Shown here piece by piece: positions 1 to 64,000 of a stretch of 64,000 nt of DNA; positions within the stretch are counted from its first letter, which is position 1, and each line of letters begins with the position of its first letter. The DNA is from Paraglaciecola arctica BSs20135. Lineage in GTDB: Bacteria > Pseudomonadota > Gammaproteobacteria > Enterobacterales > Alteromonadaceae. Made by a program: the position numbers and the translations under genes. Under the pieces are notes generated by a model. That model was not told the origin of the DNA, did not search any database, and saw nothing but the letters and a program-made list of their open reading frames with translations. Location of the stretch: NCBI RefSeq assembly GCF_000314995.1, contig NZ_BAEO01000055.1, positions 1 to 64,000 on the forward strand, in the 5' to 3' direction.

Positions 1-30
1 CCCCATTAATTGAAATTAATGGGGCTTTTT
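1..30. terminator. Hairpin terminator at the window edge
   Basis: A perfect 10-bp stem (1-10 with 15-24, loop 11-14) is followed on the + strand by a T run at 26-30. It fits a terminator for a + strand gene lying left of the window. It also sits 17 nt past the stop of the leftward EF-G gene and could work for both; the sequence that would show a T run in that direction is outside the window. Confidence 0.7.
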
Positions 31-46
31 AAGTCGTTAGACGTTT

Positions 47-2137
47 TTACTTCTTAGCAGCGTTACGCTCTTTGGTTTCTGCAATGACTTTCTCAGACAC
101 ATTTTGTGGACAAGGGCTGTAATGCGAGAATTCCATAGAGAACTGACCACGACCAGATGTCATAGTACGTAGGCTTCCGATATAACCAAACATTTCAGAA
201 AGAGGAATGTCAGCTTTAACTCGAACACCTGTTGCACTAGGCTCTTGATCTTTGATCATGCCACGACGACGGTTTAAGTCACCAATTACATCACCTACGT
301 GATCGTCAGGCGTAAACACGTCAACTTTCATGATAGGTTCAATTAGCTGAGGTCCAGCCTTAGGAATTGATTGACGGAATGCGCCTTTAGCCGCAATTTC
401 AAATGCAACCGCTGATGAATCCACTGCGTGGAAGCCACCGTCGAATAATTCAACTTCAACATCTAGCACTGGGAAACCAGCTAGAACACCAGTATCCATC
501 ATGCTCTTGAAACCTTTTTCAATCGCAGGGAAGAATTCTTTAGGTACATTACCGCCAACAACTTTAGAGGTGAATGTAAAGCCAGAATTGGCTTCGCCAG
601 GCTTAATGCGATAATCGATTTTACCGAATTGACCAGAACCACCAGATTGTTTCTTATGGGTATAAGAATCTTCAATTTCTTGTGTGATAGTTTCACGGTA
701 AGCAACCTGAGGTTCACCTACTGTTAATTCAACGCCGTAAGTACGCTTAAGAATATCTACTTTGATATCTAAGTGAAGCTCACCCATACCAGATAGGATT
801 GTTTCACCTGAATCTTGGTCAGTTTCAACACGGAAAGTAGGATCTTCAGCAACCATTTTACCGATAGCAATACCCATTTTCTCAGTTGAACCTTTATCTT
901 TTGGTGTAACAGAGATAGAGATGACTGGCTCAGGGAATACCATAGCTTCTAAGATGATTGGGTGTTTTGGATCACATAAAGTGTGACCAGTTTGCACGTT
1001 ACCTTTCATACCAACAATAGCGATGATATCGCCAGCTTGTGCTGATGATAACTCGTTACGGTCATCAGCTTGCATTTCACACATACGGCCAACACGCTCA
1101 GTTTTACCTGTTGCGGCGTTCATTATGGTATCACCTTTCTTAAGCGTACCTGAGTAGATACGTACGAAAGTAAGTGAACCAAAGCGGTCATCTGTAATTT
1201 TAAAAGCTAACGCTTTAAAGGTTTCATCTGCAGAAACGATTGCGTATTCACCATTAGGTTCACCTTCTTCATCCGTAAGTGGTTGAGGATCAACCTCTGT
1301 AGGGCTAGGTAGGTAATCTACAACGGCGTCAAGAATTAATTGCATACCTTTGTTTTTGAATGCAGAACCACAGTAGGTTGGAAATATATCCATAGTACGT
1401 GTGCCTTTACGGATACAACGTTTGATTTCGTCAACAGAAGGCTCTTCGCCTTCCATGTAAGCCATCAATAAGTCATCATCTTGCTCAAGAGCTGTCTCAA
1501 GCAGCATTTCACGATATTCTTCTACTTTATCAACCATGTCCGCAGGCACATCAGTGATTTCGTAGTTTTCAGGAAGACCAGTGTCATCCCAAACGTAGGC
1601 TTTACGAGTAAGAAGGTCAACTACCCCAACAAAATCATCTTCGATACCTATTGGCAGAACCATGATTAGAGGGTTAGCACCGAGTACCTTTTTAGTTTGA
1701 GCAACAACGCGATAGAAATCAGCACCCATACGGTCTAATTTATTAACGAAGATAATACGCGCAACTCTTGAGTCATTCGCATAACGCCAGTTAGTTTCTG
1801 ATTGAGGTTCAACCCCACCAGATCCACAAAATACGCCGATACCGCCGTCTAGTACTTTAAGTGAACGGTATACTTCAACTGTGAAGTCAACGTGTCCAGG
1901 AGTATCGATAACGTTAAAACGGTGATCTTTCCAGAAACAGCTTACTGCTGCTGATTGAATTGTTATACCGCGCTCGGCTTCTTGTTCCATGAAATCGGTA
2001 GTTGATTCACCGTCATGTACTTCACCGGTCTTATGTATTTGACCAGTAAGTTTAAGGATCCGTTCTGTAGTGGTCGTTTTACCCGCGTCAACGTGGGCAA
2101 AAATACCGATGTTTCTGTACTTCGCTAAATCTGTCAT
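47..2137 (-). CDS. fusA2: Elongation factor G, second paralogue (EF-G2)
   Basis: Cytosolic translational GTPase that drives ribosome translocation or recycling. The 696 residues show the G1 loop AHVDAGKT (14-21), GIT (58-60), DTPGH (78-82) and NKLD (132-135), followed by the usual EF-G domains II-V. It stands alone rather than in a str operon with rpsL, rpsG and tufA, and its N-terminus is shorter than that of the main EF-G. Both points match the second EF-G of Vibrio and Shewanella rather than canonical FusA. The paralogue assignment is from memory of the family, not from an alignment. A TATAAT-like -10 lies upstream at 2173-2178. Confidence 0.9.
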
Positions 2138-2172
2138 TATTCCAACTTCAGTATGAGTAAAAATTGCGCAGG

Positions 2173-2178
2173 ATTATA
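2173..2178 (-). promoter_or_regulatory. Candidate -10 box for fusA2
   Basis: Read on the minus strand this is TATAAT, followed by a GC-rich CCTGCGC stretch of the kind seen at stringently controlled promoters. No convincing -35 lies at 16-18 nt, so this is only a candidate. Confidence 0.4.
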
Positions 2179-2373
2179 CAAGATATTTTAAGTAATTGCC
2201 TATTTTCTTTACTTAAGATGCAAACATTTTAAAGTTAATTGCATTTTTTTATTTGGAAGATAAAAAAAATCCATGAAAAAGCTGCTTAAAGTGTTAGCCA
2301 ACGAGCTATTTAAGGATATTTACATAGGCTTTTGATATTTTTGATATCCGATCTTACCTGCGTGAATAAAGTC

Positions 2374-2564
2374 CGGTATTCAAGATTTTTATGGGAATAA
2401 CATTGAGTATTCATTGTTAGTTTGTTACCACCCTTCTGAAAGCAGAGGGTCTTATTCAAAACGCCCTACCAACAACGATCATTACGGGAGGAATACCGTC
2501 TTACTAAAAAGGTTTGGAGTTACCCCCTATTTTGTTGGCGTCAGTTAGATGGGGAGATCAACAT
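2374..2564 (+). ncRNA. Candidate structured 5' leader (riboswitch-like) of a small peptide gene
   Basis: This intergenic stretch has more pairing than chance suggests. CGGTATTC (2374-2381) is complementary to GAATACCG (2491-2498). GAATA (2395-2399) pairs with TATTC (2408-2412). A bulged 8-bp hairpin spans 2430-2450. ACGCC plus AACAA (2461-2475) can pair with TTGTTGGCGT (2532-2541). A C run at 2523-2527 can pair with GGGG at 2551-2554, the Shine-Dalgarno of the peptide gene, forming a pseudoknot-like SD lock. It matches no riboswitch class I can recall. Function is unknown; the structure was inferred by eye. Confidence 0.45.
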
Positions 2565-2675
2565 ATGTCAGATGAAAGAGGCATACCTGTTGCTCATATT
2601 AACAAAGGGGCCAAAGGCTGCGGAGCAGTGATGCATCCGGTCACCGTCTGTTCCTGTTTGATTGTTGGTAATTAG
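2565..2675 (+). CDS. Small 36-residue cysteine-containing peptide, unknown function
   Basis: An ATG lies 8 nt after a strong Shine-Dalgarno GGGGAG (2551-2556) and opens 36 codons ending in TAG. The peptide has a hydrophilic first half (MSDERGIPVAHINKGAKG) and a second half containing Cys19, Cys29 and Cys31, with a CSC motif in a hydrophobic tail ending IVGN. No signal peptide is evident. It is the only gene that could use the structured leader upstream, and it is followed by a short hairpin and T run before the convergent diguanylate cyclase. It resembles no family I recognise. A metal-binding peptide, a leader peptide or a modified peptide are all possible. No modifying enzyme is next to it. 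Confidence 0.5.
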   Translation: MSDERGIPVAHINKGAKGCGAVMHPVTVCSCLIVGN

Positions 2676-2696
2676 GCTGTTGACCTACTTTTTTCT
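2673..2696 (+). terminator. Weak candidate terminator after the small peptide gene
   Basis: TAGG (2673-2676) can pair with CCTA (2684-2687), followed by CTTTTTT to 2694. The stem is only four base pairs, so this is weak, but the position right after the peptide stop is right for a terminator. Confidence 0.3.
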
Positions 2697-2697
2697 A

Positions 2698-3714
2698 TTA
2701 CATCATAGGCATAACACGATTACGGCCTAGACGTTTAGCTTCGTAAAGTTGTTTGTCTGCTTGCTCCACCAGAGCCAATGGATTCATGCCTTTTATTAGT
2801 TCTGCAACTCCAAATGAGGCCGCTATATCGCCCAATATTTCACCTGTGCGTTTGTCTTTTACTCTTATTTTTTCTATGGCTTTACGCATCGATTCAGCCA
2901 TGCTTCTTGCTTTAGCAATATTTACGTTAGGCACAATAATGGCAAATTCTTCACCACCAAATCGAAAGGCCTGCGCACCATCTCGACATGTTGCTTGGAG
3001 CTTTTTAGCGGTAGCTTTTAAAATTAAGTCTCCCATAAGATGGCCGTAGTTATCATTGATATTTTTGAAGTAATCAAGATCAACCAGTATCAAACATAAG
3101 TTAGGTTTTAAAGACTGAGTGGCTAGTTCTTCATCAAAGTAACGTCTGTTACATAACCCTGTTAGGGCATCATACAAAGCTTCTTGTTGGCTTTGTTCAA
3201 GCTGGCCTCTGAGTGCTTCTATTTCGTTTTGAGCGTCCTTTAAGGCAGCATTAAAGTTTATAGTGCTACGCCTGATGTTTTGTGTGTTTTCGACCAAATT
3301 ACGCACTAAGGCCATCACTTCTATTACTGACAATCCTTCTTTTTCAACTTTAGTTAGGTCATCAACACAAGTGTCCATAGTTTCTTTGAAGCTGGTAGTT
3401 TCAGAGCGGGTGTCCCGCAAGGATTGAGATAACTCAATCAACATAGCTTCCACAGACTGACGTAGTTCCCAAGCTGAAACTTCTTCAGCTTCTGCAAGGT
3501 AATTGCGATAAAGTTCTTTTGTTTTTATCTTAGAAAACTGCATTTTATTATCTAAGACATAATCAATAGCGTTTTTTAACTCAGGCGATTCATTAGAAAC
3601 ATAGGTATACCAAAGCGCATAATTGTTAGGAATGGCAGGAATTTTATGCTTCAGCATTAGAGGTATTGTTTGTTTTAATGTTGCGAAAGATTTTTCTAAA
3701 TTATTATCTGCCAT
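2698..3714 (-). CDS. Diguanylate cyclase (GGDEF domain)
   Basis: Makes cyclic di-GMP from two GTP. The 338 residues comprise an N-terminal region of about 100 residues without a recognised sensor fold, a predicted coiled coil (about 100-178), and a C-terminal GGDEF domain. That domain shows DALTGLCNRR (182-191), the metal-site DLDYF (212-216) and the active-site GGEEF (253-257), so it should be catalytic. The usual RxxD inhibitory site is incomplete: the stretch before the active site is RDGA, lacking the Asp, so product inhibition may be weak. No transmembrane segment or signal peptide is visible, so it is probably cytosolic. GGGA precedes the ATG by about nine nt. Confidence 0.9.
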   Translation of the reverse strand: MADNNLEKSFATLKQTIPLMLKHKIPAIPNNYALWYTYVSNESPELKNAIDYVLDNKMQFSKIKTKELYRNYLAEAEEVSAWELRQSVEAMLIELSQSLRDTRSETTSFKETMDTCVDDLTKVEKEGLSVIEVMALVRNLVENTQNIRRSTINFNAALKDAQNEIEALRGQLEQSQQEALYDALTGLCNRRYFDEELATQSLKPNLCLILVDLDYFKNINDNYGHLMGDLILKATAKKLQATCRDGAQAFRFGGEEFAIIVPNVNIAKARSMAESMRKAIEKIRVKDKRTGEILGDIAASFGVAELIKGMNPLALVEQADKQLYEAKRLGRNRVMPMM

Positions 3715-3835
3715 TAAATAAGTCCCATCTTTACCATGTTTTCAAGTTCATTTTACTTTAAAGAATACAGGTGCTCGCGCTATATCCGGTTTCTTTTGAG
3801 AGTAAAGCCGAGATGTTGATTAACAATCGCTTTAC

Positions 3836-3864
3836 TTGACATGATACTAACTCATCTCTAATTT
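3836..3864 (+). promoter_or_regulatory. Candidate sigma-70 promoter of the alpha/beta hydrolase gene
   Basis: A perfect TTGACA (3836-3841) is followed after 17 nt by TAATTT (3859-3864), a poor match to TATAAT. It lies about 40 nt upstream of the hydrolase start and between divergent genes. Confidence 0.45.
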
Positions 3865-3901
3865 AAAAGTTACCTATTCTGCTGCTGGTCTTTATGTCTC
3901 T

Positions 3902-5332
3902 ATGAGCTGTTTTAAAGTTGTATTTTTTTGCTGTTTTTTTGCCATCAATAGCTTTGCTCAAGAAAAAGAAAATAGCGATGACGCTCTACAACAAACCTTA
4001 GCTCCACTGCCTGCGCATTGGCAACAGTCGCGAATAAATGAACCTATATTTGGTGGGATTGTTCATGTAATAGAAACGGGGGAAAAGCACAAAAAAGCCA
4101 TTATTTTAGTACACGGTCTTGGCTACAGTGGCTTACGAGATTGGTTAGATATTATTCCGCAACTTGAGTCTGATTATCATATTATTGCCTTAGATTTACC
4201 AGGTTTTGGAGAGTCCGATCCAACATCATTACAACTAGCCCCACAACGTTATGCACAACTACTACAATGGTTGATCCCGCAGTTTTCATCACAAAAAGTG
4301 ACTGTAATTGGCCATTCTATGGGCGCTGCAATCAGCTTACGTTTTGCGTCAGAATTTCCTAACATGGTTGAACGCCTCATTATGGTAGATACTGCCGGAG
4401 TGTTGCAACGCTCAGTATTTGTTCGGCATATGACACAAATGCCCGATCGTTATGAATGGTTAGCAAAATATCAACAACGCTTTAATTTTATAGATACCGC
4501 AGTGAGCAGGTTCAATAGATTTATTAATAGTGTCAGTGGTTCAGTGCTTAGTCAGATGGATAAGTTGCCAGATCCCACACAAGTGTTGCTGCAAAATAAA
4601 TTTGCGCAAAAATATGTTTATAAAGATCGCCCTACTTTAAACGCAGCTATTGGACTCATTAATGAAGATTTCTCCCAGGCAATAGATAAACTTTTGGTGC
4701 CCACTCACATAATCTGGGGAGAATATGATCGAGTTGCGCCACTACGAACTGGAGAATTGTTGCAGTTTCACTTAGACAATGCTGAGTTAAATGTTATCCA
4801 AGACGCAGGCCATGTGCCAATGAAAGATAAACCCACAGAATTTATGCAGAAGTTAAATTATGCATTAAACAACCCACCTATAAAACGGCAGCATTTAACT
4901 TATATAGAAAGCGAAGATTTAGCTACTTTAACCTGCAACAACCAAAATGATCGATCTTTTAGTGGGCACTATGATTTTGTTTATATTAGTGGCTGTAAAT
5001 ATATTACCTTAAGCAATCTCACTGCAAAGCAGATTTATATTGAAAACTCCGATGTAACTATGCAGCAGGTTGTTGTTCAATCGGATAACTTGACTATGGA
5101 GGTGAATAATTCCTTTGTTACTATGACTAACGTGCGTTTGCAGGGTAAAACTGCGTTGAAAGTGAAGGGTAGTACAGTTGATGCGGCTGGAGCAGAATTC
5201 ACAGGTTCAAATCATCCAATCCAAGTTGTTGCTGATTCACTTTTATATTTATCTGTTAGCCGTCAATATTACAATGGTAAGTTACAGTATCTTCACGGTA
5301 TGTCAGAGGGAAACGTTTACGATTTGAGGTAA
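3902..5332 (+). CDS. Exported alpha/beta hydrolase with an extra C-terminal beta-rich domain
   Basis: The first 20 residues form a signal peptide (hydrophobic core ending SFAQ). Residues about 45-325 are an alpha/beta hydrolase with the oxyanion HG (71-72), nucleophile elbow GHSMG (Ser139), Asp276 in GEYDRV and His304 in AGHVP, a complete triad. The remaining 145 residues repeat short beta-strand units (ITLSNLTAK, IYIENSDVTM, VTMTNVRLQ) resembling a right-handed beta-helix; this is inference. Substrate unknown: lipase, esterase and C-C hydrolase are all possible. The start has no clear Shine-Dalgarno but gives a sensible signal peptide. It stands alone on this strand, upstream of the cytochrome c' gene. 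Confidence 0.8.
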   Translation: MSCFKVVFFCCFFAINSFAQEKENSDDALQQTLAPLPAHWQQSRINEPIFGGIVHVIETGEKHKKAIILVHGLGYSGLRDWLDIIPQLESDYHIIALDLPGFGESDPTSLQLAPQRYAQLLQWLIPQFSSQKVTVIGHSMGAAISLRFASEFPNMVERLIMVDTAGVLQRSVFVRHMTQMPDRYEWLAKYQQRFNFIDTAVSRFNRFINSVSGSVLSQMDKLPDPTQVLLQNKFAQKYVYKDRPTLNAAIGLINEDFSQAIDKLLVPTHIIWGEYDRVAPLRTGELLQFHLDNAELNVIQDAGHVPMKDKPTEFMQKLNYALNNPPIKRQHLTYIESEDLATLTCNNQNDRSFSGHYDFVYISGCKYITLSNLTAKQIYIENSDVTMQQVVVQSDNLTMEVNNSFVTMTNVRLQGKTALKVKGSTVDAAGAEFTGSNHPIQVVADSLLYLSVSRQYYNGKLQYLHGMSEGNVYDLR

Positions 5333-5449
5333 GCCCAACTAAAAGTCTTTAGCATTTAAAGCTGTTGTTGTTAAATAGCAGGAATGGAAGAATAAAAACC
5401 GTTATCATCGTTCTACACTTTATCAAATTTAACTACTGGAGAAGGTAAT

Positions 5450-5920
5450 ATGATCAAGAAGGCTATTGCAGTAATTGTAGGTTCAGCGCTGTTGAGTACA
5501 TTTTCTGTGTTTGCAGAACCCGCCAAATCGGACAAACAGGCCAAAGACGTTACTGAGTTTAGACAAGCGATCCTTACACTTGTAAAGAGCAATGTGGGTG
5601 TTTTAGGGGCAATGAATAAAGGTGCTATCCCGTTTGACGCGCAAACAATGCAAACCAACGCCATACGTATTGAACAATTGTCTTTGATGTTGGAAGACTA
5701 TTTTGCAACAGATACAACTGGCTTTGATGTTGAAACTGCTGCATTGGACAAAATTTGGGAAAATCAAGCTGATTTTAAAAACAAAATAAGTGCTTTAACG
5801 GCTGCCGCCAGTAACTTGAACAAAGTTGCTAAAGCAGGAGATACAAGTCAGTTTAAGCCCGCTATTGGTCAAGTGTTCAAAAGCTGCAAAGGTTGTCACG
5901 ACAACTACAAAGAAGATTAA
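5450..5920 (+). CDS. Cytochrome c' / c556 family, periplasmic class II cytochrome c
   Basis: A 156-residue exported haem protein. A signal peptide (1 to about 22, ending FAEP) is followed by a helical region and a single C-terminal CKGCH haem site (Cys146, Cys149, His150), the class II arrangement. Function is electron transfer or binding of small gases in the periplasm; the physiological partner is not shown. GGAG lies about 9 nt before the ATG. It converges with a cytochrome b561-type gene only 3 nt away; the two may act together as quinol oxidase and acceptor, which is inference. Confidence 0.88.
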   Translation: MIKKAIAVIVGSALLSTFSVFAEPAKSDKQAKDVTEFRQAILTLVKSNVGVLGAMNKGAIPFDAQTMQTNAIRIEQLSLMLEDYFATDTTGFDVETAALDKIWENQADFKNKISALTAAASNLNKVAKAGDTSQFKPAIGQVFKSCKGCHDNYKED

Positions 5921-5923
5921 TAT

Positions 5924-6619
5924 TTAATAGTAATAACCGTCTTCTATTGGAGGCGGGTTTATTTCTACCAACCAATAAACAAATATCGCCACTAAACACA
6001 TTACCAATATAGCCTTAATAAGTTGAGAATGTTCGATACCATCTTTTGGCGCTACTGCTTTTTTACCATCTAACATTGGCCCTATAAGATTGTGTTTAAG
6101 GAAAATCAAATACCATCCAATAGCGACTAAATGTAACCCAATAATGGCTAGTAGAATGTCAAAAACATTATGATGCAACCATTGCATTAATTGCTGTAAA
6201 TCTGTGTCAGCACTGGCGTAATAGGGGCCAGAGTAGACGATGTCGTCTGTAGTAAACAAGCCGCTGATGGCCTGCAAACCCACTAGAATTATTACCCCAG
6301 GTAATATTAATCCACCCACAGAGTTGTGACCAATACTCAAGGTATGTTGTTTGGATATCACACTACGTAAATAGGCTAACATTGCCTTTGGTCCTGCAAT
6401 AAAACTGTTGAATTTGGCATATTTGGTACCAACAAATCCCCAAATTAATCGAAAAATAATCAATCCTAAAGTGAAGTATCCAATATAGAAATGGATATCC
6501 ATCGCATCTTCTAACACCTCTGCAGTTAACCATTGGCCAAACAAACAGAGCACTAATAACCAGTGGAATAATCTTACCGGAATGTCCCAAACTAAATTTT
6601 TTTTCATATATGAACGCAT
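5924..6619 (-). CDS. Cytochrome b561-type membrane protein
   Basis: Integral membrane dihaem cytochrome b of the b561/Ni-Fe-hydrogenase b-subunit type, expected to move electrons from quinol to a periplasmic acceptor. The opening WDIPVRLFHWLL with its His, then HFYIGYFTLG, IGHNSVGG and LHHNVFDILL, supplies the haem-ligating histidines typical of the family, in four main membrane helices plus a fifth near the C-terminus. The first Met at 6619 or the one at 6607 (MKKNLVWD) may be the start; neither has a clear Shine-Dalgarno. The neighbouring convergent cytochrome c' is a plausible partner. Confidence 0.85.
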   Translation of the reverse strand: MRSYMKKNLVWDIPVRLFHWLLVLCLFGQWLTAEVLEDAMDIHFYIGYFTLGLIIFRLIWGFVGTKYAKFNSFIAGPKAMLAYLRSVISKQHTLSIGHNSVGGLILPGVIILVGLQAISGLFTTDDIVYSGPYYASADTDLQQLMQWLHHNVFDILLAIIGLHLVAIGWYLIFLKHNLIGPMLDGKKAVAPKDGIEHSQLIKAILVMCLVAIFVYWLVEINPPPIEDGYYY

Positions 6620-6629
6620 CTTAAATAGA

Positions 6630-6656
6630 AAGCCCTAACAAAAATTGTTAGGGCTT
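6630..6656 (-). terminator. Terminator of the propeller-amidohydrolase gene
   Basis: A perfect 10-bp stem (6630-6639 with 6647-6656) starts 16 nt past the stop of the large leftward gene. On the minus strand it is followed by a T-rich TTCTATTT. It also sits immediately upstream of the cytochrome b561 start. Confidence 0.65.
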
Positions 6657-6671
6657 GTTTAGAAAAAAAGA

Positions 6672-9600
6672 CTAATGCACCCAATGATGCTTTTGTGCTT
6701 TAGCGTTTATGGCTTGTTGTGTTGCTTTGGGCATAAACAACTGATTGTTTTGTTCAAAGAAAAACGCTTTACGTTGTTTTTTACTGCCTACTTCATTCAT
6801 GGTTGCCGCCTCATAAATTCGGCCATTTAACACTGTGTATTCAACAAACTCACTGCGGCGAATATCGTTAAGTACATCACCGTCTATTATCATTAAGTCC
6901 GCTATTTTACCTACTTCAATACTGCCTATTTGTTTGTCCATGCCTAAGTGAGTCGCACCGTCAATTGTTCCACCTCGAAGCGCTTCCCAAGGTGTAAATC
7001 CACCTTTATTCATTAACCACAATTCCCAGTGAGCGGCTAACCCCTCGCGCTGACCATGGGCGCCTATATGTACGCTTACGCCTTTGTCTCGTAATGTTTT
7101 GGCATACTCAGCAACAGCAACATGATTGTACTGATTGTCAGGTGCAGTAGGGCGTCTAATAGAACGTTTATCTACCAAAAAGCTTGGGGTATAACGCATT
7201 AAGCGAGGGTTTTTCCATACTTCGGTTCTGTCATAAAAGTATTCTTCACCCATCATGCCGCCGTATGACACTACAAATGTTGGGGTGTAGCCAAATTTTG
7301 TGGCTGACCATAAAGCCGTTAAATCGTCATAACCTTTGGCTATAGGTAAAGAATGTTCCAGGCCTGTATGACCGTCTACTAACATTGATATGTTTTGTTG
7401 GAATTTGCCACCGCCTTCTGGCACTACCATCATGCCTAGTTGTTTGGCGGCAGCTAATATTTGCTGACGTGTATCGCGCCTAGGTTGATTGTAACTTTTA
7501 ACCGAAATAGCCCCGGTATCTTTTAGTCGTTGTATGTGAAATAAAGCATCGTCGTAACTGTTGATTATCGCCCTATAATTTACTGCTTCGGCACCATATA
7601 AAATAGTACCGGTTGAATAAATTCTAGGGGCGACAATTTTTCCTGCTTTTTGCAATTCGGCAGCCGAGAAGATCTCGGTGGTATCATTTGATGGATCATG
7701 AATAGTAGTGACACCAAAGGCTAGGCTTGAATACATGCTCCAGTTTTGTTGCGGGATTATTTCATTACTGCCTTGCGAACCATGAGCGTGAGCGTCGATA
7801 AGCCCAGGTAATATGGTTTTACCTTTAGTATCAATAAGTAATGTTTCACTAGGAATAGACACATCGCCAGATTTTCCAACTTCGACAATTTTATTGTCCT
7901 TGATTAATACCACGCCGTTTTCAATGACTTCTCGCTGCCTATTTGCATCGCGCATGGTGACAACTGTGCCACCTACTAAGGCTTTGTAACCTGAAGGTTT
8001 GTCTGCTTTTTGTTGAAAAGATAAGTCAATACCTTCACTGACTGGTTCCGGTAATTCTTCTGGTGAATTTGCAAAAAACTCAAAGGCATCTTGTAATTTC
8101 CGCTCATAAAAAGTAGCGCCGTGATACCAACTTACAGACTGATTATCGGCGCTCCAAGTTAGGTATTCACCTGCGCGGCTTGATATCTGTTTAACGGGCA
8201 ATGAAGACATTTTAGGACCTATATTGACCCGCTTACCGGTATCCACAAAAGGTGCAACATAAGCATTATATTGATGTACAAAGGCGACCCATTTTTTGTC
8301 ATGAGATAAGCGATATTCAGTGACTTTATCGGCGCCGTATAAATGCTCTCGTTTGTCTTCACCATTTAAATCTACACTGACTAATTGAGTTTCAGGGTAA
8401 CTGCTACCTGAAACTGAAGTGGTCATATAAATGCGTGTGTTGTCGCCGGCAAAGTGTGGGGCTGAACCAGATTTGGCAATACGTTTAGTTTCACCACTTT
8501 TAACATTTGCCACGTAAATACCCGGTTCGACCGAATATTTTGGGCTCAGTAGATAGCCACCAGTGATTTTGTCATAGACCACTAATTTTCCGTCGGTTGA
8601 GAAACTGGGTTCGATATAGTGACCTGGTGTTGTAGTTAATACTTTACCTTTGCCGCCACGGGCTTTGATGATCCTAATTGAACCTAATTCTTGGTCGTGC
8701 CAAGTGGTGTAAACAATATTTTTTCCGTCATTTGAGTAACGCGGGTAAAGTTCTTCGTGCTCATTTTGTTTGGTTAATCGTTCGGTTTTACCAGACTTAA
8801 TATTTTTCACATAAAGTTTACCTAAAGCCTGAAACAATATCGATTTACCATCAGGTGACTTTTGTGCCCAGCGCGTCATTTTTATAGGGAAACTGTCAGG
8901 CGCTACATCTACATCAAAACGCACCGCGTCAGCATATTTTAGTTCTGCATGAACCTGCACTGGTATGGTGGCGATAGACTGGTCTTTAACTGTGAGTTTA
9001 TGAAATTTTCCAGCTGTCCAGAAAACGATATATTTGGAATCTGGTGTCCAATCAAAGTAGGCAAAATACCCTTCTGAGCCAAAACCTTCTTGCATGTCTC
9101 GCTCGAGATCCATGTACAGAGGTTTTTCCATTCCCGTAGCTAAGTCTTTAACAAAAAGTACGGTTTTTTCTTTTACTCTTCGAATAAAAGCAAGGTGTTT
9201 ACCGTCAGGAGAGGGAGTTGGGACAACAGCACCGCCTGTGCCACTGACAAAACGTTCTTCCTCACCATTGGCTAATTCGTATCGGGTAATGGCAAAAATG
9301 CCTTTTAGTGGATCTCGGTTATAGCTAAACGTACTGCCCCCAGATACGTCTTGAGTAAAGTACAGATACTTTCCATCAGGAGAGAAAGCGGGATCAGCAA
9401 TGTTTTTTTGGTCTTTTTTACCGTTTACTCGCTTTTTAATTGCTAAGCCGTCACCGCCAGAATGATGATAAAGCCAAATTTCACCGGCCGGAATACTACG
9501 ACTCGACATTATGCCTTTGCTCACTGCTATATATTGTCCATCTGGACTCCATTTAGGTGAATGGATTAAGTTGTTCTTTTCTTTACTAAGTTGTTTTAAA

Positions 9601-10019
9601 TGGCTGCCGTCTTTGTCCATCACCCATAGGTTAGATAGTCCTCCTCGGTCAGAGATAAAGGCTATTTTTTCTCCGTCTGGACTAACAGCAGGGTGAATAT
9701 TCCATGCAAAATCTTGTGTCAGTGCCTTGGCTTTGCCCCCATCTAAAGCAACAACATAAATGTCGCCTAACATATCAAACACCAAACTCTTACCATCGGG
9801 AGTGATATCTAGACTAGACCAAGTGGTGTTGTCTGTATCGATTGATACAGTGGCTAAATCAAAAGGTGGATTAAGTACGTCCCAGTCTTGATTTTTCTGC
9901 TCTTGTTCAGCTGATGTTTGCTCATCTTCTTGCTCAGTTTGGCCAAACGTCAAAGTTGAAAAACATAGCACTGTGGCTAAACCCGCTGCTTGCAGCAGAT
10001 TTTTATTGAAGCGTGTCAT
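6672..10019 (-). CDS. Exported TolB-like beta-propeller/amidohydrolase fusion
   Basis: A 1115-residue protein with an N-terminal signal peptide (about 1-26, ending TFGQ). Residues about 50-650 carry repeated WD40-like/PD40 units with the TolB signature SPDGK..IAF (for example SPDGEKIAFIS, SPDGQYIAVS, SPDGKHLAFI). The C-terminal third, from about residue 680, is an amidohydrolase of the imidazolonepropionase/dihydroorotase type with GLIDAHAHGS (near 740) and later His residues in VDGHTGLEHS and HIGAHGQ. Such fusions are known in Alteromonadales and Shewanella; the substrate is unknown, perhaps a peptide or N-acyl amino acid. It is monocistronic, with its own terminator. Confidence 0.88.
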   Translation of the reverse strand: MTRFNKNLLQAAGLATVLCFSTLTFGQTEQEDEQTSAEQEQKNQDWDVLNPPFDLATVSIDTDNTTWSSLDITPDGKSLVFDMLGDIYVVALDGGKAKALTQDFAWNIHPAVSPDGEKIAFISDRGGLSNLWVMDKDGSHLKQLSKEKNNLIHSPKWSPDGQYIAVSKGIMSSRSIPAGEIWLYHHSGGDGLAIKKRVNGKKDQKNIADPAFSPDGKYLYFTQDVSGGSTFSYNRDPLKGIFAITRYELANGEEERFVSGTGGAVVPTPSPDGKHLAFIRRVKEKTVLFVKDLATGMEKPLYMDLERDMQEGFGSEGYFAYFDWTPDSKYIVFWTAGKFHKLTVKDQSIATIPVQVHAELKYADAVRFDVDVAPDSFPIKMTRWAQKSPDGKSILFQALGKLYVKNIKSGKTERLTKQNEHEELYPRYSNDGKNIVYTTWHDQELGSIRIIKARGGKGKVLTTTPGHYIEPSFSTDGKLVVYDKITGGYLLSPKYSVEPGIYVANVKSGETKRIAKSGSAPHFAGDNTRIYMTTSVSGSSYPETQLVSVDLNGEDKREHLYGADKVTEYRLSHDKKWVAFVHQYNAYVAPFVDTGKRVNIGPKMSSLPVKQISSRAGEYLTWSADNQSVSWYHGATFYERKLQDAFEFFANSPEELPEPVSEGIDLSFQQKADKPSGYKALVGGTVVTMRDANRQREVIENGVVLIKDNKIVEVGKSGDVSIPSETLLIDTKGKTILPGLIDAHAHGSQGSNEIIPQQNWSMYSSLAFGVTTIHDPSNDTTEIFSAAELQKAGKIVAPRIYSTGTILYGAEAVNYRAIINSYDDALFHIQRLKDTGAISVKSYNQPRRDTRQQILAAAKQLGMMVVPEGGGKFQQNISMLVDGHTGLEHSLPIAKGYDDLTALWSATKFGYTPTFVVSYGGMMGEEYFYDRTEVWKNPRLMRYTPSFLVDKRSIRRPTAPDNQYNHVAVAEYAKTLRDKGVSVHIGAHGQREGLAAHWELWLMNKGGFTPWEALRGGTIDGATHLGMDKQIGSIEVGKIADLMIIDGDVLNDIRRSEFVEYTVLNGRIYEAATMNEVGSKKQRKAFFFEQNNQLFMPKATQQAINAKAQKHHWVH

Positions 10020-10287
10020 AGTTAATTCCCTAGATTCTCATTGATTTTTATAGATTTATATTAAGACTGTGTCATTGGCGGCTGAAAATAAATACATTAG
10101 CATTATGGTTAATATCTGCAAGACAGGCTTTGAAAAATGTTAAAAACTAGCTGAGGCAGAGTGTATAGCTATCAACACAGTAACAGCTTCAATTCTTCAG
10201 TAGATATCTTATATGCTTGAGTAAAGCTCTAGAGTGTATAAGCATTATATGGCGTTATTAGCCTGGCACTTTAGTTGAAATAAATGT

Positions 10288-12510
10288 TTAACCAGTGCCG
10301 CTAATAATTTGAATTTGCGGAATATCGGTATCACCTTTTAACACTTTTAAAATGCCGTCTTGGGTGAGTGTCCGCATGCCATCTTTCATAGCCTGGGCTT
10401 TCATTTCGTGTACAGAGGCTTCTTTATATACCAGAGAGCGTAATTCCCCGGTCATGGATAACAATTCATGTACCCCAGTTCTGCCTCTATATCCGGTGTC
10501 TCCGCATTCATCACAGCCTTTGCCTTTAAATAACATTAGCGGTTCAGGTAAATTAAGCTCTGCAAGGTATTCTTCACCATATTGTCTTTTAATAAAGGCA
10601 ATATCCGACTCAGTTGCAGGGTATTTCTCTTTGCAATTCGGGCAGATGGTTCTGATCAAACGCTGGGCTAAAATACCCACACAAGCATCAGAGAAGTTGA
10701 CCGGATCAAGCCCCAAGTCCAACAAACGAGAAATGGTTTCTGGAGCTGAGTTGGTATGTAAAGTAGAAAATACTAAATGTCCGGTGAGAGAGGCCTCTAT
10801 GCCGGCATGTGCGGTTTCTTTATCACGCATTTCGCCAATTAGTATGATGTCTGGGTCGGCACGTAAAAATGCTCTTAATGCATTGGCGAACGTAAAACCA
10901 ATCTTAGCGCTGACTTGTACTTGTTGTAGGCCAGGTTGAGTTATTTCTACTGGGTCTTCTGCAGTCCAAATTTTCTTTTCTGGTGTATTGATGTGCCCTA
11001 AAACAGCATGCAAAGTAGTGGTTTTACCCGAACCCGTAGGTCCTACTACTAATATAATGCCGTGGGGTTTTTGCACTAACTCAAGAATTTTTTCGTGATT
11101 GCGTGGCGATAGATTTAGCTTACTCAAAGGCATTGCACCACCTGCAGCCAATATCCGCATAACTACACCTTCGCCGGCAATAGTTGGAATAGTCGCTACT
11201 CGGACTTCAATAAGTTGCCCCGACATTCTAAAGGACAGTTTGCCATCTTGTGGTACACGTTTTTCAGCAATGTTCAGATTCGACATGATTTTTATACGGG
11301 CAATCACGGCACTATGGTGCGATGCAGGTACTTGAGTAACATCTCTACATACTCCATCTATACGCATACGTACTCGAGTAGGTGCATTTTTTTCTGGATC
11401 AACATGAATATCAGAAGCATTTAAGCGTTTGGCATCATGTAAGACGCGACTAACCAACCTAACAACTGCAGGCGCGTCGTCTGACATTTCATCAGACTGT
11501 TCATCTAGTTCATCTGCGCTGGTGCCAATCTCATCAAGGATCTCGTCCATCGCACCTGGACCTGCACCGCCTCCTGACGCTTCCCCTAAATATTGCAGGA
11601 TGACATTGGGTAAGCTGACCGATATCTCGTAACTGTCTATACCTAACGCACTTTCAATTTCCATTAATAAAGTGGCATTATTTGGCTCTGCCATCAACAC
11701 AATAGGGTTATCTTTTACGTCTGCTAACACCGCAACAAAATTACGTTTAAGGTAAGAGAGATTCAGCTTACTGTCGCTTTGAAATAGGTGAAACTTATCA
11801 GGTAAATACGCAATATAAGGTACCTGATAGTGCACAGATAATGCATTGCCTAAGTCATCCTCAGGTACTCTGTGCTCAGATGTCAGACGTTGCACCAACT
11901 GTCTATTGTCATGACTGGATTCTTGAAGTTTCTTCAGCTCTTTTTCAGAAATAAGGTTGCGGTGTACTAAATAATCAAAGGGTTGACTGGTGCCGCCTAA
12001 TTCATAACGAAATTTTTTGCCCATGATTTCTGCGATGGCATTGGCAAGGTTAAGGTCGTCTTCGGTAAAAGCAGCATCTTTCTTATTGATGATCTGCATC
12101 ACGCCCATTAATACGCCAGAGTCGAGGATCGGAATACAAATAATATTCCGAGTCTTAAAGGTGGAGCCTTTATCGAACTTATCGGCGAAGTTTAAGCGTT
12201 TATGGATACTAGCTAGTTCTTCTTTATTATATGGGTCATTAATAATGAGGGGTAATTGGCTTAGTGCTACGTAACCGGCAATAGACATCGGGCTAATAGG
12301 CACTTTGATTTCACGGGTTTCTTTACCTGTTTTAAAACGAGCTACCAAATCTTGGTGCTGCCTGCGGCGCTGGAAAATACTCATACGTTCGGCATCAAAT
12401 AAACCCAATACGAAGGGCTCTAACTTGTGATACGCATCCATAAGAGAAGGATACGTCTTAAGCAACTGGTTAATTCGGTCGAGATGATTTTGATTAAGTT
12501 CGGCATTCAT
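10288..12510 (-). CDS. PilB/GspE-type secretion or pilus ATPase with N-terminal GAF domain
   Basis: Cytosolic hexameric ATPase of the type II secretion/type IV pilus class, 740 residues. Order: GAF-like domain (about 15-170, containing GVMQIINKKD), an MshEN-like region (about 180-310), an acidic Gly-rich linker (about 315-345), then the ATPase with Walker A GPTGSGKTTT (near 491), Walker B LIGEMRD (near 557), the His box GHLVFSTLHTN, and a tetracysteine zinc site (CPNC near 622 and CDEC near 665). No pilC, pilD, pilin or gsp gene is nearby, so it is an orphan motor. The GAF domain suggests ligand or redox control. Which machine it powers is not visible. Confidence 0.88.
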   Translation of the reverse strand: MNAELNQNHLDRINQLLKTYPSLMDAYHKLEPFVLGLFDAERMSIFQRRRQHQDLVARFKTGKETREIKVPISPMSIAGYVALSQLPLIINDPYNKEELASIHKRLNFADKFDKGSTFKTRNIICIPILDSGVLMGVMQIINKKDAAFTEDDLNLANAIAEIMGKKFRYELGGTSQPFDYLVHRNLISEKELKKLQESSHDNRQLVQRLTSEHRVPEDDLGNALSVHYQVPYIAYLPDKFHLFQSDSKLNLSYLKRNFVAVLADVKDNPIVLMAEPNNATLLMEIESALGIDSYEISVSLPNVILQYLGEASGGGAGPGAMDEILDEIGTSADELDEQSDEMSDDAPAVVRLVSRVLHDAKRLNASDIHVDPEKNAPTRVRMRIDGVCRDVTQVPASHHSAVIARIKIMSNLNIAEKRVPQDGKLSFRMSGQLIEVRVATIPTIAGEGVVMRILAAGGAMPLSKLNLSPRNHEKILELVQKPHGIILVVGPTGSGKTTTLHAVLGHINTPEKKIWTAEDPVEITQPGLQQVQVSAKIGFTFANALRAFLRADPDIILIGEMRDKETAHAGIEASLTGHLVFSTLHTNSAPETISRLLDLGLDPVNFSDACVGILAQRLIRTICPNCKEKYPATESDIAFIKRQYGEEYLAELNLPEPLMLFKGKGCDECGDTGYRGRTGVHELLSMTGELRSLVYKEASVHEMKAQAMKDGMRTLTQDGILKVLKGDTDIPQIQIISGTG

Positions 12511-12745
12511 ATAGTTGCTTAATGTACTTCTAGGCTATTGTATTTTCTTATATTGGAAACCTTACTATAACTGACGCGCTACAGACAGCAAATAGCTTTT
12601 ACTGTTACTAGCATTGTTAGCTATAGAAAAAGGCTGGCAAATCATGGATTACAAATATTTCTGCTTGCTGTGCGGATACTCTAATATATAGATCATACAT
12701 TCATAAACAGTTGTTAAGTAGCGACCATATGACTGAGTTATGTCT
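12511..12745. other. Intergenic DNA upstream of the S10 promoter
   Basis: AT-rich, with no open frame, repeat or strong hairpin that I can support. It should hold the leftward promoter of the orphan PilB-like gene, but no convincing -35/-10 pair was seen. Confidence 0.3.
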
Positions 12746-12746
12746 A

Positions 12747-12778
12747 ATTTGATATTCTCTCTTGCATAAATATCAAAT
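12747..12778. promoter_or_regulatory. Perfect 10-bp inverted repeat spanning the S10 promoter
   Basis: ATTTGATATT (12747-12756) and its exact complement AATATCAAAT (12769-12778) flank 12 nt that contain the -35 hexamer of the S10 promoter. The right arm fills the promoter spacer. The geometry is that of an operator where a dimeric regulator would block RNA polymerase. I know no such site for S10 operons. Confidence 0.45.
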
Positions 12779-12789
12779 CTGTATATAAT
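12762..12789 (+). promoter_or_regulatory. S10 operon promoter
   Basis: TTGCAT (12762-12767) and TATAAT (12784-12789) are 16 nt apart, followed by the GC-rich discriminator TCGCGCCC typical of growth-rate and ppGpp-controlled ribosomal promoters. It lies about 190 nt upstream of rpsJ, leaving a long leader as in Escherichia coli. Confidence 0.75.
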
Positions 12790-12907
12790 TCGCGCCCACT
12801 GATTCTTCGGAACAAGTGCATTTGGTTAGAATTGAGGTGCTTTTACTGATATTCAATATACAACCAAATAACAACAGGGCCCTAATATTGGGTCAGCAGT
12901 ATACATG

Positions 12908-12952
12908 CATCCTCCTATCAAATAATAATTGATGGTGTGGATGATTTTTTTT
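12908..12952 (+). promoter_or_regulatory. S10 leader attenuator hairpin (candidate L4 target)
   Basis: CATCC (12908-12912) pairs with GGATG (12939-12943), with an inner ATCA/TGAT stem, and is followed directly by eight T (12945-12952). This hairpin plus U run, about 25 nt before rpsJ, matches the position of the attenuator in the E. coli S10 leader where L4 represses its own operon. L4 control here is inference from that precedent. Confidence 0.6.
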
Positions 12953-12973
12953 GTTCTTTCGATTGGAGCTTAA

Positions 12974-13288
<315 letters not shown>

Positions 13289-13305
13289 CAAGAGAGGGTT
13301 TTAAC

Positions 13306-13944
13306 ATGGCGATAGGACTTATCGGTCGTAAAGTAGGTATGACTCGCATCTTCACTGAAGATGGTGTGTCTATTCCTGTGACTGTTATAGAAGCCACCCC
13401 GAATCGTGTGACTCAGTTACGTACTGACGAAACTGACGGGTATAAAGCGCTTCAAGTCACCGCTGGCGAGAAAAAAGCTAGCCGCGTTAATAAAGCTGCA
13501 GCAGGTCATTTTGCTAAAGCTGGCGTGGAAGCAGGCCGCGGTTTATGGGAATTCCGTTTAGACAACAATGAAGGTGAAGGCATAGAAGTTGGCAGTGAAA
13601 TTACTGTTGAAATTTTTGCAGACACTAAAATGGTTGACGTTGTCGGAACTTCTAAAGGTAAAGGTTTCCAAGGTGCTATTAAGCGCTGGAACTTTAGCCA
13701 CCAACGTAACACACATGGTAACTCATTGTCGCATCGTGCACCTGGTTCGATTGGTCAAAACCAATCACCTGGTAAAGTTTTCAAAGGTAAGAAAATGGCC
13801 GGTCAGATGGGTAACAAACGTGTAACTATGCAGTCTTTGGACGTAGTCAGAGTTGATACTGAGAACAACCTTTTATTAGTTAAAGGTACAGTTCCTGGTG
13901 CTCCTGGTGGCGATGTCATTATCAAAGCTGCTATCAAAGCGTAA
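13306..13944 (+). CDS. rplC: 50S ribosomal protein L3
   Basis: 212-residue primary 23S rRNA-binding protein near the peptidyl transferase centre. It starts [20 protein letters not shown] and contains the [15 protein letters not shown] loop, which carries the Gln methylated by PrmB in E. coli. It follows rpsJ by 17 nt with its own GAGAGGG ribosome-binding site. Confidence 0.98.
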
Positions 13945-13962
13945 CGTCTGGGGAGTTAAGTG

Positions 13963-14568
13963 ATGGAATTAGTATTGAAAGACGCGAAAAGCGCTCTTGA
14001 AGTATCCGAAGCAACCTTTGGACGTGATTTTAACGAAGCACTAGTACATCAAGTAGTAGTAGCATTCGGTGCTGGAGCTCGTCAGGGTTCTAAAGCGCAA
14101 AAAACACGCTCTGAAGTACGCGGTGGTGGTGCCAAACCTTGGCGTCAAAAAGGAACAGGTCGTGCCCGTGCTGGTACAATCCGTAGTCCTATCTGGCGTT
14201 CTGGTGGTGTAACTTTTGCAGCTAAGCCACAGGATCACAGCCAAAAGGTTAACAAAAAGATGTACCGTGGTGCTATTCAAAGCATCCTTTCAGAATTGGT
14301 ACGTCAAGAACGTTTAATCGTGGTTGAAAAATTTGCAGTTGAAACTCCAAAAACTAAAGAATTAATTTCTAAGTTAAAAGAGCTTGAACTTAAAGATGTA
14401 CTTATTGTGACATCAGAAGTTGATGAGAACTTGTTCTTGTCAGCACGTAACTTGTATAAAGTTGACGTTCGTGATGTTCAGGGTATTGACCCAGTAAGTC
14501 TTATTGCATTCGAAAAAGTATTGATGACTGCTGATGCAGTTAAACAATTAGAGGAGTCGCTAGCATGA
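13963..14568 (+). CDS. rplD: 50S ribosomal protein L4, operon autoregulator
   Basis: 201-residue rRNA-binding protein lining the exit tunnel and, in E. coli, the repressor of the S10 operon acting on the leader. The start chosen is ATG at 13963 ([16 protein letters not shown]), because it matches the family N-terminus and lies 8 nt after GGGGAG. A GTG codon immediately upstream at 13960 is in frame but unlikely. It overlaps rplW by 4 nt, suggesting translational coupling. Confidence 0.98.
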
Positions 14569-14867
14569 TAAATGAAGAGCGTCTACTTAAGGTGCTACTA
14601 GCACCACATGTTTCTGAAAAAGCAACGCTAGCTGCCGAGACAAACAACACTGTTGTTTTGAAAGTAGTCAAAGATGCGAACAAAGAAGAAATCAAAGCGG
14701 CAGTTGAAAAATTGTTCGAAGTTGAAGTTGACTCTGTTCGTACCCTAAACGTGAAGGGTAAAACCAAGCGTCATGGTGCATCATTTGGCAAGCGTAAAGA
14801 CTGGAAAAAAGCTTACGTTGTGCTTAAAGAAGGTCAAGACATCGACTTTACTGGCAGCGAAGGCTAA
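14565..14867 (+). CDS. rplW: 50S ribosomal protein L23
   Basis: 100-residue protein at the tunnel exit, docking site for trigger factor and SRP. It starts [20 protein letters not shown]. The ATG overlaps the rplD stop in the ATGA arrangement. The GKTKRHG loop extends into the tunnel. Confidence 0.98.
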
Positions 14868-14881
14868 GAAGGGGATTAGAT

Positions 14882-15706
14882 ATGCCATTATTAAAAGCTA
14901 AACCGACTTCTCCTGGTCGTCGTCACGTAGTTCAGGTTGTTAACCATGATCTACACAAAGGCGCACCTTATGCTCCTTTGCTTGAAAAAAACAGCAAGTC
15001 TGGTGGTCGTAACAACAATGGTCGCATTACCGTGCGTCATATTGGTGGCGGTCACAAGCATCATTATCGTGTTATCGATTTTAAACGTAACAAAGATGGC
15101 ATTCCAGCCAAAATTGAACGTTTAGAATATGATCCAAACCGTTCTGCAAACATCTGTTTGGTGTTATATGCAGATGGTGAGCGTCGTTATATTTTAGCGC
15201 CTAAAGGTGCTAAAGCAGGCGATGCAATCCAGTCAGGTTCTGATGCGCCGATTAAAGCAGGTAATACTTTGCCAATGCGTAACATTCCAGTAGGTACTAC
15301 GGTACACGCTATTGAAATGAAGCCAGGTAAAGGTGCCCAAATTGCTCGTTCTGCAGGTACTTATGCACAGATCCTAGCGCGTGCCGAGGGTTATGTAACT
15401 CTTCGTCTACGTTCTGGTGAAGTTCGTCGAGTATTAGCAGATTGCCGTGCCACTATTGGCGAAATCGGTAATGCAGAACATATGCTACGTTCACTTGGTA
15501 AAGCCGGTGCGAACAGATGGCGCGGTATCCGCCCAACTGTACGTGGTGTTGCCATGAACCCTGTTGATCACCCACATGGTGGTGGTGAAGGTCGTACCTC
15601 TGGTGGCCGTCATCCTGTTTCACCTTGGGGCGTTCCAACTAAGGGCAAGAAAACACGTAGTAACAAGCGTACTGATAAATTAATCGTACGTCGTCGTAAT
15701 AAGTAA
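14882..15706 (+). CDS. rplB: 50S ribosomal protein L2
   Basis: 274-residue protein required for subunit joining and peptidyl transferase activity. It shows [19 protein letters not shown] near the N-terminus and the conserved C-terminal [14 protein letters not shown] with the essential His. Length and sequence are ordinary; GGGGATTAG lies before the start. Confidence 0.98.
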
Positions 15707-15721
15707 CAGCGAGGATTCACC

Positions 15722-15997
15722 ATGCCACGTTCTCTCAAGAAGGGTCCTTTCATAGACCTACACTTGCTGAAGAAGGTTGAGGCTGCAGTGGAGAAAGGCG
15801 AGAAAAAACCAATAAAGACTTGGTCTCGTCGCTCTATGATCATCCCAGATATGATTGGGTTGACCATTGCAGTCCATAACGGTCGCCAACACGTTCCTGT
15901 ATTTGTCAGTGACGAAATGGTCGGCCATAAATTGGGCGAATTTGCTCCAACGCGTACTTACCGTGGCCATGTCGCGGATAAGAAAGCCAAGAGATAG
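15722..15997 (+). CDS. rpsS: 30S ribosomal protein S19
   Basis: 91-residue protein of the 30S head, contacting the A-site and S13. It starts [18 protein letters not shown] and contains [15 protein letters not shown] and [16 protein letters not shown], both family signatures. Confidence 0.98.
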
Positions 15998-16007
15998 GAA
16001 ATAGATT

Positions 16008-16340
16008 ATGGAAGCTTTTGCTAAACATCGTCATGCTCGTACCTCTGCTCAGAAGGCTCGCTTGGTAGCAGATCAAATTCGTGGTTTACACGTTGAAAAA
16101 GCCCTTGAGGTGCTGTCTTACAGCCCTAAAAAAGGTGCCGATCTAGTCAAGAAAGTACTAGAGTCAGCGATTGCGAACGCCGAACATAACGAAGGTGCAG
16201 ATATTGACGAATTGTTAGTATCTAAAATCTTTGTTGACGAAGGTCCAACTATGAAGCGTATCAAGCCTAGAGCCAAAGGCCGTGCTGATCGTATATTGAA
16301 GCGTAGCAGTCACATCACTGTTGTTGTGTCTGATAACTAG
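16008..16340 (+). CDS. rplV: 50S ribosomal protein L22
   Basis: 110-residue protein whose beta hairpin lines the exit tunnel and where macrolide-resistance mutations occur in other species. The hairpin tip region reads [19 protein letters not shown]. The start [20 protein letters not shown] is the normal one; it lies 10 nt after rpsS. Confidence 0.98.
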
Positions 16341-16349
16341 GAGAAAGTA

Positions 16350-17051
16350 ATGGGACAGAAGGTACATCCTACAGGTATACGCCTGGGTATCAGCAAACCA
16401 TGGACATCTACCTGGTACGCTAATACTGCAGATTATGCAGATAACCTGTTTAATGATCATCAGGTACGTCAGTATCTGACTAAGGCACTTAAAACTGCTT
16501 CACTTTCGAAAATCGTTATCGAACGTCCAGCGAAAAGCATTCGTGTGACTATTCACACTGCTCGCCCTGGTGTTGTTATCGGTAAAAAAGGTGAAGACGT
16601 TGAGAAGCTACGTAAGTATGTATCTAAGCTAGCCGGTGTGCCAGCTCAGATCAACATTGCTGAAGTACGCAAGCCAGAATTAGACGGACAACTTGTTGCA
16701 GATAGTATTGCTAGCCAATTAGAACGTCGCGTAATGTTTCGTCGTGCTATGAAGCGTGCAGTGCAAAATGCAATGCGAATTGGTGCTAAAGGTATCAAAG
16801 TTCAAGTAAGCGGCCGTTTAGGCGGAGCTGAAATTGCACGAGCCGAATGGTATCGTGAAGGTCGTGTTCCATTACACACTTTCCGTGCTGACATCGACTA
16901 TGCAACGTCAGAAGCTGCTACAACTTACGGTATCATTGGCGTAAAAGTATGGATCTTCAAAGGTGAAGTATTAGGTGGCATGCCACTTACTCACGAGCAG
17001 CCCGCTGCCGCACCTAAGAAGAAAGGCCGTGCTCCTAAGCGTGAGGGCTAA
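16350..17051 (+). CDS. rpsC: 30S ribosomal protein S3
   Basis: 233-residue protein at the mRNA entry channel, with helicase activity together with S4. It starts [14 protein letters not shown]. The KH domain carries the GxxG loop GKKG (in [16 protein letters not shown]). The tail is basic. It is followed 2 nt later by rplP. Confidence 0.98.
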
Positions 17052-17053
17052 TT

Positions 17054-17464
17054 ATGTTACAACCTAAACGTATGAAGTTTCGTAAAATGCACAAAGGTCG
17101 CAACCGTGGTTTAGCCTCGGGTGACAGTGTAAGTTTCGGAACTTACGGACTTAAATCCGTAGGACGTGGTCGAATGACTGCGCGCCAAATCGAAGCAGCT
17201 CGTCGTGCAATGACACGTGCCGTTAAACGTCAAGGTAAAATTTGGATACGAGTTTTCCCTGACAAGCCAATTACTGAGAAGCCTCTAGAAGTGCGTCAAG
17301 GTAAAGGTAAAGGTAACGTTGAATACTGGGTATGCCAAATTCAGCCAGGTCGTGTTTTATACGAAATGGAAGGTGTTCCAGAAGAAGTAGCACGCGAAGC
17401 GTTTGCATTGGCAGCTTCAAAACTGCCCTTTAAAACAACTTTCGTAACTCGGACGGTGATGTAA
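17054..17464 (+). CDS. rplP: 50S ribosomal protein L16
   Basis: 136-residue protein near the A-site tRNA and the last large-subunit assembly step. It starts [19 protein letters not shown]. It contains the Arg (in [15 protein letters not shown]) near the hydroxylated position known from E. coli. Its stop overlaps the rpmC start by one base. Confidence 0.98.
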
Positions 17465-17667
17465 TGAAAGCCACAGAACTGAAAGAAAAGAGCGTAGAAG
17501 AATTGAACGCAGAGCTACTTAGCTTGCTTCGTGAACAATTCAACTTGCGTATGCAAGCGAGCACAGGTCAGCTTGAAAAAACTGACGGTCTTCGTAAAGT
17601 GCGTCGCACTATCGCGCGTGTTAAAACCATTCTGACTGAAAAGTCTGCAGCCCCAGTAGGAGCGTAA
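17464..17667 (+). CDS. rpmC: 50S ribosomal protein L29
   Basis: 67-residue helical hairpin protein next to L23 at the exit tunnel. It starts [19 protein letters not shown]. The tail after ARVKTIL is a few residues longer than the 63-residue E. coli protein. It shares its first base with the rplP stop codon. Confidence 0.97.
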
Positions 17668-17668
17668 G

Positions 17669-17920
17669 ATGACTGAACAAACATTTCGTACAGTACAAGG
17701 TCGTGTGGTTAGCAACAAAATGGAGAAATCCATCACTGTTGCAGTAGAACGTAAAGTGAAGCACCCAATTTATGGGAAATTCATCAAACGCACTACTAAG
17801 CTACACGCACATGACGAAACTAACCAATGTAATCAAGGTGACGTAGTAACAATACGTGAATGTCGTCCTTTATCTAAGTCCAAAAACTGGACGTTAGTGG
17901 AAGTTATTACTAAAGCATAA
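17669..17920 (+). CDS. rpsQ: 30S ribosomal protein S17
   Basis: 83-residue primary 16S rRNA-binding protein, last gene of the operon. It shows [20 protein letters not shown] and the conserved [13 protein letters not shown] strong terminator follows 25 nt later, as at the end of the E. coli S10 operon, but no spc operon comes next. Confidence 0.98.
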
Positions 17921-17944
17921 TTGTTTTAGTAAAAAAATCGAAAT

Positions 17945-17976
17945 GGCGCTACCCGCAAGGTTAGCGCCTTTTTTTT
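17945..17976 (+). terminator. S10 operon terminator
   Basis: GGCGCTA (17945-17951) pairs with TAGCGCC (17962-17968), with inner CC/GG, and is followed by eight T. A textbook intrinsic terminator right after rpsQ. Confidence 0.92.
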
Positions 17977-18073
17977 GCCATTTTTTAAGTGTTTTATACC
18001 AAACAATACAGGGATAGGGTTTATTTTCGAAATTGTGTCAGGTGTGATGCTTATACCAAACTCAGGTTACTTA

Positions 18074-18451
18074 TTAAAGTTCCGGGGGCTCGCAGCTGAT
18101 GTTGACCAGGAGTTTGGTAGTTCCACTTTGGTCATGCCTCACATAACAGTTGCTATCTCTTGAGAGTAATGAAAATGTGTCTGCTTGGTCTACTTCTCGT
18201 CCATTAAGAAGCTTGCCTCGGCTATCTTTAGACTGAATACGCTCAATAATGACAGTACTTTGTTCAGTAAATGCATTATCCGCGAGCTTTATGGGTTGGC
18301 TATTCAGTAACTCACCTATCGCGTTTTCTATTATCTTTCGACTTTCTGCTGAGGGCTGTGTTAACAATGCCTCAGCAGGTGGCAAAGGTAGGGGGGCTAA
18401 GCAACTACTCAAGATAAAGAGGGCAATAATGATAAGCAGTGTTTCTCTCAT
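18074..18451 (-). CDS. Small lipoprotein of unknown function
   Basis: 125 residues with a lipoprotein signal ending in the lipobox LSSC, so it should be lipidated and held in the envelope. The mature part is short, without a recognised domain, and has two Cys near the end (NCYV and SCEPP) that could form a disulfide. Its start overlaps the stop of the S41 peptidase gene by 4 nt (ATGA), so the two are translationally coupled and probably work together. No closer functional guess is supported. Confidence 0.72.
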   Translation of the reverse strand: MRETLLIIIALFILSSCLAPLPLPPAEALLTQPSAESRKIIENAIGELLNSQPIKLADNAFTEQSTVIIERIQSKDSRGKLLNGREVDQADTFSLLSRDSNCYVRHDQSGTTKLLVNISCEPPEL

Positions 18452-20043
18452 AACGTTGAGGGCTCATTGATAGGCGTTAAAATCTTTATCGAGTCTAAGA
18501 TGGTATTAGGTGTTTTGATGGCAATACCTGTGCCTTGGGTCTTCACCATTTTACTCGCAGATTTATTTTGAACTGGGCATAAACCGGTTTCGGCATAACT
18601 AATCGCCGCCGCTAACAGGGACTCATCTTCATTACCTAGGACGTGAGTGAAGTCATCGTTTATTGTGCAACCTACTAGTTGATCATCAAATACTGGGCTG
18701 ATGACAGGTGAAAATCCGTCAGAGTACTCCCCAAAACCTTTGGCATTTACACCTTGAAATTGAATGGTGAAATAAGTGGTACTGCAATTATCTGTTGCGT
18801 AAAAACCAAATGGTTTGCCACAGGTGGTATCGCCAATTAATACGACTTCAACATCAATTCCACTTAGGCCATTAATTACCGCCTCGCTAGCTGAACAGGT
18901 ATTGTCTGTTGCCAGAATAAACACTCGGGTCAAAGCAACAGATGGTAAGTTATTATCTGTAAGCGTGTTGGTAGTCCAGTTAATTTCGTTGCTGTAAAAG
19001 GGAGTTGGTTGCAGCGTGTTACCTGTTACTGGATCGTTATTAGGATATTTATCATTGAATTGTAGTGTTTCAAAAATTTGATTATTAGTTTGTCCGCTCC
19101 CTGCAACCATATAAGCGACTTGTGAGGCCATAGCTAACAAACCGCCACCGTTATAACGTAGGTCGATAACTAGTTCAGTGATACCTTGGTCAACAAATTC
19201 TTGAAAAGCAGTAATTAACCCTGCTTGCCCGGCTCTAATAAAGGAATTGAATTGCATGTAGCCCATTTTTCCAGCGGCCGTGTCTATTATTTTTACGTTT
19301 TGTACCGGCTGTAACTCAATATTGGCGGATGTTAGGTTAGTTTCTAACAACACTTTTCCAGCATTATCAGTAAATACAAAATTGAAGGTCTGCCCCGGAT
19401 CTGTTGGGTTTAATGCAGCATTAATTTTGTCCACCTCGGTCTGAGAAGTTGCATTTTTAAAATCAATACCATCAATTTTTTTTAATTCGTATCCTCTACT
19501 AACACTGGCGATGGCGGCAGGTGAGCTTGGTTCGGTGTAACGCACAATCAAACGTCTAGGAGAGCTGGAACTCACATATTCCCAACTGATGCCATAACCA
19601 GAGGACACGCCACTTTGAGTGCGTTGATTGTACTCTTCGGTTGATTGAGTAAAATGAAAGTTATCTTTAAAGGAACCTGATGCAGTGAGCTCATTGGTTT
19701 TTAGTTGGCTAAAATAATCAGCCACAGAAAAAAGTGCGGGGTTGTTGTCATCTACTTCGCGGTACCAAAGATATGTATCGTTAGTCCAAGAGCGTAGCCA
19801 CATTTTTTCATGCATGATGGTGCCTTGAGCATCCAAAAATGAATCGCCATTACTATCTGGAGCTACTCGTGGAACTGCACAAAGATTTTTGTAAATTGAA
19901 TCATCTGAAAATTGCCCTGCTATCCATTTAGGCTCGTTAATACTAGGTTTTGGGGGCACAAGTGATGGCTTCGAGCTCCCCCCGCATGCATAAAATATTA
20001 GGCTGATAACTATAATGACAGCTGATAATAGTTTGTGATTCAT
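18448..20043 (-). CDS. S41-family peptidase, lipoprotein
   Basis: 531-residue C-terminal-processing-type serine protease of the envelope. A lipobox (FYAC followed by GGSSKP) near residue 20 predicts lipidation. A PDZ-like segment (YELKKIDGIDF) precedes the catalytic core. The nucleophile is in NTCSASEAV (near 383) and the general-base Lys in TCGKPFG (near 408), the Ser-Lys dyad of the family. YNGGGLLAMA is the conserved loop before them. Substrate unknown. It is followed by a coupled lipoprotein gene. Confidence 0.87.
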   Translation of the reverse strand: MNHKLLSAVIIVISLIFYACGGSSKPSLVPPKPSINEPKWIAGQFSDDSIYKNLCAVPRVAPDSNGDSFLDAQGTIMHEKMWLRSWTNDTYLWYREVDDNNPALFSVADYFSQLKTNELTASGSFKDNFHFTQSTEEYNQRTQSGVSSGYGISWEYVSSSSPRRLIVRYTEPSSPAAIASVSRGYELKKIDGIDFKNATSQTEVDKINAALNPTDPGQTFNFVFTDNAGKVLLETNLTSANIELQPVQNVKIIDTAAGKMGYMQFNSFIRAGQAGLITAFQEFVDQGITELVIDLRYNGGGLLAMASQVAYMVAGSGQTNNQIFETLQFNDKYPNNDPVTGNTLQPTPFYSNEINWTTNTLTDNNLPSVALTRVFILATDNTCSASEAVINGLSGIDVEVVLIGDTTCGKPFGFYATDNCSTTYFTIQFQGVNAKGFGEYSDGFSPVISPVFDDQLVGCTINDDFTHVLGNEDESLLAAAISYAETGLCPVQNKSASKMVKTQGTGIAIKTPNTILDSIKILTPINEPSTL

Positions 20044-20127
20044 AAATACATTTCTTATTTTCGACCTGATTTAATAGCAGTTAGTGTTTTTTTAAGAGCA
20101 TTTAGGAAGATGATAACCAAGTCTGGC

Positions 20128-20706
20128 TTAAGTTGCATACTTAGATTTAATAGCAGAACTTGCAAACTGAGTACCAATCAAAGACAGCACACAGTAGGCT
20201 GTGAAGTAATAAAACCCCTCACCAGCAGCAGACAAGGTTTGAGTGCTGATATCTATAGCAACCTTAAAGCCAAACACACTGAATTGTTCAGATGTAGTGG
20301 TATCTGCATGGTTGGTAGACATAATCGCCAGGAAAATAGCGATGACAAACACGTCTGCCATCGACCACTTGCCTATGGCGCTCACAAAGTTGATCAGTCT
20401 TTTTTCAACTTGTAGTGATTTAGTAAAGTAGCCGAAACAGAGCAGTACTGTTTTTACCAGAGGTATACACACTGAAAATGCAAATATTAGCGCTGCAACT
20501 AATAATCGTTGGTCTTTCCATAGTTCACTAATAGTAGCCATAATTGATAATTCTTTATCTATTAGCGACGAAGTTAGGGCGGAGCCACTAAGATTGGCTG
20601 CCATTTCCATATTAAAGGAAAACATAGTCAGTAGTATGCCGGGGAAAAATAGCCCTAATGCAATAATGTTAAAGGCAAAGCCAAGGTGTTTTTTATACAT
20701 TTTCAA
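20128..20706 (-). CDS. PqiA-like inner membrane protein
   Basis: 192-residue integral membrane protein with four predicted helices. The stretch [18 protein letters not shown] is the hallmark of the paraquat-inducible protein A (PqiA/YebS) family, which works with MCE-domain PqiB/YebT in lipid transport between membranes. Here it is a single short PqiA half, with no MCE partner in the neighbourhood. Its start overlaps the argR stop by 4 nt, so it is co-transcribed with argR; the reason is not evident. Confidence 0.82.
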
Positions 20707-21167
20707 ACGTTTTCAAATAATGCTTCGACTCGCTTGCGAGTATCTTCGATAGTACTTATATCGGCAGGAGCGATAAAAATAGTGTCATCCCCCGCAATAG
20801 TGCCTAACACGCCATCTTTTTTGCCTAAAGAGTCTAATAGACGAGCAATTAACTGAGCTGCGCCCGGGCTAGTGCGAATAATCACCATCACATTATTGTG
20901 TACAATATCTAGAACAAGTTGTTTAAGGGGGCTCTTTGCAGTAGGCATACCCATTTCAGGGGGCAAACAGTAAACCATATCACCCCGAGCGTTGCGAGTT
21001 CGAACCGCGCCAAATTTACTTAACATCCGGGACACTTTGGATTGACTGATATTATCAAACTGCTGTGTTTTTAGCGCTTCGACTATATCGCCTTGGGATC
21101 CAAAACTTTCCGTTTTAAGAATGTTTTTAAATGCTTTTATCAATGCGTCTTGTTTAATGGTGGCCAT
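20703..21167 (-). CDS. argR: Arginine repressor
   Basis: 154-residue hexameric transcription factor that senses arginine. The N-terminal winged helix contains [13 protein letters not shown]; the C-terminal domain has [14 protein letters not shown] and the Asp pair in [13 protein letters not shown] that binds arginine. Divergent argR-mdh is a conserved gammaproteobacterial arrangement. A palindrome lies in the shared upstream region. The pqiA-like gene is coupled downstream by ATGA overlap. Confidence 0.96.
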
Positions 21168-21292
21168 AAGGGACTAGTTGCTGGAGTTGATAGTTGTATT
21201 TTGCCGTATTGCTTGGGTTTAAGCAATTTGCCTTTATACGGATTAGTATAACAACCCAACTCAATTGTTATGCACTTAGTGAGATGGATGGG

Positions 21293-21314
21293 TATTCATC
21301 AATAATGATGAATA
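21293..21314. promoter_or_regulatory. Palindromic operator candidate between argR and mdh
   Basis: TATTCATCA (21293-21301) and TGATGAATA (21306-21314) form a perfect 9-bp inverted repeat with 4 nt between. The half-sites ATTCA and TGAAT are those of ARG boxes but face outward, as at the junction of two adjacent boxes. The left flank TGGATGGGTATTCA (21285-21298) is a near-consensus ARG box; the right one is weak. ArgR autoregulation is likely but unproven. Confidence 0.45.
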
Positions 21315-21357
21315 TATGATAAAACACAGTTGCCTATTAAATAGGGGAATACCCTAG

Positions 21358-21363
21358 TATAAT
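21358..21363 (+). promoter_or_regulatory. Candidate -10 of mdh
   Basis: A perfect TATAAT at this spot faces mdh. The hexamer 17 nt upstream is poor, so a regulator may be needed. If used, the transcript would carry the palindromic repeat at 21399-21526 in its 5' leader. Confidence 0.35.
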
Positions 21364-21398
21364 CCCACAGTCTAAAATATTGACCAAGATTGTTATTT

Positions 21399-21526
21399 TA
21401 TACTCAAAGCCATTTGAATTGCAGCTAGGCGGCAAAGGAACTTAGCCCCATGAACTTAGATATACTAAGTGATTGGGGAACGTGATAGCAGCCAACAACG
21501 CCGCAGTTTCAATGGGGAAGGGTATA
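21399..21526. repeat. 128-bp palindromic (MITE-like) element in the mdh leader
   Basis: The ends TATACTCAAAGCCATTTGAA (from 21399) and TTTCAATGGGGAAGGGTATA (to 21526) are imperfect inverted repeats, 18 of 27 positions matching over the arms 21399-21425 and 21500-21526. A second inner hairpin lies at 21446-21478, CCCCA and ACTTAG against CTAAGT and TGGGG. It encodes no protein. It looks like a dispersed intergenic palindrome now forming part of the mdh 5' untranslated region. Confidence 0.55.
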
Positions 21527-21582
21527 CAACCCATGTTAGTTTTGATTATTGCAAAGCAGAAAGCTTTTCACAGGAGAGAATC

Positions 21583-22518
21583 ATGAAAATAGCCGTATTA
21601 GGTGCAGCCGGTGGTATCGGCCAAGCGTTATCATTATTATTAAAAACTCAATTGCCAGCTGGCTCAGAATTGAATTTGTATGATGTTGCTCCAGTGGTTC
21701 CGGGCGTAGCGGTCGATTTAAGTCACATACCTACTGATGTGAAAGTACTAGGTTTCGGGAAAGATGATTTAGCTGCTTGCTTAAGCGGTTGTGACATAGT
21801 GTTGATCCCAGCAGGTGTACCTCGTAAGCCAGGTATGGATCGTTCTGATTTGTTTAACATTAATGCTGGGATCGTTAGAAATTTAGTTGATGCCATTGCA
21901 GATAATTGTCCAGAAGCTTGTACTTGTATTATCACCAACCCTGTTAATACTACTGTTGCTATTGCAGCAGAAGCGTTAAAAGCTAAAGGTGTGTACAACA
22001 AGAATAAATTGTTCGGTGTTACTACCCTTGATGTTATACGTTCAGAAACCTTTGTGGGCAATCTAAAAGGATTAAACCCAGAGAACGTACATGTACCAGT
22101 AATTGGTGGGCACTCTGGCACCACAATATTGCCTCTTTTATCGCAAGTTAACGGTGTAGATTTCACTGATGAAGAAGTGGCAAGTTTAACTACTCGCATC
22201 CAAAATGCTGGCACTGAAGTAGTTGAAGCTAAGGCTGGTGGCGGTTCGGCTACACTTTCTATGGGTCAAGCTGCAGCAAGGTTTTGTTTATCTTTGGTTG
22301 ATGCTATGCGCGGTGAAAACGTGGTTGAATATACTTACGTTGAAACTAATAGTGACGACGCAGCATTTTTTGCTCATCCGGTACGTTTAGGGAAAAACGG
22401 CGTAGAAGAAATTTTATCTTACGGCGAGTTGAGTGAATTTGAAGAAAACGCTAAAAACGCAATGTTAGATGGCTTACGTAGTGATATCGCTATGGGTGTT
22501 GCATTCGTTAAAGGTTAG
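21583..22518 (+). CDS. mdh: Malate dehydrogenase, NAD-dependent
   Basis: 311-residue TCA-cycle enzyme, malate plus NAD to oxaloacetate. N-terminal Rossmann motif GAAGGIGQ (residues 7-14), substrate Arg in [16 protein letters not shown], and the catalytic His in [12 protein letters not shown]. The start at ATG 21583 follows GGAGAG and gives the normal N-terminus [11 protein letters not shown]. An in-frame GTG at 21469 would add 38 residues translated from a repeat element and is rejected. A terminator follows at 22622. Confidence 0.97.
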
Positions 22519-22621
22519 TTTTTATTGAAGTGCTGATTACATTGACTTGTAATAAGTGAGCACTTACAAATACCTCTTAGAAATAACGCATTTACAGTAA
22601 AATTGATGCGCTACAAACTTT

Positions 22622-22659
22622 AAAGAGTTATCCAAGTTAACTGGGTAGCTCTTTTTTTT
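22622..22659 (+). terminator. mdh terminator
   Basis: AAAGAG (22622-22627) pairs with CTCTTT (22649-22654), with inner TA and CC pairs and wobbles, followed by a run of T through 22659, about 100 nt after the mdh stop. Confidence 0.75.
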
Positions 22660-22856
22660 GAGCAATTTACTTGGGCGTATGGTTAGAGTATGAGTTACGT
22701 CAAACATAAAAATACAATTACATCCCCTATACAATCTTTCATCTAACTTGAATTGAAAAGGGCATTTTGTGATTACATTAGCAATAATTCACAAGCTAAC
22801 AAGCAGGATGTTTGTTGCATTGTTATAGGTGTTGATAGTCTTTTATCCTTAAAAGG

Positions 22857-22917
22857 AGTGTCAGTAAATTTTACATACAATGTATATAATTATAAATAGT
22901 GTCAGTAAATTTTACAT
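22857..22917 (+). promoter_or_regulatory. Two tandem 20-bp boxes upstream of the PEP-CTERM gene
   Basis: AGTGTCAGTAAATTTTACAT occurs exactly twice, at 22857-22876 and 22898-22917, 41 bp apart (about four helical turns, the same DNA face). Each contains the palindrome GTAAATTTTAC. The position, 60-120 bp upstream of a sigma-54-type promoter, fits enhancer sites for an NtrC-type activator. In other bacteria a PrsR-type PEP-CTERM-box regulator is known; assigning these to it is inference. Confidence 0.65.
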
Positions 22918-22979
22918 TATAGAAAAATTACTAAATTGTTAGGTTTTAACTGATTGATTAATATTGGTTTTATTATTTC

Positions 22980-22993
22980 GGCCTGTTTTTTGC
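22980..22993 (+). promoter_or_regulatory. Sigma-54 promoter of the PEP-CTERM gene
   Basis: GG (22980-22981), ten nt, then GC (22992-22993) within TTTTGC matches the -24/-12 pattern with exact spacing. The predicted start is near 23005, leaving a leader of about 58 nt. Upstream tandem boxes supply the activator sites that sigma-54 requires. Confidence 0.6.
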
Positions 22994-23062
22994 TTATGCT
23001 GATGTGAAATAAAGAAAGCGCCAATATTGTCGTTGGAGTCTTATAGTATTAATGGATGAAAA

Positions 23063-23752
23063 ATGAATATCAAAACACTTAATAAAATAATCGGTTCTGT
23101 ACTGTTAACTGGCAGTCTAGCTATTGCCTCAAGCGCCCAGGCAACTGTCATCACAAGTTCTTTTACAAACGCTTTCGAAGTTACCGAAATCAACCAAACA
23201 GGGTCGTTAAGTCAGTTTGATAGTGCGCTAGGTACTCTAAACTCAGCTACTCTAACGTTAAGTGGAGAGTCTTTAAGTTCAACTGTGTTAACAAATAATG
23301 CGGCTAATCCGGCTAACTTTAGTTTTACTTCGGTACTTAACTTTTTCTTTGATGCAAGTTCTGTTGGCGTGACAACTCCAGTACCAGCTTTCGTAACACA
23401 ATTGGCATCAACTGCTGGATTTGTAAATCTAGGTAGTGGCGCGTCACTAAATCTTGGCCCTGTCTCAGACATAGCTAGTTATTCAGTAACCTTAACTGGT
23501 GGTGATTTAACTGCTTTTGTTGGTACTGGCCTTTTTGATACGTCTTGTTCTACACTATCTGGTTCTACTTTTGTTGGCGGTGGCGCTAATATCAGTAATG
23601 ACCAAACGACATCGGCATTCTGCTCAGCTAGTATCTCGTACGATTATACTGAAACCACTGCTACACCAGTATCTGCACCTGCATCTGCTTTATTGTTTGG
23701 AGCGGGTCTGTTGGGTTTGGCTGTTACAAGACGTAATAAAAAAACTAGCTAA
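23063..23752 (+). CDS. PEP-CTERM sorting-domain protein
   Basis: 229-residue secreted protein. An N-terminal signal peptide (ends SSAQA) is followed by a Ser/Thr/Ala-rich beta-type mature part with two or three Cys. The C-terminus is the tripartite sorting signal: short motif SAPAS in place of the classic PEP, a hydrophobic helix ALLFGAGLLGLAV, then basic TRRNKK. Such proteins are cut by an exosortase and linked to extracellular polysaccharide. No exosortase or biosynthesis genes are in the window, so those act from elsewhere. Its promoter region suggests dedicated control. Confidence 0.88.
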   Translation: MNIKTLNKIIGSVLLTGSLAIASSAQATVITSSFTNAFEVTEINQTGSLSQFDSALGTLNSATLTLSGESLSSTVLTNNAANPANFSFTSVLNFFFDASSVGVTTPVPAFVTQLASTAGFVNLGSGASLNLGPVSDIASYSVTLTGGDLTAFVGTGLFDTSCSTLSGSTFVGGGANISNDQTTSAFCSASISYDYTETTATPVSAPASALLFGAGLLGLAVTRRNKKTS

Positions 23753-23795
23753 TAAGTAGCTAAATATAGATTGTCAATTATAGGCAATTATTAAG

Positions 23796-23820
23796 ACCAC
23801 CTTTACGGGTGGTTTTTTTT
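23796..23820 (+). terminator. Terminator of the PEP-CTERM gene
   Basis: ACCACC (23796-23801) pairs with GGTGGT (23808-23813), followed by eight T to 23820. Strong intrinsic terminator. Confidence 0.9.
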
Positions 23821-24043
23821 GTGTGAAAAACTGTTTTATTAAAAAATTCTAGATTTGTATTAATAAAGAAGAAGTATTACAAATGGTAACGTGTCATTAG
23901 CTAAGATATAGCAGGTTAAAACATAGGTTTAGTAGAATAAGGCAAGACTATAATTATTAGAGCGTTTGAGTAATTGTTTAGTGGGTTTAATTTAAATACA
24001 TTTGGCAGGGTTTAGGTGGAACAGTTATTCTCAAAGGACAAAC
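23821..24043. other. Intergenic DNA without recognised features
   Basis: AT-rich stretch between the PEP-CTERM terminator and the hairpin of the next leftward gene. I saw no gene, repeat or clear promoter in it. Confidence 0.3.
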
Positions 24044-24088
24044 AAGCCATCTCAAACTTTTCTAATTAGTTCTTTTAAGATGGCTTTT
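24044..24088. terminator. Hairpin downstream of the DUF2726 gene
   Basis: AAGCCATCT (24044-24052) is complementary to AGATGGCTT (24078-24086), starting about 10 nt beyond the leftward stop. The loop is long (25 nt) and the T run is better on the + strand (24085-24088), so termination efficiency on the minus strand is uncertain. Confidence 0.45.
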
Positions 24089-24098
24089 ACGTCGATTT

Positions 24099-24719
24099 CT
24101 ATGCTGCAGCTACAGGTCGACTAGCTACAGTTTTATTAGTTTGAATAGGTCGTGTAGGTTTAGCTTGCCTAGCGAATTCTGCGGCCAATCGACCACCACT
24201 TTGAGGCACTGGTGCGTTCAGTAACTTCAACTTTGTTTTAGGTAGTTTAGCTTGGATACACTCTCTAATATCTTGTGCCTTGTAGCCAGATCGAACTTTT
24301 ATCCTGACGTGAGGTATATGCGCTGCATCAAGGGCGCCGCTTACATAAAAGTCGCGCTGACTCTTGTAACCATCTTTGCCATTGTTATGAACTAAATCAA
24401 TAGCCATGATAGGTGACATGTCTGCTTTGGAACAAAGCACAAAATCAAGATGTTTACTGCCTGCTCGTGAAGCTGCATTTTTACTGGTTTTTTTATCTGT
24501 TTTTTGATGAATAGTCAATATATCGCTCATCTTCACTCTGCATAAGATGCGAAATTCGTTTCCTACGGCTTCCTCGATAAGTCCTAAAAATGTACGTTCA
24601 ACGGGTGTAAACAAGTTGCCTTTCTTTTTAAAAGGGAATGCCAAACTGGGCTCATATAGTTTCATTGCGCCTACAGCTACTATGATCAGTAACATCATCA
24701 ATACAATTGCTAGTTCCAT
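24099..24719 (-). CDS. DUF2726 membrane-anchored protein
   Basis: 206 residues from the ATG at 24719, preferred because GGAG lies six nt upstream; an in-frame ATG at 24737 lacks one. An N-terminal membrane helix (MELAIVLMMLLIIVAVGAM) is followed by the DUF2726 domain: FTPVERTFLGLIEEAVG, KHLDFVLCSKADMSPIMAIDL, QRDFYVSGALDAAHIPHVRIK. DUF2726 has a restriction-endonuclease-like fold in distant models, but the usual IELDD core here reads IDLVHNN, so nuclease activity is doubtful. The tail is Ala/Pro/Lys-rich. Function unknown. Confidence 0.78.
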   Translation of the reverse strand: MELAIVLMMLLIIVAVGAMKLYEPSLAFPFKKKGNLFTPVERTFLGLIEEAVGNEFRILCRVKMSDILTIHQKTDKKTSKNAASRAGSKHLDFVLCSKADMSPIMAIDLVHNNGKDGYKSQRDFYVSGALDAAHIPHVRIKVRSGYKAQDIRECIQAKLPKTKLKLLNAPVPQSGGRLAAEFARQAKPTRPIQTNKTVASRPVAAA

Positions 24720-24850
24720 GGTATCTCCAAAAGCCAATGTCAGAAAATTGACTAGGTATTAGTCTATTTATGACTAAGCAAAGAAAGTGCCAATGGTGGG
24801 AAGAAAATGAGGCTTTTAACTTTTATTGAGGAAATAGCTTAAAACTAAGC

Positions 24851-25393
24851 TTAACCAGTTGATTTAACGAGTATGTCGATTTGACTACCTTGGCCATCTT
24901 TAGATATCACTATTACTTTTTGACCATTTGAATATTGCAGTACAATACGGCCTTTGAGCATTTTTTGATCTTCGGCTTGGCCTAGTTGGTTGATATAAAA
25001 CTCTTTGGCACTTTGGGGGTCGCTGATCGTAAAATACGACATGCTGGCAGGTAGACCTTGTGCAAATAACTGACAAAATTTGGCATTAGGATATAAAGGT
25101 AAAGTGTAGAAATCCGTGGGGCAAGTTGGGCTGAGTGTTTCTGGTATTTTATCTAGTTCTGCTGGTTCTGGTTTTGATTCTTGAATGGATGTATCTGCGG
25201 TCACTGGCTCTTGGGCTTCCGTTTTTGTAACTTCTAGTTGAGTTTGCTGTGGCAGGGTATCTGCAACTTCGTAATCTTGAGCCTGCAATGAGATACTCGT
25301 CAATGCAGCCAACAAGACTGAAATTTTCAATTTAAAATTTAACAAACATATATCCCCTAGGTAGCGCTTTTGTTTACTATAGAAGTTCATCAC
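24851..25393 (-). CDS. Exported hypothetical protein
   Basis: 180 residues with an internal signal-like hydrophobic stretch (LKISVLLAALTSISLQAQ) that is more natural if translation begins later than the first Met. The middle (about 45-85) is rich in Glu, Thr, Pro and Gln, a likely flexible linker. The C-terminal 90 residues (YPNAKFCQLFAQGLPASMSY onward) form a compact unrecognised domain with two Cys. Divergent from the DUF2937 gene with a short shared promoter region. No function can be assigned. Confidence 0.6.
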   Translation of the reverse strand: MMNFYSKQKRYLGDICLLNFKLKISVLLAALTSISLQAQDYEVADTLPQQTQLEVTKTEAQEPVTADTSIQESKPEPAELDKIPETLSPTCPTDFYTLPLYPNAKFCQLFAQGLPASMSYFTISDPQSAKEFYINQLGQAEDQKMLKGRIVLQYSNGQKVIVISKDGQGSQIDILVKSTG

Positions 25394-25440
25394 CTTAGCG
25401 GCAAGGCAATTCAGGCGGACAAAGGTATGTTTGCCCGTGA

Positions 25441-25980
25441 ATGAGTATAGAAATGATAAAATTTTGCATAGAATATTTACGACTTATACTGTTTTGCAGT
25501 GGTTTACTGATTGGCATTCAGGTCCCCGCCGTTGTTGATCAATATGAAAAACGCATAGATGCCCACCTAACAGAAGCACTACAGATTTTGGCAGGGTTTC
25601 AACAAACCGCTGATCGCTATTTTAATGGCAGTGTACAAAATCTTGTCAAGCATTATGAAAGCAGTGACGATCCTGTCTTTAACAATGATGCCCGTAACAT
25701 TCGTTACATCTCTGACCGTGTCGCATCACTTCAGGCTGAGGCTCAGACTCTGCAACAAGCTGCTTTGTGGCGAGTACTTCATGTCATCACAGCAGCAGAC
25801 AAACAAATTATTCAACAAACCATGGAGCAATATAGCTACATGATACTTATCGACCCTCAAGCGTTGATATGGGGAGTCATATGTGGTTTTTTAATTGCCA
25901 TATTGTTGGAGGGAATACTGCATCTTTTAGGTTATTGTTTACTGTGTTTTACTCCCCATAAACATAGAAAAAATACATGA
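25441..25980 (+). CDS. DUF2937 family membrane protein
   Basis: 179 residues; a hydrophobic N-terminal segment (LRLILFCSGLLIGIQVPAVV) and a C-terminal one (LIWGVICGFLIAILLEGILH) bracket a helical, probably periplasmic, region. GIQVPAVVDQYEKRIDAHLTEA and GFQQTADRYFNGS are the family landmarks. Function unknown. Its stop overlaps the next start by 4 nt (ATGA), so it is coupled to the monooxygenase-like gene. Confidence 0.8.
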   Translation: MSIEMIKFCIEYLRLILFCSGLLIGIQVPAVVDQYEKRIDAHLTEALQILAGFQQTADRYFNGSVQNLVKHYESSDDPVFNNDARNIRYISDRVASLQAEAQTLQQAALWRVLHVITAADKQIIQQTMEQYSYMILIDPQALIWGVICGFLIAILLEGILHLLGYCLLCFTPHKHRKNT

Positions 25981-26285
25981 TATTAGAACAAGCAGTATTA
26001 GATGTTATTCCAGGTAAACAGCAGGCGTTTGAACAAGCATTTCAACAAGCGCAAAAAATCATTTCTGCTTTGCCCGGCTACATTTGTCATGAATTACATA
26101 AGTGTATTGAAACTGATAATCGTTATTTGCTGTTGGTGCAATGGCAAACGCTAGAAGATCACAGCATTGGGTTTCGTCAATCCAGCGATTATAAAAAGTG
26201 GAAAGCTTTACTTCATTATTTCTACCAGCCATTTCCTGTAGTGGAGCATTATCAATCTCTAATACCATTCCGCATAAAGAAGTGA
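25977..26285 (+). CDS. Antibiotic biosynthesis monooxygenase (ABM) domain protein
   Basis: 102-residue small ferredoxin-like fold protein. MILEQAVLDVIPGKQQAFEQAF, SALPGYICHELHKC and RYLLLVQWQTLEDHSIGFRQS are typical of the YgiN/ABM family, some of which act on quinones or haem. Substrate unknown. The last residues (IPFRIKK) and the TGA stop are encoded by the left inverted repeat of a MITE-like element (26262-26293), so the original C-terminus has probably been replaced. Confidence 0.8.
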   Translation: MILEQAVLDVIPGKQQAFEQAFQQAQKIISALPGYICHELHKCIETDNRYLLLVQWQTLEDHSIGFRQSSDYKKWKALLHYFYQPFPVVEHYQSLIPFRIKK

Positions 26286-26525
26286 CCACTCAGAAATCAC
26301 CAGCCATTTTTGCACAAGGCGTCACTATGCAGGAATGGCAAGCCCTTTCAAATAGTGAGAACGAAGTGCAAGAATGGCTGGTGCTTTCCCTTTAGGGCGA
26401 GTTTTAAAAGGGCTTACTCTGCGTTGCTCGAATTCGCAATAGAATAACTATTACTTCATTCAAGCGCCTTGATTAAGCCCTTTTAAAATCTCGCTGAGAG
26501 GTCACTTATTTATGCGGATTGGTAT
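26262..26525. mobile_element. 264-bp MITE-like element with 32-bp terminal inverted repeats
   Basis: The left arm (26262-26293) and right arm (26494-26525) match at 29 of 32 positions; the shared core is TCCGCATAAA then AAGTGACC. Inside are two further hairpins: CACCAGCCATTTTTGCAC (26298-26315) with its complement at 26366-26383, and TTTTAAAAGGGCTT (26402-26415) with its exact complement at 26475-26488. It holds no transposase or open frame of note, so it would be non-autonomous. A fragment of the same end lies at 44355. Confidence 0.7.
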
Positions 26526-26587
26526 AAGCTTGAAATAATAAATGTAAATTAACTGTCCTTTAAGGACTGACTCAAAAAAGGAAAGTT

Positions 26588-27235
26588 ATGACTACTCAAT
26601 TGAAAATCGACATTGTATCCGACGTATCTTGCCCTTGGTGTATTATTGGCTATCAAGCATTAAACCAAGCTTTAACCAATTTAGCTCCAGATATTCAAGC
26701 TGATATAACCTGGCAACCTTTTGAGCTCAATCCTCAGATGCCAAAAGAAGGGCAGGAAATTACCGAGCACATTACCCAGAAGTATGGCATCAGCGAGCAA
26801 CAAGCTGAGCAAAACCGAGCCGCAATTAAAGAGCGTGGCCTTTCAGTAGGTTATGAATTTGGCAATCGTGGTGGCGGTCGAATTTACAATACTTTTGACG
26901 CACATCGTTTATTACATTGGGCCCATGAGTTTGGCAAACAAACTGAGTTAAAGTTGGCGTTGTTTGATTTGTATTTTCAGCAAAGTGGTAACCCTAGTGA
27001 TCATCAGCAATTGTTAGCTGTTGTGGAAAGTCTTGGGTTAGATGTAGCACAAGCTAAGCAGATATTGGATTCAGATAAATACACGGCTGAAGTGAGAAAA
27101 CTGCAACAACATTATCAAGCAGCCGGAGTGAGTTCGGTACCAGCGGTGATAGTGAATGACAAACATTTGATCAGTGGTGGTCAGCCTACTGAAGTATTTG
27201 AGCAGGCATTAAAACAAATTGCCGATGAAGCATGA
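26588..27235 (+). CDS. DsbA-family oxidoreductase, FrnE-like
   Basis: 215-residue cytosolic thioredoxin-fold protein with a DsbA helical insertion. SDVSCPWCIIG carries the CPWC redox pair (residues about 15-18), and GVSSVPAVIVNDKHLISGGQP contains the cis-Pro loop. The FrnE branch acts on dithiol oxidation or isomerisation, often under oxidative stress. No signal peptide, so cytosolic. GGA lies seven nt before the ATG. It begins just after the right end of the MITE-like element, which may have affected its promoter. Confidence 0.88.
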   Translation: MTTQLKIDIVSDVSCPWCIIGYQALNQALTNLAPDIQADITWQPFELNPQMPKEGQEITEHITQKYGISEQQAEQNRAAIKERGLSVGYEFGNRGGGRIYNTFDAHRLLHWAHEFGKQTELKLALFDLYFQQSGNPSDHQQLLAVVESLGLDVAQAKQILDSDKYTAEVRKLQQHYQAAGVSSVPAVIVNDKHLISGGQPTEVFEQALKQIADEA

Positions 27236-27247
27236 GTATTTAACCAG

Positions 27248-27329
27248 AGTTCAGCTTATTTAAACTGAACTGAGGATGATGATTACAGGTTAATCTGTAT
27301 GGACTCTTTATAATGTAGGGAGTCCATAC
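27248..27329 (+). terminator. Two successive hairpins after the FrnE-like gene
   Basis: AGTTCAG (27248-27254) pairs with CTGAACT (27265-27271). GTATGGACTC (27297-27306) pairs exactly with GAGTCCATAC (27320-27329). Neither is followed by a good T run, so termination is a guess; they may also be binding sites. Confidence 0.4.
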
Positions 27330-27397
27330 TTCTCAAATATTCAACACTATTCAACACTATTTAACCTGAAATCGGGTTATGTATATAAATATGGGGT

Positions 27398-29566
27398 TTA
27401 TTGGGTGACTGGAAAGCCCCTATCTCGCATCAGCGCTTCTACTTTAGCATCACGTCCTCTGAATAAACGATAAGCCTCAGCTGGATCCATAGCATTGCGG
27501 ATCGAGAACAAGTGATCCACTAGTTTTTTACTGACGTCTTTATCGTAAAAACCACCGGGAGCTTCAGCAAAAGCTTCAGCAGCATCTGAGGTGAGTACTT
27601 CTGCCCACATATAACCATAATAGCCAGAGGAATACCCTTCACTTGAAAATACATGTCCAAACTGGGTACTGCGATGGCGCATTACCACTTCTTCTGGCAT
27701 ACCCAGCGCGGTTAATTGTTCTTTTTCAAAGGTCTGCGGTTCAATTTTGGCCGGATCCGTAGTGTGGTATAACAAGTCCATAATGGCTGACGCCATATAT
27801 TCAGTGGTCTTAAAACCCTCGTTAAAAGTGGCGGCTTTTTTGATTTTAGCCACTAAATCAGCTGGTATCGGCTCACCTGTTTTGTAGTGCACTAAATAGT
27901 TATTTATCACTTCGTCTGTGGTTAACCAGCGTTCTAACAACTGAGATTGAAATTCGGTGTAATCTCGTACCCCAGAGTGTGAAGTCGGGTAAGCGACCGA
28001 GGCTGACAAAAAGTGCAAGGCATGCCCAAATTCGTGGAAATAGGTTTCTGCATCGTCCCAAGATATGAGTGTTGGCTTGCCTTGTGAACCTTTAACAAAA
28101 TTAGAATTGTTAGAGGAAAGTACCGTCTTTTTACCATCAAAAGTGGTATGACTACGATAGGTGGTGGCCCATGCACCAGAACGTTTTCCTTTGCGACCAA
28201 ATGGGTCTAAATACCAAAGGCCAATATGTTCGCCAGAAGTTTTATCTTTAACTTCCCACACTTTTACGTCTTCATGAAATACCGGTACTGAACCTTCTGG
28301 AACAGGAGTAAAATCAAAGTTAAACAAACGTCCCGCTACATAAAACATAGCTTCCCGTAACTTATCTAATTGTAGATATTGTTTTACTTCATCTGAATCT
28401 AGTGAGTATTTGTCTTTACGGACTTTTTCAGCGTAATAGCGATAATCCCAAGGTGCGATTTTAAATTTGGCTCCTTGTGCATCTACTATCGCTTGCATAT
28501 CTGCCACTTCTTCATCCACACGTGCTATTGCTGCCGGCCAAACTTTTTTCATTAAGTCCATGGCATTTTCTGGGTTTTTCGCCATGCGATCTTCTAAACG
28601 CCACTGTGAATAGTTATCGTAACCAAGCAGTGCAACACGCTCATCACGTAAAGTGAGGATTTTTTTGATCAGTTCATTGTTATCAAACTCGTCACCGTTG
28701 TTAGCCCTGCTGTAGTAGGTTTTCCAAACCTTTTCTCTCAATTCTCTCTCGTCGGAGTAAGTTAAAAATGGGTCCATTGAAGAGCGAGAATTGGTAATGG
28801 CATATTGTCCTTCTTTACCAAGTCCCTTTGCAGCGTTTGCCGCAGCCGAAACCAATGACTCTGACAAACCCGATAATTGGTCGGTATTTAGAAATAACAC
28901 ATATTTTTCTTCGTCTGCCAAAATGTTGTTAGCAAACTGTGTTTGTAAACCGGCTACTTCTTGATTGATGGCAGCGTAACGGGCTTTAGCCTCGCCTTCT
29001 AGTGTTGCGCCGTTACGAGCAAAACTATTATAGGTTAACCATGTGACTCTTTGTTCTTCACTGGTTAAGGCTTTTAATTCTTCACTTTGGTAAACGGCTT
29101 TTACTTTAGCAAACAGTTTTTCGTTACCTGTGATAGTTGAATTAAAAGCAGAAATTTTTGGCACCATTTCTTTTTGGATATCTCGAAACTCAGGACTGTT
29201 TTTATTAGAACCCCAAATACCCCAATAGCTAAATACTCTGCTTAAATCGCTGCCGGCTTTTTCTAAAGCCACTATAGTGTTTTGAAAATTCGCAGGCTCT
29301 GGATTGTCTACTATTGTATCTATTTCTGCCAACTTCAGGGCCATACCTTTTTCTAGCGCCGCTTTAAGATCTGTTAAGGCCATCTTATCAAAAGCTGGAA
29401 CACCGCCGTAAGGTCCAGCATATTCTGCTAATAAAGGATTTTGATGTTGTATTTTTACTTGAGTTGCTGATTTTGTTTCTTGGGTTTTCGTGGAGAGATT
29501 TTCGCTACATGCACTTAATGCCACTAATACCGCACTACTAACTAGCACTACTAGGTTTTTTTTCAT
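27398..29566 (-). CDS. dcp: M3 family peptidyl-dipeptidase, lipoprotein
   Basis: 722-residue zinc metallopeptidase that removes dipeptides from peptide C-termini. The signal peptide ends in lipobox LSAC near residue 20, so it is membrane-anchored, unlike the soluble E. coli enzyme. The active site is FHEFGHALH (near 509-515), with the third ligand Glu downstream in DYTEFQSQLLERW. The C-terminal GYYGYMWAEVL and FRGRDAKVEALMRDRG are family signatures. The assignment to Dcp rather than oligopeptidase A rests on overall similarity recalled, not aligned. Confidence 0.9.
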   Translation of the reverse strand: MKKNLVVLVSSAVLVALSACSENLSTKTQETKSATQVKIQHQNPLLAEYAGPYGGVPAFDKMALTDLKAALEKGMALKLAEIDTIVDNPEPANFQNTIVALEKAGSDLSRVFSYWGIWGSNKNSPEFRDIQKEMVPKISAFNSTITGNEKLFAKVKAVYQSEELKALTSEEQRVTWLTYNSFARNGATLEGEAKARYAAINQEVAGLQTQFANNILADEEKYVLFLNTDQLSGLSESLVSAAANAAKGLGKEGQYAITNSRSSMDPFLTYSDERELREKVWKTYYSRANNGDEFDNNELIKKILTLRDERVALLGYDNYSQWRLEDRMAKNPENAMDLMKKVWPAAIARVDEEVADMQAIVDAQGAKFKIAPWDYRYYAEKVRKDKYSLDSDEVKQYLQLDKLREAMFYVAGRLFNFDFTPVPEGSVPVFHEDVKVWEVKDKTSGEHIGLWYLDPFGRKGKRSGAWATTYRSHTTFDGKKTVLSSNNSNFVKGSQGKPTLISWDDAETYFHEFGHALHFLSASVAYPTSHSGVRDYTEFQSQLLERWLTTDEVINNYLVHYKTGEPIPADLVAKIKKAATFNEGFKTTEYMASAIMDLLYHTTDPAKIEPQTFEKEQLTALGMPEEVVMRHRSTQFGHVFSSEGYSSGYYGYMWAEVLTSDAAEAFAEAPGGFYDKDVSKKLVDHLFSIRNAMDPAEAYRLFRGRDAKVEALMRDRGFPVTQ

Positions 29567-29703
29567 AATTCCTTGCCTGATATTTTTTATTGTTTTGATT
29601 TAGTTCGTCAGAAAGTAATCTAACGAGGATGTGAGTGTAATGTTCTGGCATCAAAGTACAAGGGAGTAAGGGGGGAACTTTGAATTTCATAACCTGCTAT
29701 TTT

Positions 29704-29744
29704 GGTATGATTTATCATACCGGAGTAGCCTTGGCTATACGGTA
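29704..29744. promoter_or_regulatory. Two mutually exclusive hairpins upstream of the 29802 gene
   Basis: GGTATGA (29704-29710) pairs with TCATACC (29715-29721). Alternatively TACCG (29718-29722) pairs with CGGTA (29740-29744) around an inner TAGCC/GGCTA stem. The two structures share TACC, so only one can form. This resembles an attenuator or an operator; no T run follows. Confidence 0.35.
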
Positions 29745-29801
29745 ATTAGATGTGCATTGGTTACAGTGTGATGATGTTGAAACCCAAGTTGAGAGGCTGA
29801 C

Positions 29802-30371
29802 ATGAAATCAGTTCTACTAGCTGCATGTATACTGGTATCGAGTCATTGTGCTGCTAGTTCAGATGCACTTGCAACAACCATGAGCTGGTTGCAAACTTGG
29901 GCTCCACAAAATATCGAATTCAACCTAGCTAAGTCTGCAATAAAATTTACTGGCTGTAAGCAGAAAGAGTATTTAGCCGCTTTGACCCAACCTTTAACCG
30001 AAAACTTTGTACTTGAAGTGGGCTTAGGTTATGCCAAAGGTAAACATTCTTGGGGAGTGTTTAGTCAAAAAGTTTCAGTGAAAGAATTTTCATTTATCCC
30101 TAGATATCAAGTTAGTCATGGTTTTAGCATAGGTTTCGGCTTGATTGCTCAATCAAAAACTGAATTTAAAACCACTCAAGGGGTTGAGTTTGACTTACCC
30201 AAAAATACTGAGTGGTTGCTGAATGCTCGCACTGATGGTTTTGCTAATGAACATTATTGGGAATGGACGGCGTCCAGTCAAAAATGGAGCGCTTCAGATG
30301 ACTTTGGTGGGGTATTTGAAAGCGGGGCAACCAACATCAAAATTGCTTTAAGTTACAACGGCTATTTTTAG
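29802..30371 (+). CDS. Exported hypothetical protein, possible small beta-barrel
   Basis: 189 residues with a signal peptide ending near CAASS. Alternating hydrophobic strands (FVLEVGLGYAKG, FSIGFGLIAQS, NIKIALSYNGYF) and a C-terminal Phe fit an outer-membrane beta-barrel of about eight strands. Two Cys in the mature part. No family recognised. It sits between a leftward peptidase and a leftward phosphatase with its own upstream region. Confidence 0.6.
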   Translation: MKSVLLAACILVSSHCAASSDALATTMSWLQTWAPQNIEFNLAKSAIKFTGCKQKEYLAALTQPLTENFVLEVGLGYAKGKHSWGVFSQKVSVKEFSFIPRYQVSHGFSIGFGLIAQSKTEFKTTQGVEFDLPKNTEWLLNARTDGFANEHYWEWTASSQKWSASDDFGGVFESGATNIKIALSYNGYF

Positions 30372-30389
30372 CCCTGTATTATCAACAAT

Positions 30390-31013
30390 CTAAACCGCTG
30401 TCCCTAGCACATCTTTGTTTTCCAAATGTTGTGCATCGCACAATCTCAAGACTGTTTTTTTATCTGTACCATCCACTTCTGTAATACAGGTATTTTGAAA
30501 ATCTGACAATGGCGACATATCATCAGCTACTATCAAATGTTGTTTAATCAATTCGCGCAACACTAAGCCATGTGTCATAACAATTAGACTCCCAGCAGTA
30601 TTCTGATAGGTCGCCAATATAAAATCCCACGCAAGCTTTATTCGCTCTATAAATTGCGGATGAGTTTCACCGTTGGGCGGTGCATATCCTTCAGCAAAAA
30701 TGTCAGGAGTGATGTCGGCGTAGGCTTTACCACGTAAATCGCCAAAACTTCTTTCTCTAAGTAGCGGTTGTAGACTGAATGCCGATTGTTTTATTGCTCG
30801 AAGAGGAGCCGTTGTTTGTTGGGTGCGTATGTAGTCACTGCTGATGATGTTGCCTATGGCAATATGCTGAAAACTCAGAGCTAGTTGTTTTGCTTGTTGA
30901 TGGCCTAGTTCTGAAAGGGGAGTATCAGGTGTTTGTACAATTCTATCCCTGTTGCCGTTAGTTTGGCCGTGGCGGATCAGATAAATAGACATAAGGGGCT
31001 GTTCATCCTTCAT
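30390..31013 (-). CDS. Histidine phosphatase family protein
   Basis: 207-residue phosphoglycerate-mutase-like phosphatase. IYLIRHGQTNGNRDR carries the nucleophilic His of RHG; LRERSFGDLRG and VMTHGLVLREL supply the other catalytic residues. Cofactor-independent phosphatase acting on an unknown small phosphate ester (CobC/GpmB-like). The family start would be MSIYLIRHG at 30992. The upstream ATG at 31013, with GAGG four nt before it, lies inside a repeat half-element and would add seven residues, so the repeat may now supply the start. Confidence 0.85.
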   Translation of the reverse strand: MKDEQPLMSIYLIRHGQTNGNRDRIVQTPDTPLSELGHQQAKQLALSFQHIAIGNIISSDYIRTQQTTAPLRAIKQSAFSLQPLLRERSFGDLRGKAYADITPDIFAEGYAPPNGETHPQFIERIKLAWDFILATYQNTAGSLIVMTHGLVLRELIKQHLIVADDMSPLSDFQNTCITEVDGTDKKTVLRLCDAQHLENKDVLGTAV

Positions 31014-31124
31014 ATATCCTCGAGACTGAGGTCATTTATTTGGATACCAAGGCATTTGCCTTGAAGTTTAGTCATTCTAAACGAAATGTAAATAACGAAG
31101 GTAGGCGAATAAATGGCCCAGCCC
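30995..31124. repeat. Half copy of the 263-bp MITE-like element
   Basis: This stretch aligns over about 128 nt with the reverse complement of 51405-51531: shared blocks include CATTTATTTGGATACC, GAAGTTTAGTCAT, CTAAACGAAA and TAGGCGAATAAATGGC. The GTTTAG/CTAAAC hairpin is kept in both. It fills the whole space between the phosphatase start and the purU stop; the left end carries a degenerate inverted-repeat end, the other half is missing. Confidence 0.65.
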
Positions 31125-31979
31125 CTATGCAAAAACCACAGTTTTGTTTTTATGAATAATAACGCGGTCTTCTAAATGGTAACGCACTCCATTAGCTAAG
31201 GCGGTTTTTTCACAGTTTTTACCCTTACGCACCATATCTGCAGAAGTATCACTATGGCTAATTCGCATTACTTCTTGTTCAATGATAGGTCCTTCATCTA
31301 GATCACTAGTCACATAATGGCAAGTGGCACCAATTAACTTAACGCCACGATTATAAGCTTGCAGATAAGGTTTAGCGCCGGCAAATGAAGGTAAAAAACT
31401 GTGGTGAATGTTGATCGCTTTACCTGCTAATTTTTTGCAAAGGTGTTCAGGAATAATCTGCATAAACCTAGCAAGTACGGTTAAATCTGCATCATATGCT
31501 TCGATAAGTTTTTCTACTTCAGCAAAGGCCTTTTCTTTTGGTTGGTCTTTAAAATCCACCCAATGAAAGGGGATATTGTGCCAGTCTGCAAATTGTTTCA
31601 TTTGTGGGTGATTGGCAATGATACAAGGTATATCGCATTGCAATTCACCGCTGTGCCAGCGATGCAAAATATCCATCAAACAATGCGACTCATGACTAGC
31701 CAGCATCACTACTTTTTGTTTTTTGTGTGAATCAGCAATTTTCCAATGCATCTGGAATTTTTTAGCAATAGGAGTAAACGCTTGTTTGACGCTTTCTATG
31801 CTCATATTAATCGAAGCCGCTTTGATCTCATGACGCATAAAGAAACGTCCGGTTTGCTGATCTGTATGATGGTTAGCCTCGACAATAGTGGCATTTTGGT
31901 CAGCTAAAAATTGGCTCACGGCTGCGACTAACCCTACTTGATGAGGGCAATCGATGACTAATCTAAATGTTTGCGGCAT
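31125..31979 (-). CDS. purU: Formyltetrahydrofolate deformylase
   Basis: 284-residue enzyme that hydrolyses 10-formyl-THF to formate and THF, supplying formate for PurT. N-terminal ACT domain (FRLVIDCPHQVGLVAAVSQ), then a formyltransferase-type catalytic domain with NIHHSFLPSFAGAKPY and the Asp in SDLDEGPII. Ends VVFA, one residue past the usual end, at a TAG that borders the repeat half-element. Confidence 0.93.
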   Translation of the reverse strand: MPQTFRLVIDCPHQVGLVAAVSQFLADQNATIVEANHHTDQQTGRFFMRHEIKAASINMSIESVKQAFTPIAKKFQMHWKIADSHKKQKVVMLASHESHCLMDILHRWHSGELQCDIPCIIANHPQMKQFADWHNIPFHWVDFKDQPKEKAFAEVEKLIEAYDADLTVLARFMQIIPEHLCKKLAGKAINIHHSFLPSFAGAKPYLQAYNRGVKLIGATCHYVTSDLDEGPIIEQEVMRISHSDTSADMVRKGKNCEKTALANGVRYHLEDRVIIHKNKTVVFA

Positions 31980-32124
31980 AACTATTAAAACCTATATTTC
32001 CTTTGCGGCTTATTGTCACCCGTTAAAGCCAATGGCGTAAAGAACAAAAACTGCTATTTCAGAATAAACATAGTACTTGTCATTTGCATTTTTAACGCAA
32101 TGATTACTAAGTAAACACCTAAAC

Positions 32125-32664
32125 TCAGAATGATTTAAAAGCAAATCGTTTAGCTAATGGCCAAGATTGGCGAATATGATAAGACACCCCTTTTTTACCG
32201 GAAACTGACTCGTATAAATGAAATTCAGCGTTATGCCAATTAAATATTGGTTCGATTAAAGATGCTGGTGGATTGCTTGCGCACTTTCTGGCAAGAGTGA
32301 GATGCGCCACATAATCTTGTTTAGGGAGTTGTAAGCCTACTGAATTAGCTATTTGATGTAGGCGTTTTGCAAGTTGTAGATGTTCAATTTGAGTATCTTC
32401 ACAGCCTAGCCAAAGTGCCTTGGGTTTTGACCAATAACCCACACGGTTTAGGGAAACATTAAATGTATGTAGATCAGAAATTTGCTCGACTCCCTCAGAT
32501 AATGTATCCATTTGCTTAGGCGAGATTTGCCCCAAAAACGCTAAGGTGACATGAAAATTGGCAGCCGCTACCGGTGCATCGAATTTCGGAAAAGCTTTAT
32601 TACGCCATACCTCTATTGCCAATTTTGTTTTAGTATCGGGTGATAAACCAAAAAATGCCCGCAT
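32125..32664 (-). CDS. thpR: RNA 2',3'-cyclic phosphodiesterase (2H family)
   Basis: 179 residues from ATG 32664, chosen because GGGG stands nine nt upstream and the protein then starts MRAFFGLSPD as in the family; a Met at 32691 adds nine residues without support. Two catalytic HxT motifs, HVTL (in FHVTLAFLG) and HLTL (in VAHLTLARK), define the 2H phosphoesterase fold. Opens 2',3'-cyclic phosphates on RNA ends. Divergent from hrpB. Confidence 0.9.
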   Translation of the reverse strand: MRAFFGLSPDTKTKLAIEVWRNKAFPKFDAPVAAANFHVTLAFLGQISPKQMDTLSEGVEQISDLHTFNVSLNRVGYWSKPKALWLGCEDTQIEHLQLAKRLHQIANSVGLQLPKQDYVAHLTLARKCASNPPASLIEPIFNWHNAEFHLYESVSGKKGVSYHIRQSWPLAKRFAFKSF

Positions 32665-32742
32665 ACTGCTACCCCTTATGTTTGTTATCATCTTTGCTAG
32701 ACACTCTACTCAAATTTATAATTAAACCCAAAGAGATTTCAT

Positions 32743-35202
32743 TTGTTACCTGTTGAACATATCTTACCCGCTTTACATCAACAACTTATAGTTGGTGACG
32801 CCATTGTTGTCGCTCCTCCAGGGGCGGGAAAGTCGACGTGTTTGCCTTTGTCTTTACTCAAATTAGAAATATTTAAAGACAAAAAGATCATCCTGCTACA
32901 ACCAAGACGTATTGCGGTTAGAGCTATTGCTGCTTACCTAGCAAGCCAATTGGGTGAGTCTGTTGGACAAACGATTGGTTATCGAATAAGAGGTGAAGTA
33001 AAAGTAAGTGCTAACACACGGTTAGTAATAGTCACAGAAGGCATTTTAACCCGAATGTTGCAAAACCAGCCCGAACTACCTGATGTGGGCTTAGTGATTT
33101 TTGATGAGTTTCATGAACGCAGTGTACATGCCGATTTCTCTTTGGCTCTGTGTATTGAGGTGCAACAGGCGCTTAGGGAAGATTTACGTTTGTTAGTGAT
33201 GTCGGCCACACTTGATGTTGGAGCCTTAAGTGAATTATTGCCTGAAGCTAAATTATTAGAGTCTCAAGGTAAAAGTTATCCAGTAGACATAGTGTATCAA
33301 GGGGACAATTCAGGCTTACATTTATTTGAAAAAGTCAGTCGACTAGTGATCCAAGTTTTCTCAAAACATCAGGATGATTGTTTGGTTTTTTTACCCGGTG
33401 CAGCCGATATTAACAAAGCCGCACAGCGTTTAAGTCAATATTTTGGAACTGAGGTTGAGGTTTTTAAGTTGTTCTCAGAATTATCTAAGAATGAACAACA
33501 ACAAGCTTTATTGCCTCACCCCGAAGGAAAACGAAAAATTGTACTCGCGACCAATATCGCTGAAACAAGTTTAACAATTGAGGGTATTGAAGTAGTTGTC
33601 GATAGTGGTATTGAAAAAAAGGCCATTTTTCAGTTAAATCGCGGTATCACTCACCTACAAAGCCAAAAAATATCTCAAGCATCTGCAACCCAGCGGGCAG
33701 GTAGAGCAGGGCGGTTAACTGCTGGCACATGTTACAGAATGTGGGGTAAAGAGCAGCACGATCGCTTAGCCAAACAAAGTACGCCTGAGATCATGCAGAG
33801 TGATATGAGCAGTTTTATTTTAGAAAGTGCCATTTGGGGAGCGGATGTTAGGACGCTGGCTTTATTAGATCACCCTAGTGATGCTCAGTTATCCCAAGGA
33901 TTTGCTCTGTTAAGTCAGCTCGAATTATTTGATAAGAACAACAAACTGACCGCTTTAGGGCGCAAGGCCCATGGTTTAGGTTGCCACCCTAGTATCGCCG
34001 TTATGTTAGTGAAAAGTGCGCAGATGAGCAAAGAGCACTTAAGTCTGGCTTGTGCGTTAGCGGCACTTATTGAAAATAAAGATCCTATGGGCAGAACCAA
34101 TAACGGTGCAAGCTTATCTGCTAGGTTACATTTTGTATTACAGCAAAAAAATCATCTTATTTGGCAAGCTATCCGTCAATGGCATTCGAAATTGGCGTGT
34201 GGTGTTTTAATTTGGCCAATCGAAGATACCGCTGTTTTGGTTGGTTATGCTTTTCCGCAATGGCTCGCAAAACAGAGAAAAGATGAACGTTATCAGTTAG
34301 TAAATGGAAGCGGCGCAGTATTGTTTGAAGACGACGCTTTAACCGCACACACTTGGCTAGCTATAGCGAATATGCAAACCAGTGATAGACAACAAGATAA
34401 TGCGCAAATCCGTTATGCTGAGTCTTTAACCTTGTCGCAAATTGAGCAATATTTTTATTATTTGATAGAGAAAAAGGAGCGTGTTGAGTGGGATAATGTT
34501 AACCAAAGAATAGTGTCCGAAATGCAAAAGACCTTGGGCAAGGTTGTTATCAACAAACAATCCATCAAGCGTCCTTCACAGCAACATATTCAGACTATTT
34601 GGCAAGATGTCATTCATGCCAAAGGCATAACAAGTATTCCTTTTAATGAAGACGCACAGCAACTTATTTATCGAGTTCAAATTGCAGCAAGTTTTTCTGG
34701 TGCAATGTCACTTCCAGATTTCACTGAATCCGGATTGCTTAATTCAATTGAGCGATGGTTAATTCCTTACCTCACTGATACATTAACTTGGCAGCAATTT
34801 ACTCAATGCCATTTTTTACAACAATTACTCAATGAATTGGACTACGGGCAGCAACAATATTTGAACAAAGAGTTACCGAAACGCTTGGCATTGCCTAGTG
34901 GTAGGAGTGCCCAGTTGACCTATACCAGTGACAAAACCGTGATGTTATCGGTACGTATGACTGAATTGTATGGATTGCAGCTTCACCCAGTAGTTGCACA
35001 ACAATTCCCCATTACCGTTGAGTTACTTTCTCCAGCAGGTAGACCGATACAAACGACTCAAGATTTGCCTAGATTTTGGCAAGGCAGTTATAAAGAGGTA
35101 CAAAAAGAAATGAAAGGCCGTTATCCTCGACATTTCTGGCCTGATGATCCAGCCAATGCCCAAGCTACAACACGTACTAAAAAAAGAATGAGCAGTAAAT
35201 AA
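32743..35202 (+). CDS. hrpB: ATP-dependent helicase HrpB
   Basis: 819-residue DEAH-box helicase. Walker A APPGAGKST (near 24-32), DEFH motif in IFDEFHERS (near 120), MSATLD, and QRAGRAGR of motif VI, followed by the HrpB-specific C-terminal domain including ATRTKK at the end. The start is a TTG at 32743: no in-frame ATG exists before the Walker A, and GAGA lies upstream. Role in RNA metabolism is not settled in any species. Its stop overlaps the mrcB start (TAATG), so the two are co-translated, a common gammaproteobacterial pairing. Confidence 0.92.
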   Translation: MLPVEHILPALHQQLIVGDAIVVAPPGAGKSTCLPLSLLKLEIFKDKKIILLQPRRIAVRAIAAYLASQLGESVGQTIGYRIRGEVKVSANTRLVIVTEGILTRMLQNQPELPDVGLVIFDEFHERSVHADFSLALCIEVQQALREDLRLLVMSATLDVGALSELLPEAKLLESQGKSYPVDIVYQGDNSGLHLFEKVSRLVIQVFSKHQDDCLVFLPGAADINKAAQRLSQYFGTEVEVFKLFSELSKNEQQQALLPHPEGKRKIVLATNIAETSLTIEGIEVVVDSGIEKKAIFQLNRGITHLQSQKISQASATQRAGRAGRLTAGTCYRMWGKEQHDRLAKQSTPEIMQSDMSSFILESAIWGADVRTLALLDHPSDAQLSQGFALLSQLELFDKNNKLTALGRKAHGLGCHPSIAVMLVKSAQMSKEHLSLACALAALIENKDPMGRTNNGASLSARLHFVLQQKNHLIWQAIRQWHSKLACGVLIWPIEDTAVLVGYAFPQWLAKQRKDERYQLVNGSGAVLFEDDALTAHTWLAIANMQTSDRQQDNAQIRYAESLTLSQIEQYFYYLIEKKERVEWDNVNQRIVSEMQKTLGKVVINKQSIKRPSQQHIQTIWQDVIHAKGITSIPFNEDAQQLIYRVQIAASFSGAMSLPDFTESGLLNSIERWLIPYLTDTLTWQQFTQCHFLQQLLNELDYGQQQYLNKELPKRLALPSGRSAQLTYTSDKTVMLSVRMTELYGLQLHPVVAQQFPITVELLSPAGRPIQTTQDLPRFWQGSYKEVQKEMKGRYPRHFWPDDPANAQATTRTKKRMSSK

Positions 35203-37571
35203 TGAGTAAAAGCCCCGCAAGTAAATCCAAAACCACAAAAACTGCTACAGCGAAATCGACTTCAGGTAGCAAAGTTTCTATTTGGAAACGGCTTAACCCT
35301 TTTTGCTGGATTGGGCGACATTGGCTTAAATTACTGAGTGTATTTATCTTAGTAGTGGGGGCTTATGGGGTTTATCTGGACGCCCAAATAAGGGCGAAGT
35401 TTGCGGGGAATAAATGGCAAGTGCCAGCGCAAATCTATGCCCGTCCGATGCTTTTGAGGGTAAAACAAGAAATCAGCATTAAAGAGATTGTAGAAGAATT
35501 ACAGTTGCTGGGTTATCGAAAAGTCACCCGTGCAGACAGCTCTGGCGAATACCAAGTCTTAAATAATCGCATCCGTATCCAGCGTCGTAAATTTGATTTC
35601 TCCCACGGCACTGAGGATTTACGTTACATTGAGATAAGCATCACAAATCAGCGTATCAGCCAGATCCAAGAGCTCAAACTGGGCCAAAGTATTAATTCTG
35701 TTTATCTCGAGCCTTGGCTGGTTACTCGTTTGGTCAGTAGTGGCCGAGAAGATCGTATGTTGGTACAAATCAACGATGTCCCGACTATTTTGACTCAGGC
35801 ATTAGTAGCAGTGGAGGATAAGGACTTTTATCAACACTTTGGAGTGGCGCCACTATCCATCATCAGAGCCTTAATGGCGAATATTTCAGCGGGGCGCACC
35901 GTTCAGGGTGGCAGTACTTTGACTCAGCAGTTGGTTAAAAACCTGTTTTTAACCCGCGAAAAATCCTTAGTTCGTAAAGCAAAAGAAGCAATGATGGCAC
36001 TGCTTATTGAAGTCCAATATAGCAAAGATGTGATCCTCGAAGCTTATTTAAACGAAGTGTTTTTAGGACAAAATGGAGATACCGGTGTTTATGGGTTTGG
36101 TTTAGCCAGTTATTTTTATTACGACCGCCCCTTGAATGAACTGAGTATTGATGAAATGGCCACCTTGGTTGGCATTATCAAAGGCCCTTCATATTACAAT
36201 CCCCGTAAACATTCTGAGCGAGCTCTAGAAAGACGCAATATAGTGTTGCGTTCGATGTTTGAAAGTAACCATTTGTCACCCAACCAATACCAAGATTTAG
36301 TAAAGCTGCCGATTAAACTGGCTACTGGCGCCAGCTTGAAAAAAGATAAACATCCGGCTTTTATGGATCAAGTAAGACGTGAGCTGCGAATGGTGCTAGA
36401 CAACCCAGATATTCGCCAGTCGGGTTTAAAAGTGTTCACGACTTTAGACTCTAATGCACAAGTGAAGGCCGAACGTGCGGTTTCTCGAGGTGTCGCAGTA
36501 CAGGAAAAACGCATTGGCTTAAGCGGTTTTGAGGCGGCTATGATAGTAACCAACATTGATTCTGGAGAAATTCGTTCGATTGTTGGGGGCAGAAATACTG
36601 ATTATGCTGGTTTTAACAGAGCGTTGGATGCCAAACGTTCTATTGGTTCATTGATCAAACCCGCAATTTACCTTACCGCGCTAGAGCAGGCAGCAGACTA
36701 TAACTTAGCCACACACTTAAAAGACGAGCCAATAAAACTTAAAAGTACCTATGGAAAAATGTGGGAGCCACAAAATTCAGATAAAAAATTCCGCGGTGAA
36801 GTGCCACTATTGACCGCTTTGAGTCGGTCGCTGAATGTGCCCACTGTTACTTTAGGAATGAACCTAGGGTTAGGGAACATTGCCGATACTATTTGGCGCT
36901 TAGGGGTGGAAGAGGAACTCGAGTTGTATCCGGCGCTTACTTTGGGAGCGGTAAATTTTTCGCCGCTTCAAGTGAACCAGATGTATCAAACCATAGCTAA
37001 CAACGGTCGTTATATACCTCTGCATTCCATTACTGCCATTATGTCAGCAGATGATAAGTTATTGTGGCACTTCGATATTTCCGAAGAGCAACGAGTGGAT
37101 GAACAGGCTACTTATTTACTAAATTATGCACTACACAAAGTAACGCTAGAGGGCACGGCAAAAGCTATAAAAGATAAATTCCCTGATATCAATATGGCAG
37201 GCAAAACGGGTACAACAGATGATTATCGCGATAGTTGGTTCAGTGGTTTTGATAAAAATATTCTAGTAACCAGTTGGATAGGCAAAGATAACAATCAGCC
37301 TGTTAACTTAAGTGGTGCTAGTGGTGCCATGCAATTATTTATTGCTTATCAGCAACAACAAGAGCCTAAGTCGCTGGTGAGACGTTTCCCTGATGGTTTA
37401 GGCATTGCCCACTTTGATAATGCAACAGGACATTTAAGCAAAGCAGGCTGTACTGACACTTTTAGTGTGCCAGCTATCATCGATGCTCTGCCCCCAGTAC
37501 CTAAAAAATGTTTTGGTGAGTCCACTGTGCCTGATAAGCCCAAAAGTTTGTGGGAAAAGATATTTGGATAG
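35202..37571 (+). CDS. mrcB: Penicillin-binding protein 1B
   Basis: 789-residue bifunctional peptidoglycan synthase of the inner membrane. A basic Ser/Thr/Lys cytosolic tail (1-30), one membrane helix (about 45-65), a UB2H-like region, then the glycosyltransferase with EDKDFYQHFG (near 204) and GGSTLTQQLVKN, and the transpeptidase with SIGSLIKP (Ser near 479), SRSLN and KTGTTDD (near 668). Ends soon after the transpeptidase fold, without the long tail of the E. coli protein. Coupled to hrpB. Confidence 0.95.
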   Translation: MSKSPASKSKTTKTATAKSTSGSKVSIWKRLNPFCWIGRHWLKLLSVFILVVGAYGVYLDAQIRAKFAGNKWQVPAQIYARPMLLRVKQEISIKEIVEELQLLGYRKVTRADSSGEYQVLNNRIRIQRRKFDFSHGTEDLRYIEISITNQRISQIQELKLGQSINSVYLEPWLVTRLVSSGREDRMLVQINDVPTILTQALVAVEDKDFYQHFGVAPLSIIRALMANISAGRTVQGGSTLTQQLVKNLFLTREKSLVRKAKEAMMALLIEVQYSKDVILEAYLNEVFLGQNGDTGVYGFGLASYFYYDRPLNELSIDEMATLVGIIKGPSYYNPRKHSERALERRNIVLRSMFESNHLSPNQYQDLVKLPIKLATGASLKKDKHPAFMDQVRRELRMVLDNPDIRQSGLKVFTTLDSNAQVKAERAVSRGVAVQEKRIGLSGFEAAMIVTNIDSGEIRSIVGGRNTDYAGFNRALDAKRSIGSLIKPAIYLTALEQAADYNLATHLKDEPIKLKSTYGKMWEPQNSDKKFRGEVPLLTALSRSLNVPTVTLGMNLGLGNIADTIWRLGVEEELELYPALTLGAVNFSPLQVNQMYQTIANNGRYIPLHSITAIMSADDKLLWHFDISEEQRVDEQATYLLNYALHKVTLEGTAKAIKDKFPDINMAGKTGTTDDYRDSWFSGFDKNILVTSWIGKDNNQPVNLSGASGAMQLFIAYQQQQEPKSLVRRFPDGLGIAHFDNATGHLSKAGCTDTFSVPAIIDALPPVPKKCFGESTVPDKPKSLWEKIFG

Positions 37572-37618
37572 TAAATATAGGTGTTTACTGTAGCTGGGTA
37601 ATTTAAATTATAGCTGCT

Positions 37619-37656
37619 GATAAGCGCCACTAGTCGGGCATGGTAAGTCGCTTATC
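37619..37656. terminator. Shared hairpin between mrcB and the TauE-type gene
   Basis: GATAAGCG (37619-37626) pairs exactly with CGCTTATC (37649-37656) across a 22-nt loop that can pair a little further. It lies between convergent stops, so it may terminate both; T runs are weak. Confidence 0.45.
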
Positions 37657-38410
37657 ATGTGTTAATCATTAGTTTTTGACATAATATGAATATTGCCATT
37701 ATGGTTAAAAATACGGCAAAAGCATGTTTGATTTTTTGCTGTGGTAATTTCATTGAATAACGTTGACCTATAAAACTTCCCAGAATACCTATAATTGATA
37801 TTATGGTAATAGTCGACCAATCCAATAGCAGGTTACTTTCGTGAAGAATGGATTGATATTTAATAAATCCCGCACCTGAATTGATTGATATCACCACCAA
37901 ACTAGTAAAAATTGCTTGGCTCATTACTAATCCACCTAATAAAACTAGGGCTGGCACAATTAAAAAACCACCTCCAACACCAGCAAAGCCTGTCAATAAA
38001 CCTACACCAATCCCCTGCATTATGGTTAACAAGCGATTTAACTCGTTAGGCGCTTGCGGTTTAAAAGAGTGAAACATTCTCCAAGCAGCGGCAAGCATAA
38101 CAATTGCCAATACTATGACTTGTGTTGCGCCTGAAACATAGCTACTTGACCAAGCTCCCACATAGGCACTGAGCATACTTGGTCCGCCAAAATAAATGAC
38201 CAGTGTCCAGTCGACCTTCTTTTGCTTTATACCTATTAAAGCTGTGGTTGCACTAATAGAACCAACAATAAGCAATGCACTTGCTATGGCTACTTTTTCA
38301 GAATAACCCAAACCATAAATTAGCATCGGAACTGTTAATATTGCACCGCCTGCCCCTAAAATACCTAGGCTCAGGCCAATAAGGCTTGCACCAATAAAAA
38401 CAATAAACAT
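37655..38410 (-). CDS. Sulfite exporter TauE/SafE family permease
   Basis: 251-residue integral membrane protein with about eight helices and the two-fold repeat of the family: GASLIGLSLGILGAGGAILTVP in the first half and LLTGFAGVGGGFLIVPALV in the second. Members export sulfite, sulfoacetate or related anions. It lies 92 nt downstream of, and on the same strand as, a desulfurase-persulfide dioxygenase-rhodanese fusion whose expected product is sulfite, which supports sulfite export as its job. That link is inference. Confidence 0.88.
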   Translation of the reverse strand: MFIVFIGASLIGLSLGILGAGGAILTVPMLIYGLGYSEKVAIASALLIVGSISATTALIGIKQKKVDWTLVIYFGGPSMLSAYVGAWSSSYVSGATQVIVLAIVMLAAAWRMFHSFKPQAPNELNRLLTIMQGIGVGLLTGFAGVGGGFLIVPALVLLGGLVMSQAIFTSLVVISINSGAGFIKYQSILHESNLLLDWSTITIISIIGILGSFIGQRYSMKLPQQKIKHAFAVFLTIMAIFILCQKLMINT

Positions 38411-38502
38411 TTTATAAACTCTTACTTATACCAATAGAAATACTAGCTATTGATTTTTGCACTATTGCAACTAGATACTGCTTTGACACAAAAGAACACA
38501 CC

Positions 38503-40800
38503 TTAGTATTGGTGCAATGCATAACCACCTTTTAAGTGGCCGACATTTTCAAATCCTAAGCGTACAAGAGCTTGTGCAGCCAGTTGAGAACGGCTACCAC
38601 TGCGACAAACCAGTATGAGTTGTTGTTGTTTATTATGTTTATGTTGCTGCACAAATTCGACTAATTGCGTCAAGGGCACATTGTTTTCGAAATTTTTGTC
38701 GTGCTGCAGTGCGTATTCGTAGGGCTCACGAAGGTCAATTAATTTCATATTATTTGGTTGTTCTAAAGCTTCGGCCAAACTGCGACTAGTATATTCACGC
38801 ACTGATACTTTTTGGCAATCACCAATTAAAGCTCCACACATAATTTCAGAGCCTGATTGATCGACAATATGTGTATCCATTAGTGTTTTTTGAACTTCAA
38901 ATTGTTTGCTGTCTATTTCGTCAGCAATAACTTGTGCAAGTAACGAGTTGCGTGATATTTCGGCTGTAATACTAGTAGTAAACTCATTATTATAATCATG
39001 ACTGGGACAAATAAGGCTGTCAGTGCCGATAAGCGATTTTAATAACTGCAAACTTGTAAACATAGCTGCTGCACTACTGCCTGAAAAATTGGTTCTGCCA
39101 AGACTATCCATTAAGAGCAAATCACCACAAAACCCGTAATGAACAACCAATTCGTCTGTTGCAGCGTTAGCAGGATCACAAAGTAATAGGCTAATACTAT
39201 CTGCGGTATGGCCAGGCGTGTTTACTTTGACTAGCCACTTATCGCCCAAGATAATGTAGGAGTAGGGTTTGCCATGAATTATTGTTGTCTTTGAGTTAAT
39301 TGGCCATCCAAGAATGTCTGTTTGCTGCTGGGCCAAATAATCTTCGGCAATATCTCCTCGACATGACTGGTGATCAGCGTGGCCATGAGTGTCGATAACG
39401 GCAACTAAATTTAGGTCCTGGCAGGTCAGCAGTGTTTTCAGGCGTTCAGTTAACTCGGGCAACGGGTCGATAAATATTGCAGATTTAGTGTTTTTATCCA
39501 CATACAACCAGCTGCATCCACCACCGACTTTAAATTGAATTAGACCTTCTAGGGGTATTTTGTCAGCAATGATATCTGTGTCTATAGTTAAACAGCTTTG
39601 TGTCAACGCTTGAGCTGCAAAAACTATTCGAGTGCAAGCTTCGTCAATTTGTTGTTGTGTCATCGCTGGCCCAAAGGACATTCGAATTGCGGATCCACTT
39701 TGCCATGCAGGAAGTCCCATAGCGTCTAATACAAAACTGCGTGTGACCTTTGAACTACATGCAGAGCCTGAGCTGACCCTTAAATTCGCGGCGTCGAATA
39801 AATCCATTATTTCTTTAGAGCTAAACTCAGGGATAGCAAAGTTAAGGGTAGTTGGTACTGAATTTTCAAAACTATGATTAAACACAATTTTCGGGAAGGC
39901 TTGGGTTAAAGCAGTGGCAAGTTGTTGGCGAAATAAGTGGAGTGTTTTTAAAGGTGTAAAAGTATTCTTACTATCGCCGTTGAGCATACTAAATATTACA
40001 TTTAAAGCCGCTACACCTGGTAAGTTTTCAGTACCTGATCGTAAACCACTTTCTTGGCCGCCACCGGCAATAAATGCCGTAAATGGTGCGTTTTCTTTAA
40101 CATACATAAAACCAATGCCTTTAGGAGCATAAAGCTTATGACCACTAAAGGGGGCATAGTCAATACTGGTATTAGCCAAGTTCAAATCTGTTTTGCCTAA
40201 TGCTTGTACGCAATCTACCATCCACGCAGTACTTTTATTATTGGCACGTATGGTTTGGTCTAAAAGTTGGATGTCTTGATAAACACCGGTTTCGTTATTA
40301 ACCGCCATGGTACAAATTATTAAGGCATTGGGTACCTCTTTTGCGATAAAATCCATATCAAGCTGACCCATTTCATTCACTGGAATTGCTTTCACTTCGG
40401 CGTTTATTTCAAGAATGTTATTCCAGTGCTTGAGTGACTCAGGTACTGCTTTATGTTCAGTAGCACCATACAAAAGACAATATTTTTTACTGCTATCAAG
40501 CGTTTTTTTCGCACTGTATAATGCTGATAAAATAGCTGTTTGAATGCCTTCTGTAGCGCCACTAGTAAATATAACTTTACCGTCACCAGCGCCAATAATA
40601 TTTTTTGCCTGCTGCCGAGTTTCCTCAATTATCTGTTTTGCCTGAAGCCCTGTAACATGACTACTACTGGGGTTGCCAAAGAGTGTTTCCATGGTTGATA
40701 AAGCAGCCTTCGCGGCTTGCGGGAGCACTTGAGTCGTAGCATTTGCATCCAGATAAATTAAGCTGAGTGGTTGCTTTGGGGTGTTAGGTAAATTAATCAT
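38503..40800 (-). CDS. Three-module sulfur enzyme: cysteine desulfurase, persulfide-dioxygenase-type MBL, rhodanese
   Basis: 765 residues with three enzymatic modules in one chain. Residues 12-400: class V PLP enzyme of the IscS/NifS type, with His116, PLP Lys222 in SGHKLYAPKG and persulfide Cys348 in SSGSACSS. Residues about 415-640: metallo-beta-lactamase fold like ETHE1, with HGHADH (472-477), His531 in NTPGH, Asp560 in FCGDLL and His601, a complete ligand set. Residues about 665-765: rhodanese with Cys732 in VCRSGSRSQ. Expected flow: cysteine sulfur to a persulfide, oxidation to sulfite, optional transfer to thiosulfate. All catalytic residues look intact. Neighbouring TauE-type exporter fits. 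Persulfide dioxygenase-rhodanese fusions are known; the desulfurase addition I do not recall as characterised. Confidence 0.88.
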   Translation of the reverse strand: MINLPNTPKQPLSLIYLDANATTQVLPQAAKAALSTMETLFGNPSSSHVTGLQAKQIIEETRQQAKNIIGAGDGKVIFTSGATEGIQTAILSALYSAKKTLDSSKKYCLLYGATEHKAVPESLKHWNNILEINAEVKAIPVNEMGQLDMDFIAKEVPNALIICTMAVNNETGVYQDIQLLDQTIRANNKSTAWMVDCVQALGKTDLNLANTSIDYAPFSGHKLYAPKGIGFMYVKENAPFTAFIAGGGQESGLRSGTENLPGVAALNVIFSMLNGDSKNTFTPLKTLHLFRQQLATALTQAFPKIVFNHSFENSVPTTLNFAIPEFSSKEIMDLFDAANLRVSSGSACSSKVTRSFVLDAMGLPAWQSGSAIRMSFGPAMTQQQIDEACTRIVFAAQALTQSCLTIDTDIIADKIPLEGLIQFKVGGGCSWLYVDKNTKSAIFIDPLPELTERLKTLLTCQDLNLVAVIDTHGHADHQSCRGDIAEDYLAQQQTDILGWPINSKTTIIHGKPYSYIILGDKWLVKVNTPGHTADSISLLLCDPANAATDELVVHYGFCGDLLLMDSLGRTNFSGSSAAAMFTSLQLLKSLIGTDSLICPSHDYNNEFTTSITAEISRNSLLAQVIADEIDSKQFEVQKTLMDTHIVDQSGSEIMCGALIGDCQKVSVREYTSRSLAEALEQPNNMKLIDLREPYEYALQHDKNFENNVPLTQLVEFVQQHKHNKQQQLILVCRSGSRSQLAAQALVRLGFENVGHLKGGYALHQY

Positions 40801-41042
40801 AAAACTCTCTCAAATTATTCTGTAAATCGTTGCAGCAAAAGCGCTAGATCCAACAACTTCAAACTTAAGGGAATTTTTTCACCTATCGTAAGGTTTTTCT
40901 TTGCTTATTATCTTTTAAAATAACGATCCTGTAGTTTTATATTTCAAGTTACTATGGTTGGTTAGTAAAATATTCTCATAGTGATGAGTTGGGAGTAAAT
41001 TTTACTGTTTTGTTAGATAAGAGTTTGAAGTTAAATACCTGG

Positions 41043-41867
41043 CTAGGGTGTCTTTTTAATGACAACGGATTGCGGTCTTTTTTGATCTTCTTGCCTATAT
41101 TGTCCAGGTAAATGAGATTGTTTATTTATCCTGTTTTGGATAAAACCACTAATAGGTGGTGGTTTTGAACAATCAATTTGAGCCCCCAGAAAACCTAATA
41201 GTACGGCAGTTGTTTGTTTGCTAGTACTACTGCAATCCGCACGCACTTTTAGGCTGTCTCTTAGTTTTTCATCTTCGGTCATAAAAGGATCTTTGACTTC
41301 TGCATCTATTATTGGCGAATTTTTATGTTGCTGATAATTCCGAGATGCTTGTTCCGCCAACCTATTTTGCTGCTGTTGGTTAAAGCTGTTTAGATGGCGT
41401 CTTGCCATACTGCTCGAAAGAGTACGGATTTCTGGACTAGGTGTTACTGCAATGTTTCTATCCGTAATGATGATTTCATTAATATCATCGTTTTGTACGG
41501 GCTCTTCAGGTATCTCTTCTGGTACTTCTTCAGCTAATTCTGGCTGAGGCGTTTGCGTTTGCGGTGAAACTGGAGGGTATTGAACCTCTGAGTTCAAAGT
41601 GGTTGCAATTTCGCTATCTGCGGGTGTTTCGACAACGGGAAGCTCTTCTTCTGGCTCAACTAGCTGAGGTTTTTCCTCTTCAATAATATCTACAGGGATT
41701 TCCGGTGTATTGGAGGGCAAATCAAAAATCAATATTGCCTGAATGACCTCTGGCTTTTTTGGGGGCGAGTCTAATACTGAAGGAAATATAACCGACTGAG
41801 CAACTACATATATAACTACCAGGTGCGCAAAAACTGATAAAAATAGAAACTTGTTTCTTTTAAACAC
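41043..41867 (-). CDS. TonB-like membrane-anchored hypothetical protein
   Basis: 274 residues. One N-terminal membrane helix (FLFLSVFAHLVVIYVVAQSV) is followed by a long Pro/Glu-rich periplasmic stretch (about 50-130) as in TonB and TolA. The C-terminal half (NSFNQQQQNRLAEQASRNYQ onward) is polar, with two Cys (RADCSS and IDCSKP), and lacks the TonB receptor-binding domain. No ExbB or ExbD is adjacent. It may span the periplasm as a scaffold; no function is assigned. Confidence 0.6.
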   Translation of the reverse strand: MFKRNKFLFLSVFAHLVVIYVVAQSVIFPSVLDSPPKKPEVIQAILIFDLPSNTPEIPVDIIEEEKPQLVEPEEELPVVETPADSEIATTLNSEVQYPPVSPQTQTPQPELAEEVPEEIPEEPVQNDDINEIIITDRNIAVTPSPEIRTLSSSMARRHLNSFNQQQQNRLAEQASRNYQQHKNSPIIDAEVKDPFMTEDEKLRDSLKVRADCSSTSKQTTAVLLGFLGAQIDCSKPPPISGFIQNRINKQSHLPGQYRQEDQKRPQSVVIKKTP

Positions 41868-41978
41868 TGCTGCTCGCGCATGGCCTTGATGAATGTTTAG
41901 GATTTAATAGAGTACCCTGTTTTGAATTAGTTCAAAATAGCAATGATACCAAAATTCAATAACGGTGAGTGGGAGTAG

Positions 41979-42395
41979 TTAGGACAAATGCAGTATTTTC
42001 AAGGCACTACTTCTAGAGTCAGTAACAAGTACTTCGGACTGGCTATCAGAAAATATACTTTTAGTGACTTTTTCCATCACATCATGTTCGTTCTCATTAA
42101 CCGCTACCACAATAGTGACTTTACCAATATTTTCTAAATCCATCTTCCCAAGCATTGTTATTGCAACTACATCCTCAGTGGTTAACGATATTCCCGAGAT
42201 ATTGGTGTAGTCAATTAGGATTTTTTTATATTGACTGATGACACTTTTGTACTCTTTGCTTTGGAACATAAACATCAAGTCTAATGAGTTCAGATTGCCC
42301 TCAAGAGTAATGCAAGCAATGTTTTCTGTAATGGAAATGTGGTATTGCATTTTTTGTATATTATCCATCGAATGTGTAGTTGAAGAGTAAGCCAA
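41979..42395 (-). CDS. Small cytosolic protein, STAS/SpoIIAA-like
   Basis: 138 residues, or 129 if translation starts at the Met of MDNIQKMQY. The pattern of short beta strands and helices (YHISITENIACITLEGNLN, KKILIDYTNIS, ITMLGKMDLE, KVTIVVAV) resembles the STAS/SpoIIAA-like fold of regulatory proteins. No phosphorylated Ser motif stands out. It lies upstream of the TonB-like gene, 111 nt away, and is divergent from glnK. Function unknown. Confidence 0.5.
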   Translation of the reverse strand: MAYSSTTHSMDNIQKMQYHISITENIACITLEGNLNSLDLMFMFQSKEYKSVISQYKKILIDYTNISGISLTTEDVVAITMLGKMDLENIGKVTIVVAVNENEHDVMEKVTKSIFSDSQSEVLVTDSRSSALKILHLS

Positions 42396-42469
42396 AATTG
42401 AGTATGTCGCACTGATATCTTTCTTTCAAGCTGAGACTGTGTATTGAGCAAAGCCCCATTTTGAATACA

Positions 42470-42504
42470 TGCACCAACTTGATCCCATTATTACCTTTTG
42501 CACC
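42470..42504 (+). promoter_or_regulatory. Candidate NtrC half-sites upstream of glnK
   Basis: TGCACC occurs at 42470-42475 and 42499-42504, 29 nt apart. NtrC sites read TGCACC, five nt, GGTGCA; the right halves here are only partly conserved (AACGCA in the second). About 75-110 nt upstream of a sigma-54-like promoter, as for glnK in other proteobacteria. Confidence 0.4.
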
Positions 42505-42577
42505 AAAAAAACGCAGCCAAATGCAGTAATTAGTAGTCGTGACTTGTTAAGATGTTGATTTTGTTGATAAAAAAATA

Positions 42578-42592
42578 TGGCATGGGACTTGT
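42578..42592 (+). promoter_or_regulatory. Candidate sigma-54 promoter of glnK-amtB
   Basis: TGGCAT with GG at 42579-42580, ten nt, then GT in TTGTT. One base off the -12 GC. Spacing is exact and the context (PII plus ammonium transporter) is the classic target. Confidence 0.5.
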
Positions 42593-42629
42593 TGTAGTTC
42601 TATCAATTACTGACAACACATAACAATAA

Positions 42630-42983
<354 letters not shown>

Positions 42984-43000
42984 ATTTTAGGAGAGGAACC

Positions 43001-44236
43001 GTGGAAATTACTTTTGAATTGGGCTATGCCCTAGATACTTTTTACTTTTTGATATGCGGTGCGTTAGTCATGTGGATGGCCGCTGGTTTTACTATGCTCG
43101 AAGCGGGTCTAGTTCGCGCTAAAAACACTACCGAAATTTTAACTAAAAACGTCGCTTTGTATGCGATTGCTTGCATCATGTACATGGTTTGTGGTTATTC
43201 AATCATGTATGGCGGTGGTGATTTTACGTTATTCCTAAGTGGCATCACTGCTGATGGCGCAACAGGGGTAGCGGAACCAGCTACTTATGCTCCATCTGCT
43301 GACTTTTTCTTCCAAGTGGTATTCGTAGCTACTGCTATGTCTATTGTTTCAGGAGCGGTTGCTGAGCGTATGAAACTCTGGGCTTTCTTAGCCTTTGCTG
43401 TTGTTCTTACTGGCTTTATCTATCCTATGGAAGGTGCTTGGACGTGGGGCGGCGAATCTGTATTTGGTTTATACACCCTAGGCGACCTTGGCTTCTCTGA
43501 CTTTGCAGGCTCAGGCATAGTGCATATGGCTGGTGCGTCAGCAGCTTTAGCTGGTGTGATATTACTAGGTGCTCGTAAAGGTAAATATACAGCCGATGGT
43601 AAAGCTCATGCTATACCAGGTGCTAACTTACCTTTGGCAACCTTAGGTACATTTATCTTATGGATGGGGTGGTTCGGTTTCAATGGCGGTTCTGTTTTAG
43701 CTACTGCTAGTGTTGAAAGTGCAAATAGCGTTGCTGTGGTATTTATGAATACTAATGCCGCTGCTGCTGGTGGCCTAGTTGCTGCGCTTATGTTAGCCCA
43801 CATCTTATTTAAGAAAGCTGACTTAACTATGGCATTAAATGGTGCTTTGGCCGGTTTAGTGGCTATTACAGCTGAACCTTCAACTCCTTCACCTTTGCAG
43901 GCAACTTTGTTTGGCGCTTTAGGTGGTATCTTCGTTGTGCTTAGCATTATTGCTCTTGATAAAGCTAAGATTGATGATCCAGTTGGCGCCATTTCAGTTC
44001 ATGGTGTAGTGGGTCTATTAGGATTGCTACTTGTGCCAGTGACCAACGATGGGTCTACTTTTAGTGGTCAGTTGATTGGTGCCGCTACTATCTTTGTATG
44101 GGTGTTTGGTACTAGCTTTATTGTTTGGGCAATCATCAAAGCAGTAATTGGTATTCGTGTTACTGAAGAAGAAGAGTACGAAGGTGTAGATATAAGTGAG
44201 TGTGGTTTAGAAGCTTACCCTGACTTCACTAAGTAA
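43001..44236 (+). CDS. amtB: Ammonium transporter
   Basis: 411-residue membrane channel with about eleven helices. The pore histidines appear in GSGIVHMAGASAAL and GAISVHGVVGLLG; FNGGS and the Phe gate in the early helices are present. There is no cleaved signal peptide. It forms an operon with glnK, and a terminator follows. The tail (EEEYEGVDISECGLEAYPDF) is the GlnK-docking type. Confidence 0.95.
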   Translation: MEITFELGYALDTFYFLICGALVMWMAAGFTMLEAGLVRAKNTTEILTKNVALYAIACIMYMVCGYSIMYGGGDFTLFLSGITADGATGVAEPATYAPSADFFFQVVFVATAMSIVSGAVAERMKLWAFLAFAVVLTGFIYPMEGAWTWGGESVFGLYTLGDLGFSDFAGSGIVHMAGASAALAGVILLGARKGKYTADGKAHAIPGANLPLATLGTFILWMGWFGFNGGSVLATASVESANSVAVVFMNTNAAAAGGLVAALMLAHILFKKADLTMALNGALAGLVAITAEPSTPSPLQATLFGALGGIFVVLSIIALDKAKIDDPVGAISVHGVVGLLGLLLVPVTNDGSTFSGQLIGAATIFVWVFGTSFIVWAIIKAVIGIRVTEEEEYEGVDISECGLEAYPDFTK

Positions 44237-44327
44237 AGTACTCAACCATTCGTCATTGATAGATGAGTGAAGAGATAAGTTAGTTGTAATAAAGACGTTT
44301 AGTTAACTTATTGATTAGATAATTATT

Positions 44328-44352
44328 AGCCCCGCATTTGCGGGGCTTTTTT
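44328..44352 (+). terminator. glnK-amtB terminator
   Basis: AGCCCCGC (44328-44335) and GCGGGGCT (44340-44347) form a perfect 8-bp stem with loop ATTT, followed by a run of T to 44352. Confidence 0.93.
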
Positions 44353-44354
44353 AT

Positions 44355-44393
44355 AGGTCTTACTCTGCAGGGTTTAATACGGATTGGTATAAG
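44355..44393. repeat. Fragment of the 26.3-kb MITE end
   Basis: AGGTC at the left and CGGATTGGTATAAG at the right match the right end of the element at 26494-26525, with the middle replaced. It touches the amtB terminator. No partner arm is seen, so it is a solo end. Confidence 0.4.
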
Positions 44394-44457
44394 TCAGTGC
44401 ATTGAACAGCAAAATCAGAGTATCCTAATAACACTGTTAACCTTCATATTGTGGCCA

Positions 44458-46149
44458 ATGAAAATATCTATATTAATGAGTCTGGTAATTTGGGGTTTAA
44501 CTAGCTCTCAAAGTTATGCTTATGACCGAATAACGGGTGAACCTTTTGCTTCTCGTTCTGAAGTGATAGCACAAAATGCCATGGTTGCAACCAGTCAACC
44601 TTTGGCTACTCAGGTTGGTTTGGAAATTCTCAGGCAAGGTGGAAATGCTATAGATGCAGCCATTGCAGCCAATGCTATGTTAGGGCTAGTTGAGCCAACT
44701 GGCAGTGGCATAGGAGGGGATTTGTTTGCTATTGTATGGGATGCTAAAACTCAGAAATTATATGGGCTTAATGCCTCGGGCCGCTCACCACAATCCCTGA
44801 CATTAGAGCACTTTAAGTTACAAGGACTAGACAGTATTCCTTCCCATGGGCCTTTACCCGTATCTGTCCCCGGTGCAGTTGATGGTTGGTTTGAGTTACA
44901 TGCTAAGTTTGGTAGTTTACCCATGACCAGCATTCTTTCCCCTAGTATTGAATATGCTAAAAAGGGTTTTCCTGTTAGCGAACTAATTGCTTATTACATG
45001 CAGCGAAGTGCGCCTAAACTAAGTAAGTTTGCAGGCTTTAAAGAAACCTATATGCCTAATGGCAAGACGCCAACTAAAGGCCAGATATTTAAAAATAAAG
45101 GCTTAGCGGTTACTTATGAAAAAATTGCCACCGGTGGGCGGGATGTTTTTTACAAAGGAGATATTGCTCGCTCAATAGCAGCTTATATGAAAGAACAAGG
45201 AGGCTTTTTAAGTTATGAAGACTTAGCCAGCCATACCTCTGAGTGGGTTGAACCAGTCTCAACTAATTACAAAGGATATGATGTTTGGGAATTACCACCT
45301 AACGGTCAGGGCATTGCTGCTCTGCAAATTCTGAATGTTTTGGAACAGTTTGATGTTGAGGGCATGGGGTTTGGCTCAGAACAATATATCCACACTTTCG
45401 TCGAAGCTAAAAAACTGGCTTTTGAAGACCGTGCCAAGTATTACGCGGATCCTGCCTTTAACGATATTCCGGTAGATTGGTTAACTTCTAAAAAGTATGC
45501 CCAGCAGCGCCGAAAGTTAATCGACAATAATAAAGCAGCTAAACGTATTGATGCGGGGTTAAATCAAGGAGATACCATTTATCTCACCACCGCTGATAAA
45601 GACGGCAATATGGTGTCCCTTATTCAAAGCAACTATCGTGGTATGGGATCGGGTATGACACCCACAGGTTTAGGTTTTATGCTGCAGGACAGAGGTGAGT
45701 TGTTTAGTTTACAAAAAGGGCATTTTAATGTTTATGCGCCTAATAAACGACCATTCCATACTATTATCCCAGCTTTTATTACCCGTAATGGTCAACCTTG
45801 GGTCAGTTTCGGGGTGATGGGCGGCGGAACTCAGCCACAAATACATGCACAAATTGTGGTGAATTTGATAGATTTTGGGATGAATTTGCAAGAAGCCGGT
45901 GATGCGCCCCGTATGTTACATTCTGGTTCTAGCCAACCTACAGGTGAGTTAATGACCGACGGAGGTTATGTTAGCCTAGAGTCAGGTTTTGATTCTAAAG
46001 TCAGAAGAGAGCTAACTAAAAAAGGTCATATACTGCGGGATGTAGTGGGTTCATATGGTGGTTATCAAGCTATTATGCGCGATCCCAAAACAGGGGTATA
46101 TTACGGTGCGTCAGAAAGTCGTAAAGACGGGCAAGCGGCGGGTTTTTAG
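44458..46149 (+). CDS. ggt: Gamma-glutamyltransferase
   Basis: 563-residue periplasmic enzyme that cleaves glutathione and gamma-glutamyl compounds. The start at ATG 44458 gives a proper signal peptide (MKISILMSLVIWGLTSSQS, then AYDR); the longer frame from 44338 begins inside the amtB terminator. The self-processing, nucleophilic Thr lies in GDTIYLTTADKDGN (near 373), with SGMTPTG and GTQPQIHAQIVVN following. Large and small subunits arise by self-cleavage. Confidence 0.93.
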   Translation: MKISILMSLVIWGLTSSQSYAYDRITGEPFASRSEVIAQNAMVATSQPLATQVGLEILRQGGNAIDAAIAANAMLGLVEPTGSGIGGDLFAIVWDAKTQKLYGLNASGRSPQSLTLEHFKLQGLDSIPSHGPLPVSVPGAVDGWFELHAKFGSLPMTSILSPSIEYAKKGFPVSELIAYYMQRSAPKLSKFAGFKETYMPNGKTPTKGQIFKNKGLAVTYEKIATGGRDVFYKGDIARSIAAYMKEQGGFLSYEDLASHTSEWVEPVSTNYKGYDVWELPPNGQGIAALQILNVLEQFDVEGMGFGSEQYIHTFVEAKKLAFEDRAKYYADPAFNDIPVDWLTSKKYAQQRRKLIDNNKAAKRIDAGLNQGDTIYLTTADKDGNMVSLIQSNYRGMGSGMTPTGLGFMLQDRGELFSLQKGHFNVYAPNKRPFHTIIPAFITRNGQPWVSFGVMGGGTQPQIHAQIVVNLIDFGMNLQEAGDAPRMLHSGSSQPTGELMTDGGYVSLESGFDSKVRRELTKKGHILRDVVGSYGGYQAIMRDPKTGVYYGASESRKDGQAAGF

Positions 46150-46318
46150 GTAATAAAAGTGCAAACGATAAAATATGATTGCGGCTGATGTAACAGGTCA
46201 TAGCAGCACATTAAAAATCGATACACTATGCGGGTTTTGAAGTCTATTACTGGGGAATTTAAAAAATGCGAATATTCTTATTTTTGAGTACCAATAGCGC
46301 TGTTATGGTTTTAGCACT

Positions 46319-47233
46319 ATGACTCAAGCTCAAAAAGGCATCTGCGCAGAACCTAACTTACATGGTTTGTTTTTGACTTTTACTGTGGTTGACGACGACC
46401 CTCAAGCGATACGCGTCAAATTAGTGCGAATTTTGGATTTATTGTCTCATTTCGATGATGAATATTACGAGGCTATGGTGTCTGGTGTGCTCGCCATAGG
46501 CACCGATTATTGGTACGAACTGTATCCAAATATTATCCCCAGAGAACTTGCACCCTTTCCAAATATACATTGTGAAGATCGCAATTCTCCAAACTCACCT
46601 GGTGATTTATTTATCCTAGTTAAGGCTGATCGTATTGATATTTGCCATGCTATTGGTGTTGAGATTATTCAATTGTTAAAGCCTCACGTAGATTTATATG
46701 AAGAGGTCAGAGGATTTAGATATTTAGACGGCAGAGATCTAACCGGATTTGTTGATGGTGCTGAAAATCCAAGAGGCATGCAGAAATTTAATGTTGCTAT
46801 AGTAGGTGACGATGACCCTGATTTTACTGGCGGAAGTTATGTGCATATCCAAAGATACCAGCACAATATGCAAAAGTGGCAGTTATTGCCCGTTGCTAAA
46901 CAACAACAGATCATTGGTCGCAAGAAAACCGATAACACAACACTAGATGGCGCCGATTTAGTCTCGGACTCCCATACTGCACGTGTTCAATTAGCCAGCC
47001 AAAGTGGAGGTATGCTGACACAGAATATGCCTTATGGAGACATGTCTACTCAGGGATTATATTTTGTATCTTGCGCGAATAGCCCACAACCTTTTGCTAA
47101 ACAACTGCAAAGTAGGGTTGTTGGTGATGAAGAAGGTAATTACGATAAGTTACTCGACTATACTACAGCCGAAACTGGCGGGGCGTTTTTTGCGCCATCA
47201 GTTACTTTTATCAAACAACAAGCTAAAGACTAA
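46319..47233 (+). CDS. Dye-decolorizing (DyP-type) peroxidase
   Basis: 304-residue haem peroxidase, class B/YfeX-like. It contains the GxxDG motif in GFVDGAENP (near 143), with the catalytic Asp, and the basic region RYQHNMQKW. No signal peptide, so cytosolic. Ends VTFIKQQAKD. A GFA-type gene follows 14 nt later, perhaps as an operon. Substrate unknown. Confidence 0.9.
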   Translation: MTQAQKGICAEPNLHGLFLTFTVVDDDPQAIRVKLVRILDLLSHFDDEYYEAMVSGVLAIGTDYWYELYPNIIPRELAPFPNIHCEDRNSPNSPGDLFILVKADRIDICHAIGVEIIQLLKPHVDLYEEVRGFRYLDGRDLTGFVDGAENPRGMQKFNVAIVGDDDPDFTGGSYVHIQRYQHNMQKWQLLPVAKQQQIIGRKKTDNTTLDGADLVSDSHTARVQLASQSGGMLTQNMPYGDMSTQGLYFVSCANSPQPFAKQLQSRVVGDEEGNYDKLLDYTTAETGGAFFAPSVTFIKQQAKD

Positions 47234-47247
47234 GTTCACTTAACCTT

Positions 47248-47658
47248 ATGTATCAATATTCTGGGAAATGTAGCTGTGGAAAAGTAGTTATTCACTTTTC
47301 TAGCCCTGATGCGATAAGCCGTTGTAGGTCACGTAAGTGTGACTGCGATTATTGTATGCAACGAGGAATTGAATATTTATCTGATCCCCATAGTCAGATT
47401 ACCTTTATATCTAAAACGCCACTGAGCCATGAAATACAAGGCTCAGAGCAAGCTAAGTTTTTACTTTGTGCAAAATTCCAAACAGTTGTAGGTGTTGGTT
47501 ATATTGACGAAGATGCTTCTATAGGCAGTCTAAATGCCAGACTGTTAGATGAATTTGATAACTTGCAGGGTGGTTTAACTGTTTCGCCTAAAACCTTAGA
47601 TAAAACTGAAAAGGTAAAACGCTGGCGTGAATTGTGGTCGCAGCTGAAAGTGATTTGA
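47248..47658 (+). CDS. GFA/CENP-V family zinc protein
   Basis: 136 residues with the cysteine pattern CSCGK (near 9-13) and CDCDYC (near 31-36) and a later LLCAKF, resembling the glutathione-dependent formaldehyde-activating family with its two structural zinc ions. Activity unknown; most relatives are not proven formaldehyde enzymes. It follows the DyP gene closely. Confidence 0.82.
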   Translation: MYQYSGKCSCGKVVIHFSSPDAISRCRSRKCDCDYCMQRGIEYLSDPHSQITFISKTPLSHEIQGSEQAKFLLCAKFQTVVGVGYIDEDASIGSLNARLLDEFDNLQGGLTVSPKTLDKTEKVKRWRELWSQLKVI

Positions 47659-47726
47659 TAAGATTTTGATTAACGATCCCTGAGGCGCTATTTAACACTG
47701 ACCCTCTTTAAAAAACCGGAATGCAT

Positions 47727-48809
47727 TTACAACAATAATATTGAACCATCCCAATCATCGGCTAATGCTGAATGTTGTAACTTGGCACATTGTTCGAGGT
47801 GATGAATAGCGAGGCTGTCTTCTGGGTACATATCCAGAGCTTGCTGGAAATGGATGATAGCTTGTTGCCAGTTTTGTTGTTTTCTATAATCCAAACCTTG
47901 TTCAATTAATTTAGCGTTAGCTAACTTCAATTGTTTTACGTTTGTGTCTTGATGATCGATAATTTCATATACTTCAATCGGGGCTTTTCTGCCTTTAACT
48001 CTTACCCAATCGAGTAAGCGATATTCGAACAAGCCTTTAGCTTCTGCTTGATGCAGAGTCTGGGCGCTAATGACGATGTCGGTATTGTATTTAGGCGCTA
48101 GGGCTTCAAGTCGATAGGCAATGTTGACGCTGTCACCTATTACCGTTGTGTCCATTCTGTCATCTGAACCAACTGTACCAATAATCACTGGGCCAAAATG
48201 GATGCCAATACCAATATTTACTGGTGGGTAATTACAGTTTGCTCGATGTTCATTATAAAGGTTAATTGCATAACGTAAATCGAGTGCGGCACGGATCGCG
48301 TCTTGGGCTTTGTCAGTATTAGAGCCTGCAGGTCTATCAAATAACGCCATCACAGCGTCGCCGATAAATTTATCAATAAAACCATTATTTTTATGAATGG
48401 GTTCATTCATTCGCAAGAAATAGGAATTTAAAAAATTCATTAATTCTTGAGGGCTCATTTGTTCGGATAAGCTAGTAAAACCACGAATGTCTGAAAATAA
48501 AATAGCCAGTTCGTCTTCGTCTGCGCGGCCAAGTTCTAAGGTTTCTGAGCCATGTTTGGCGAAGTGATCAACAAATTGTTTAGGTACAAACTTACGAAAA
48601 GTTTGGTTTAAACGCATGGCTTCGTCGGCTTTGTTTTTATAATGTTGTAGTGTTGCTTCACTTTGAGATTGTTGTATTTTTTTGATCTTGCTTGAAGTAC
48701 TACCAGTTAGACCCGCTGTTTTTTTAAGAAGCACAACTAACACTATTGTGTAGAGTGCAATAATAGCTAATAAAAACAGCGGTAATGGTTGTAATACTTG
48801 CTCAAGCAT
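47727..48809 (-). CDS. Class III adenylate/guanylate cyclase with TPR tail
   Basis: 360 residues. One N-terminal membrane helix (LPLFLLAIIALYTIVLVVLL), a linker, then the cyclase domain with metal Asp residues in LFSDIRGFTS (near 101) and FIGDAVMALF (near 148), DTTVIGDSVNIAYRLE, and the C-terminal VRVKGRKAPIEVYE. The last 65 residues carry TPR repeats (DYRKQQNWQQAIIHFQQALD). Product not determined by sequence alone: adenylate cyclase is likelier. Same strand as hemL, 53 nt away. Confidence 0.88.
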   Translation of the reverse strand: MLEQVLQPLPLFLLAIIALYTIVLVVLLKKTAGLTGSTSSKIKKIQQSQSEATLQHYKNKADEAMRLNQTFRKFVPKQFVDHFAKHGSETLELGRADEDELAILFSDIRGFTSLSEQMSPQELMNFLNSYFLRMNEPIHKNNGFIDKFIGDAVMALFDRPAGSNTDKAQDAIRAALDLRYAINLYNEHRANCNYPPVNIGIGIHFGPVIIGTVGSDDRMDTTVIGDSVNIAYRLEALAPKYNTDIVISAQTLHQAEAKGLFEYRLLDWVRVKGRKAPIEVYEIIDHQDTNVKQLKLANAKLIEQGLDYRKQQNWQQAIIHFQQALDMYPEDSLAIHHLEQCAKLQHSALADDWDGSILLL

Positions 48810-48862
48810 TAGGTGTATTTTATCTCTTTATAACTAACGAGTTATTATTCATTTCATAATTT

Positions 48863-50158
48863 TTAACTGCAGCGAGCTGCGACATTAGCCAATACTTTAT
48901 CTGCTATTACTAATGTTTGTTGCACAATTTCATCACTATGTGCTGCAGATACAAAACCGGCTTCATAGGATGCAGGGGCTAAGTACACGCCATTTTCTAA
49001 CATACCATGATAGAAATGGTTAAATTGTTCGGTATTGCAACTAATGGCTTGTTGGTAATTGGTGACGCGCTCTACGTCGGTAAAAAACAGACCAAACATA
49101 CTGCCGGCGTAGTTAACAGACATCGGAATTCCATGTTTGTTCGCCAGTTTTTTAAATCCTTCAGCTAAGGTTTGCGTGGTTTTTGCAAGTTGTTCGTATA
49201 AGTCAACTTGCTCGATTTCGCATAAGGATGCCAAACCAGCTGCCATAGCAACGGGATTTCCCGACAATGTGCCTGCTTGATATACCGGGCCGTCTGGGGA
49301 AATATGCCTCATGATTTCAGCTCTGCCACCAAATGCGCCTACTGGCATGCCACCACCTATTACTTTACCTAAACATGTGAGATCTGGTTTGATATTGTAT
49401 TTTTCTTGGGCTCCGCCTCTTGCCACACGAAACCCCGTCATGACCTCATCAAAAATAAGCAGCGCGCCGTATTGGTCACAAATATCTCTAAGACCCTGCA
49501 AAAAACCATCAACTGGGGGAATACAGTTCATATTACCTGCGACGGGTTCAACAATGATACAAGCAATATCTTCAGGATGTTGCTTAAAGGCATTAGCTAC
49601 TGAATCAAGGTTATTGTATTCCACTGTAAGGGTATGTTTAGCATAATCAGCTGGGATTCCTGGTGAGCTAGGCACGCCAAACGTGAGTGCACCAGACCCT
49701 GCTTTTACGAGTAACGCATCGGCATGACCATGGTAACAACCTTCAAATTTTAAAATTTTATCGCGATTGGTAAAACCTCGCGCTAAACGTATGGCGCTCA
49801 TGGTGGCTTCTGTACCTGAATTCACCATACGTAACACTTGCATTGAGGGAACTAGTTCACTGACTTTTTCAGCCATGATCACTTCTGCTTCAGTCGGTGC
49901 ACCAAAACTTAATCCATTAGCTGCGGCATCAATCACAGCCTGACGAATTTTAGGATTGTTGTGGCCTAACACCATGGGTCCCCAGGATTGCACGTAATCG
50001 ATATAACGTTTGCCATCTACATCAAAAATATAAGGGCCATCAGCTTTGCTGATAAAAGGAGGTGTACCACCTACGGCTTTGAAAGCTCGAACGGGTGAAT
50101 TGACGCCGCCAGGGATATGTTGCTTGGCGCGAGCGAAAAGGCTTTTTGATTTTTGCAT
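48863..50158 (-). CDS. hemL: Glutamate-1-semialdehyde 2,1-aminomutase
   Basis: 431-residue PLP enzyme of the C5 haem pathway, making 5-aminolaevulinate. PLP Lys near 266 in [17 protein letters not shown]; the family start [20 protein letters not shown] and EPVAGNMN are present. Length is typical. Nearby class III cyclase and pyrB on the same strand, about 50 nt apart, may share a transcript. Confidence 0.96.
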
Positions 50159-50205
50159 AATGACTTCTTTTTATTAAATGAATTTATTTGCTTTTAATTA
50201 GCAGT

Positions 50206-51210
50206 CTAACTGTTTACGTGCCAGAGCACTTCACGATCAAACTGGGTAACAATATTTTCGACCCCAAGGGTCATGGCAAACAATGCCATGCGTACTAATA
50301 CACCATTATCGGTTTGGCGGAAAATAGCGAGATTAGGATTAAGATTCAAATCGTTGTCTAGTTCGTTGGCCTCTGCCCGCGAGTCCCTGGGTAGTGGATG
50401 CATTATTACCGTTTTAGATTGAAAATGTTTAGTGTAAATTTGCTGATTTAAGCGAAATTTCCCTCGATATTGATTCGCTTCTTCCTGGGAGGGAAAACGT
50501 TCTTCCTGGATCCGTGTCTGGTAACAAATATCTGCGTCTACACTGCCTTCAAATTGATGGGTAATGGTGTATTTATGCCCTGCATTTTCAATTGCATCGA
50601 TAATATAGGTGGGCATGGCTAATTCTTTAGGTGATATCAAAGTAAAACGCACATTGTTAAATAAACACAATAATTTAGACAACGAATGTACAGTTCTGCC
50701 GTACTTTAAATCACCAATCATGGCGATATGCATACCATCGATGCTACTGCCATGATCGAGTAGTTCTTTTTGGATAGTGTACAAGTCTAATAATGCTTGA
50801 GTAGGGTGTTCATTAGCACCATCACCACCATTGATAACAGGAATTCGACTGCCTTGTGCAAATTCAGCCACAGATCCTGAGTCAGGGTGACGCATTGCAA
50901 TAATATCTGAATAACCACTTAGCACTCGTGCCGTGTCGTATAAAGATTCACCCTTAGCTAAAGCAGAGTTACTCAGCCCTGTAGTTTCACGTACTTCACC
51001 GCCTAACAAATTAAATGCGGTACCAAAACTGACTCTGGTGCGGGTACTCGGCTCGAAGAACAAATTGCCTAAAATAGCGCCATTTAACACTGTTGTACGC
51101 TTTTGCCGTTTGGCGTAAGGCAACATTTGATGGGCGACATTAAATACTCGCTCAATTGCGTCGCGATCAAACTGACTGACCGACAAAATATGGCTACCTT
51201 TAAAATTCAT
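50206..51210 (-). CDS. pyrB: Aspartate carbamoyltransferase catalytic chain
   Basis: 334-residue enzyme of pyrimidine synthesis. The carbamoyl-phosphate motif FEPSTRTR (near 53-60) and HPLPRDSR are present. No pyrI regulatory chain follows, so the enzyme may be unregulated or pair with a distant partner. The 334-residue length exceeds the E. coli 311, with a longer C-terminal part. Confidence 0.93.
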   Translation of the reverse strand: MNFKGSHILSVSQFDRDAIERVFNVAHQMLPYAKRQKRTTVLNGAILGNLFFEPSTRTRVSFGTAFNLLGGEVRETTGLSNSALAKGESLYDTARVLSGYSDIIAMRHPDSGSVAEFAQGSRIPVINGGDGANEHPTQALLDLYTIQKELLDHGSSIDGMHIAMIGDLKYGRTVHSLSKLLCLFNNVRFTLISPKELAMPTYIIDAIENAGHKYTITHQFEGSVDADICYQTRIQEERFPSQEEANQYRGKFRLNQQIYTKHFQSKTVIMHPLPRDSRAEANELDNDLNLNPNLAIFRQTDNGVLVRMALFAMTLGVENIVTQFDREVLWHVNS

Positions 51211-51268
51211 TTGCTGTGTAACTTATACTACCTTAGGATGTTGAGTATTTTAACAAAGTTAGTGACTT

Positions 51269-51531
51269 GGGTCTGTTGAACTTTCATATGTCGTCGAGAT
51301 TTTCTTCGAAATGTTCTCAATCAAGGCAAAACCTGTGAATTTTGGGCATCCAAATAAACTGGTTTTAACGCCGAGTGAGGGCGTTTCGAGGAAAACCCTA
51401 CGGGCTGAGCCATTTATTCGCCTATCTTCGTTCCTCATCTTTCGTTTAGGATGACTAAACTTCAAAATGAGCGCCTCGGTATCCAAATAAATGACTTCAG
51501 TCTCGGCGACATATGAAAGCTCAACAGACCC
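51269..51531. mobile_element. 263-bp MITE-like element with 31-bp terminal inverted repeats
   Basis: The left arm (51269-51299) and right arm (51501-51531) match at 29 of 31 positions, core GGGTCTGTTGA and CTTTCATATGTCG. Internal hairpins: AACGCC/GGCGTT near 51370 and GTTTAG/CTAAAC near 51445. No transposase; a 75-residue frame inside is not conserved-looking. A half copy lies at 30995-31124. The right arm provides the last codons and stop of the GNAT gene. Confidence 0.75.
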
Positions 51532-51988
51532 TTTCTAATAACAATGTCATAAATTTACTATTGGGGTCGGTTTTATAGTTTGCAAAGGGCTCACAAAACT
51601 CAAAACCGTAACTCTTGTACAGTGCAATTGCAGGTTGAAAAAAAGGTTGGGAGCCTGTCTCTAAACTTAAACGTTTTAAATCACGTGTTTTTGCTTGCTG
51701 GATAATATGTTCGAGTATCCGAGCTGCTACACCCTGACGTAAATGCTGGCGAGCCGTGCGCATCGATTTGATTTCAGCATGTTGCGGGGATAGGGTTTTT
51801 AAAGCACCACAACCTAATAGCTCTTGTTGTCGCCAAGCAGTCCAGAAGGTGATATCCGTTTTGCGAAGTTTGTCTAGATCCAAGGCATGGACACTTTCAA
51901 CTGGTGAAGTGGCGTACATATCGTCTAAATGTTGTTGCAATAGTTTAGCTACTTTGGGGTGGGTTAGTTTATCTATTTCTATTCGCAC
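51521..51988 (-). CDS. GNAT-family N-acetyltransferase
   Basis: 155 residues of the GCN5-related acetyltransferase fold. The acetyl-CoA loop is RQHLRQGVAARILEH (near 80-94, resembling the RxxGxG/A pattern), and LYKSYGFEFCEPF is the usual C-terminal segment. Substrate unknown. The final residues RVC and the TGA are inside the inverted repeat of the MITE-like element, so the natural end may be altered. Confidence 0.82.
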   Translation of the reverse strand: MRIEIDKLTHPKVAKLLQQHLDDMYATSPVESVHALDLDKLRKTDITFWTAWRQQELLGCGALKTLSPQHAEIKSMRTARQHLRQGVAARILEHIIQQAKTRDLKRLSLETGSQPFFQPAIALYKSYGFEFCEPFANYKTDPNSKFMTLLLERVC

Positions 51989-52060
51989 AAAACGCCTAGG
52001 TTATTATTTTTATATTATTAAGAATAATAACTTAGGCCATTTAACGTTTTCAATAGTGGA

Positions 52061-53455
52061 TTATCTTTGTTTATCTTTACTCTTACTTTGACGGTGAACT
52101 TTTATCGGCCTGGACTTATTTTGTTTATTTGAACTGGCGCGATGGCTATTACTTTTATAACTACTTTTATGATTCGAATTGTAAGTTCTGGCACTATTTT
52201 GAGTGTTAACCGTAGAGCGTTTCTGGGTATTATTTTGTGTTCTTTGTGATGAATGCTTCTGTGATTTCTCACTATTCCTTTGCACTGAATCAAACTTAGC
52301 TGTTTTGTTAGCTTGATAACCATTTTTCAGCTTTTGTTTGTGTTGATTTGGGCTCTGGTGCTGTTCGATAACCCGCTGTTTGTTAGTTACCCGATTGCTG
52401 CTCTTATTCGTTTTAATATGACGTTCCGATGTCGAACGTTGAGTTAAGTGCTGTTTAACTTGTACCGCATTACGTTTGTGATCTTTTCTAGCATAATCAC
52501 TTACATTTAACACTCTCTGTTTATCAATTTGTTGATAGTGTTTGTTGCTCTTAATATTATTATTTCCGACATTGATATGACGTACAATATTCTGCCCATT
52601 AACCCGGTATTGCACACCACGTCTATGGTGTTGGTTATGGCTCCAACGAGGATATTCTGTGACTCGAACAACTTGGCGATTATTAGACCAGCGTCTATTG
52701 GCGTGGCTACGGTAGTCATAATTAGCCACTACATGGCGGTTACGCCAATTAAAACCACCAAAATAAAAGTTTGGGCGCATATTGAAACCAATACTCCAAT
52801 AGAAGCCTGAATTGAAAACGTAATGACTAGGTCTATGCCAAAAAAGTGGTTGGTAGTTATGCCACCACCAGTCACCATAAACAACACGGGTATCATAGTA
52901 AGGTACGTAAATAACTTCTTTATGCACGGTTTCTATTACGATTTCATCGTTTTCTTGTGCAACGTTCACATAGTCATTGTTTGTCAAATTACCTTGTTGG
53001 TAAGCTTTTTGGCGTAAGTTTTGGACGCTAGCTAACAATTGTTCTTCGTTCACTAAAAAAGCGCTACCTAAGGCTTGTAACCAGTCTAAATCTTCGCTGA
53101 GTGTCTGTAATAAGTCGTTAAAAGGTACCAAAGCCTTAACACTGGGATCCCAATCTTTGTCCTCTACCGCATCAAGGGCTTGTTGTTCATCTAGATCTTT
53201 ATTTGTGGCTCGCCAACGTGCGGCTTGGATCACCTCTAAAGGGTAGGTTGCGGCCACCAAAATGTGTGAGAGTAAGGTATCAGGGTATAGAGCAATAGGC
53301 GCTAACATTTGATCAAGTTGTGCTTGGTCAATCTCAACAACTTCAGAGGCGTCTGAGTCTACAACCTGCTGCGCTTGGGCAATTTGTATAAGGTTGCCTA
53401 TCAATAGGCAAACAACACATAAATAAATGAATAGGTACTTGGTTTGACTTCGCAT
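52061..53455 (-). CDS. DUF3300 secreted protein with low-complexity tail
   Basis: 464 residues with a signal peptide (ends AQAQQ). The DUF3300 region (about 35-260) reads LDQMLAPIALYPDTLLSHILVAATYPLEVIQAARW. The tail (about 260-464) is extremely rich in Asn, His, Gln, Lys, Arg and Ser, with tyrosines, and looks disordered and strongly basic. Function unknown; it may bind polysaccharide, nucleic acid or metal. Upstream ribA is a separate unit. Confidence 0.85.
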   Translation of the reverse strand: MRSQTKYLFIYLCVVCLLIGNLIQIAQAQQVVDSDASEVVEIDQAQLDQMLAPIALYPDTLLSHILVAATYPLEVIQAARWRATNKDLDEQQALDAVEDKDWDPSVKALVPFNDLLQTLSEDLDWLQALGSAFLVNEEQLLASVQNLRQKAYQQGNLTNNDYVNVAQENDEIVIETVHKEVIYVPYYDTRVVYGDWWWHNYQPLFWHRPSHYVFNSGFYWSIGFNMRPNFYFGGFNWRNRHVVANYDYRSHANRRWSNNRQVVRVTEYPRWSHNQHHRRGVQYRVNGQNIVRHINVGNNNIKSNKHYQQIDKQRVLNVSDYARKDHKRNAVQVKQHLTQRSTSERHIKTNKSSNRVTNKQRVIEQHQSPNQHKQKLKNGYQANKTAKFDSVQRNSEKSQKHSSQRTQNNTQKRSTVNTQNSARTYNSNHKSSYKSNSHRASSNKQNKSRPIKVHRQSKSKDKQR

Positions 53456-53590
53456 AACCCTTTCCTTCTGTAATCGAAAATCCCAGTGTGACCAAAAAAT
53501 GGAGGTCGCACTTAAGACTGTAGATTAGGTTATACCTTTGTTAGTCTTAACCATGGCTGAATGCGCAGTGGTATTTAATCCGAATTCAGG

Positions 53591-54208
53591 TTATTTAAGC
53601 AAATCTTTATCGAACTGATGGCCTAACTTTTCTGTTTTAGTACGAATGTAACTTCTATTGTCATCGGTTATTCCATGATCAATAGGAGTACGTTGTGCCA
53701 CGTTAATACCCATATTGGTTAAAGCTAAACTTTTCTTTGGGTTATTGGTCATAAGGTTGACATTTTTAACGTTCAATTTATCTAAAATCAACTTACAGAT
53801 ACCATAATCTCTAATATCAGCATCAAAACCTAAGTGCTCATTTGCTTCAACAGTATCCATGCCTTCATCTTGTAGACGGTAGGCGCGAATTTTGTTTAGC
53901 AAACCAATGCCTCTGCCTTCCTGACGCAGATATAAGAGTACACCTTTGCCCTGCTGAACTATATTTTGCAAGGCCTTTTCTAGTTGAGCACCACAGTCAC
54001 ATCGGGTACTAAACAATGCATCACCAGTAAGGCATTCAGAATGAATACGAATAGGCACGATATCATCTATGTCCCATTTACCGTATGAAAGGGCGACATG
54101 TTCTTGCCCTAGTACATTATCAATAAAACCATGGATGTGAAATTTACCCCAATGAGTGGGTAATTTGGCAGAACTAACATATTGATACTGATCTAATTTA
54201 GGCTTCAT
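53591..54208 (-). CDS. ribA: GTP cyclohydrolase II
   Basis: 205-residue enzyme of riboflavin synthesis, GTP to the diaminopyrimidine phosphate. Zinc ligands in CLTGDALFSTRCDCGAQ; GVLLYLRQEGRGIGL is the catalytic loop with Arg. No fused RibB half. No FMN riboswitch was seen in the 190-nt leader. Confidence 0.95.
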   Translation of the reverse strand: MKPKLDQYQYVSSAKLPTHWGKFHIHGFIDNVLGQEHVALSYGKWDIDDIVPIRIHSECLTGDALFSTRCDCGAQLEKALQNIVQQGKGVLLYLRQEGRGIGLLNKIRAYRLQDEGMDTVEANEHLGFDADIRDYGICKLILDKLNVKNVNLMTNNPKKSLALTNMGINVAQRTPIDHGITDDNRSYIRTKTEKLGHQFDKDLLK

Positions 54209-54350
54209 ATTTGTAAAACGTACTTAATTAAAGGGAAAGTTGTAAGCTATTTGCCCATTTACGGGGTACTTGAACATGCAAATTTAAGTACATATCTTAT
54301 CCGGAAGTATTTGAGTATATGGGAATGATTTAGGCTTTTACAATAGCTGA

Positions 54351-54398
54351 TATACTCAAACCACCTCAAAATGTGTATTTTTAGGTGGTTTGGGTATA
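54351..54398. terminator. Long hairpin after the GGDEF/EAL gene
   Basis: ATACTCAAACCACCT (54352-54366) pairs with AGGTGGTTTGGGTAT (54383-54397), 14 of 15 matching. It begins two nt past the leftward stop. There is no T run in that direction, so it may block exonucleases rather than terminate. Confidence 0.5.
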
Positions 54399-54399
54399 A

Positions 54400-57246
54400 T
54401 TATCTAAGTTGAATAAAATCAGTCAACGCATGAGGTTTAGCAACACCATATCCTTGGGCAAAATCAACCCCCATTTTACCTAGTTCTACCATTATTTCAG
54501 TTGATTCAACAAACTCGGCGACTGTTTCCATTCCCATGGCTTTAGCCACGTCTTTAATGGAATTGACCATGGCCATATCTACAGGATCAACCAATATATC
54601 TTTTACAAAACTACCATCTATTTTGACTTGATCAACAGGCAGGTTTTTTAAATAGTTGTAGGAAGAAAATCCACTACCAAAATCATCTAAGGCAAACAAA
54701 CAGCCTAATTTGTGGAAAGTATTTATAAACTCTAATGTTTCATCCATCTTTAAAATGGCCATGCTTTCAGTGATTTCAAAACACACTTTTTTATAAGGAA
54801 TTTTATGTTTTTCAAAGGCATTTAAAACAAATAATTTGAGCTCTTTATCGGCTAAAGAGTGGCCACTTAAATTAATACTGACTCGTGTCAGTTCCGCGTT
54901 ATGTTGGGGATTGTTGTCTAACCAACTAAAGTAATTTTCTATAACCCAGCGATCTATTTTTGCGGTGAGGTTAAAGCGTTCGGCAGAAGGTAAAAAAGCT
55001 CCAGGAGCGACAATATTGCCTTCCTGATCTCGCATTCTGAGCAATATTTCATAATGATGTCCTTCAGAACGTTGGCTTAGTGCTTGATAATGTTGGTAAT
55101 ACAATTCAAAACTGTCGTGTTGCAGGGCATGATTGATATGAGTTACCCAAGACATTTCAGACTCATAACGCTGCATATGTTTGTCTTCACTAGAATAAGT
55201 ATGTACTTGATTACGGCCACGTTCTTTGGCTAAATAACAGGCTGCATCAGCCATGCTTAATAATTGCTCTGGGGAATTGATATTAGGCTGCCAAGGCACT
55301 TGTCCAATACTAATGCCTAAGGTGAAGATCCGATTTTCCCAAACAAAACGAAATTCTTGTACTGCATTCAGTAGTTTGTTAGCCAGCAAGTAGGCCATTT
55401 GCGCATTATCACCTTCAAGTAATACACCAAACTCATCACCTCCAAGTCTCGCTAAAATACCTTTATCCATCACTACTGCATCTAATTTTTGTGATAGTTG
55501 TTTGATTAATAAGTCGCCTGCTTTGTGCCCACAGGTATCGTTCACCACCTTAAACTGGTCTAAGTCCATGTAAAGTAGGGTTAGATCACTATTTTGATTT
55601 TGCGCATTAACTAAACCGCTTTGAAGTCGACGTTCAAATTCACGCCTGTTGTAGACTCCTGTGAGTGAATCGTGTGTGGCTAGATACTCCAAACTAATAT
55701 TTGACTGCTTGCGCTCAGTGACATCTGATATGGAGCCATACAAATACTGTTTATCGTGTTCTCGTTTGATTTGGCCTGAGATTGCAAACCAAAATTCACT
55801 ACCATCTTTGCGCACGCCTTTTATTTCTTTGCCAATGACTTTATCGCCTTTATGTATTTCTCCCAGCATAATCGCGCGGTCTTGGGGGTTGGCATAAAAC
55901 TGCGACGCATTTTTTATCTCACGTAACATTTCAGCTTCGTCGGTATAACCAAATAGAGTGCACATAGCAGGATTAACGCTTTTGAGCTGACCGTCCACAC
56001 TTGAGGTATATAACCCTTCTGCAGAATTTTTAAATAAGTCGTAAAAGTGTTGAAGATCTGTAATGGCTAGTTGTTGTTGTATGTTGCGACGGTAGGTCAA
56101 CACACGTTCATGAGCTTCAATCGCCAGTGCGATTAGCATAATGCCTAGTATGATTAACACTGCTAACAGCAGAGATATCTTCTGAGTTAATGGGATACCA
56201 GATAAGAATAATGTCACCTGACCAAAGCCACTTAATGCAATGCAGGTTAGTCCCAATAAACAAATCAAGTTAGCAATTTTTTTGTCGGGTTTATGATAGA
56301 AAAAACCAAGTATAGTGATAAGTGAGCCAGATAAAGCCGCCATCAGCACCGCAAATATTATCTGTTGTCCGCTATCTGTGGAAAAAGCCATGCCCAGAGT
56401 AATAAACCCGAAACTATATAAAGCATAGCGCCAAACAGTAGGGACCTCTTCTAATATTGCAAAGATGACTTTTGCCGAAGTTAATAATAATAACCCAAAC
56501 AATGCACAGCTGAGATTGGATATGTAGGCAGTGATCCCCGTTAATTGACCTAAAACGCCCTTAGTGTTTAAAAACAATAATAAAAAAGTTGCACTGGAAA
56601 GTGCAAACCAAAAACGCACTGGGCTGCGCATAAATATATAAGTAATCAAAAAATAGCAGGCCAGCAAAGCAAGGCCACCACTAATAAAACCAATAATTGC
56701 TACAAGTAATTGCTCTCTTTCGAGCAATGATGATTGCTTGTCTAGGTCGACAGAAAAGACTAATGGGCCATCGTCGTTAATTCTTAAAAAAACCGTAACC
56801 GCTTGTTGTTCTGCACTTATTGGGGTAAGAAATAATCGGTGACTAAATGCACGTTTTGCAAAATCTCGATTGCCACCCATTAGGTAGGAGCCTAAAATTC
56901 GACCTTTTTCATCTAGTAAAAAAACATCAACATAATCTAAGTGAGGATTGCCAATAGTCAAAAAGTACTGTTCCTCATTAGGAGCATCAAACACAATGTT
57001 GAATTTCCCCCATAGGCTTTTATCTTGGTTTACTTGATTAGGTTTATAGCTAGGTTGCCAATCTTGTAAATTTTGGATGTCAGATAATTGCGTTCGCTTA
57101 TCAGCGATTAACCAGTCAATTTGGCTTAGTAAGTTTACATGGGAGTTGTGCTTTGATATCACTACTTGCTCTGATGCGATATTATTTGAGTGCCAAAAAG
57201 CACTTAAAAAACATAATATTATACCAATTGAATAGTGTGATTTCAT
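54400..57246 (-). CDS. 7TM-DISM sensor with PAS, GGDEF and EAL domains
   Basis: 948 residues from ATG 57246, which gives a signal peptide; a Met 30 codons earlier at 57336 does not. Order: a periplasmic 7TMR-DISM-type sensing domain (about 30-190), seven membrane helices (about 200-400), PAS (about 420-530), GGDEF with GGDEF intact near 600 (LARLGGDEFGVLL), then EAL. The EAL motif reads EIL (YEILLRM), a tolerated variant, and DDFGSGFSSYNYL is intact. So it could make and degrade cyclic di-GMP. No inhibitory RxxD before the GGDEF motif. Confidence 0.9.
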   Translation of the reverse strand: MKSHYSIGIILCFLSAFWHSNNIASEQVVISKHNSHVNLLSQIDWLIADKRTQLSDIQNLQDWQPSYKPNQVNQDKSLWGKFNIVFDAPNEEQYFLTIGNPHLDYVDVFLLDEKGRILGSYLMGGNRDFAKRAFSHRLFLTPISAEQQAVTVFLRINDDGPLVFSVDLDKQSSLLEREQLLVAIIGFISGGLALLACYFLITYIFMRSPVRFWFALSSATFLLLFLNTKGVLGQLTGITAYISNLSCALFGLLLLTSAKVIFAILEEVPTVWRYALYSFGFITLGMAFSTDSGQQIIFAVLMAALSGSLITILGFFYHKPDKKIANLICLLGLTCIALSGFGQVTLFLSGIPLTQKISLLLAVLIILGIMLIALAIEAHERVLTYRRNIQQQLAITDLQHFYDLFKNSAEGLYTSSVDGQLKSVNPAMCTLFGYTDEAEMLREIKNASQFYANPQDRAIMLGEIHKGDKVIGKEIKGVRKDGSEFWFAISGQIKREHDKQYLYGSISDVTERKQSNISLEYLATHDSLTGVYNRREFERRLQSGLVNAQNQNSDLTLLYMDLDQFKVVNDTCGHKAGDLLIKQLSQKLDAVVMDKGILARLGGDEFGVLLEGDNAQMAYLLANKLLNAVQEFRFVWENRIFTLGISIGQVPWQPNINSPEQLLSMADAACYLAKERGRNQVHTYSSEDKHMQRYESEMSWVTHINHALQHDSFELYYQHYQALSQRSEGHHYEILLRMRDQEGNIVAPGAFLPSAERFNLTAKIDRWVIENYFSWLDNNPQHNAELTRVSINLSGHSLADKELKLFVLNAFEKHKIPYKKVCFEITESMAILKMDETLEFINTFHKLGCLFALDDFGSGFSSYNYLKNLPVDQVKIDGSFVKDILVDPVDMAMVNSIKDVAKAMGMETVAEFVESTEIMVELGKMGVDFAQGYGVAKPHALTDFIQLR

Positions 57247-57347
57247 GGTTGCTCTGTAAATATGACGGGTAATATACGTTGGCGCATATTGCACTTTATT
57301 ACTACTATTTTTGCAAAAATATCTGTGCGAACTCAAGAATAATAAAC

Positions 57348-58799
57348 TTAGCTACTACAGGATATTTCCAATTGTTTTCCCCAATCGGGAGGAGGAGCAG
57401 AGAATTTTTGGTATTCCTCAATTTCTTCGTATGGTTTTTTCAAAGCAGCAATAAATTGGTGAAACATATCAAAGTTCCCCTCTTCTGCTCGATCAATCAC
57501 TTGTTGAGTTAAATAATTGCGCAATAATATATGTGGGTTGTGTCGACGCATCTTTGCTTGTCGTAGTGTTTGGCTGATGCCTTGTTCCATTAACGCTAAA
57601 GTATAGTGTTTTGCCCATTCATCAAATCTCTCACGATTAATAAACTGATCCCGTAATGATTGATTATCACTAAAGATGTCAAACTGACTTAGCTGTCTGA
57701 ACGTTGCTGAATAGTCCTTTTTTTCCACCGCTAAAATGTCCAACCATGTATTGATAATATGAGTGTTGGCTTCGCCATTTGATGATCCAGGCAACAGTCC
57801 TAATTTGTTATGCATGAGTCTTGAATATTCTTTTAGCAAGGTGGGTTCATAATTACTAAGAGCTTGTTTTATCTGTTCTATTTCTAAGTAAGGAGTAAAG
57901 GCTTGCGCTAAAGCGTTTAGGTTCCATAATCCTACTCCCGGCTGACTATCGAAGGAGTATCTACCTTGAGGATCAGAGTGGTTGCAGATAAAAGTGGGTT
58001 CAAAATCATCTAAAAATGCATAAGGCCCATAGTCGAAGGTAATGCCATGAATTGACATGTTATCTGTATTCATTACACCATGGTTAAAACCAAAAGCTTG
58101 CCATTTTGCAATTAACTTGGCTGTGTCATGCACAATTTTCTCAAGCATTGCTAAGTAAGGAGAGTCGGCCTTGGTGCATTCTTTGAAGTGATACTTAAAA
58201 CAATAATCAAATAAGTTTTGTAGTTTCTGAGGTTGTTTACTGTGATAAAAGTATTCGAAGTGGCCAAAACGTAAATGACTTTGACAAACACGGATCATCT
58301 TAGCCGCTTGTTCTTGTTTTTCACGATATACAGGTTCGTCACTGGTAATCAAACATAAAGCCCGTGAAGTAGGAATACCTAGGTAATGCAAAGCTTCACT
58401 GGCTAAATATTCTCTTATGGTGGAGCGTAAAACTGCGCGCCCGTCAGCAAACCTTGAATAAGGAGTGGGTCCTGCTCCTTTGAGATGTAAATCCCATGGT
58501 TGATTTTGCTCATCAATAACTTCTGCTAACAATAGCCCACGGCCATCACCTAGTTCAGGATTCCAGTGTCCAAATTGATGCCCGCCATATTTTTGCGCCA
58601 CAGTACATTTATTCAATACGCCGTTGTCAGCATACAGAGCTTTGAACAAATCGGCCTCAAGTTGCCATTCAAAAGGTAGATTTAATTCTGCTGCAAGATT
58701 ATGATTAAATACCGCTAATCGTGAATTCACCAATTTAATTGGCTTGACTTCACTACCCAGTGCAGTAAGTTCTTGAGCGAAAGAGTGAACTAACCTCAT
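57348..58799 (-). CDS. selO: SelO-type protein adenylyltransferase
   Basis: 483-residue pseudokinase-fold enzyme that AMPylates proteins. Landmarks: LHLKGAGPTPYSRFADGR, EYLASEALHYLGIPTSRAL, NTDNMSIHGITFDYGPYAFL with the metal Asp. It ends ISCSS; the third-last Cys takes the place of the selenocysteine of animal SelO. Divergent from the cytochrome c gene 58867. Confidence 0.93.
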   Translation of the reverse strand: MRLVHSFAQELTALGSEVKPIKLVNSRLAVFNHNLAAELNLPFEWQLEADLFKALYADNGVLNKCTVAQKYGGHQFGHWNPELGDGRGLLLAEVIDEQNQPWDLHLKGAGPTPYSRFADGRAVLRSTIREYLASEALHYLGIPTSRALCLITSDEPVYREKQEQAAKMIRVCQSHLRFGHFEYFYHSKQPQKLQNLFDYCFKYHFKECTKADSPYLAMLEKIVHDTAKLIAKWQAFGFNHGVMNTDNMSIHGITFDYGPYAFLDDFEPTFICNHSDPQGRYSFDSQPGVGLWNLNALAQAFTPYLEIEQIKQALSNYEPTLLKEYSRLMHNKLGLLPGSSNGEANTHIINTWLDILAVEKKDYSATFRQLSQFDIFSDNQSLRDQFINRERFDEWAKHYTLALMEQGISQTLRQAKMRRHNPHILLRNYLTQQVIDRAEEGNFDMFHQFIAALKKPYEEIEEYQKFSAPPPDWGKQLEISCSS

Positions 58800-58866
58800 A
58801 TAATACGCTTATGTATTAACACTAATTATTTACTCACCCCTTTGGGTTTAAGACTAAGGATAAAAC

Positions 58867-59193
58867 ATGAAAAAAATTCATATCAATATATTAAGCATTA
58901 TTTTTGTTGCAGGTGGACTTATGTCTCAACCCGTACTCGCCGCAGATGTGGCAGCAGGTAAAGCGAAATCTGCGGTTTGTGCAGCCTGTCATGGCAATAA
59001 CGGTATTTCCATGATCCCTATGTATCCTAACCTAGCTGGACAGAAAGAGCAGTATTTGGTTTTACAGATGAAGGCATTTCGTGATGGAGAGCGCAAAAAT
59101 ATGGTGATGGCACCCATGGCCGCAGGCTTAAGTGATACAGATATTGATAATTTGTCCGCATATTTTGCAAGTTTAGATCCAGCAGGGAAATAA
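58867..59193 (+). CDS. Small periplasmic cytochrome c
   Basis: 108 residues with a signal peptide (ends VLAAD), then the class I haem site CAACH (near 38-42) and the axial Met in [11 protein letters not shown]. Likely c553 or c552 type electron carrier. GTATTTCCATGATCCC lies in the loop before the second half. It stands alone, upstream of the HD gene. Confidence 0.9.
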
Positions 59194-59256
59194 ACTGACT
59201 GATGTTATGCAATTTACCCTACGACTATCACTGTTTCTTGTTACAAAGAGTAATGA

Positions 59257-59838
59257 ATGACTGAAAATTTTCAAGCCATCACGCGGTTCATTGTTGAAAT
59301 TGAAAAATTAAAAAATGTCGAGCGTAAGATTAAACCGGTTGGATTATCACGTTATGAAAATAGCGCTGAACATAGTTGGCAAATTGCATTATTGGCGTTA
59401 ACACTTTTGCCTTACGCAGAACAAAATCCAGATCCACTAACGGTTGTCACTATGTTGTTGTTGCATGACATAGTCGAGATCGATACCGGTGATAAGTTTG
59501 CTTATGACGCTAATCATGATGATTATGAAAATGAGTTAGTGTCGGCAAAAAGGATTTTTGCCATTTTGCCTGATGAGCAAGAGCAAGCTTATCTTAAATT
59601 GTGGGTTGAATTTGAACACGCACAAACACCAGAAGCACAATTCGCTAAGGCAATTGACAGGTTAATGCCGGTGCTCCAGAACCTCCATAACGGCTGCCAA
59701 AGTTGGATTGACCACAATGTTTCAGTTAGCCAGATCCTACATAAAAACGCAGCTATTGGAAAAGCTAATCCGCAATTGTGGCAATGGCTGAAGCAGCAAG
59801 TTATAGAAACTGGGGAACGGGTGGGATTGAATCGCTAA
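59257..59838 (+). CDS. HD-domain hydrolase, YfbR/HDDC2-like
   Basis: 193 residues of the HD superfamily. Metal ligands lie in SAEHSWQIAL, LLLHDIVEIDTGD and AKAIDRLMPVLQ. Members of this branch dephosphorylate deoxynucleoside monophosphates; the substrate here is not shown. It follows the cytochrome c gene by 63 nt. Confidence 0.87.
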   Translation: MTENFQAITRFIVEIEKLKNVERKIKPVGLSRYENSAEHSWQIALLALTLLPYAEQNPDPLTVVTMLLLHDIVEIDTGDKFAYDANHDDYENELVSAKRIFAILPDEQEQAYLKLWVEFEHAQTPEAQFAKAIDRLMPVLQNLHNGCQSWIDHNVSVSQILHKNAAIGKANPQLWQWLKQQVIETGERVGLNR

Positions 59839-59934
59839 TAAAAACTACGAATAGATACAGATTTTCAAACAAAAGTGGTCTTAGTAGAAGTCAGTGCGTA
59901 TAAAGCATTAAAATTTGTTATTAAGGAACGTCAG

Positions 59935-60615
59935 ATGATTATACTCCACCACTTAAATAACTCCCGCTCGCAACGAATTTTGTGGTTGCTAGAAGAGCTT
60001 AATCTTGAATACCAAGTTAAACCTTATCAAAGGGATAGTGTTACTAACCTCGCGCCTAATACTCTGACTCTAATCCATCCTTTAGGTAAATCTCCAATCA
60101 TAACCGATGGAGATATCACTATTGCTGAATCAGGTGCAATAATTGAATACTTAATCGGGACTTATCACAAAGAGAGCGCCGAGGGACAGCTTGTTGACCC
60201 GCAGCGTGGTAATGAAGTACATAGGCAATATACCTATTGGCTGCACTTTGCTGAAGGTACTCTGATGCCGCCTTTAGTGGCTAAGTTGGTACTTGATAAG
60301 GTAAGAACCAATGCCAAACCATTTTTTGTTAAAATAATTGCTAACAAAATTGTTGATAAATTAATGGCGTCTTATTACGGGCCGATTATTGCCAAAAACA
60401 TGGATTATATTGAAAGCCATTTAGCCCATAACTCTTGGTTTTCAGGTGAAGAGTTAACAGGGGCTGATATACAAATGAGTTTTCCACTCGAGGCTGCTGT
60501 AGCACGAGGTAATACCAAAAACTTCCCAAATATTACCAAGTTCGTTGAAAAAGTTCATGCAAGACCCGCATATCAAGCCGCCTTAGAGAAAGGTGGGAAA
60601 TACGATTATGTCTAA
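59935..60615 (+). CDS. Glutathione S-transferase
   Basis: 226 residues from ATG 59935, eight nt after GGA; the frame opens 20 codons earlier but without support. Thioredoxin-like domain with LNNSRSQRILWLLEELNLEY and GKSPIITDGDITIAESGAII, then a helical domain. Probable detoxification or stress role; substrate unknown. Its TAA stop shares its last base with the first palindrome of a repeat pair. Confidence 0.9.
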   Translation: MIILHHLNNSRSQRILWLLEELNLEYQVKPYQRDSVTNLAPNTLTLIHPLGKSPIITDGDITIAESGAIIEYLIGTYHKESAEGQLVDPQRGNEVHRQYTYWLHFAEGTLMPPLVAKLVLDKVRTNAKPFFVKIIANKIVDKLMASYYGPIIAKNMDYIESHLAHNSWFSGEELTGADIQMSFPLEAAVARGNTKNFPNITKFVEKVHARPAYQAALEKGGKYDYV

Positions 60616-60668
60616 TACCAATGGGTATAAAGTTTTCTGAGAAAGCAATTCTTTATACCAATTGGTAT
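60615..60668. repeat. Pair of ATACCAATTGGTAT-type palindromes
   Basis: ATACCAATGGGTATAAAG (60615-60632) and CTTTATACCAATTGGTAT (60651-60668) are inverted copies, 17 of 18 matching, 18 nt apart; each arm is itself almost palindromic. The same TATACCAAT core occurs at the ends of the 26.3-kb element. It starts on the last base of the GST stop. Confidence 0.55.
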
Positions 60669-60739
60669 AAGATGTCTGTGAATCCGTAACCTCTAAGGTT
60701 TGAAAGAATTCTTCTGCTTCAAGGTTTACTTTTTAGCAT

Positions 60740-61066
60740 TTATTTTTCTTCTTTTTCTTTAGATATACTCATTTCCATCATCAGTTTTCTGGCTTCTTTG
60801 GGGATGAGTTGGGTATTGTCTTTTTCTAAATCTTCATCATCAGGTAAAGGTTGGCCAGTAAAAGCATGTAAGAATGCTTCACACAATAATTCAGAATTAG
60901 TTGCATGACGCAAATTATTTACCTGACGGCGAGTACGCTCGTCAGTGAGTACTTTTAATACTTTAAGTGGGATCGAGACTGTGACTTTTTTCACCATCTC
61001 ACTTTTTTTACCGTGTTCTGCGTAGGGATGAATATATTCACCGTTCCATTTTGTCGAATTTGCCAT
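60740..61066 (-). CDS. metJ: Methionine repressor
   Basis: 108-residue ribbon-helix-helix dimer that binds met boxes with S-adenosylmethionine. [36 protein letters not shown] holds the DNA-binding strand and helix. Divergent from metF with met boxes between, so it regulates both, including itself. Confidence 0.96.
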
Positions 61067-61131
61067 ATTTATATTCTTTTGTCTTTCTTATGCATCGAAA
61101 TTCTAAACATTACGGGCAAAAGGTCAATGAT

Positions 61132-61155
61132 AGACTTCTAAACATCTTGACGGCT
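61132..61155. promoter_or_regulatory. MetJ operator, distal cluster
   Basis: Three consecutive 8-mers close to the met box AGACGTCT: AGACTTCT (one mismatch), AAACATCT (two) and TGACGGCT (two), in exact tandem, as MetJ arrays require. Lies between metJ and metF. Confidence 0.75.
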
Positions 61156-61175
61156 TTGCGTACAAAGCTTATTTT

Positions 61176-61191
61176 AGACGTCTAAACGGCT
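61176..61191. promoter_or_regulatory. MetJ operator, proximal cluster
   Basis: AGACGTCT (61176-61183) is a perfect met box, followed in tandem by AAACGGCT (two mismatches). Just upstream of the metF ribosome-binding site, so binding would also block early elongation or a promoter. Confidence 0.8.
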
Positions 61192-61193
61192 AA

Positions 61194-62096
<903 letters not shown>

Positions 62097-62129
62097 TCAA
62101 ATACGAGCTATTGAGGTTATTTTAAGTTA

Positions 62130-63044
62130 ATGCAGCTTAAATTTACGGGAATTCTAAATTTTCAACAAAACATGACAGTAACAAAACGATTTTTGTTACT
62201 GTTTTTTGGCCATTGTAAAAAAGACAAAATAACGGTTTCTGCTGGGCATTTAGCCTATGTCTCATTGTTATCACTGGTCCCTTTCATCATGGTTTTTTTT
62301 ACCATGCTGTCCGCTTTTCCTGCTTTTGCGGAAGTCAGAGGCGATTTAGAAGAACTCATTTTTAATAGTTTTGTACCTACGGCTGGAGACCAAGTACAAA
62401 CCTATATGGCTGAGTTTGTTGGTAATGCATCGGGTATGGGCGCTATTGGAATACTTTCTCTGGTTATTGTTGCTTTATTGCTGATATCTAACATTGATAA
62501 AACCCTAAACAGTATTTGGCAATCTAAGAGCGAACGACCGCTTATTTTTACCTTTGCAATTTATTGGATGGTTCTGACCTTAGGGCCGCTGTTGATGGGC
62601 TCTAGCGTTATAATGAGTTCATACCTAGTGGGATTGGCCAATTATGCCGAGGAGTACACCGCAGGTCTAACCACTACCTTGTTAAAAACCTTACCTTTTA
62701 TTACCTCAGTATTTGCCTTTTTTATTATTTATATGTTGGTGCCAAATAAAAAGATTTCACCCAAACATGCAGCTTGTGGAGCTTTGGTGGGGGCGGTTTT
62801 GTTTGAAGCAAGCAAAAAACTGTTTGCTGTTTATGTAACAAGTTTTCCTTCATATCAGCTTATTTATGGCGCGTTAGCGGTCATACCTATTTTGTTTGTA
62901 TGGGTATATTTATCTTGGGTCGTGGTGCTGGTGGGTGCAGAAGTCACTCATGTTTTAGAGGTGTTTTTGAACGAAGAATCGGAAGATACATTTACAGAAG
63001 ATGATGGCGAAGATCATTCGTCATCATCTTCTAATGAATGTTAA
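62130..63044 (+). CDS. YihY/BrkB family membrane protein
   Basis: 304 residues with six membrane helices. SAGHLAYVSLLSLVPFIMVF near the start is the family signature (once mis-called ribonuclease BN). Function not established; possibly lipid or ion transport. The tail is acidic (EESEDTFTEDDGEDHSS). Its stop lies in a GTTAAC shared with the convergent lipoprotein gene. Confidence 0.9.
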   Translation: MQLKFTGILNFQQNMTVTKRFLLLFFGHCKKDKITVSAGHLAYVSLLSLVPFIMVFFTMLSAFPAFAEVRGDLEELIFNSFVPTAGDQVQTYMAEFVGNASGMGAIGILSLVIVALLLISNIDKTLNSIWQSKSERPLIFTFAIYWMVLTLGPLLMGSSVIMSSYLVGLANYAEEYTAGLTTTLLKTLPFITSVFAFFIIYMLVPNKKISPKHAACGALVGAVLFEASKKLFAVYVTSFPSYQLIYGALAVIPILFVWVYLSWVVVLVGAEVTHVLEVFLNEESEDTFTEDDGEDHSSSSSNEC

Positions 63045-63676
63045 CTTTTCATGCTAGAAATAAAGCTATTTGATTCAGATATCGCTTTATTCATTTCTAA
63101 AATCAATTGATTAATTTCCTTCTTAATTCCATTGAACTCACCTTGTAGTGCACCTACTGCACTAGCGTTTAGGTTGTGCTTTAAATACAGTACGTTATCT
63201 CTAAGTGCAGATAAGATGGGAGCCATAGTGCTCTCAGCTTTGCGCATAGTGCGAACTAAGGAAGTATAGCGACTTTGGGTATCTTTTAGTTGCTTTTGAC
63301 TCTCACGTTTAAGTTTGACGTTAGTATACTTTTCCAGTTCATCTTCCCATTCATCAAATAATGCTTCTGCAACACTCTCTACTTTGTCAATTCGGCTGGT
63401 TAATGTGTTGGCAGATTCTTCACTAGCTTCAAACTGGTCTTTGAGCTGCTCATAAACGTCTTGTAATTCACCTCCATTAAAGTTTATTAACTGGCTGAAT
63501 TCGTCTAGTGCTGAGCTAAATTGTTGTTGTGCATCTTCTTGTGAATCTTTTGCGTCTTCTACCCTATCGACCAAGATATCGCGTTTTTCTACACCAACTT
63601 TTTCCCAAGCTGCATAATAGGCACTTTGGCACCCAGCTAAGAAAATTATCAATGATACTAATATTAGTTTTTTCAT
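63041..63676 (-). CDS. DUF2959 lipoprotein
   Basis: 211 residues; the lipobox LAGC near 14-17 predicts lipidation. The mature part is almost all helical with heptad-like patterns (coiled coil), typical of DUF2959. Function unknown. Stop codon overlaps that of yihY by three bases. The upstream small membrane gene is two nt away, probably one operon. Confidence 0.88.
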   Translation of the reverse strand: MKKLILVSLIIFLAGCQSAYYAAWEKVGVEKRDILVDRVEDAKDSQEDAQQQFSSALDEFSQLINFNGGELQDVYEQLKDQFEASEESANTLTSRIDKVESVAEALFDEWEDELEKYTNVKLKRESQKQLKDTQSRYTSLVRTMRKAESTMAPILSALRDNVLYLKHNLNASAVGALQGEFNGIKKEINQLILEMNKAISESNSFISSMKS

Positions 63677-63678
63677 AA

Positions 63679-63906
63679 TTAACCTTTATAACGGGCGGCA
63701 TCAATAATGGCCCAGATATGAAAAATAAAGCCAAAAAAAGCCATGAAAAACAAAATTCCCGTGGCTGCTAAAGCATAATTTACACTCACCAACACAAAAA
63801 ATATGATGGCTGCTAAAATTCTACCTTGTACTAGTTGGCCTAAGCCGGGAATAAAAAAATTGCAAATCGCGGCAATTACATTGCCACCTGAACCTTGACC
63901 TGACAT
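63679..63906 (-). CDS. Small TM2-like membrane protein
   Basis: 75 residues: a Gly-rich N-terminus (MSGQGSGGN), a helix AAICNFFIPGLGQLVQGR with the GLGQ turn of TM2-like proteins, and two membrane helices. It ends AIIDAARYKG. Two nt before the DUF2959 gene, so co-transcribed. Function unknown. Confidence 0.75.
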   Translation of the reverse strand: MSGQGSGGNVIAAICNFFIPGLGQLVQGRILAAIIFFVLVSVNYALAATGILFFMAFFGFIFHIWAIIDAARYKG

Positions 63907-64000
63907 ATTCTGTCTCCGTTAAAATAAAGTAAATCTTGATACGTTTAAGTAGTAAATTAAAACATTAAAGAACAATTAACAAATGGGATATGTAAATTAA

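Follow-up and report, generated by a model that had tools for sequence, protein, structure and literature searches.

The window, meaning the whole 64,000-nucleotide stretch of DNA that was analysed, carries on its minus strand a 765-aa open reading frame with an ATG start and no internal stops, followed 92 nt downstream by a TauE/SafE permease gene. The features are listed below with the evidence behind each.

38503..40800, minus strand: fused CD-PDO-Rhd protein, 765 aa (single open frame, domains, full-length homologues)
39628..40758, minus strand: cysteine desulfurase (CD) module, residues 15-391, NifS/IscS group I type, with PLP lysine K222, C348 in an SSGSACSS loop, and H116, D196 and Q199 (Pfam, NCBIfam and PDB matches, conservation)
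38935..39522, minus strand: persulfide-dioxygenase-like (PDO) MBL module, residues 427-622, with iron ligands by homology H472, H531 and D560, and also H474, D476, H477, H601, R569 and Y603; C655 (ETHE1 C247) lies just past its end (BpPRF, 4ysb and ETHE1 matches, conservation)
38521..38781, minus strand: rhodanese (Rhd) module, residues 674-760, active loop CRSGSR with C732 (Pfam, BpPRF alignment, conservation)
37655..38410, minus strand: TauE/SafE family permease, 251 aa, putative sulfite exporter (Pfam TauE, 75-84% identical relatives)

The first-pass annotation had described one 765-residue frame with desulfurase, persulfide dioxygenase and rhodanese sites, and this description stands, as the frame is clean and the modules are found by Pfam and solved-structure matches. 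The residues that it named (K222, C348, H472, H474, D476, H477, H531, D560, H601 and C732) are at the claimed positions, and so is the permease. In Pfam, Aminotran_5 covers residues 15-386 with 189.6 bits (cut-off 21.5) and rhodanese covers residues 674-760 with 47.2 bits (cut-off 22.2), whereas Lactamase_B at residues 427-477 scores 21.2 bits, slightly below its cut-off of 22.7. In the solved-structure search, the top match of residues 15-391 is NifS (1ecx, E 1.5e-55). Residues 430-760 match BpPRF (5ve3, E 3.5e-18), a PDO-rhodanese fusion, with an alignment over the whole length, and then 4ysb, with human ETHE1 (4chl) ranked below both. Because the Lactamase_B score is under the cut-off, the proposed MBL assignment is based on motifs and on similarity to BpPRF and ETHE1 instead of Pfam. 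Group I cysteine desulfurases are marked by a PLP lysine, a catalytic cysteine in an SSGSAC(S/T)S loop, and His, Asp and Gln residues around the PLP. The NCBIfam equivalog cut-offs for named enzymes are missed, with NifS scoring best (267.9 bits vs 530.75) and IscS reaching 205 vs 643.2. We assign the CD module from its sequence to the group I (NifS/IscS) type, but not to a named enzyme (NifS, IscS, DndA or SufS).

A database search for the same three-module order returned full-length fusions in Paraglaciecola, Colwellia, Pseudoalteromonas and Shewanella, and in planctomycetes at ~45% identity; because these homologues share the module order, a frameshift or assembly artefact is ruled out. The homologue tables hold the best 120 of 3861, 120 of 3150 and 120 of 2977 matches. 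Two rows named as Flavobacteriales MAGs (P0010, P0025) have 86-88% identity and are likely mis-binned. A match occurs in 5/22 genomes of the genus sample, a family member in 43/394 genomes of the order sample (two without an intact PDO site), and a match in 10/398 genomes of the phylum sample (one, G315, without an intact PDO site). The planctomycete samples, with the centre genome counted in each, gave 1/294, 3/246, 2/196 and 3/196. In the sources consulted, the labels of the protein refer to its domains ('cysteine desulfurase', 'aminotransferase class V-fold', 'cysteine desulfurase-like / glyoxylase-like metal-dependent'). No published account of the triple fusion was recognised in full-text searches of an open-access library.

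The three active sites do not appear dead, as their key residues are nearly invariant in an alignment of 201 rows (the window, 80 loci and 120 proteins among the matches listed). K222, C348, H472, H474, H531, D560 and H601 are present in 201/201 rows, D476 in 199/201, H477 in 198/201, and C732 in all 199 rows with letters there. A larger set of 200 gamma-type and 121 planctomycete-type rows, search-derived and partly redundant (e.g. L076 = P0123), gives a similar picture. The iron ligands H472, H531 and D560 are kept in 321/321 rows, Y603 in 321/321, R569 in 319/321 and C655 in 320/321, the remaining row having a gap, while D476/H477 are changed in 5/321. For the CD site (200 + 120 rows), K222, C348, D196 and Q199 are found in 320/320 and H116 in 319, with one gap; C403 (318/320) and C429 (320/320) are also conserved. 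In the CR.G.R loop that marks rhodaneses of the single-domain type, C732, R733 and G735 are present in 317/317 rows with letters and R737 in 318/318. At the order level (42 relatives and the window), CD and Rhd sites are intact in 43/43 members and the iron ligands in 41/43; L195 and L196 have lost the PDO metal site.

The MBL module has the marks of the PDO superfamily, namely His/His/Asp iron ligands by homology together with the Arg and Tyr that are common to all three PDO types (AcPDO R139 and Y173; PMC6060420). R569 corresponds to ETHE1 R163 and AcPDO R139, Y603 to AcPDO Y173, and D476/H477 to AcPDO D61/H62, the AcPDO positions being placed via BpPRF and motifs and not by aligning AcPDO. 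The cysteine reported as strictly conserved in Type I PDOs (ETHE1 C247, AcPDO C224; PMC6060420) is present as the near-invariant C655. As an alternative, the module could be a glyoxalase-II-like hydrolase and not a dioxygenase. GloB is the top NCBIfam match in the MBL region, yet its 50.9 bits are far under the cut-off of 200.8, and BpPRF, 4ysb, and plant and human ETHE1 outrank it in the PDB matches. The retained ETHE1 Cys and Arg also argue against a hydrolase, as does the drift of D476/H477 in 5/40 order relatives with intact iron ligands (L180, L181, L182, L191 and L192). We therefore regard a glyoxalase as very improbable. In L191 and L192, R569 is also missing. Variation at this second metal site was considered as proof of mononuclear iron, an argument weakened because D61 and H62 are reported as essential in AcPDO, with D61A and H62A inactive (PMC6060420).

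The earlier claim of a complete ETHE1 ligand set holds for the seven named residues, but not for the surroundings of the site. The Asp that pairs with the active-site Arg (ETHE1 D165, AcPDO D141) is Asn571 in the window; Asn is found in 196/200 gamma-type rows and Asp in 120/121 rows of the planctomycete-type set. The D141A variant of AcPDO is reported to retain 1.5% activity (PMC6060420). The Type-I glutathione contacts AcPDO R190 and K212, placed through BpPRF, are absent, with L620 (mostly Leu/Phe) and H644 (variable) in their positions. Because the marine clade lacks three residues important in a characterised PDO, its substrate may be other than glutathione persulfide.

Among the matches listed, the Massilia-type relatives keep the PDO iron ligands in 0/120 rows and the CD and Rhd sites in 120/120. 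C403, C429 and C655 are absent in all 120 of these rows, whereas C598, near-invariant elsewhere, is kept in all 120, and therefore not every conserved cysteine tracks the iron site. A rhodanese that captures sulfite, as the first-pass annotation had suggested, is the less likely of two roles. Because these relatives lost the PDO site and kept CD and Rhd, the rhodanese is probably first of all a sulfur acceptor for the desulfurase. The CD-Rhd chimera of Pseudorhodoferax points the same way, as it is reported to transfer sulfur preferentially from L-cysteine (PMC8931425). The C-terminal half could instead work as has been reported for BpPRF, with the rhodanese making glutathione persulfide from thiosulfate, the PDO oxidising it and the desulfurase serving as a separate sulfur source. 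BpPRF is reported to prefer thiosulfate. Motl et al. 2017 place it in sulfur assimilation by the title of their paper, and both points, together with the whole-length alignment, favour this reading. However, the glutathione contacts are missing, the desulfurase fusion is kept in both the gamma-type and planctomycete-type sets, and transpersulfidation by the Pseudorhodoferax protein is reported to draw on L-cysteine and not on thiosulfate, even though thiosulfate was accepted by its rhodanese (PMC8931425). We consider a BpPRF-like working improbable.

The permease matches TauE (PF01925) over residues 5-241 with 146.8 bits (cut-off 32.6), and its role as a sulfite exporter is putative, taken from the family name; substrates differ within the TauE/SafE family. 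The window has 17 promoter-like sites vs 11.6 +/- 3.3 in shuffles and 4 terminator-like sites vs 3.2 +/- 1.8. One of these four, a weak one, sits where the fusion gene ends (38516-38497). A TauE profile built from 21 training sequences, which may miss remote TauE types, was run on 119 distinct loci with 1.61 Mb of flank. TauE genes were found in 12/119 loci, every one adjoining the fusion at <=407 bp from its open frame. They lie downstream in the window, L002, L003 and L004 (the latter three being the 75-84% identical relatives), divergent in L155, L041, L045, L050, L055 and L068, and upstream on the same strand in the planctomycete loci L206 and L207. Pfam confirmed the identity of the proteins from the window, L045, L155, L207 and L206. 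The earlier idea of a conserved exporter linkage is thus borne out in part: it recurs in unrelated hosts, but TauE is not a fixed partner, being linked in 3/5 fusion-bearing genomes of the window's genus. No adjoining TauE was detected by the profile in 107/119 loci, 7 of which are cut off at <=1.2 kb on one side, and this rules out an obligate partner. The same 107 loci would fit adjacency by chance. Against this, all 12 TauE genes within the flank adjoin the fusion. At the density of the window genome (7 per 5.96 Mb), only ~0.1 should fall by chance into the 407 bp to either side of the 119 loci, which are not independent. The 12 loci also comprise four host groups, two phyla and three orientations, and the TauE proteins are 22-49% identical between host groups where BLAST aligns them. 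Chance adjacency is hardly credible; the linkage is occasional, not random. Three Shewanella-lineage loci (L072, L176 and L177) have a SLAC1-family channel downstream and CysK (cysteine synthase) upstream on the same strand, and L058 also has a CysK neighbour; family scans identified SLAC1 in L176 and CysK in L058. The neighbours with a link to sulfur that recur across loci are TauE, SLAC1 and CysK. Most multi-locus neighbour families are genus-level with no obvious sulfur link, e.g. DUF386 and S8 peptidase.

The architecture, the conservation of three sites, the recurrent exporter linkage, and the loss of the PDO site where CD and Rhd stay are directly seen. We propose, with a probability of roughly 0.6, that the fusion is a sulfur-disposal enzyme for cysteine. 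Judging from the intact sites, the PLP module would move L-cysteine sulfur to a persulfide on Cys348 and release alanine. The Cys348 loop would then pass the sulfur to rhodanese Cys732, directly or via a small thiol, for which the CD-Rhd chimera is a precedent. By homology to BpPRF and ETHE1, the PDO-module iron would use O2 to oxidise the persulfide to sulfite. Gene linkage suggests that sulfite, or thiosulfate formed from it, would exit some hosts through the adjoining TauE permease or SLAC1-family channel. The net reaction would be cysteine + O2 to alanine + sulfite. Counting against this proposal are Asn571 and the lost glutathione contacts, the changes at D476/H477 and the loss of the metal site in some relatives, the 107 loci in which the profile detected no adjoining TauE, the neighbour families that mostly have no obvious sulfur link, and the suf setting of one locus described next.

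The fusion could mainly be a sulfur-supply desulfurase for Fe-S clusters or other acceptors, with the rhodanese distributing persulfide and the PDO burning only the excess. The locus L212 (G1359), from a relative of the planctomycete genome, speaks for supply there, because its fusion follows genes for a SufC-type ATPase, SufB and SufD and precedes a Rieske ferredoxin gene, the expected place of SufS; the CD and Rhd sites that outlast the PDO site in the Massilia-type rows listed also fit. However, this context is seen in one locus alone, suf genes having been met, outside any systematic search, in L212 only, whereas the recurrent sulfur neighbours are TauE, SLAC1 and CysK. Moreover, two other class-V genes in the window genome score higher for Aminotran_5, and one of these shares 34% identity with the CD module. 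Sulfur supply as the main function is therefore rather unlikely.

In a more speculative reading, the true substrate of the PDO might be a protein-held persulfide (on C732, or on C403, C429 or C655) and not free glutathione persulfide, forming a sulfur assembly line in cis. The loss of the Type-I glutathione contacts supports this, as does the near-invariance of C403, C429 and C655 with an intact iron site and their absence from the Massilia-type rows listed. It is counted against by L195, which has lost its iron site yet keeps C403 and C429, and we offer the assembly line only tentatively. If it exists, cysteine would be burnt to sulfite without release of reactive sulfur, and the family would represent persulfide dioxygenases of a class that does not depend on glutathione. 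If the disposal function is correct, one marine bacterial gene turns cysteine sulfur into sulfite, a step usually ascribed to several enzymes and a diffusible persulfide, and cysteine breakdown is tied directly to the marine sulfite/thiosulfate pool. It would also open persulfide channelling to a tractable test and assign a function to a widespread protein known in the sources consulted by domain names alone.

Several known systems share parts of this design. Blh, the bifunctional sulfur transferase-dioxygenase (NF040641), also joins an MBL dioxygenase to a sulfurtransferase, but lacks a desulfurase, and our fusion scores 20.3 bits against its cut-off of 625. The Rho-PDO fusion of cable bacteria has a rhodanese and a PDO-like MBL domain in one chain, but its rhodanese is N-terminal, a desulfurase is nowhere mentioned in PMC13047784, and the fusion is itself uncharacterised. 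Known sulfide-detoxification operons pair PDO with TauE (PMC7315123, PMC5480029). One such protein, Staphylococcus CstB (PDO-sulfurtransferase), resembles the fusion in its PDO and rhodanese modules and nearby TauE gene, the CstR regulon comprising its gene as well as tauE and sqr; unlike the fusion, it has no desulfurase and is linked to SQR (PMC5480029). No SQR was found among the fusion-neighbour proteins scanned with Pfam. BpPRF (Burkholderia/Paraburkholderia phytofirmans, PDB 5ve3-5ve5) shares the order and length of PDO and rhodanese, the metal-ligand motifs, the ETHE1 C247-type Cys and a Cys-containing rhodanese loop, but has no desulfurase; here the R190/K212 contacts are lacking, and the marine clade carries Asn in place of D141. 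The Pseudorhodoferax CD-Rhd chimera (WP_056898193.1), likened by description, is a homodimer that has desulfurase and rhodanese in one chain and passes on L-cysteine sulfur, but it is 54 kDa, and the text of PMC8931425 does not mention a dioxygenase. The Massilia-type relatives with a dead MBL module may form a bridge between the triple fusion and this chimera.

The fusion is encoded by a single open frame, with a gene for a TauE/SafE protein beyond it on the same strand:

38503-40800, minus strand, fusion gene, single open frame of 765 codons
37655-38410, minus strand, TauE/SafE gene, 251 aa, 92 nt beyond the fusion gene

Residues 15-391 resemble NifS/IscS cysteine desulfurases (CD), with NifS as the top NCBIfam match (267.9 bits, under the equivalog cut-off) and 1ecx as the best PDB match (E 1.5e-55). 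BpPRF (5ve3), a fusion of persulfide dioxygenase (PDO) and rhodanese (Rhd), aligns along its length with residues 430-760 (E 3.5e-18), and single-domain PDO-type proteins come next. On these matches the ETHE1-type domain proposed in the first-pass annotation is a good call, although the middle domain lies slightly below the threshold of Pfam taken alone.

The three-module protein is also real and conserved, as judged from the database search for relatives that the same annotation proposed: 80 loci were retained from a scan of GTDB species genomes, in addition to protein matches. Identity in that scan ranged from 46% to 88% for loci of Paraglaciecola, Colwellia, Pseudoalteromonas, Shewanella and some gammaproteobacteria without classification; Arsukibacterium and one Pirellulaceae genome gave 44%. 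Protein searches gave identities up to 94% from the fusion (best 120 of 3861 matches) and of 57-100% from the Pirellulaceae protein (best 120 of 3150 matches), the named matches among the latter 120 belonging to Planctomycetota and Verrucomicrobiota. The family is patchy, with members in 5/22, 43/394 and 10/398 genomes of the host's genus, order and phylum, respectively. Two proteins from MAGs named as Flavobacteriales (P0010 and P0025, among the best 120 of 3861) are 86-88% identical to the fusion; they are probably mis-binned, possibly transferred.

Catalytic residues were compared across 321 aligned sequences, which are the best matches listed and partly redundant. No row departs from H472, H531 and D560 as iron ligands, and the desulfurase residues K222, C348, D196 and Q199 are likewise invariant (320 rows counted). 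All rows that carry letters at the rhodanese loop have C732, R733, G735 and R737. PDO residues were matched via the BpPRF alignment and shared motifs, with AcPDO itself outside the alignment. R569 and Y603 are counterparts of two glutathione-contacting residues common to all PDO types (PMC6060420), and C655 is the counterpart of human ETHE1 C247, which seems to be the one cysteine that Type I enzymes share without exception (PMC6060420). C403, C429 and C655 are near-invariant where the iron site is intact; a relay, a disulfide or a metal site is possible.

The family also departs from known PDOs. At the position of the Arg-pairing Asp (ETHE1 D165), Asn571 occurs in 196/200 gamma-type rows and Asp in 120/121 of the other set, and genomes sampled from the window's order hold both forms. 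Replacing the equivalent AcPDO residue (D141A) left 1.5% activity (PMC6060420), and with N571 the marine clade may have changed its substrate or its rate. Neither row set has two of the Type-I glutathione contacts; since Type II PDOs likewise do without them (PMC6060420), their absence alone leaves glutathione persulfide possible as substrate. Because D476 or H477 is changed in 5 of the 321 rows, and within the order sample in L180, L181, L182, L191 and L192, some members may be inactive at the PDO module.

In another group of relatives, every row listed has lost the PDO site. A third search, from the G315 protein matching Massilia forsythiae, gave rows (P0243-P0362, best 120 of 2977 matches) that all retain the desulfurase site (K222, C348, H116, D196, Q199) and the rhodanese loop (120/120). 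None has all three iron ligands together (0/120), and C403, C429 and C655 are missing throughout (120/120), with C598 retained. In the window's own family, the metal site is gone from L195 and L196 with CD and Rhd intact, and L195 still carries C403 and C429 despite this loss. Together with L197 these proteins form a series of domain decay, in which the MBL ligands or most of the domain are lost and the CD/Rhd sites are intact. In a tree of 62 desulfurase domains, whose outgroups sit on long branches and whose deeper forks are unsettled, ten Massilia rows form a clade (100/99) joined to L188, a protein with an intact PDO (99/99), which makes dioxygenase loss the likely direction of change. That the CD and Rhd sites outlast the PDO site thus argues for a desulfurase-rhodanese core, to which the dioxygenase would be an added sink. 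Such a core agrees with the Pseudorhodoferax CD-Rhd chimera, a homodimer with L-cysteine as preferred donor for transpersulfidation (PMC8931425). The rhodanese had been proposed to capture sulfite as thiosulfate; given the rows that keep the CD and Rhd sites without an intact PDO site, and the chimera, this is less likely, and the rhodanese is likely the sulfur acceptor of the desulfurase.

Linkage to an exporter, the other element of the earlier proposal, holds in part. With the window's TauE (P0002) as query, neighbours matched in 3/80 loci. A TauE profile was then run on 130 loci, of which 119 carry distinct fusions and together supply 1.61 Mb of flank. It picked up 12 TauE genes in the distinct loci, every one of them no more than 407 bp from the fusion open frame (12/12); Pfam was run on five of the twelve proteins. 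By this profile, TauE is arranged as follows:

Downstream, same strand: the window, L002, L003, L004
Divergent: L155 and five piscicida-type Pseudoalteromonas loci
Upstream, same strand: planctomycetes L206 and L207, with gaps of 4 and 23 bp between the open frames

About 0.1 TauE genes would be expected in that zone by rough arithmetic (seven per 5.96 Mb; loci not independent), and between host groups the TauE proteins are 22-49% identical where BLAST aligns them. The adjacency exceeds chance, because it recurs in four host groups from two phyla, in three orientations and with divergent TauE proteins; however, 107/119 distinct loci are without TauE by profile, although for 7 of the 107 the sequence stops less than 1.2 kb away on one side. 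The neighbours shared most often are genes of genus-level distribution whose role in sulfur metabolism is not evident.

Other neighbours differ by lineage. On the strand of the fusion, L072, L176 and L177 have a gene for a SLAC1-family channel downstream and cysteine synthase (CysK) upstream, with an intervening gene (a sub-threshold TetR match in L177); in L058, CysK is directly upstream. All four belong to a Shewanella-related lineage. The yeast sulfite pump Ssu1 belongs to the SLAC1 family. Divergently oriented Lrp/AsnC regulator genes adjoin the fusion in three loci of the order (L156, L157, L162) and in one from outside it, L197 (48-50% identical); in L207, from the second phylum, such a gene is found on the far side of TauE. 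E. coli has a cysteine-responsive member of this family, and those near the fusion or its TauE are possibly cysteine-responsive too. One locus points elsewhere than export: in L212 the fusion occupies the slot expected for SufS in a suf operon (5543-13229) with a SufC-type ATPase, SufB, SufD and a Rieske ferredoxin.

Taken together, the observed architecture, conservation, linkage and identity of the module whose site is lost favor, with a probability of roughly 0.6, a reading drawn from sequence comparison in which the desulfurase module would take sulfur from cysteine, the rhodanese cysteine would relay it, the dioxygenase would oxidise it to sulfite, and local partners, where present, would export the product. 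In the available portions of the open-access literature, including PMC6060420, PMC9774590, PMC8300815 and PMC10135228, we recognised no account of the three-module protein. Its partial combinations are already known, namely the PDO-rhodanese fusion BpPRF (PMC12856154), CD-Rhd chimeras (PMC8931425), CstB (PMC5480029) and the rhodanese-PDO fusion of cable bacteria (PMC13047784), and sulfide-detoxification operons offer known cases of a PDO adjoining TauE (PMC5480029, PMC7315123).
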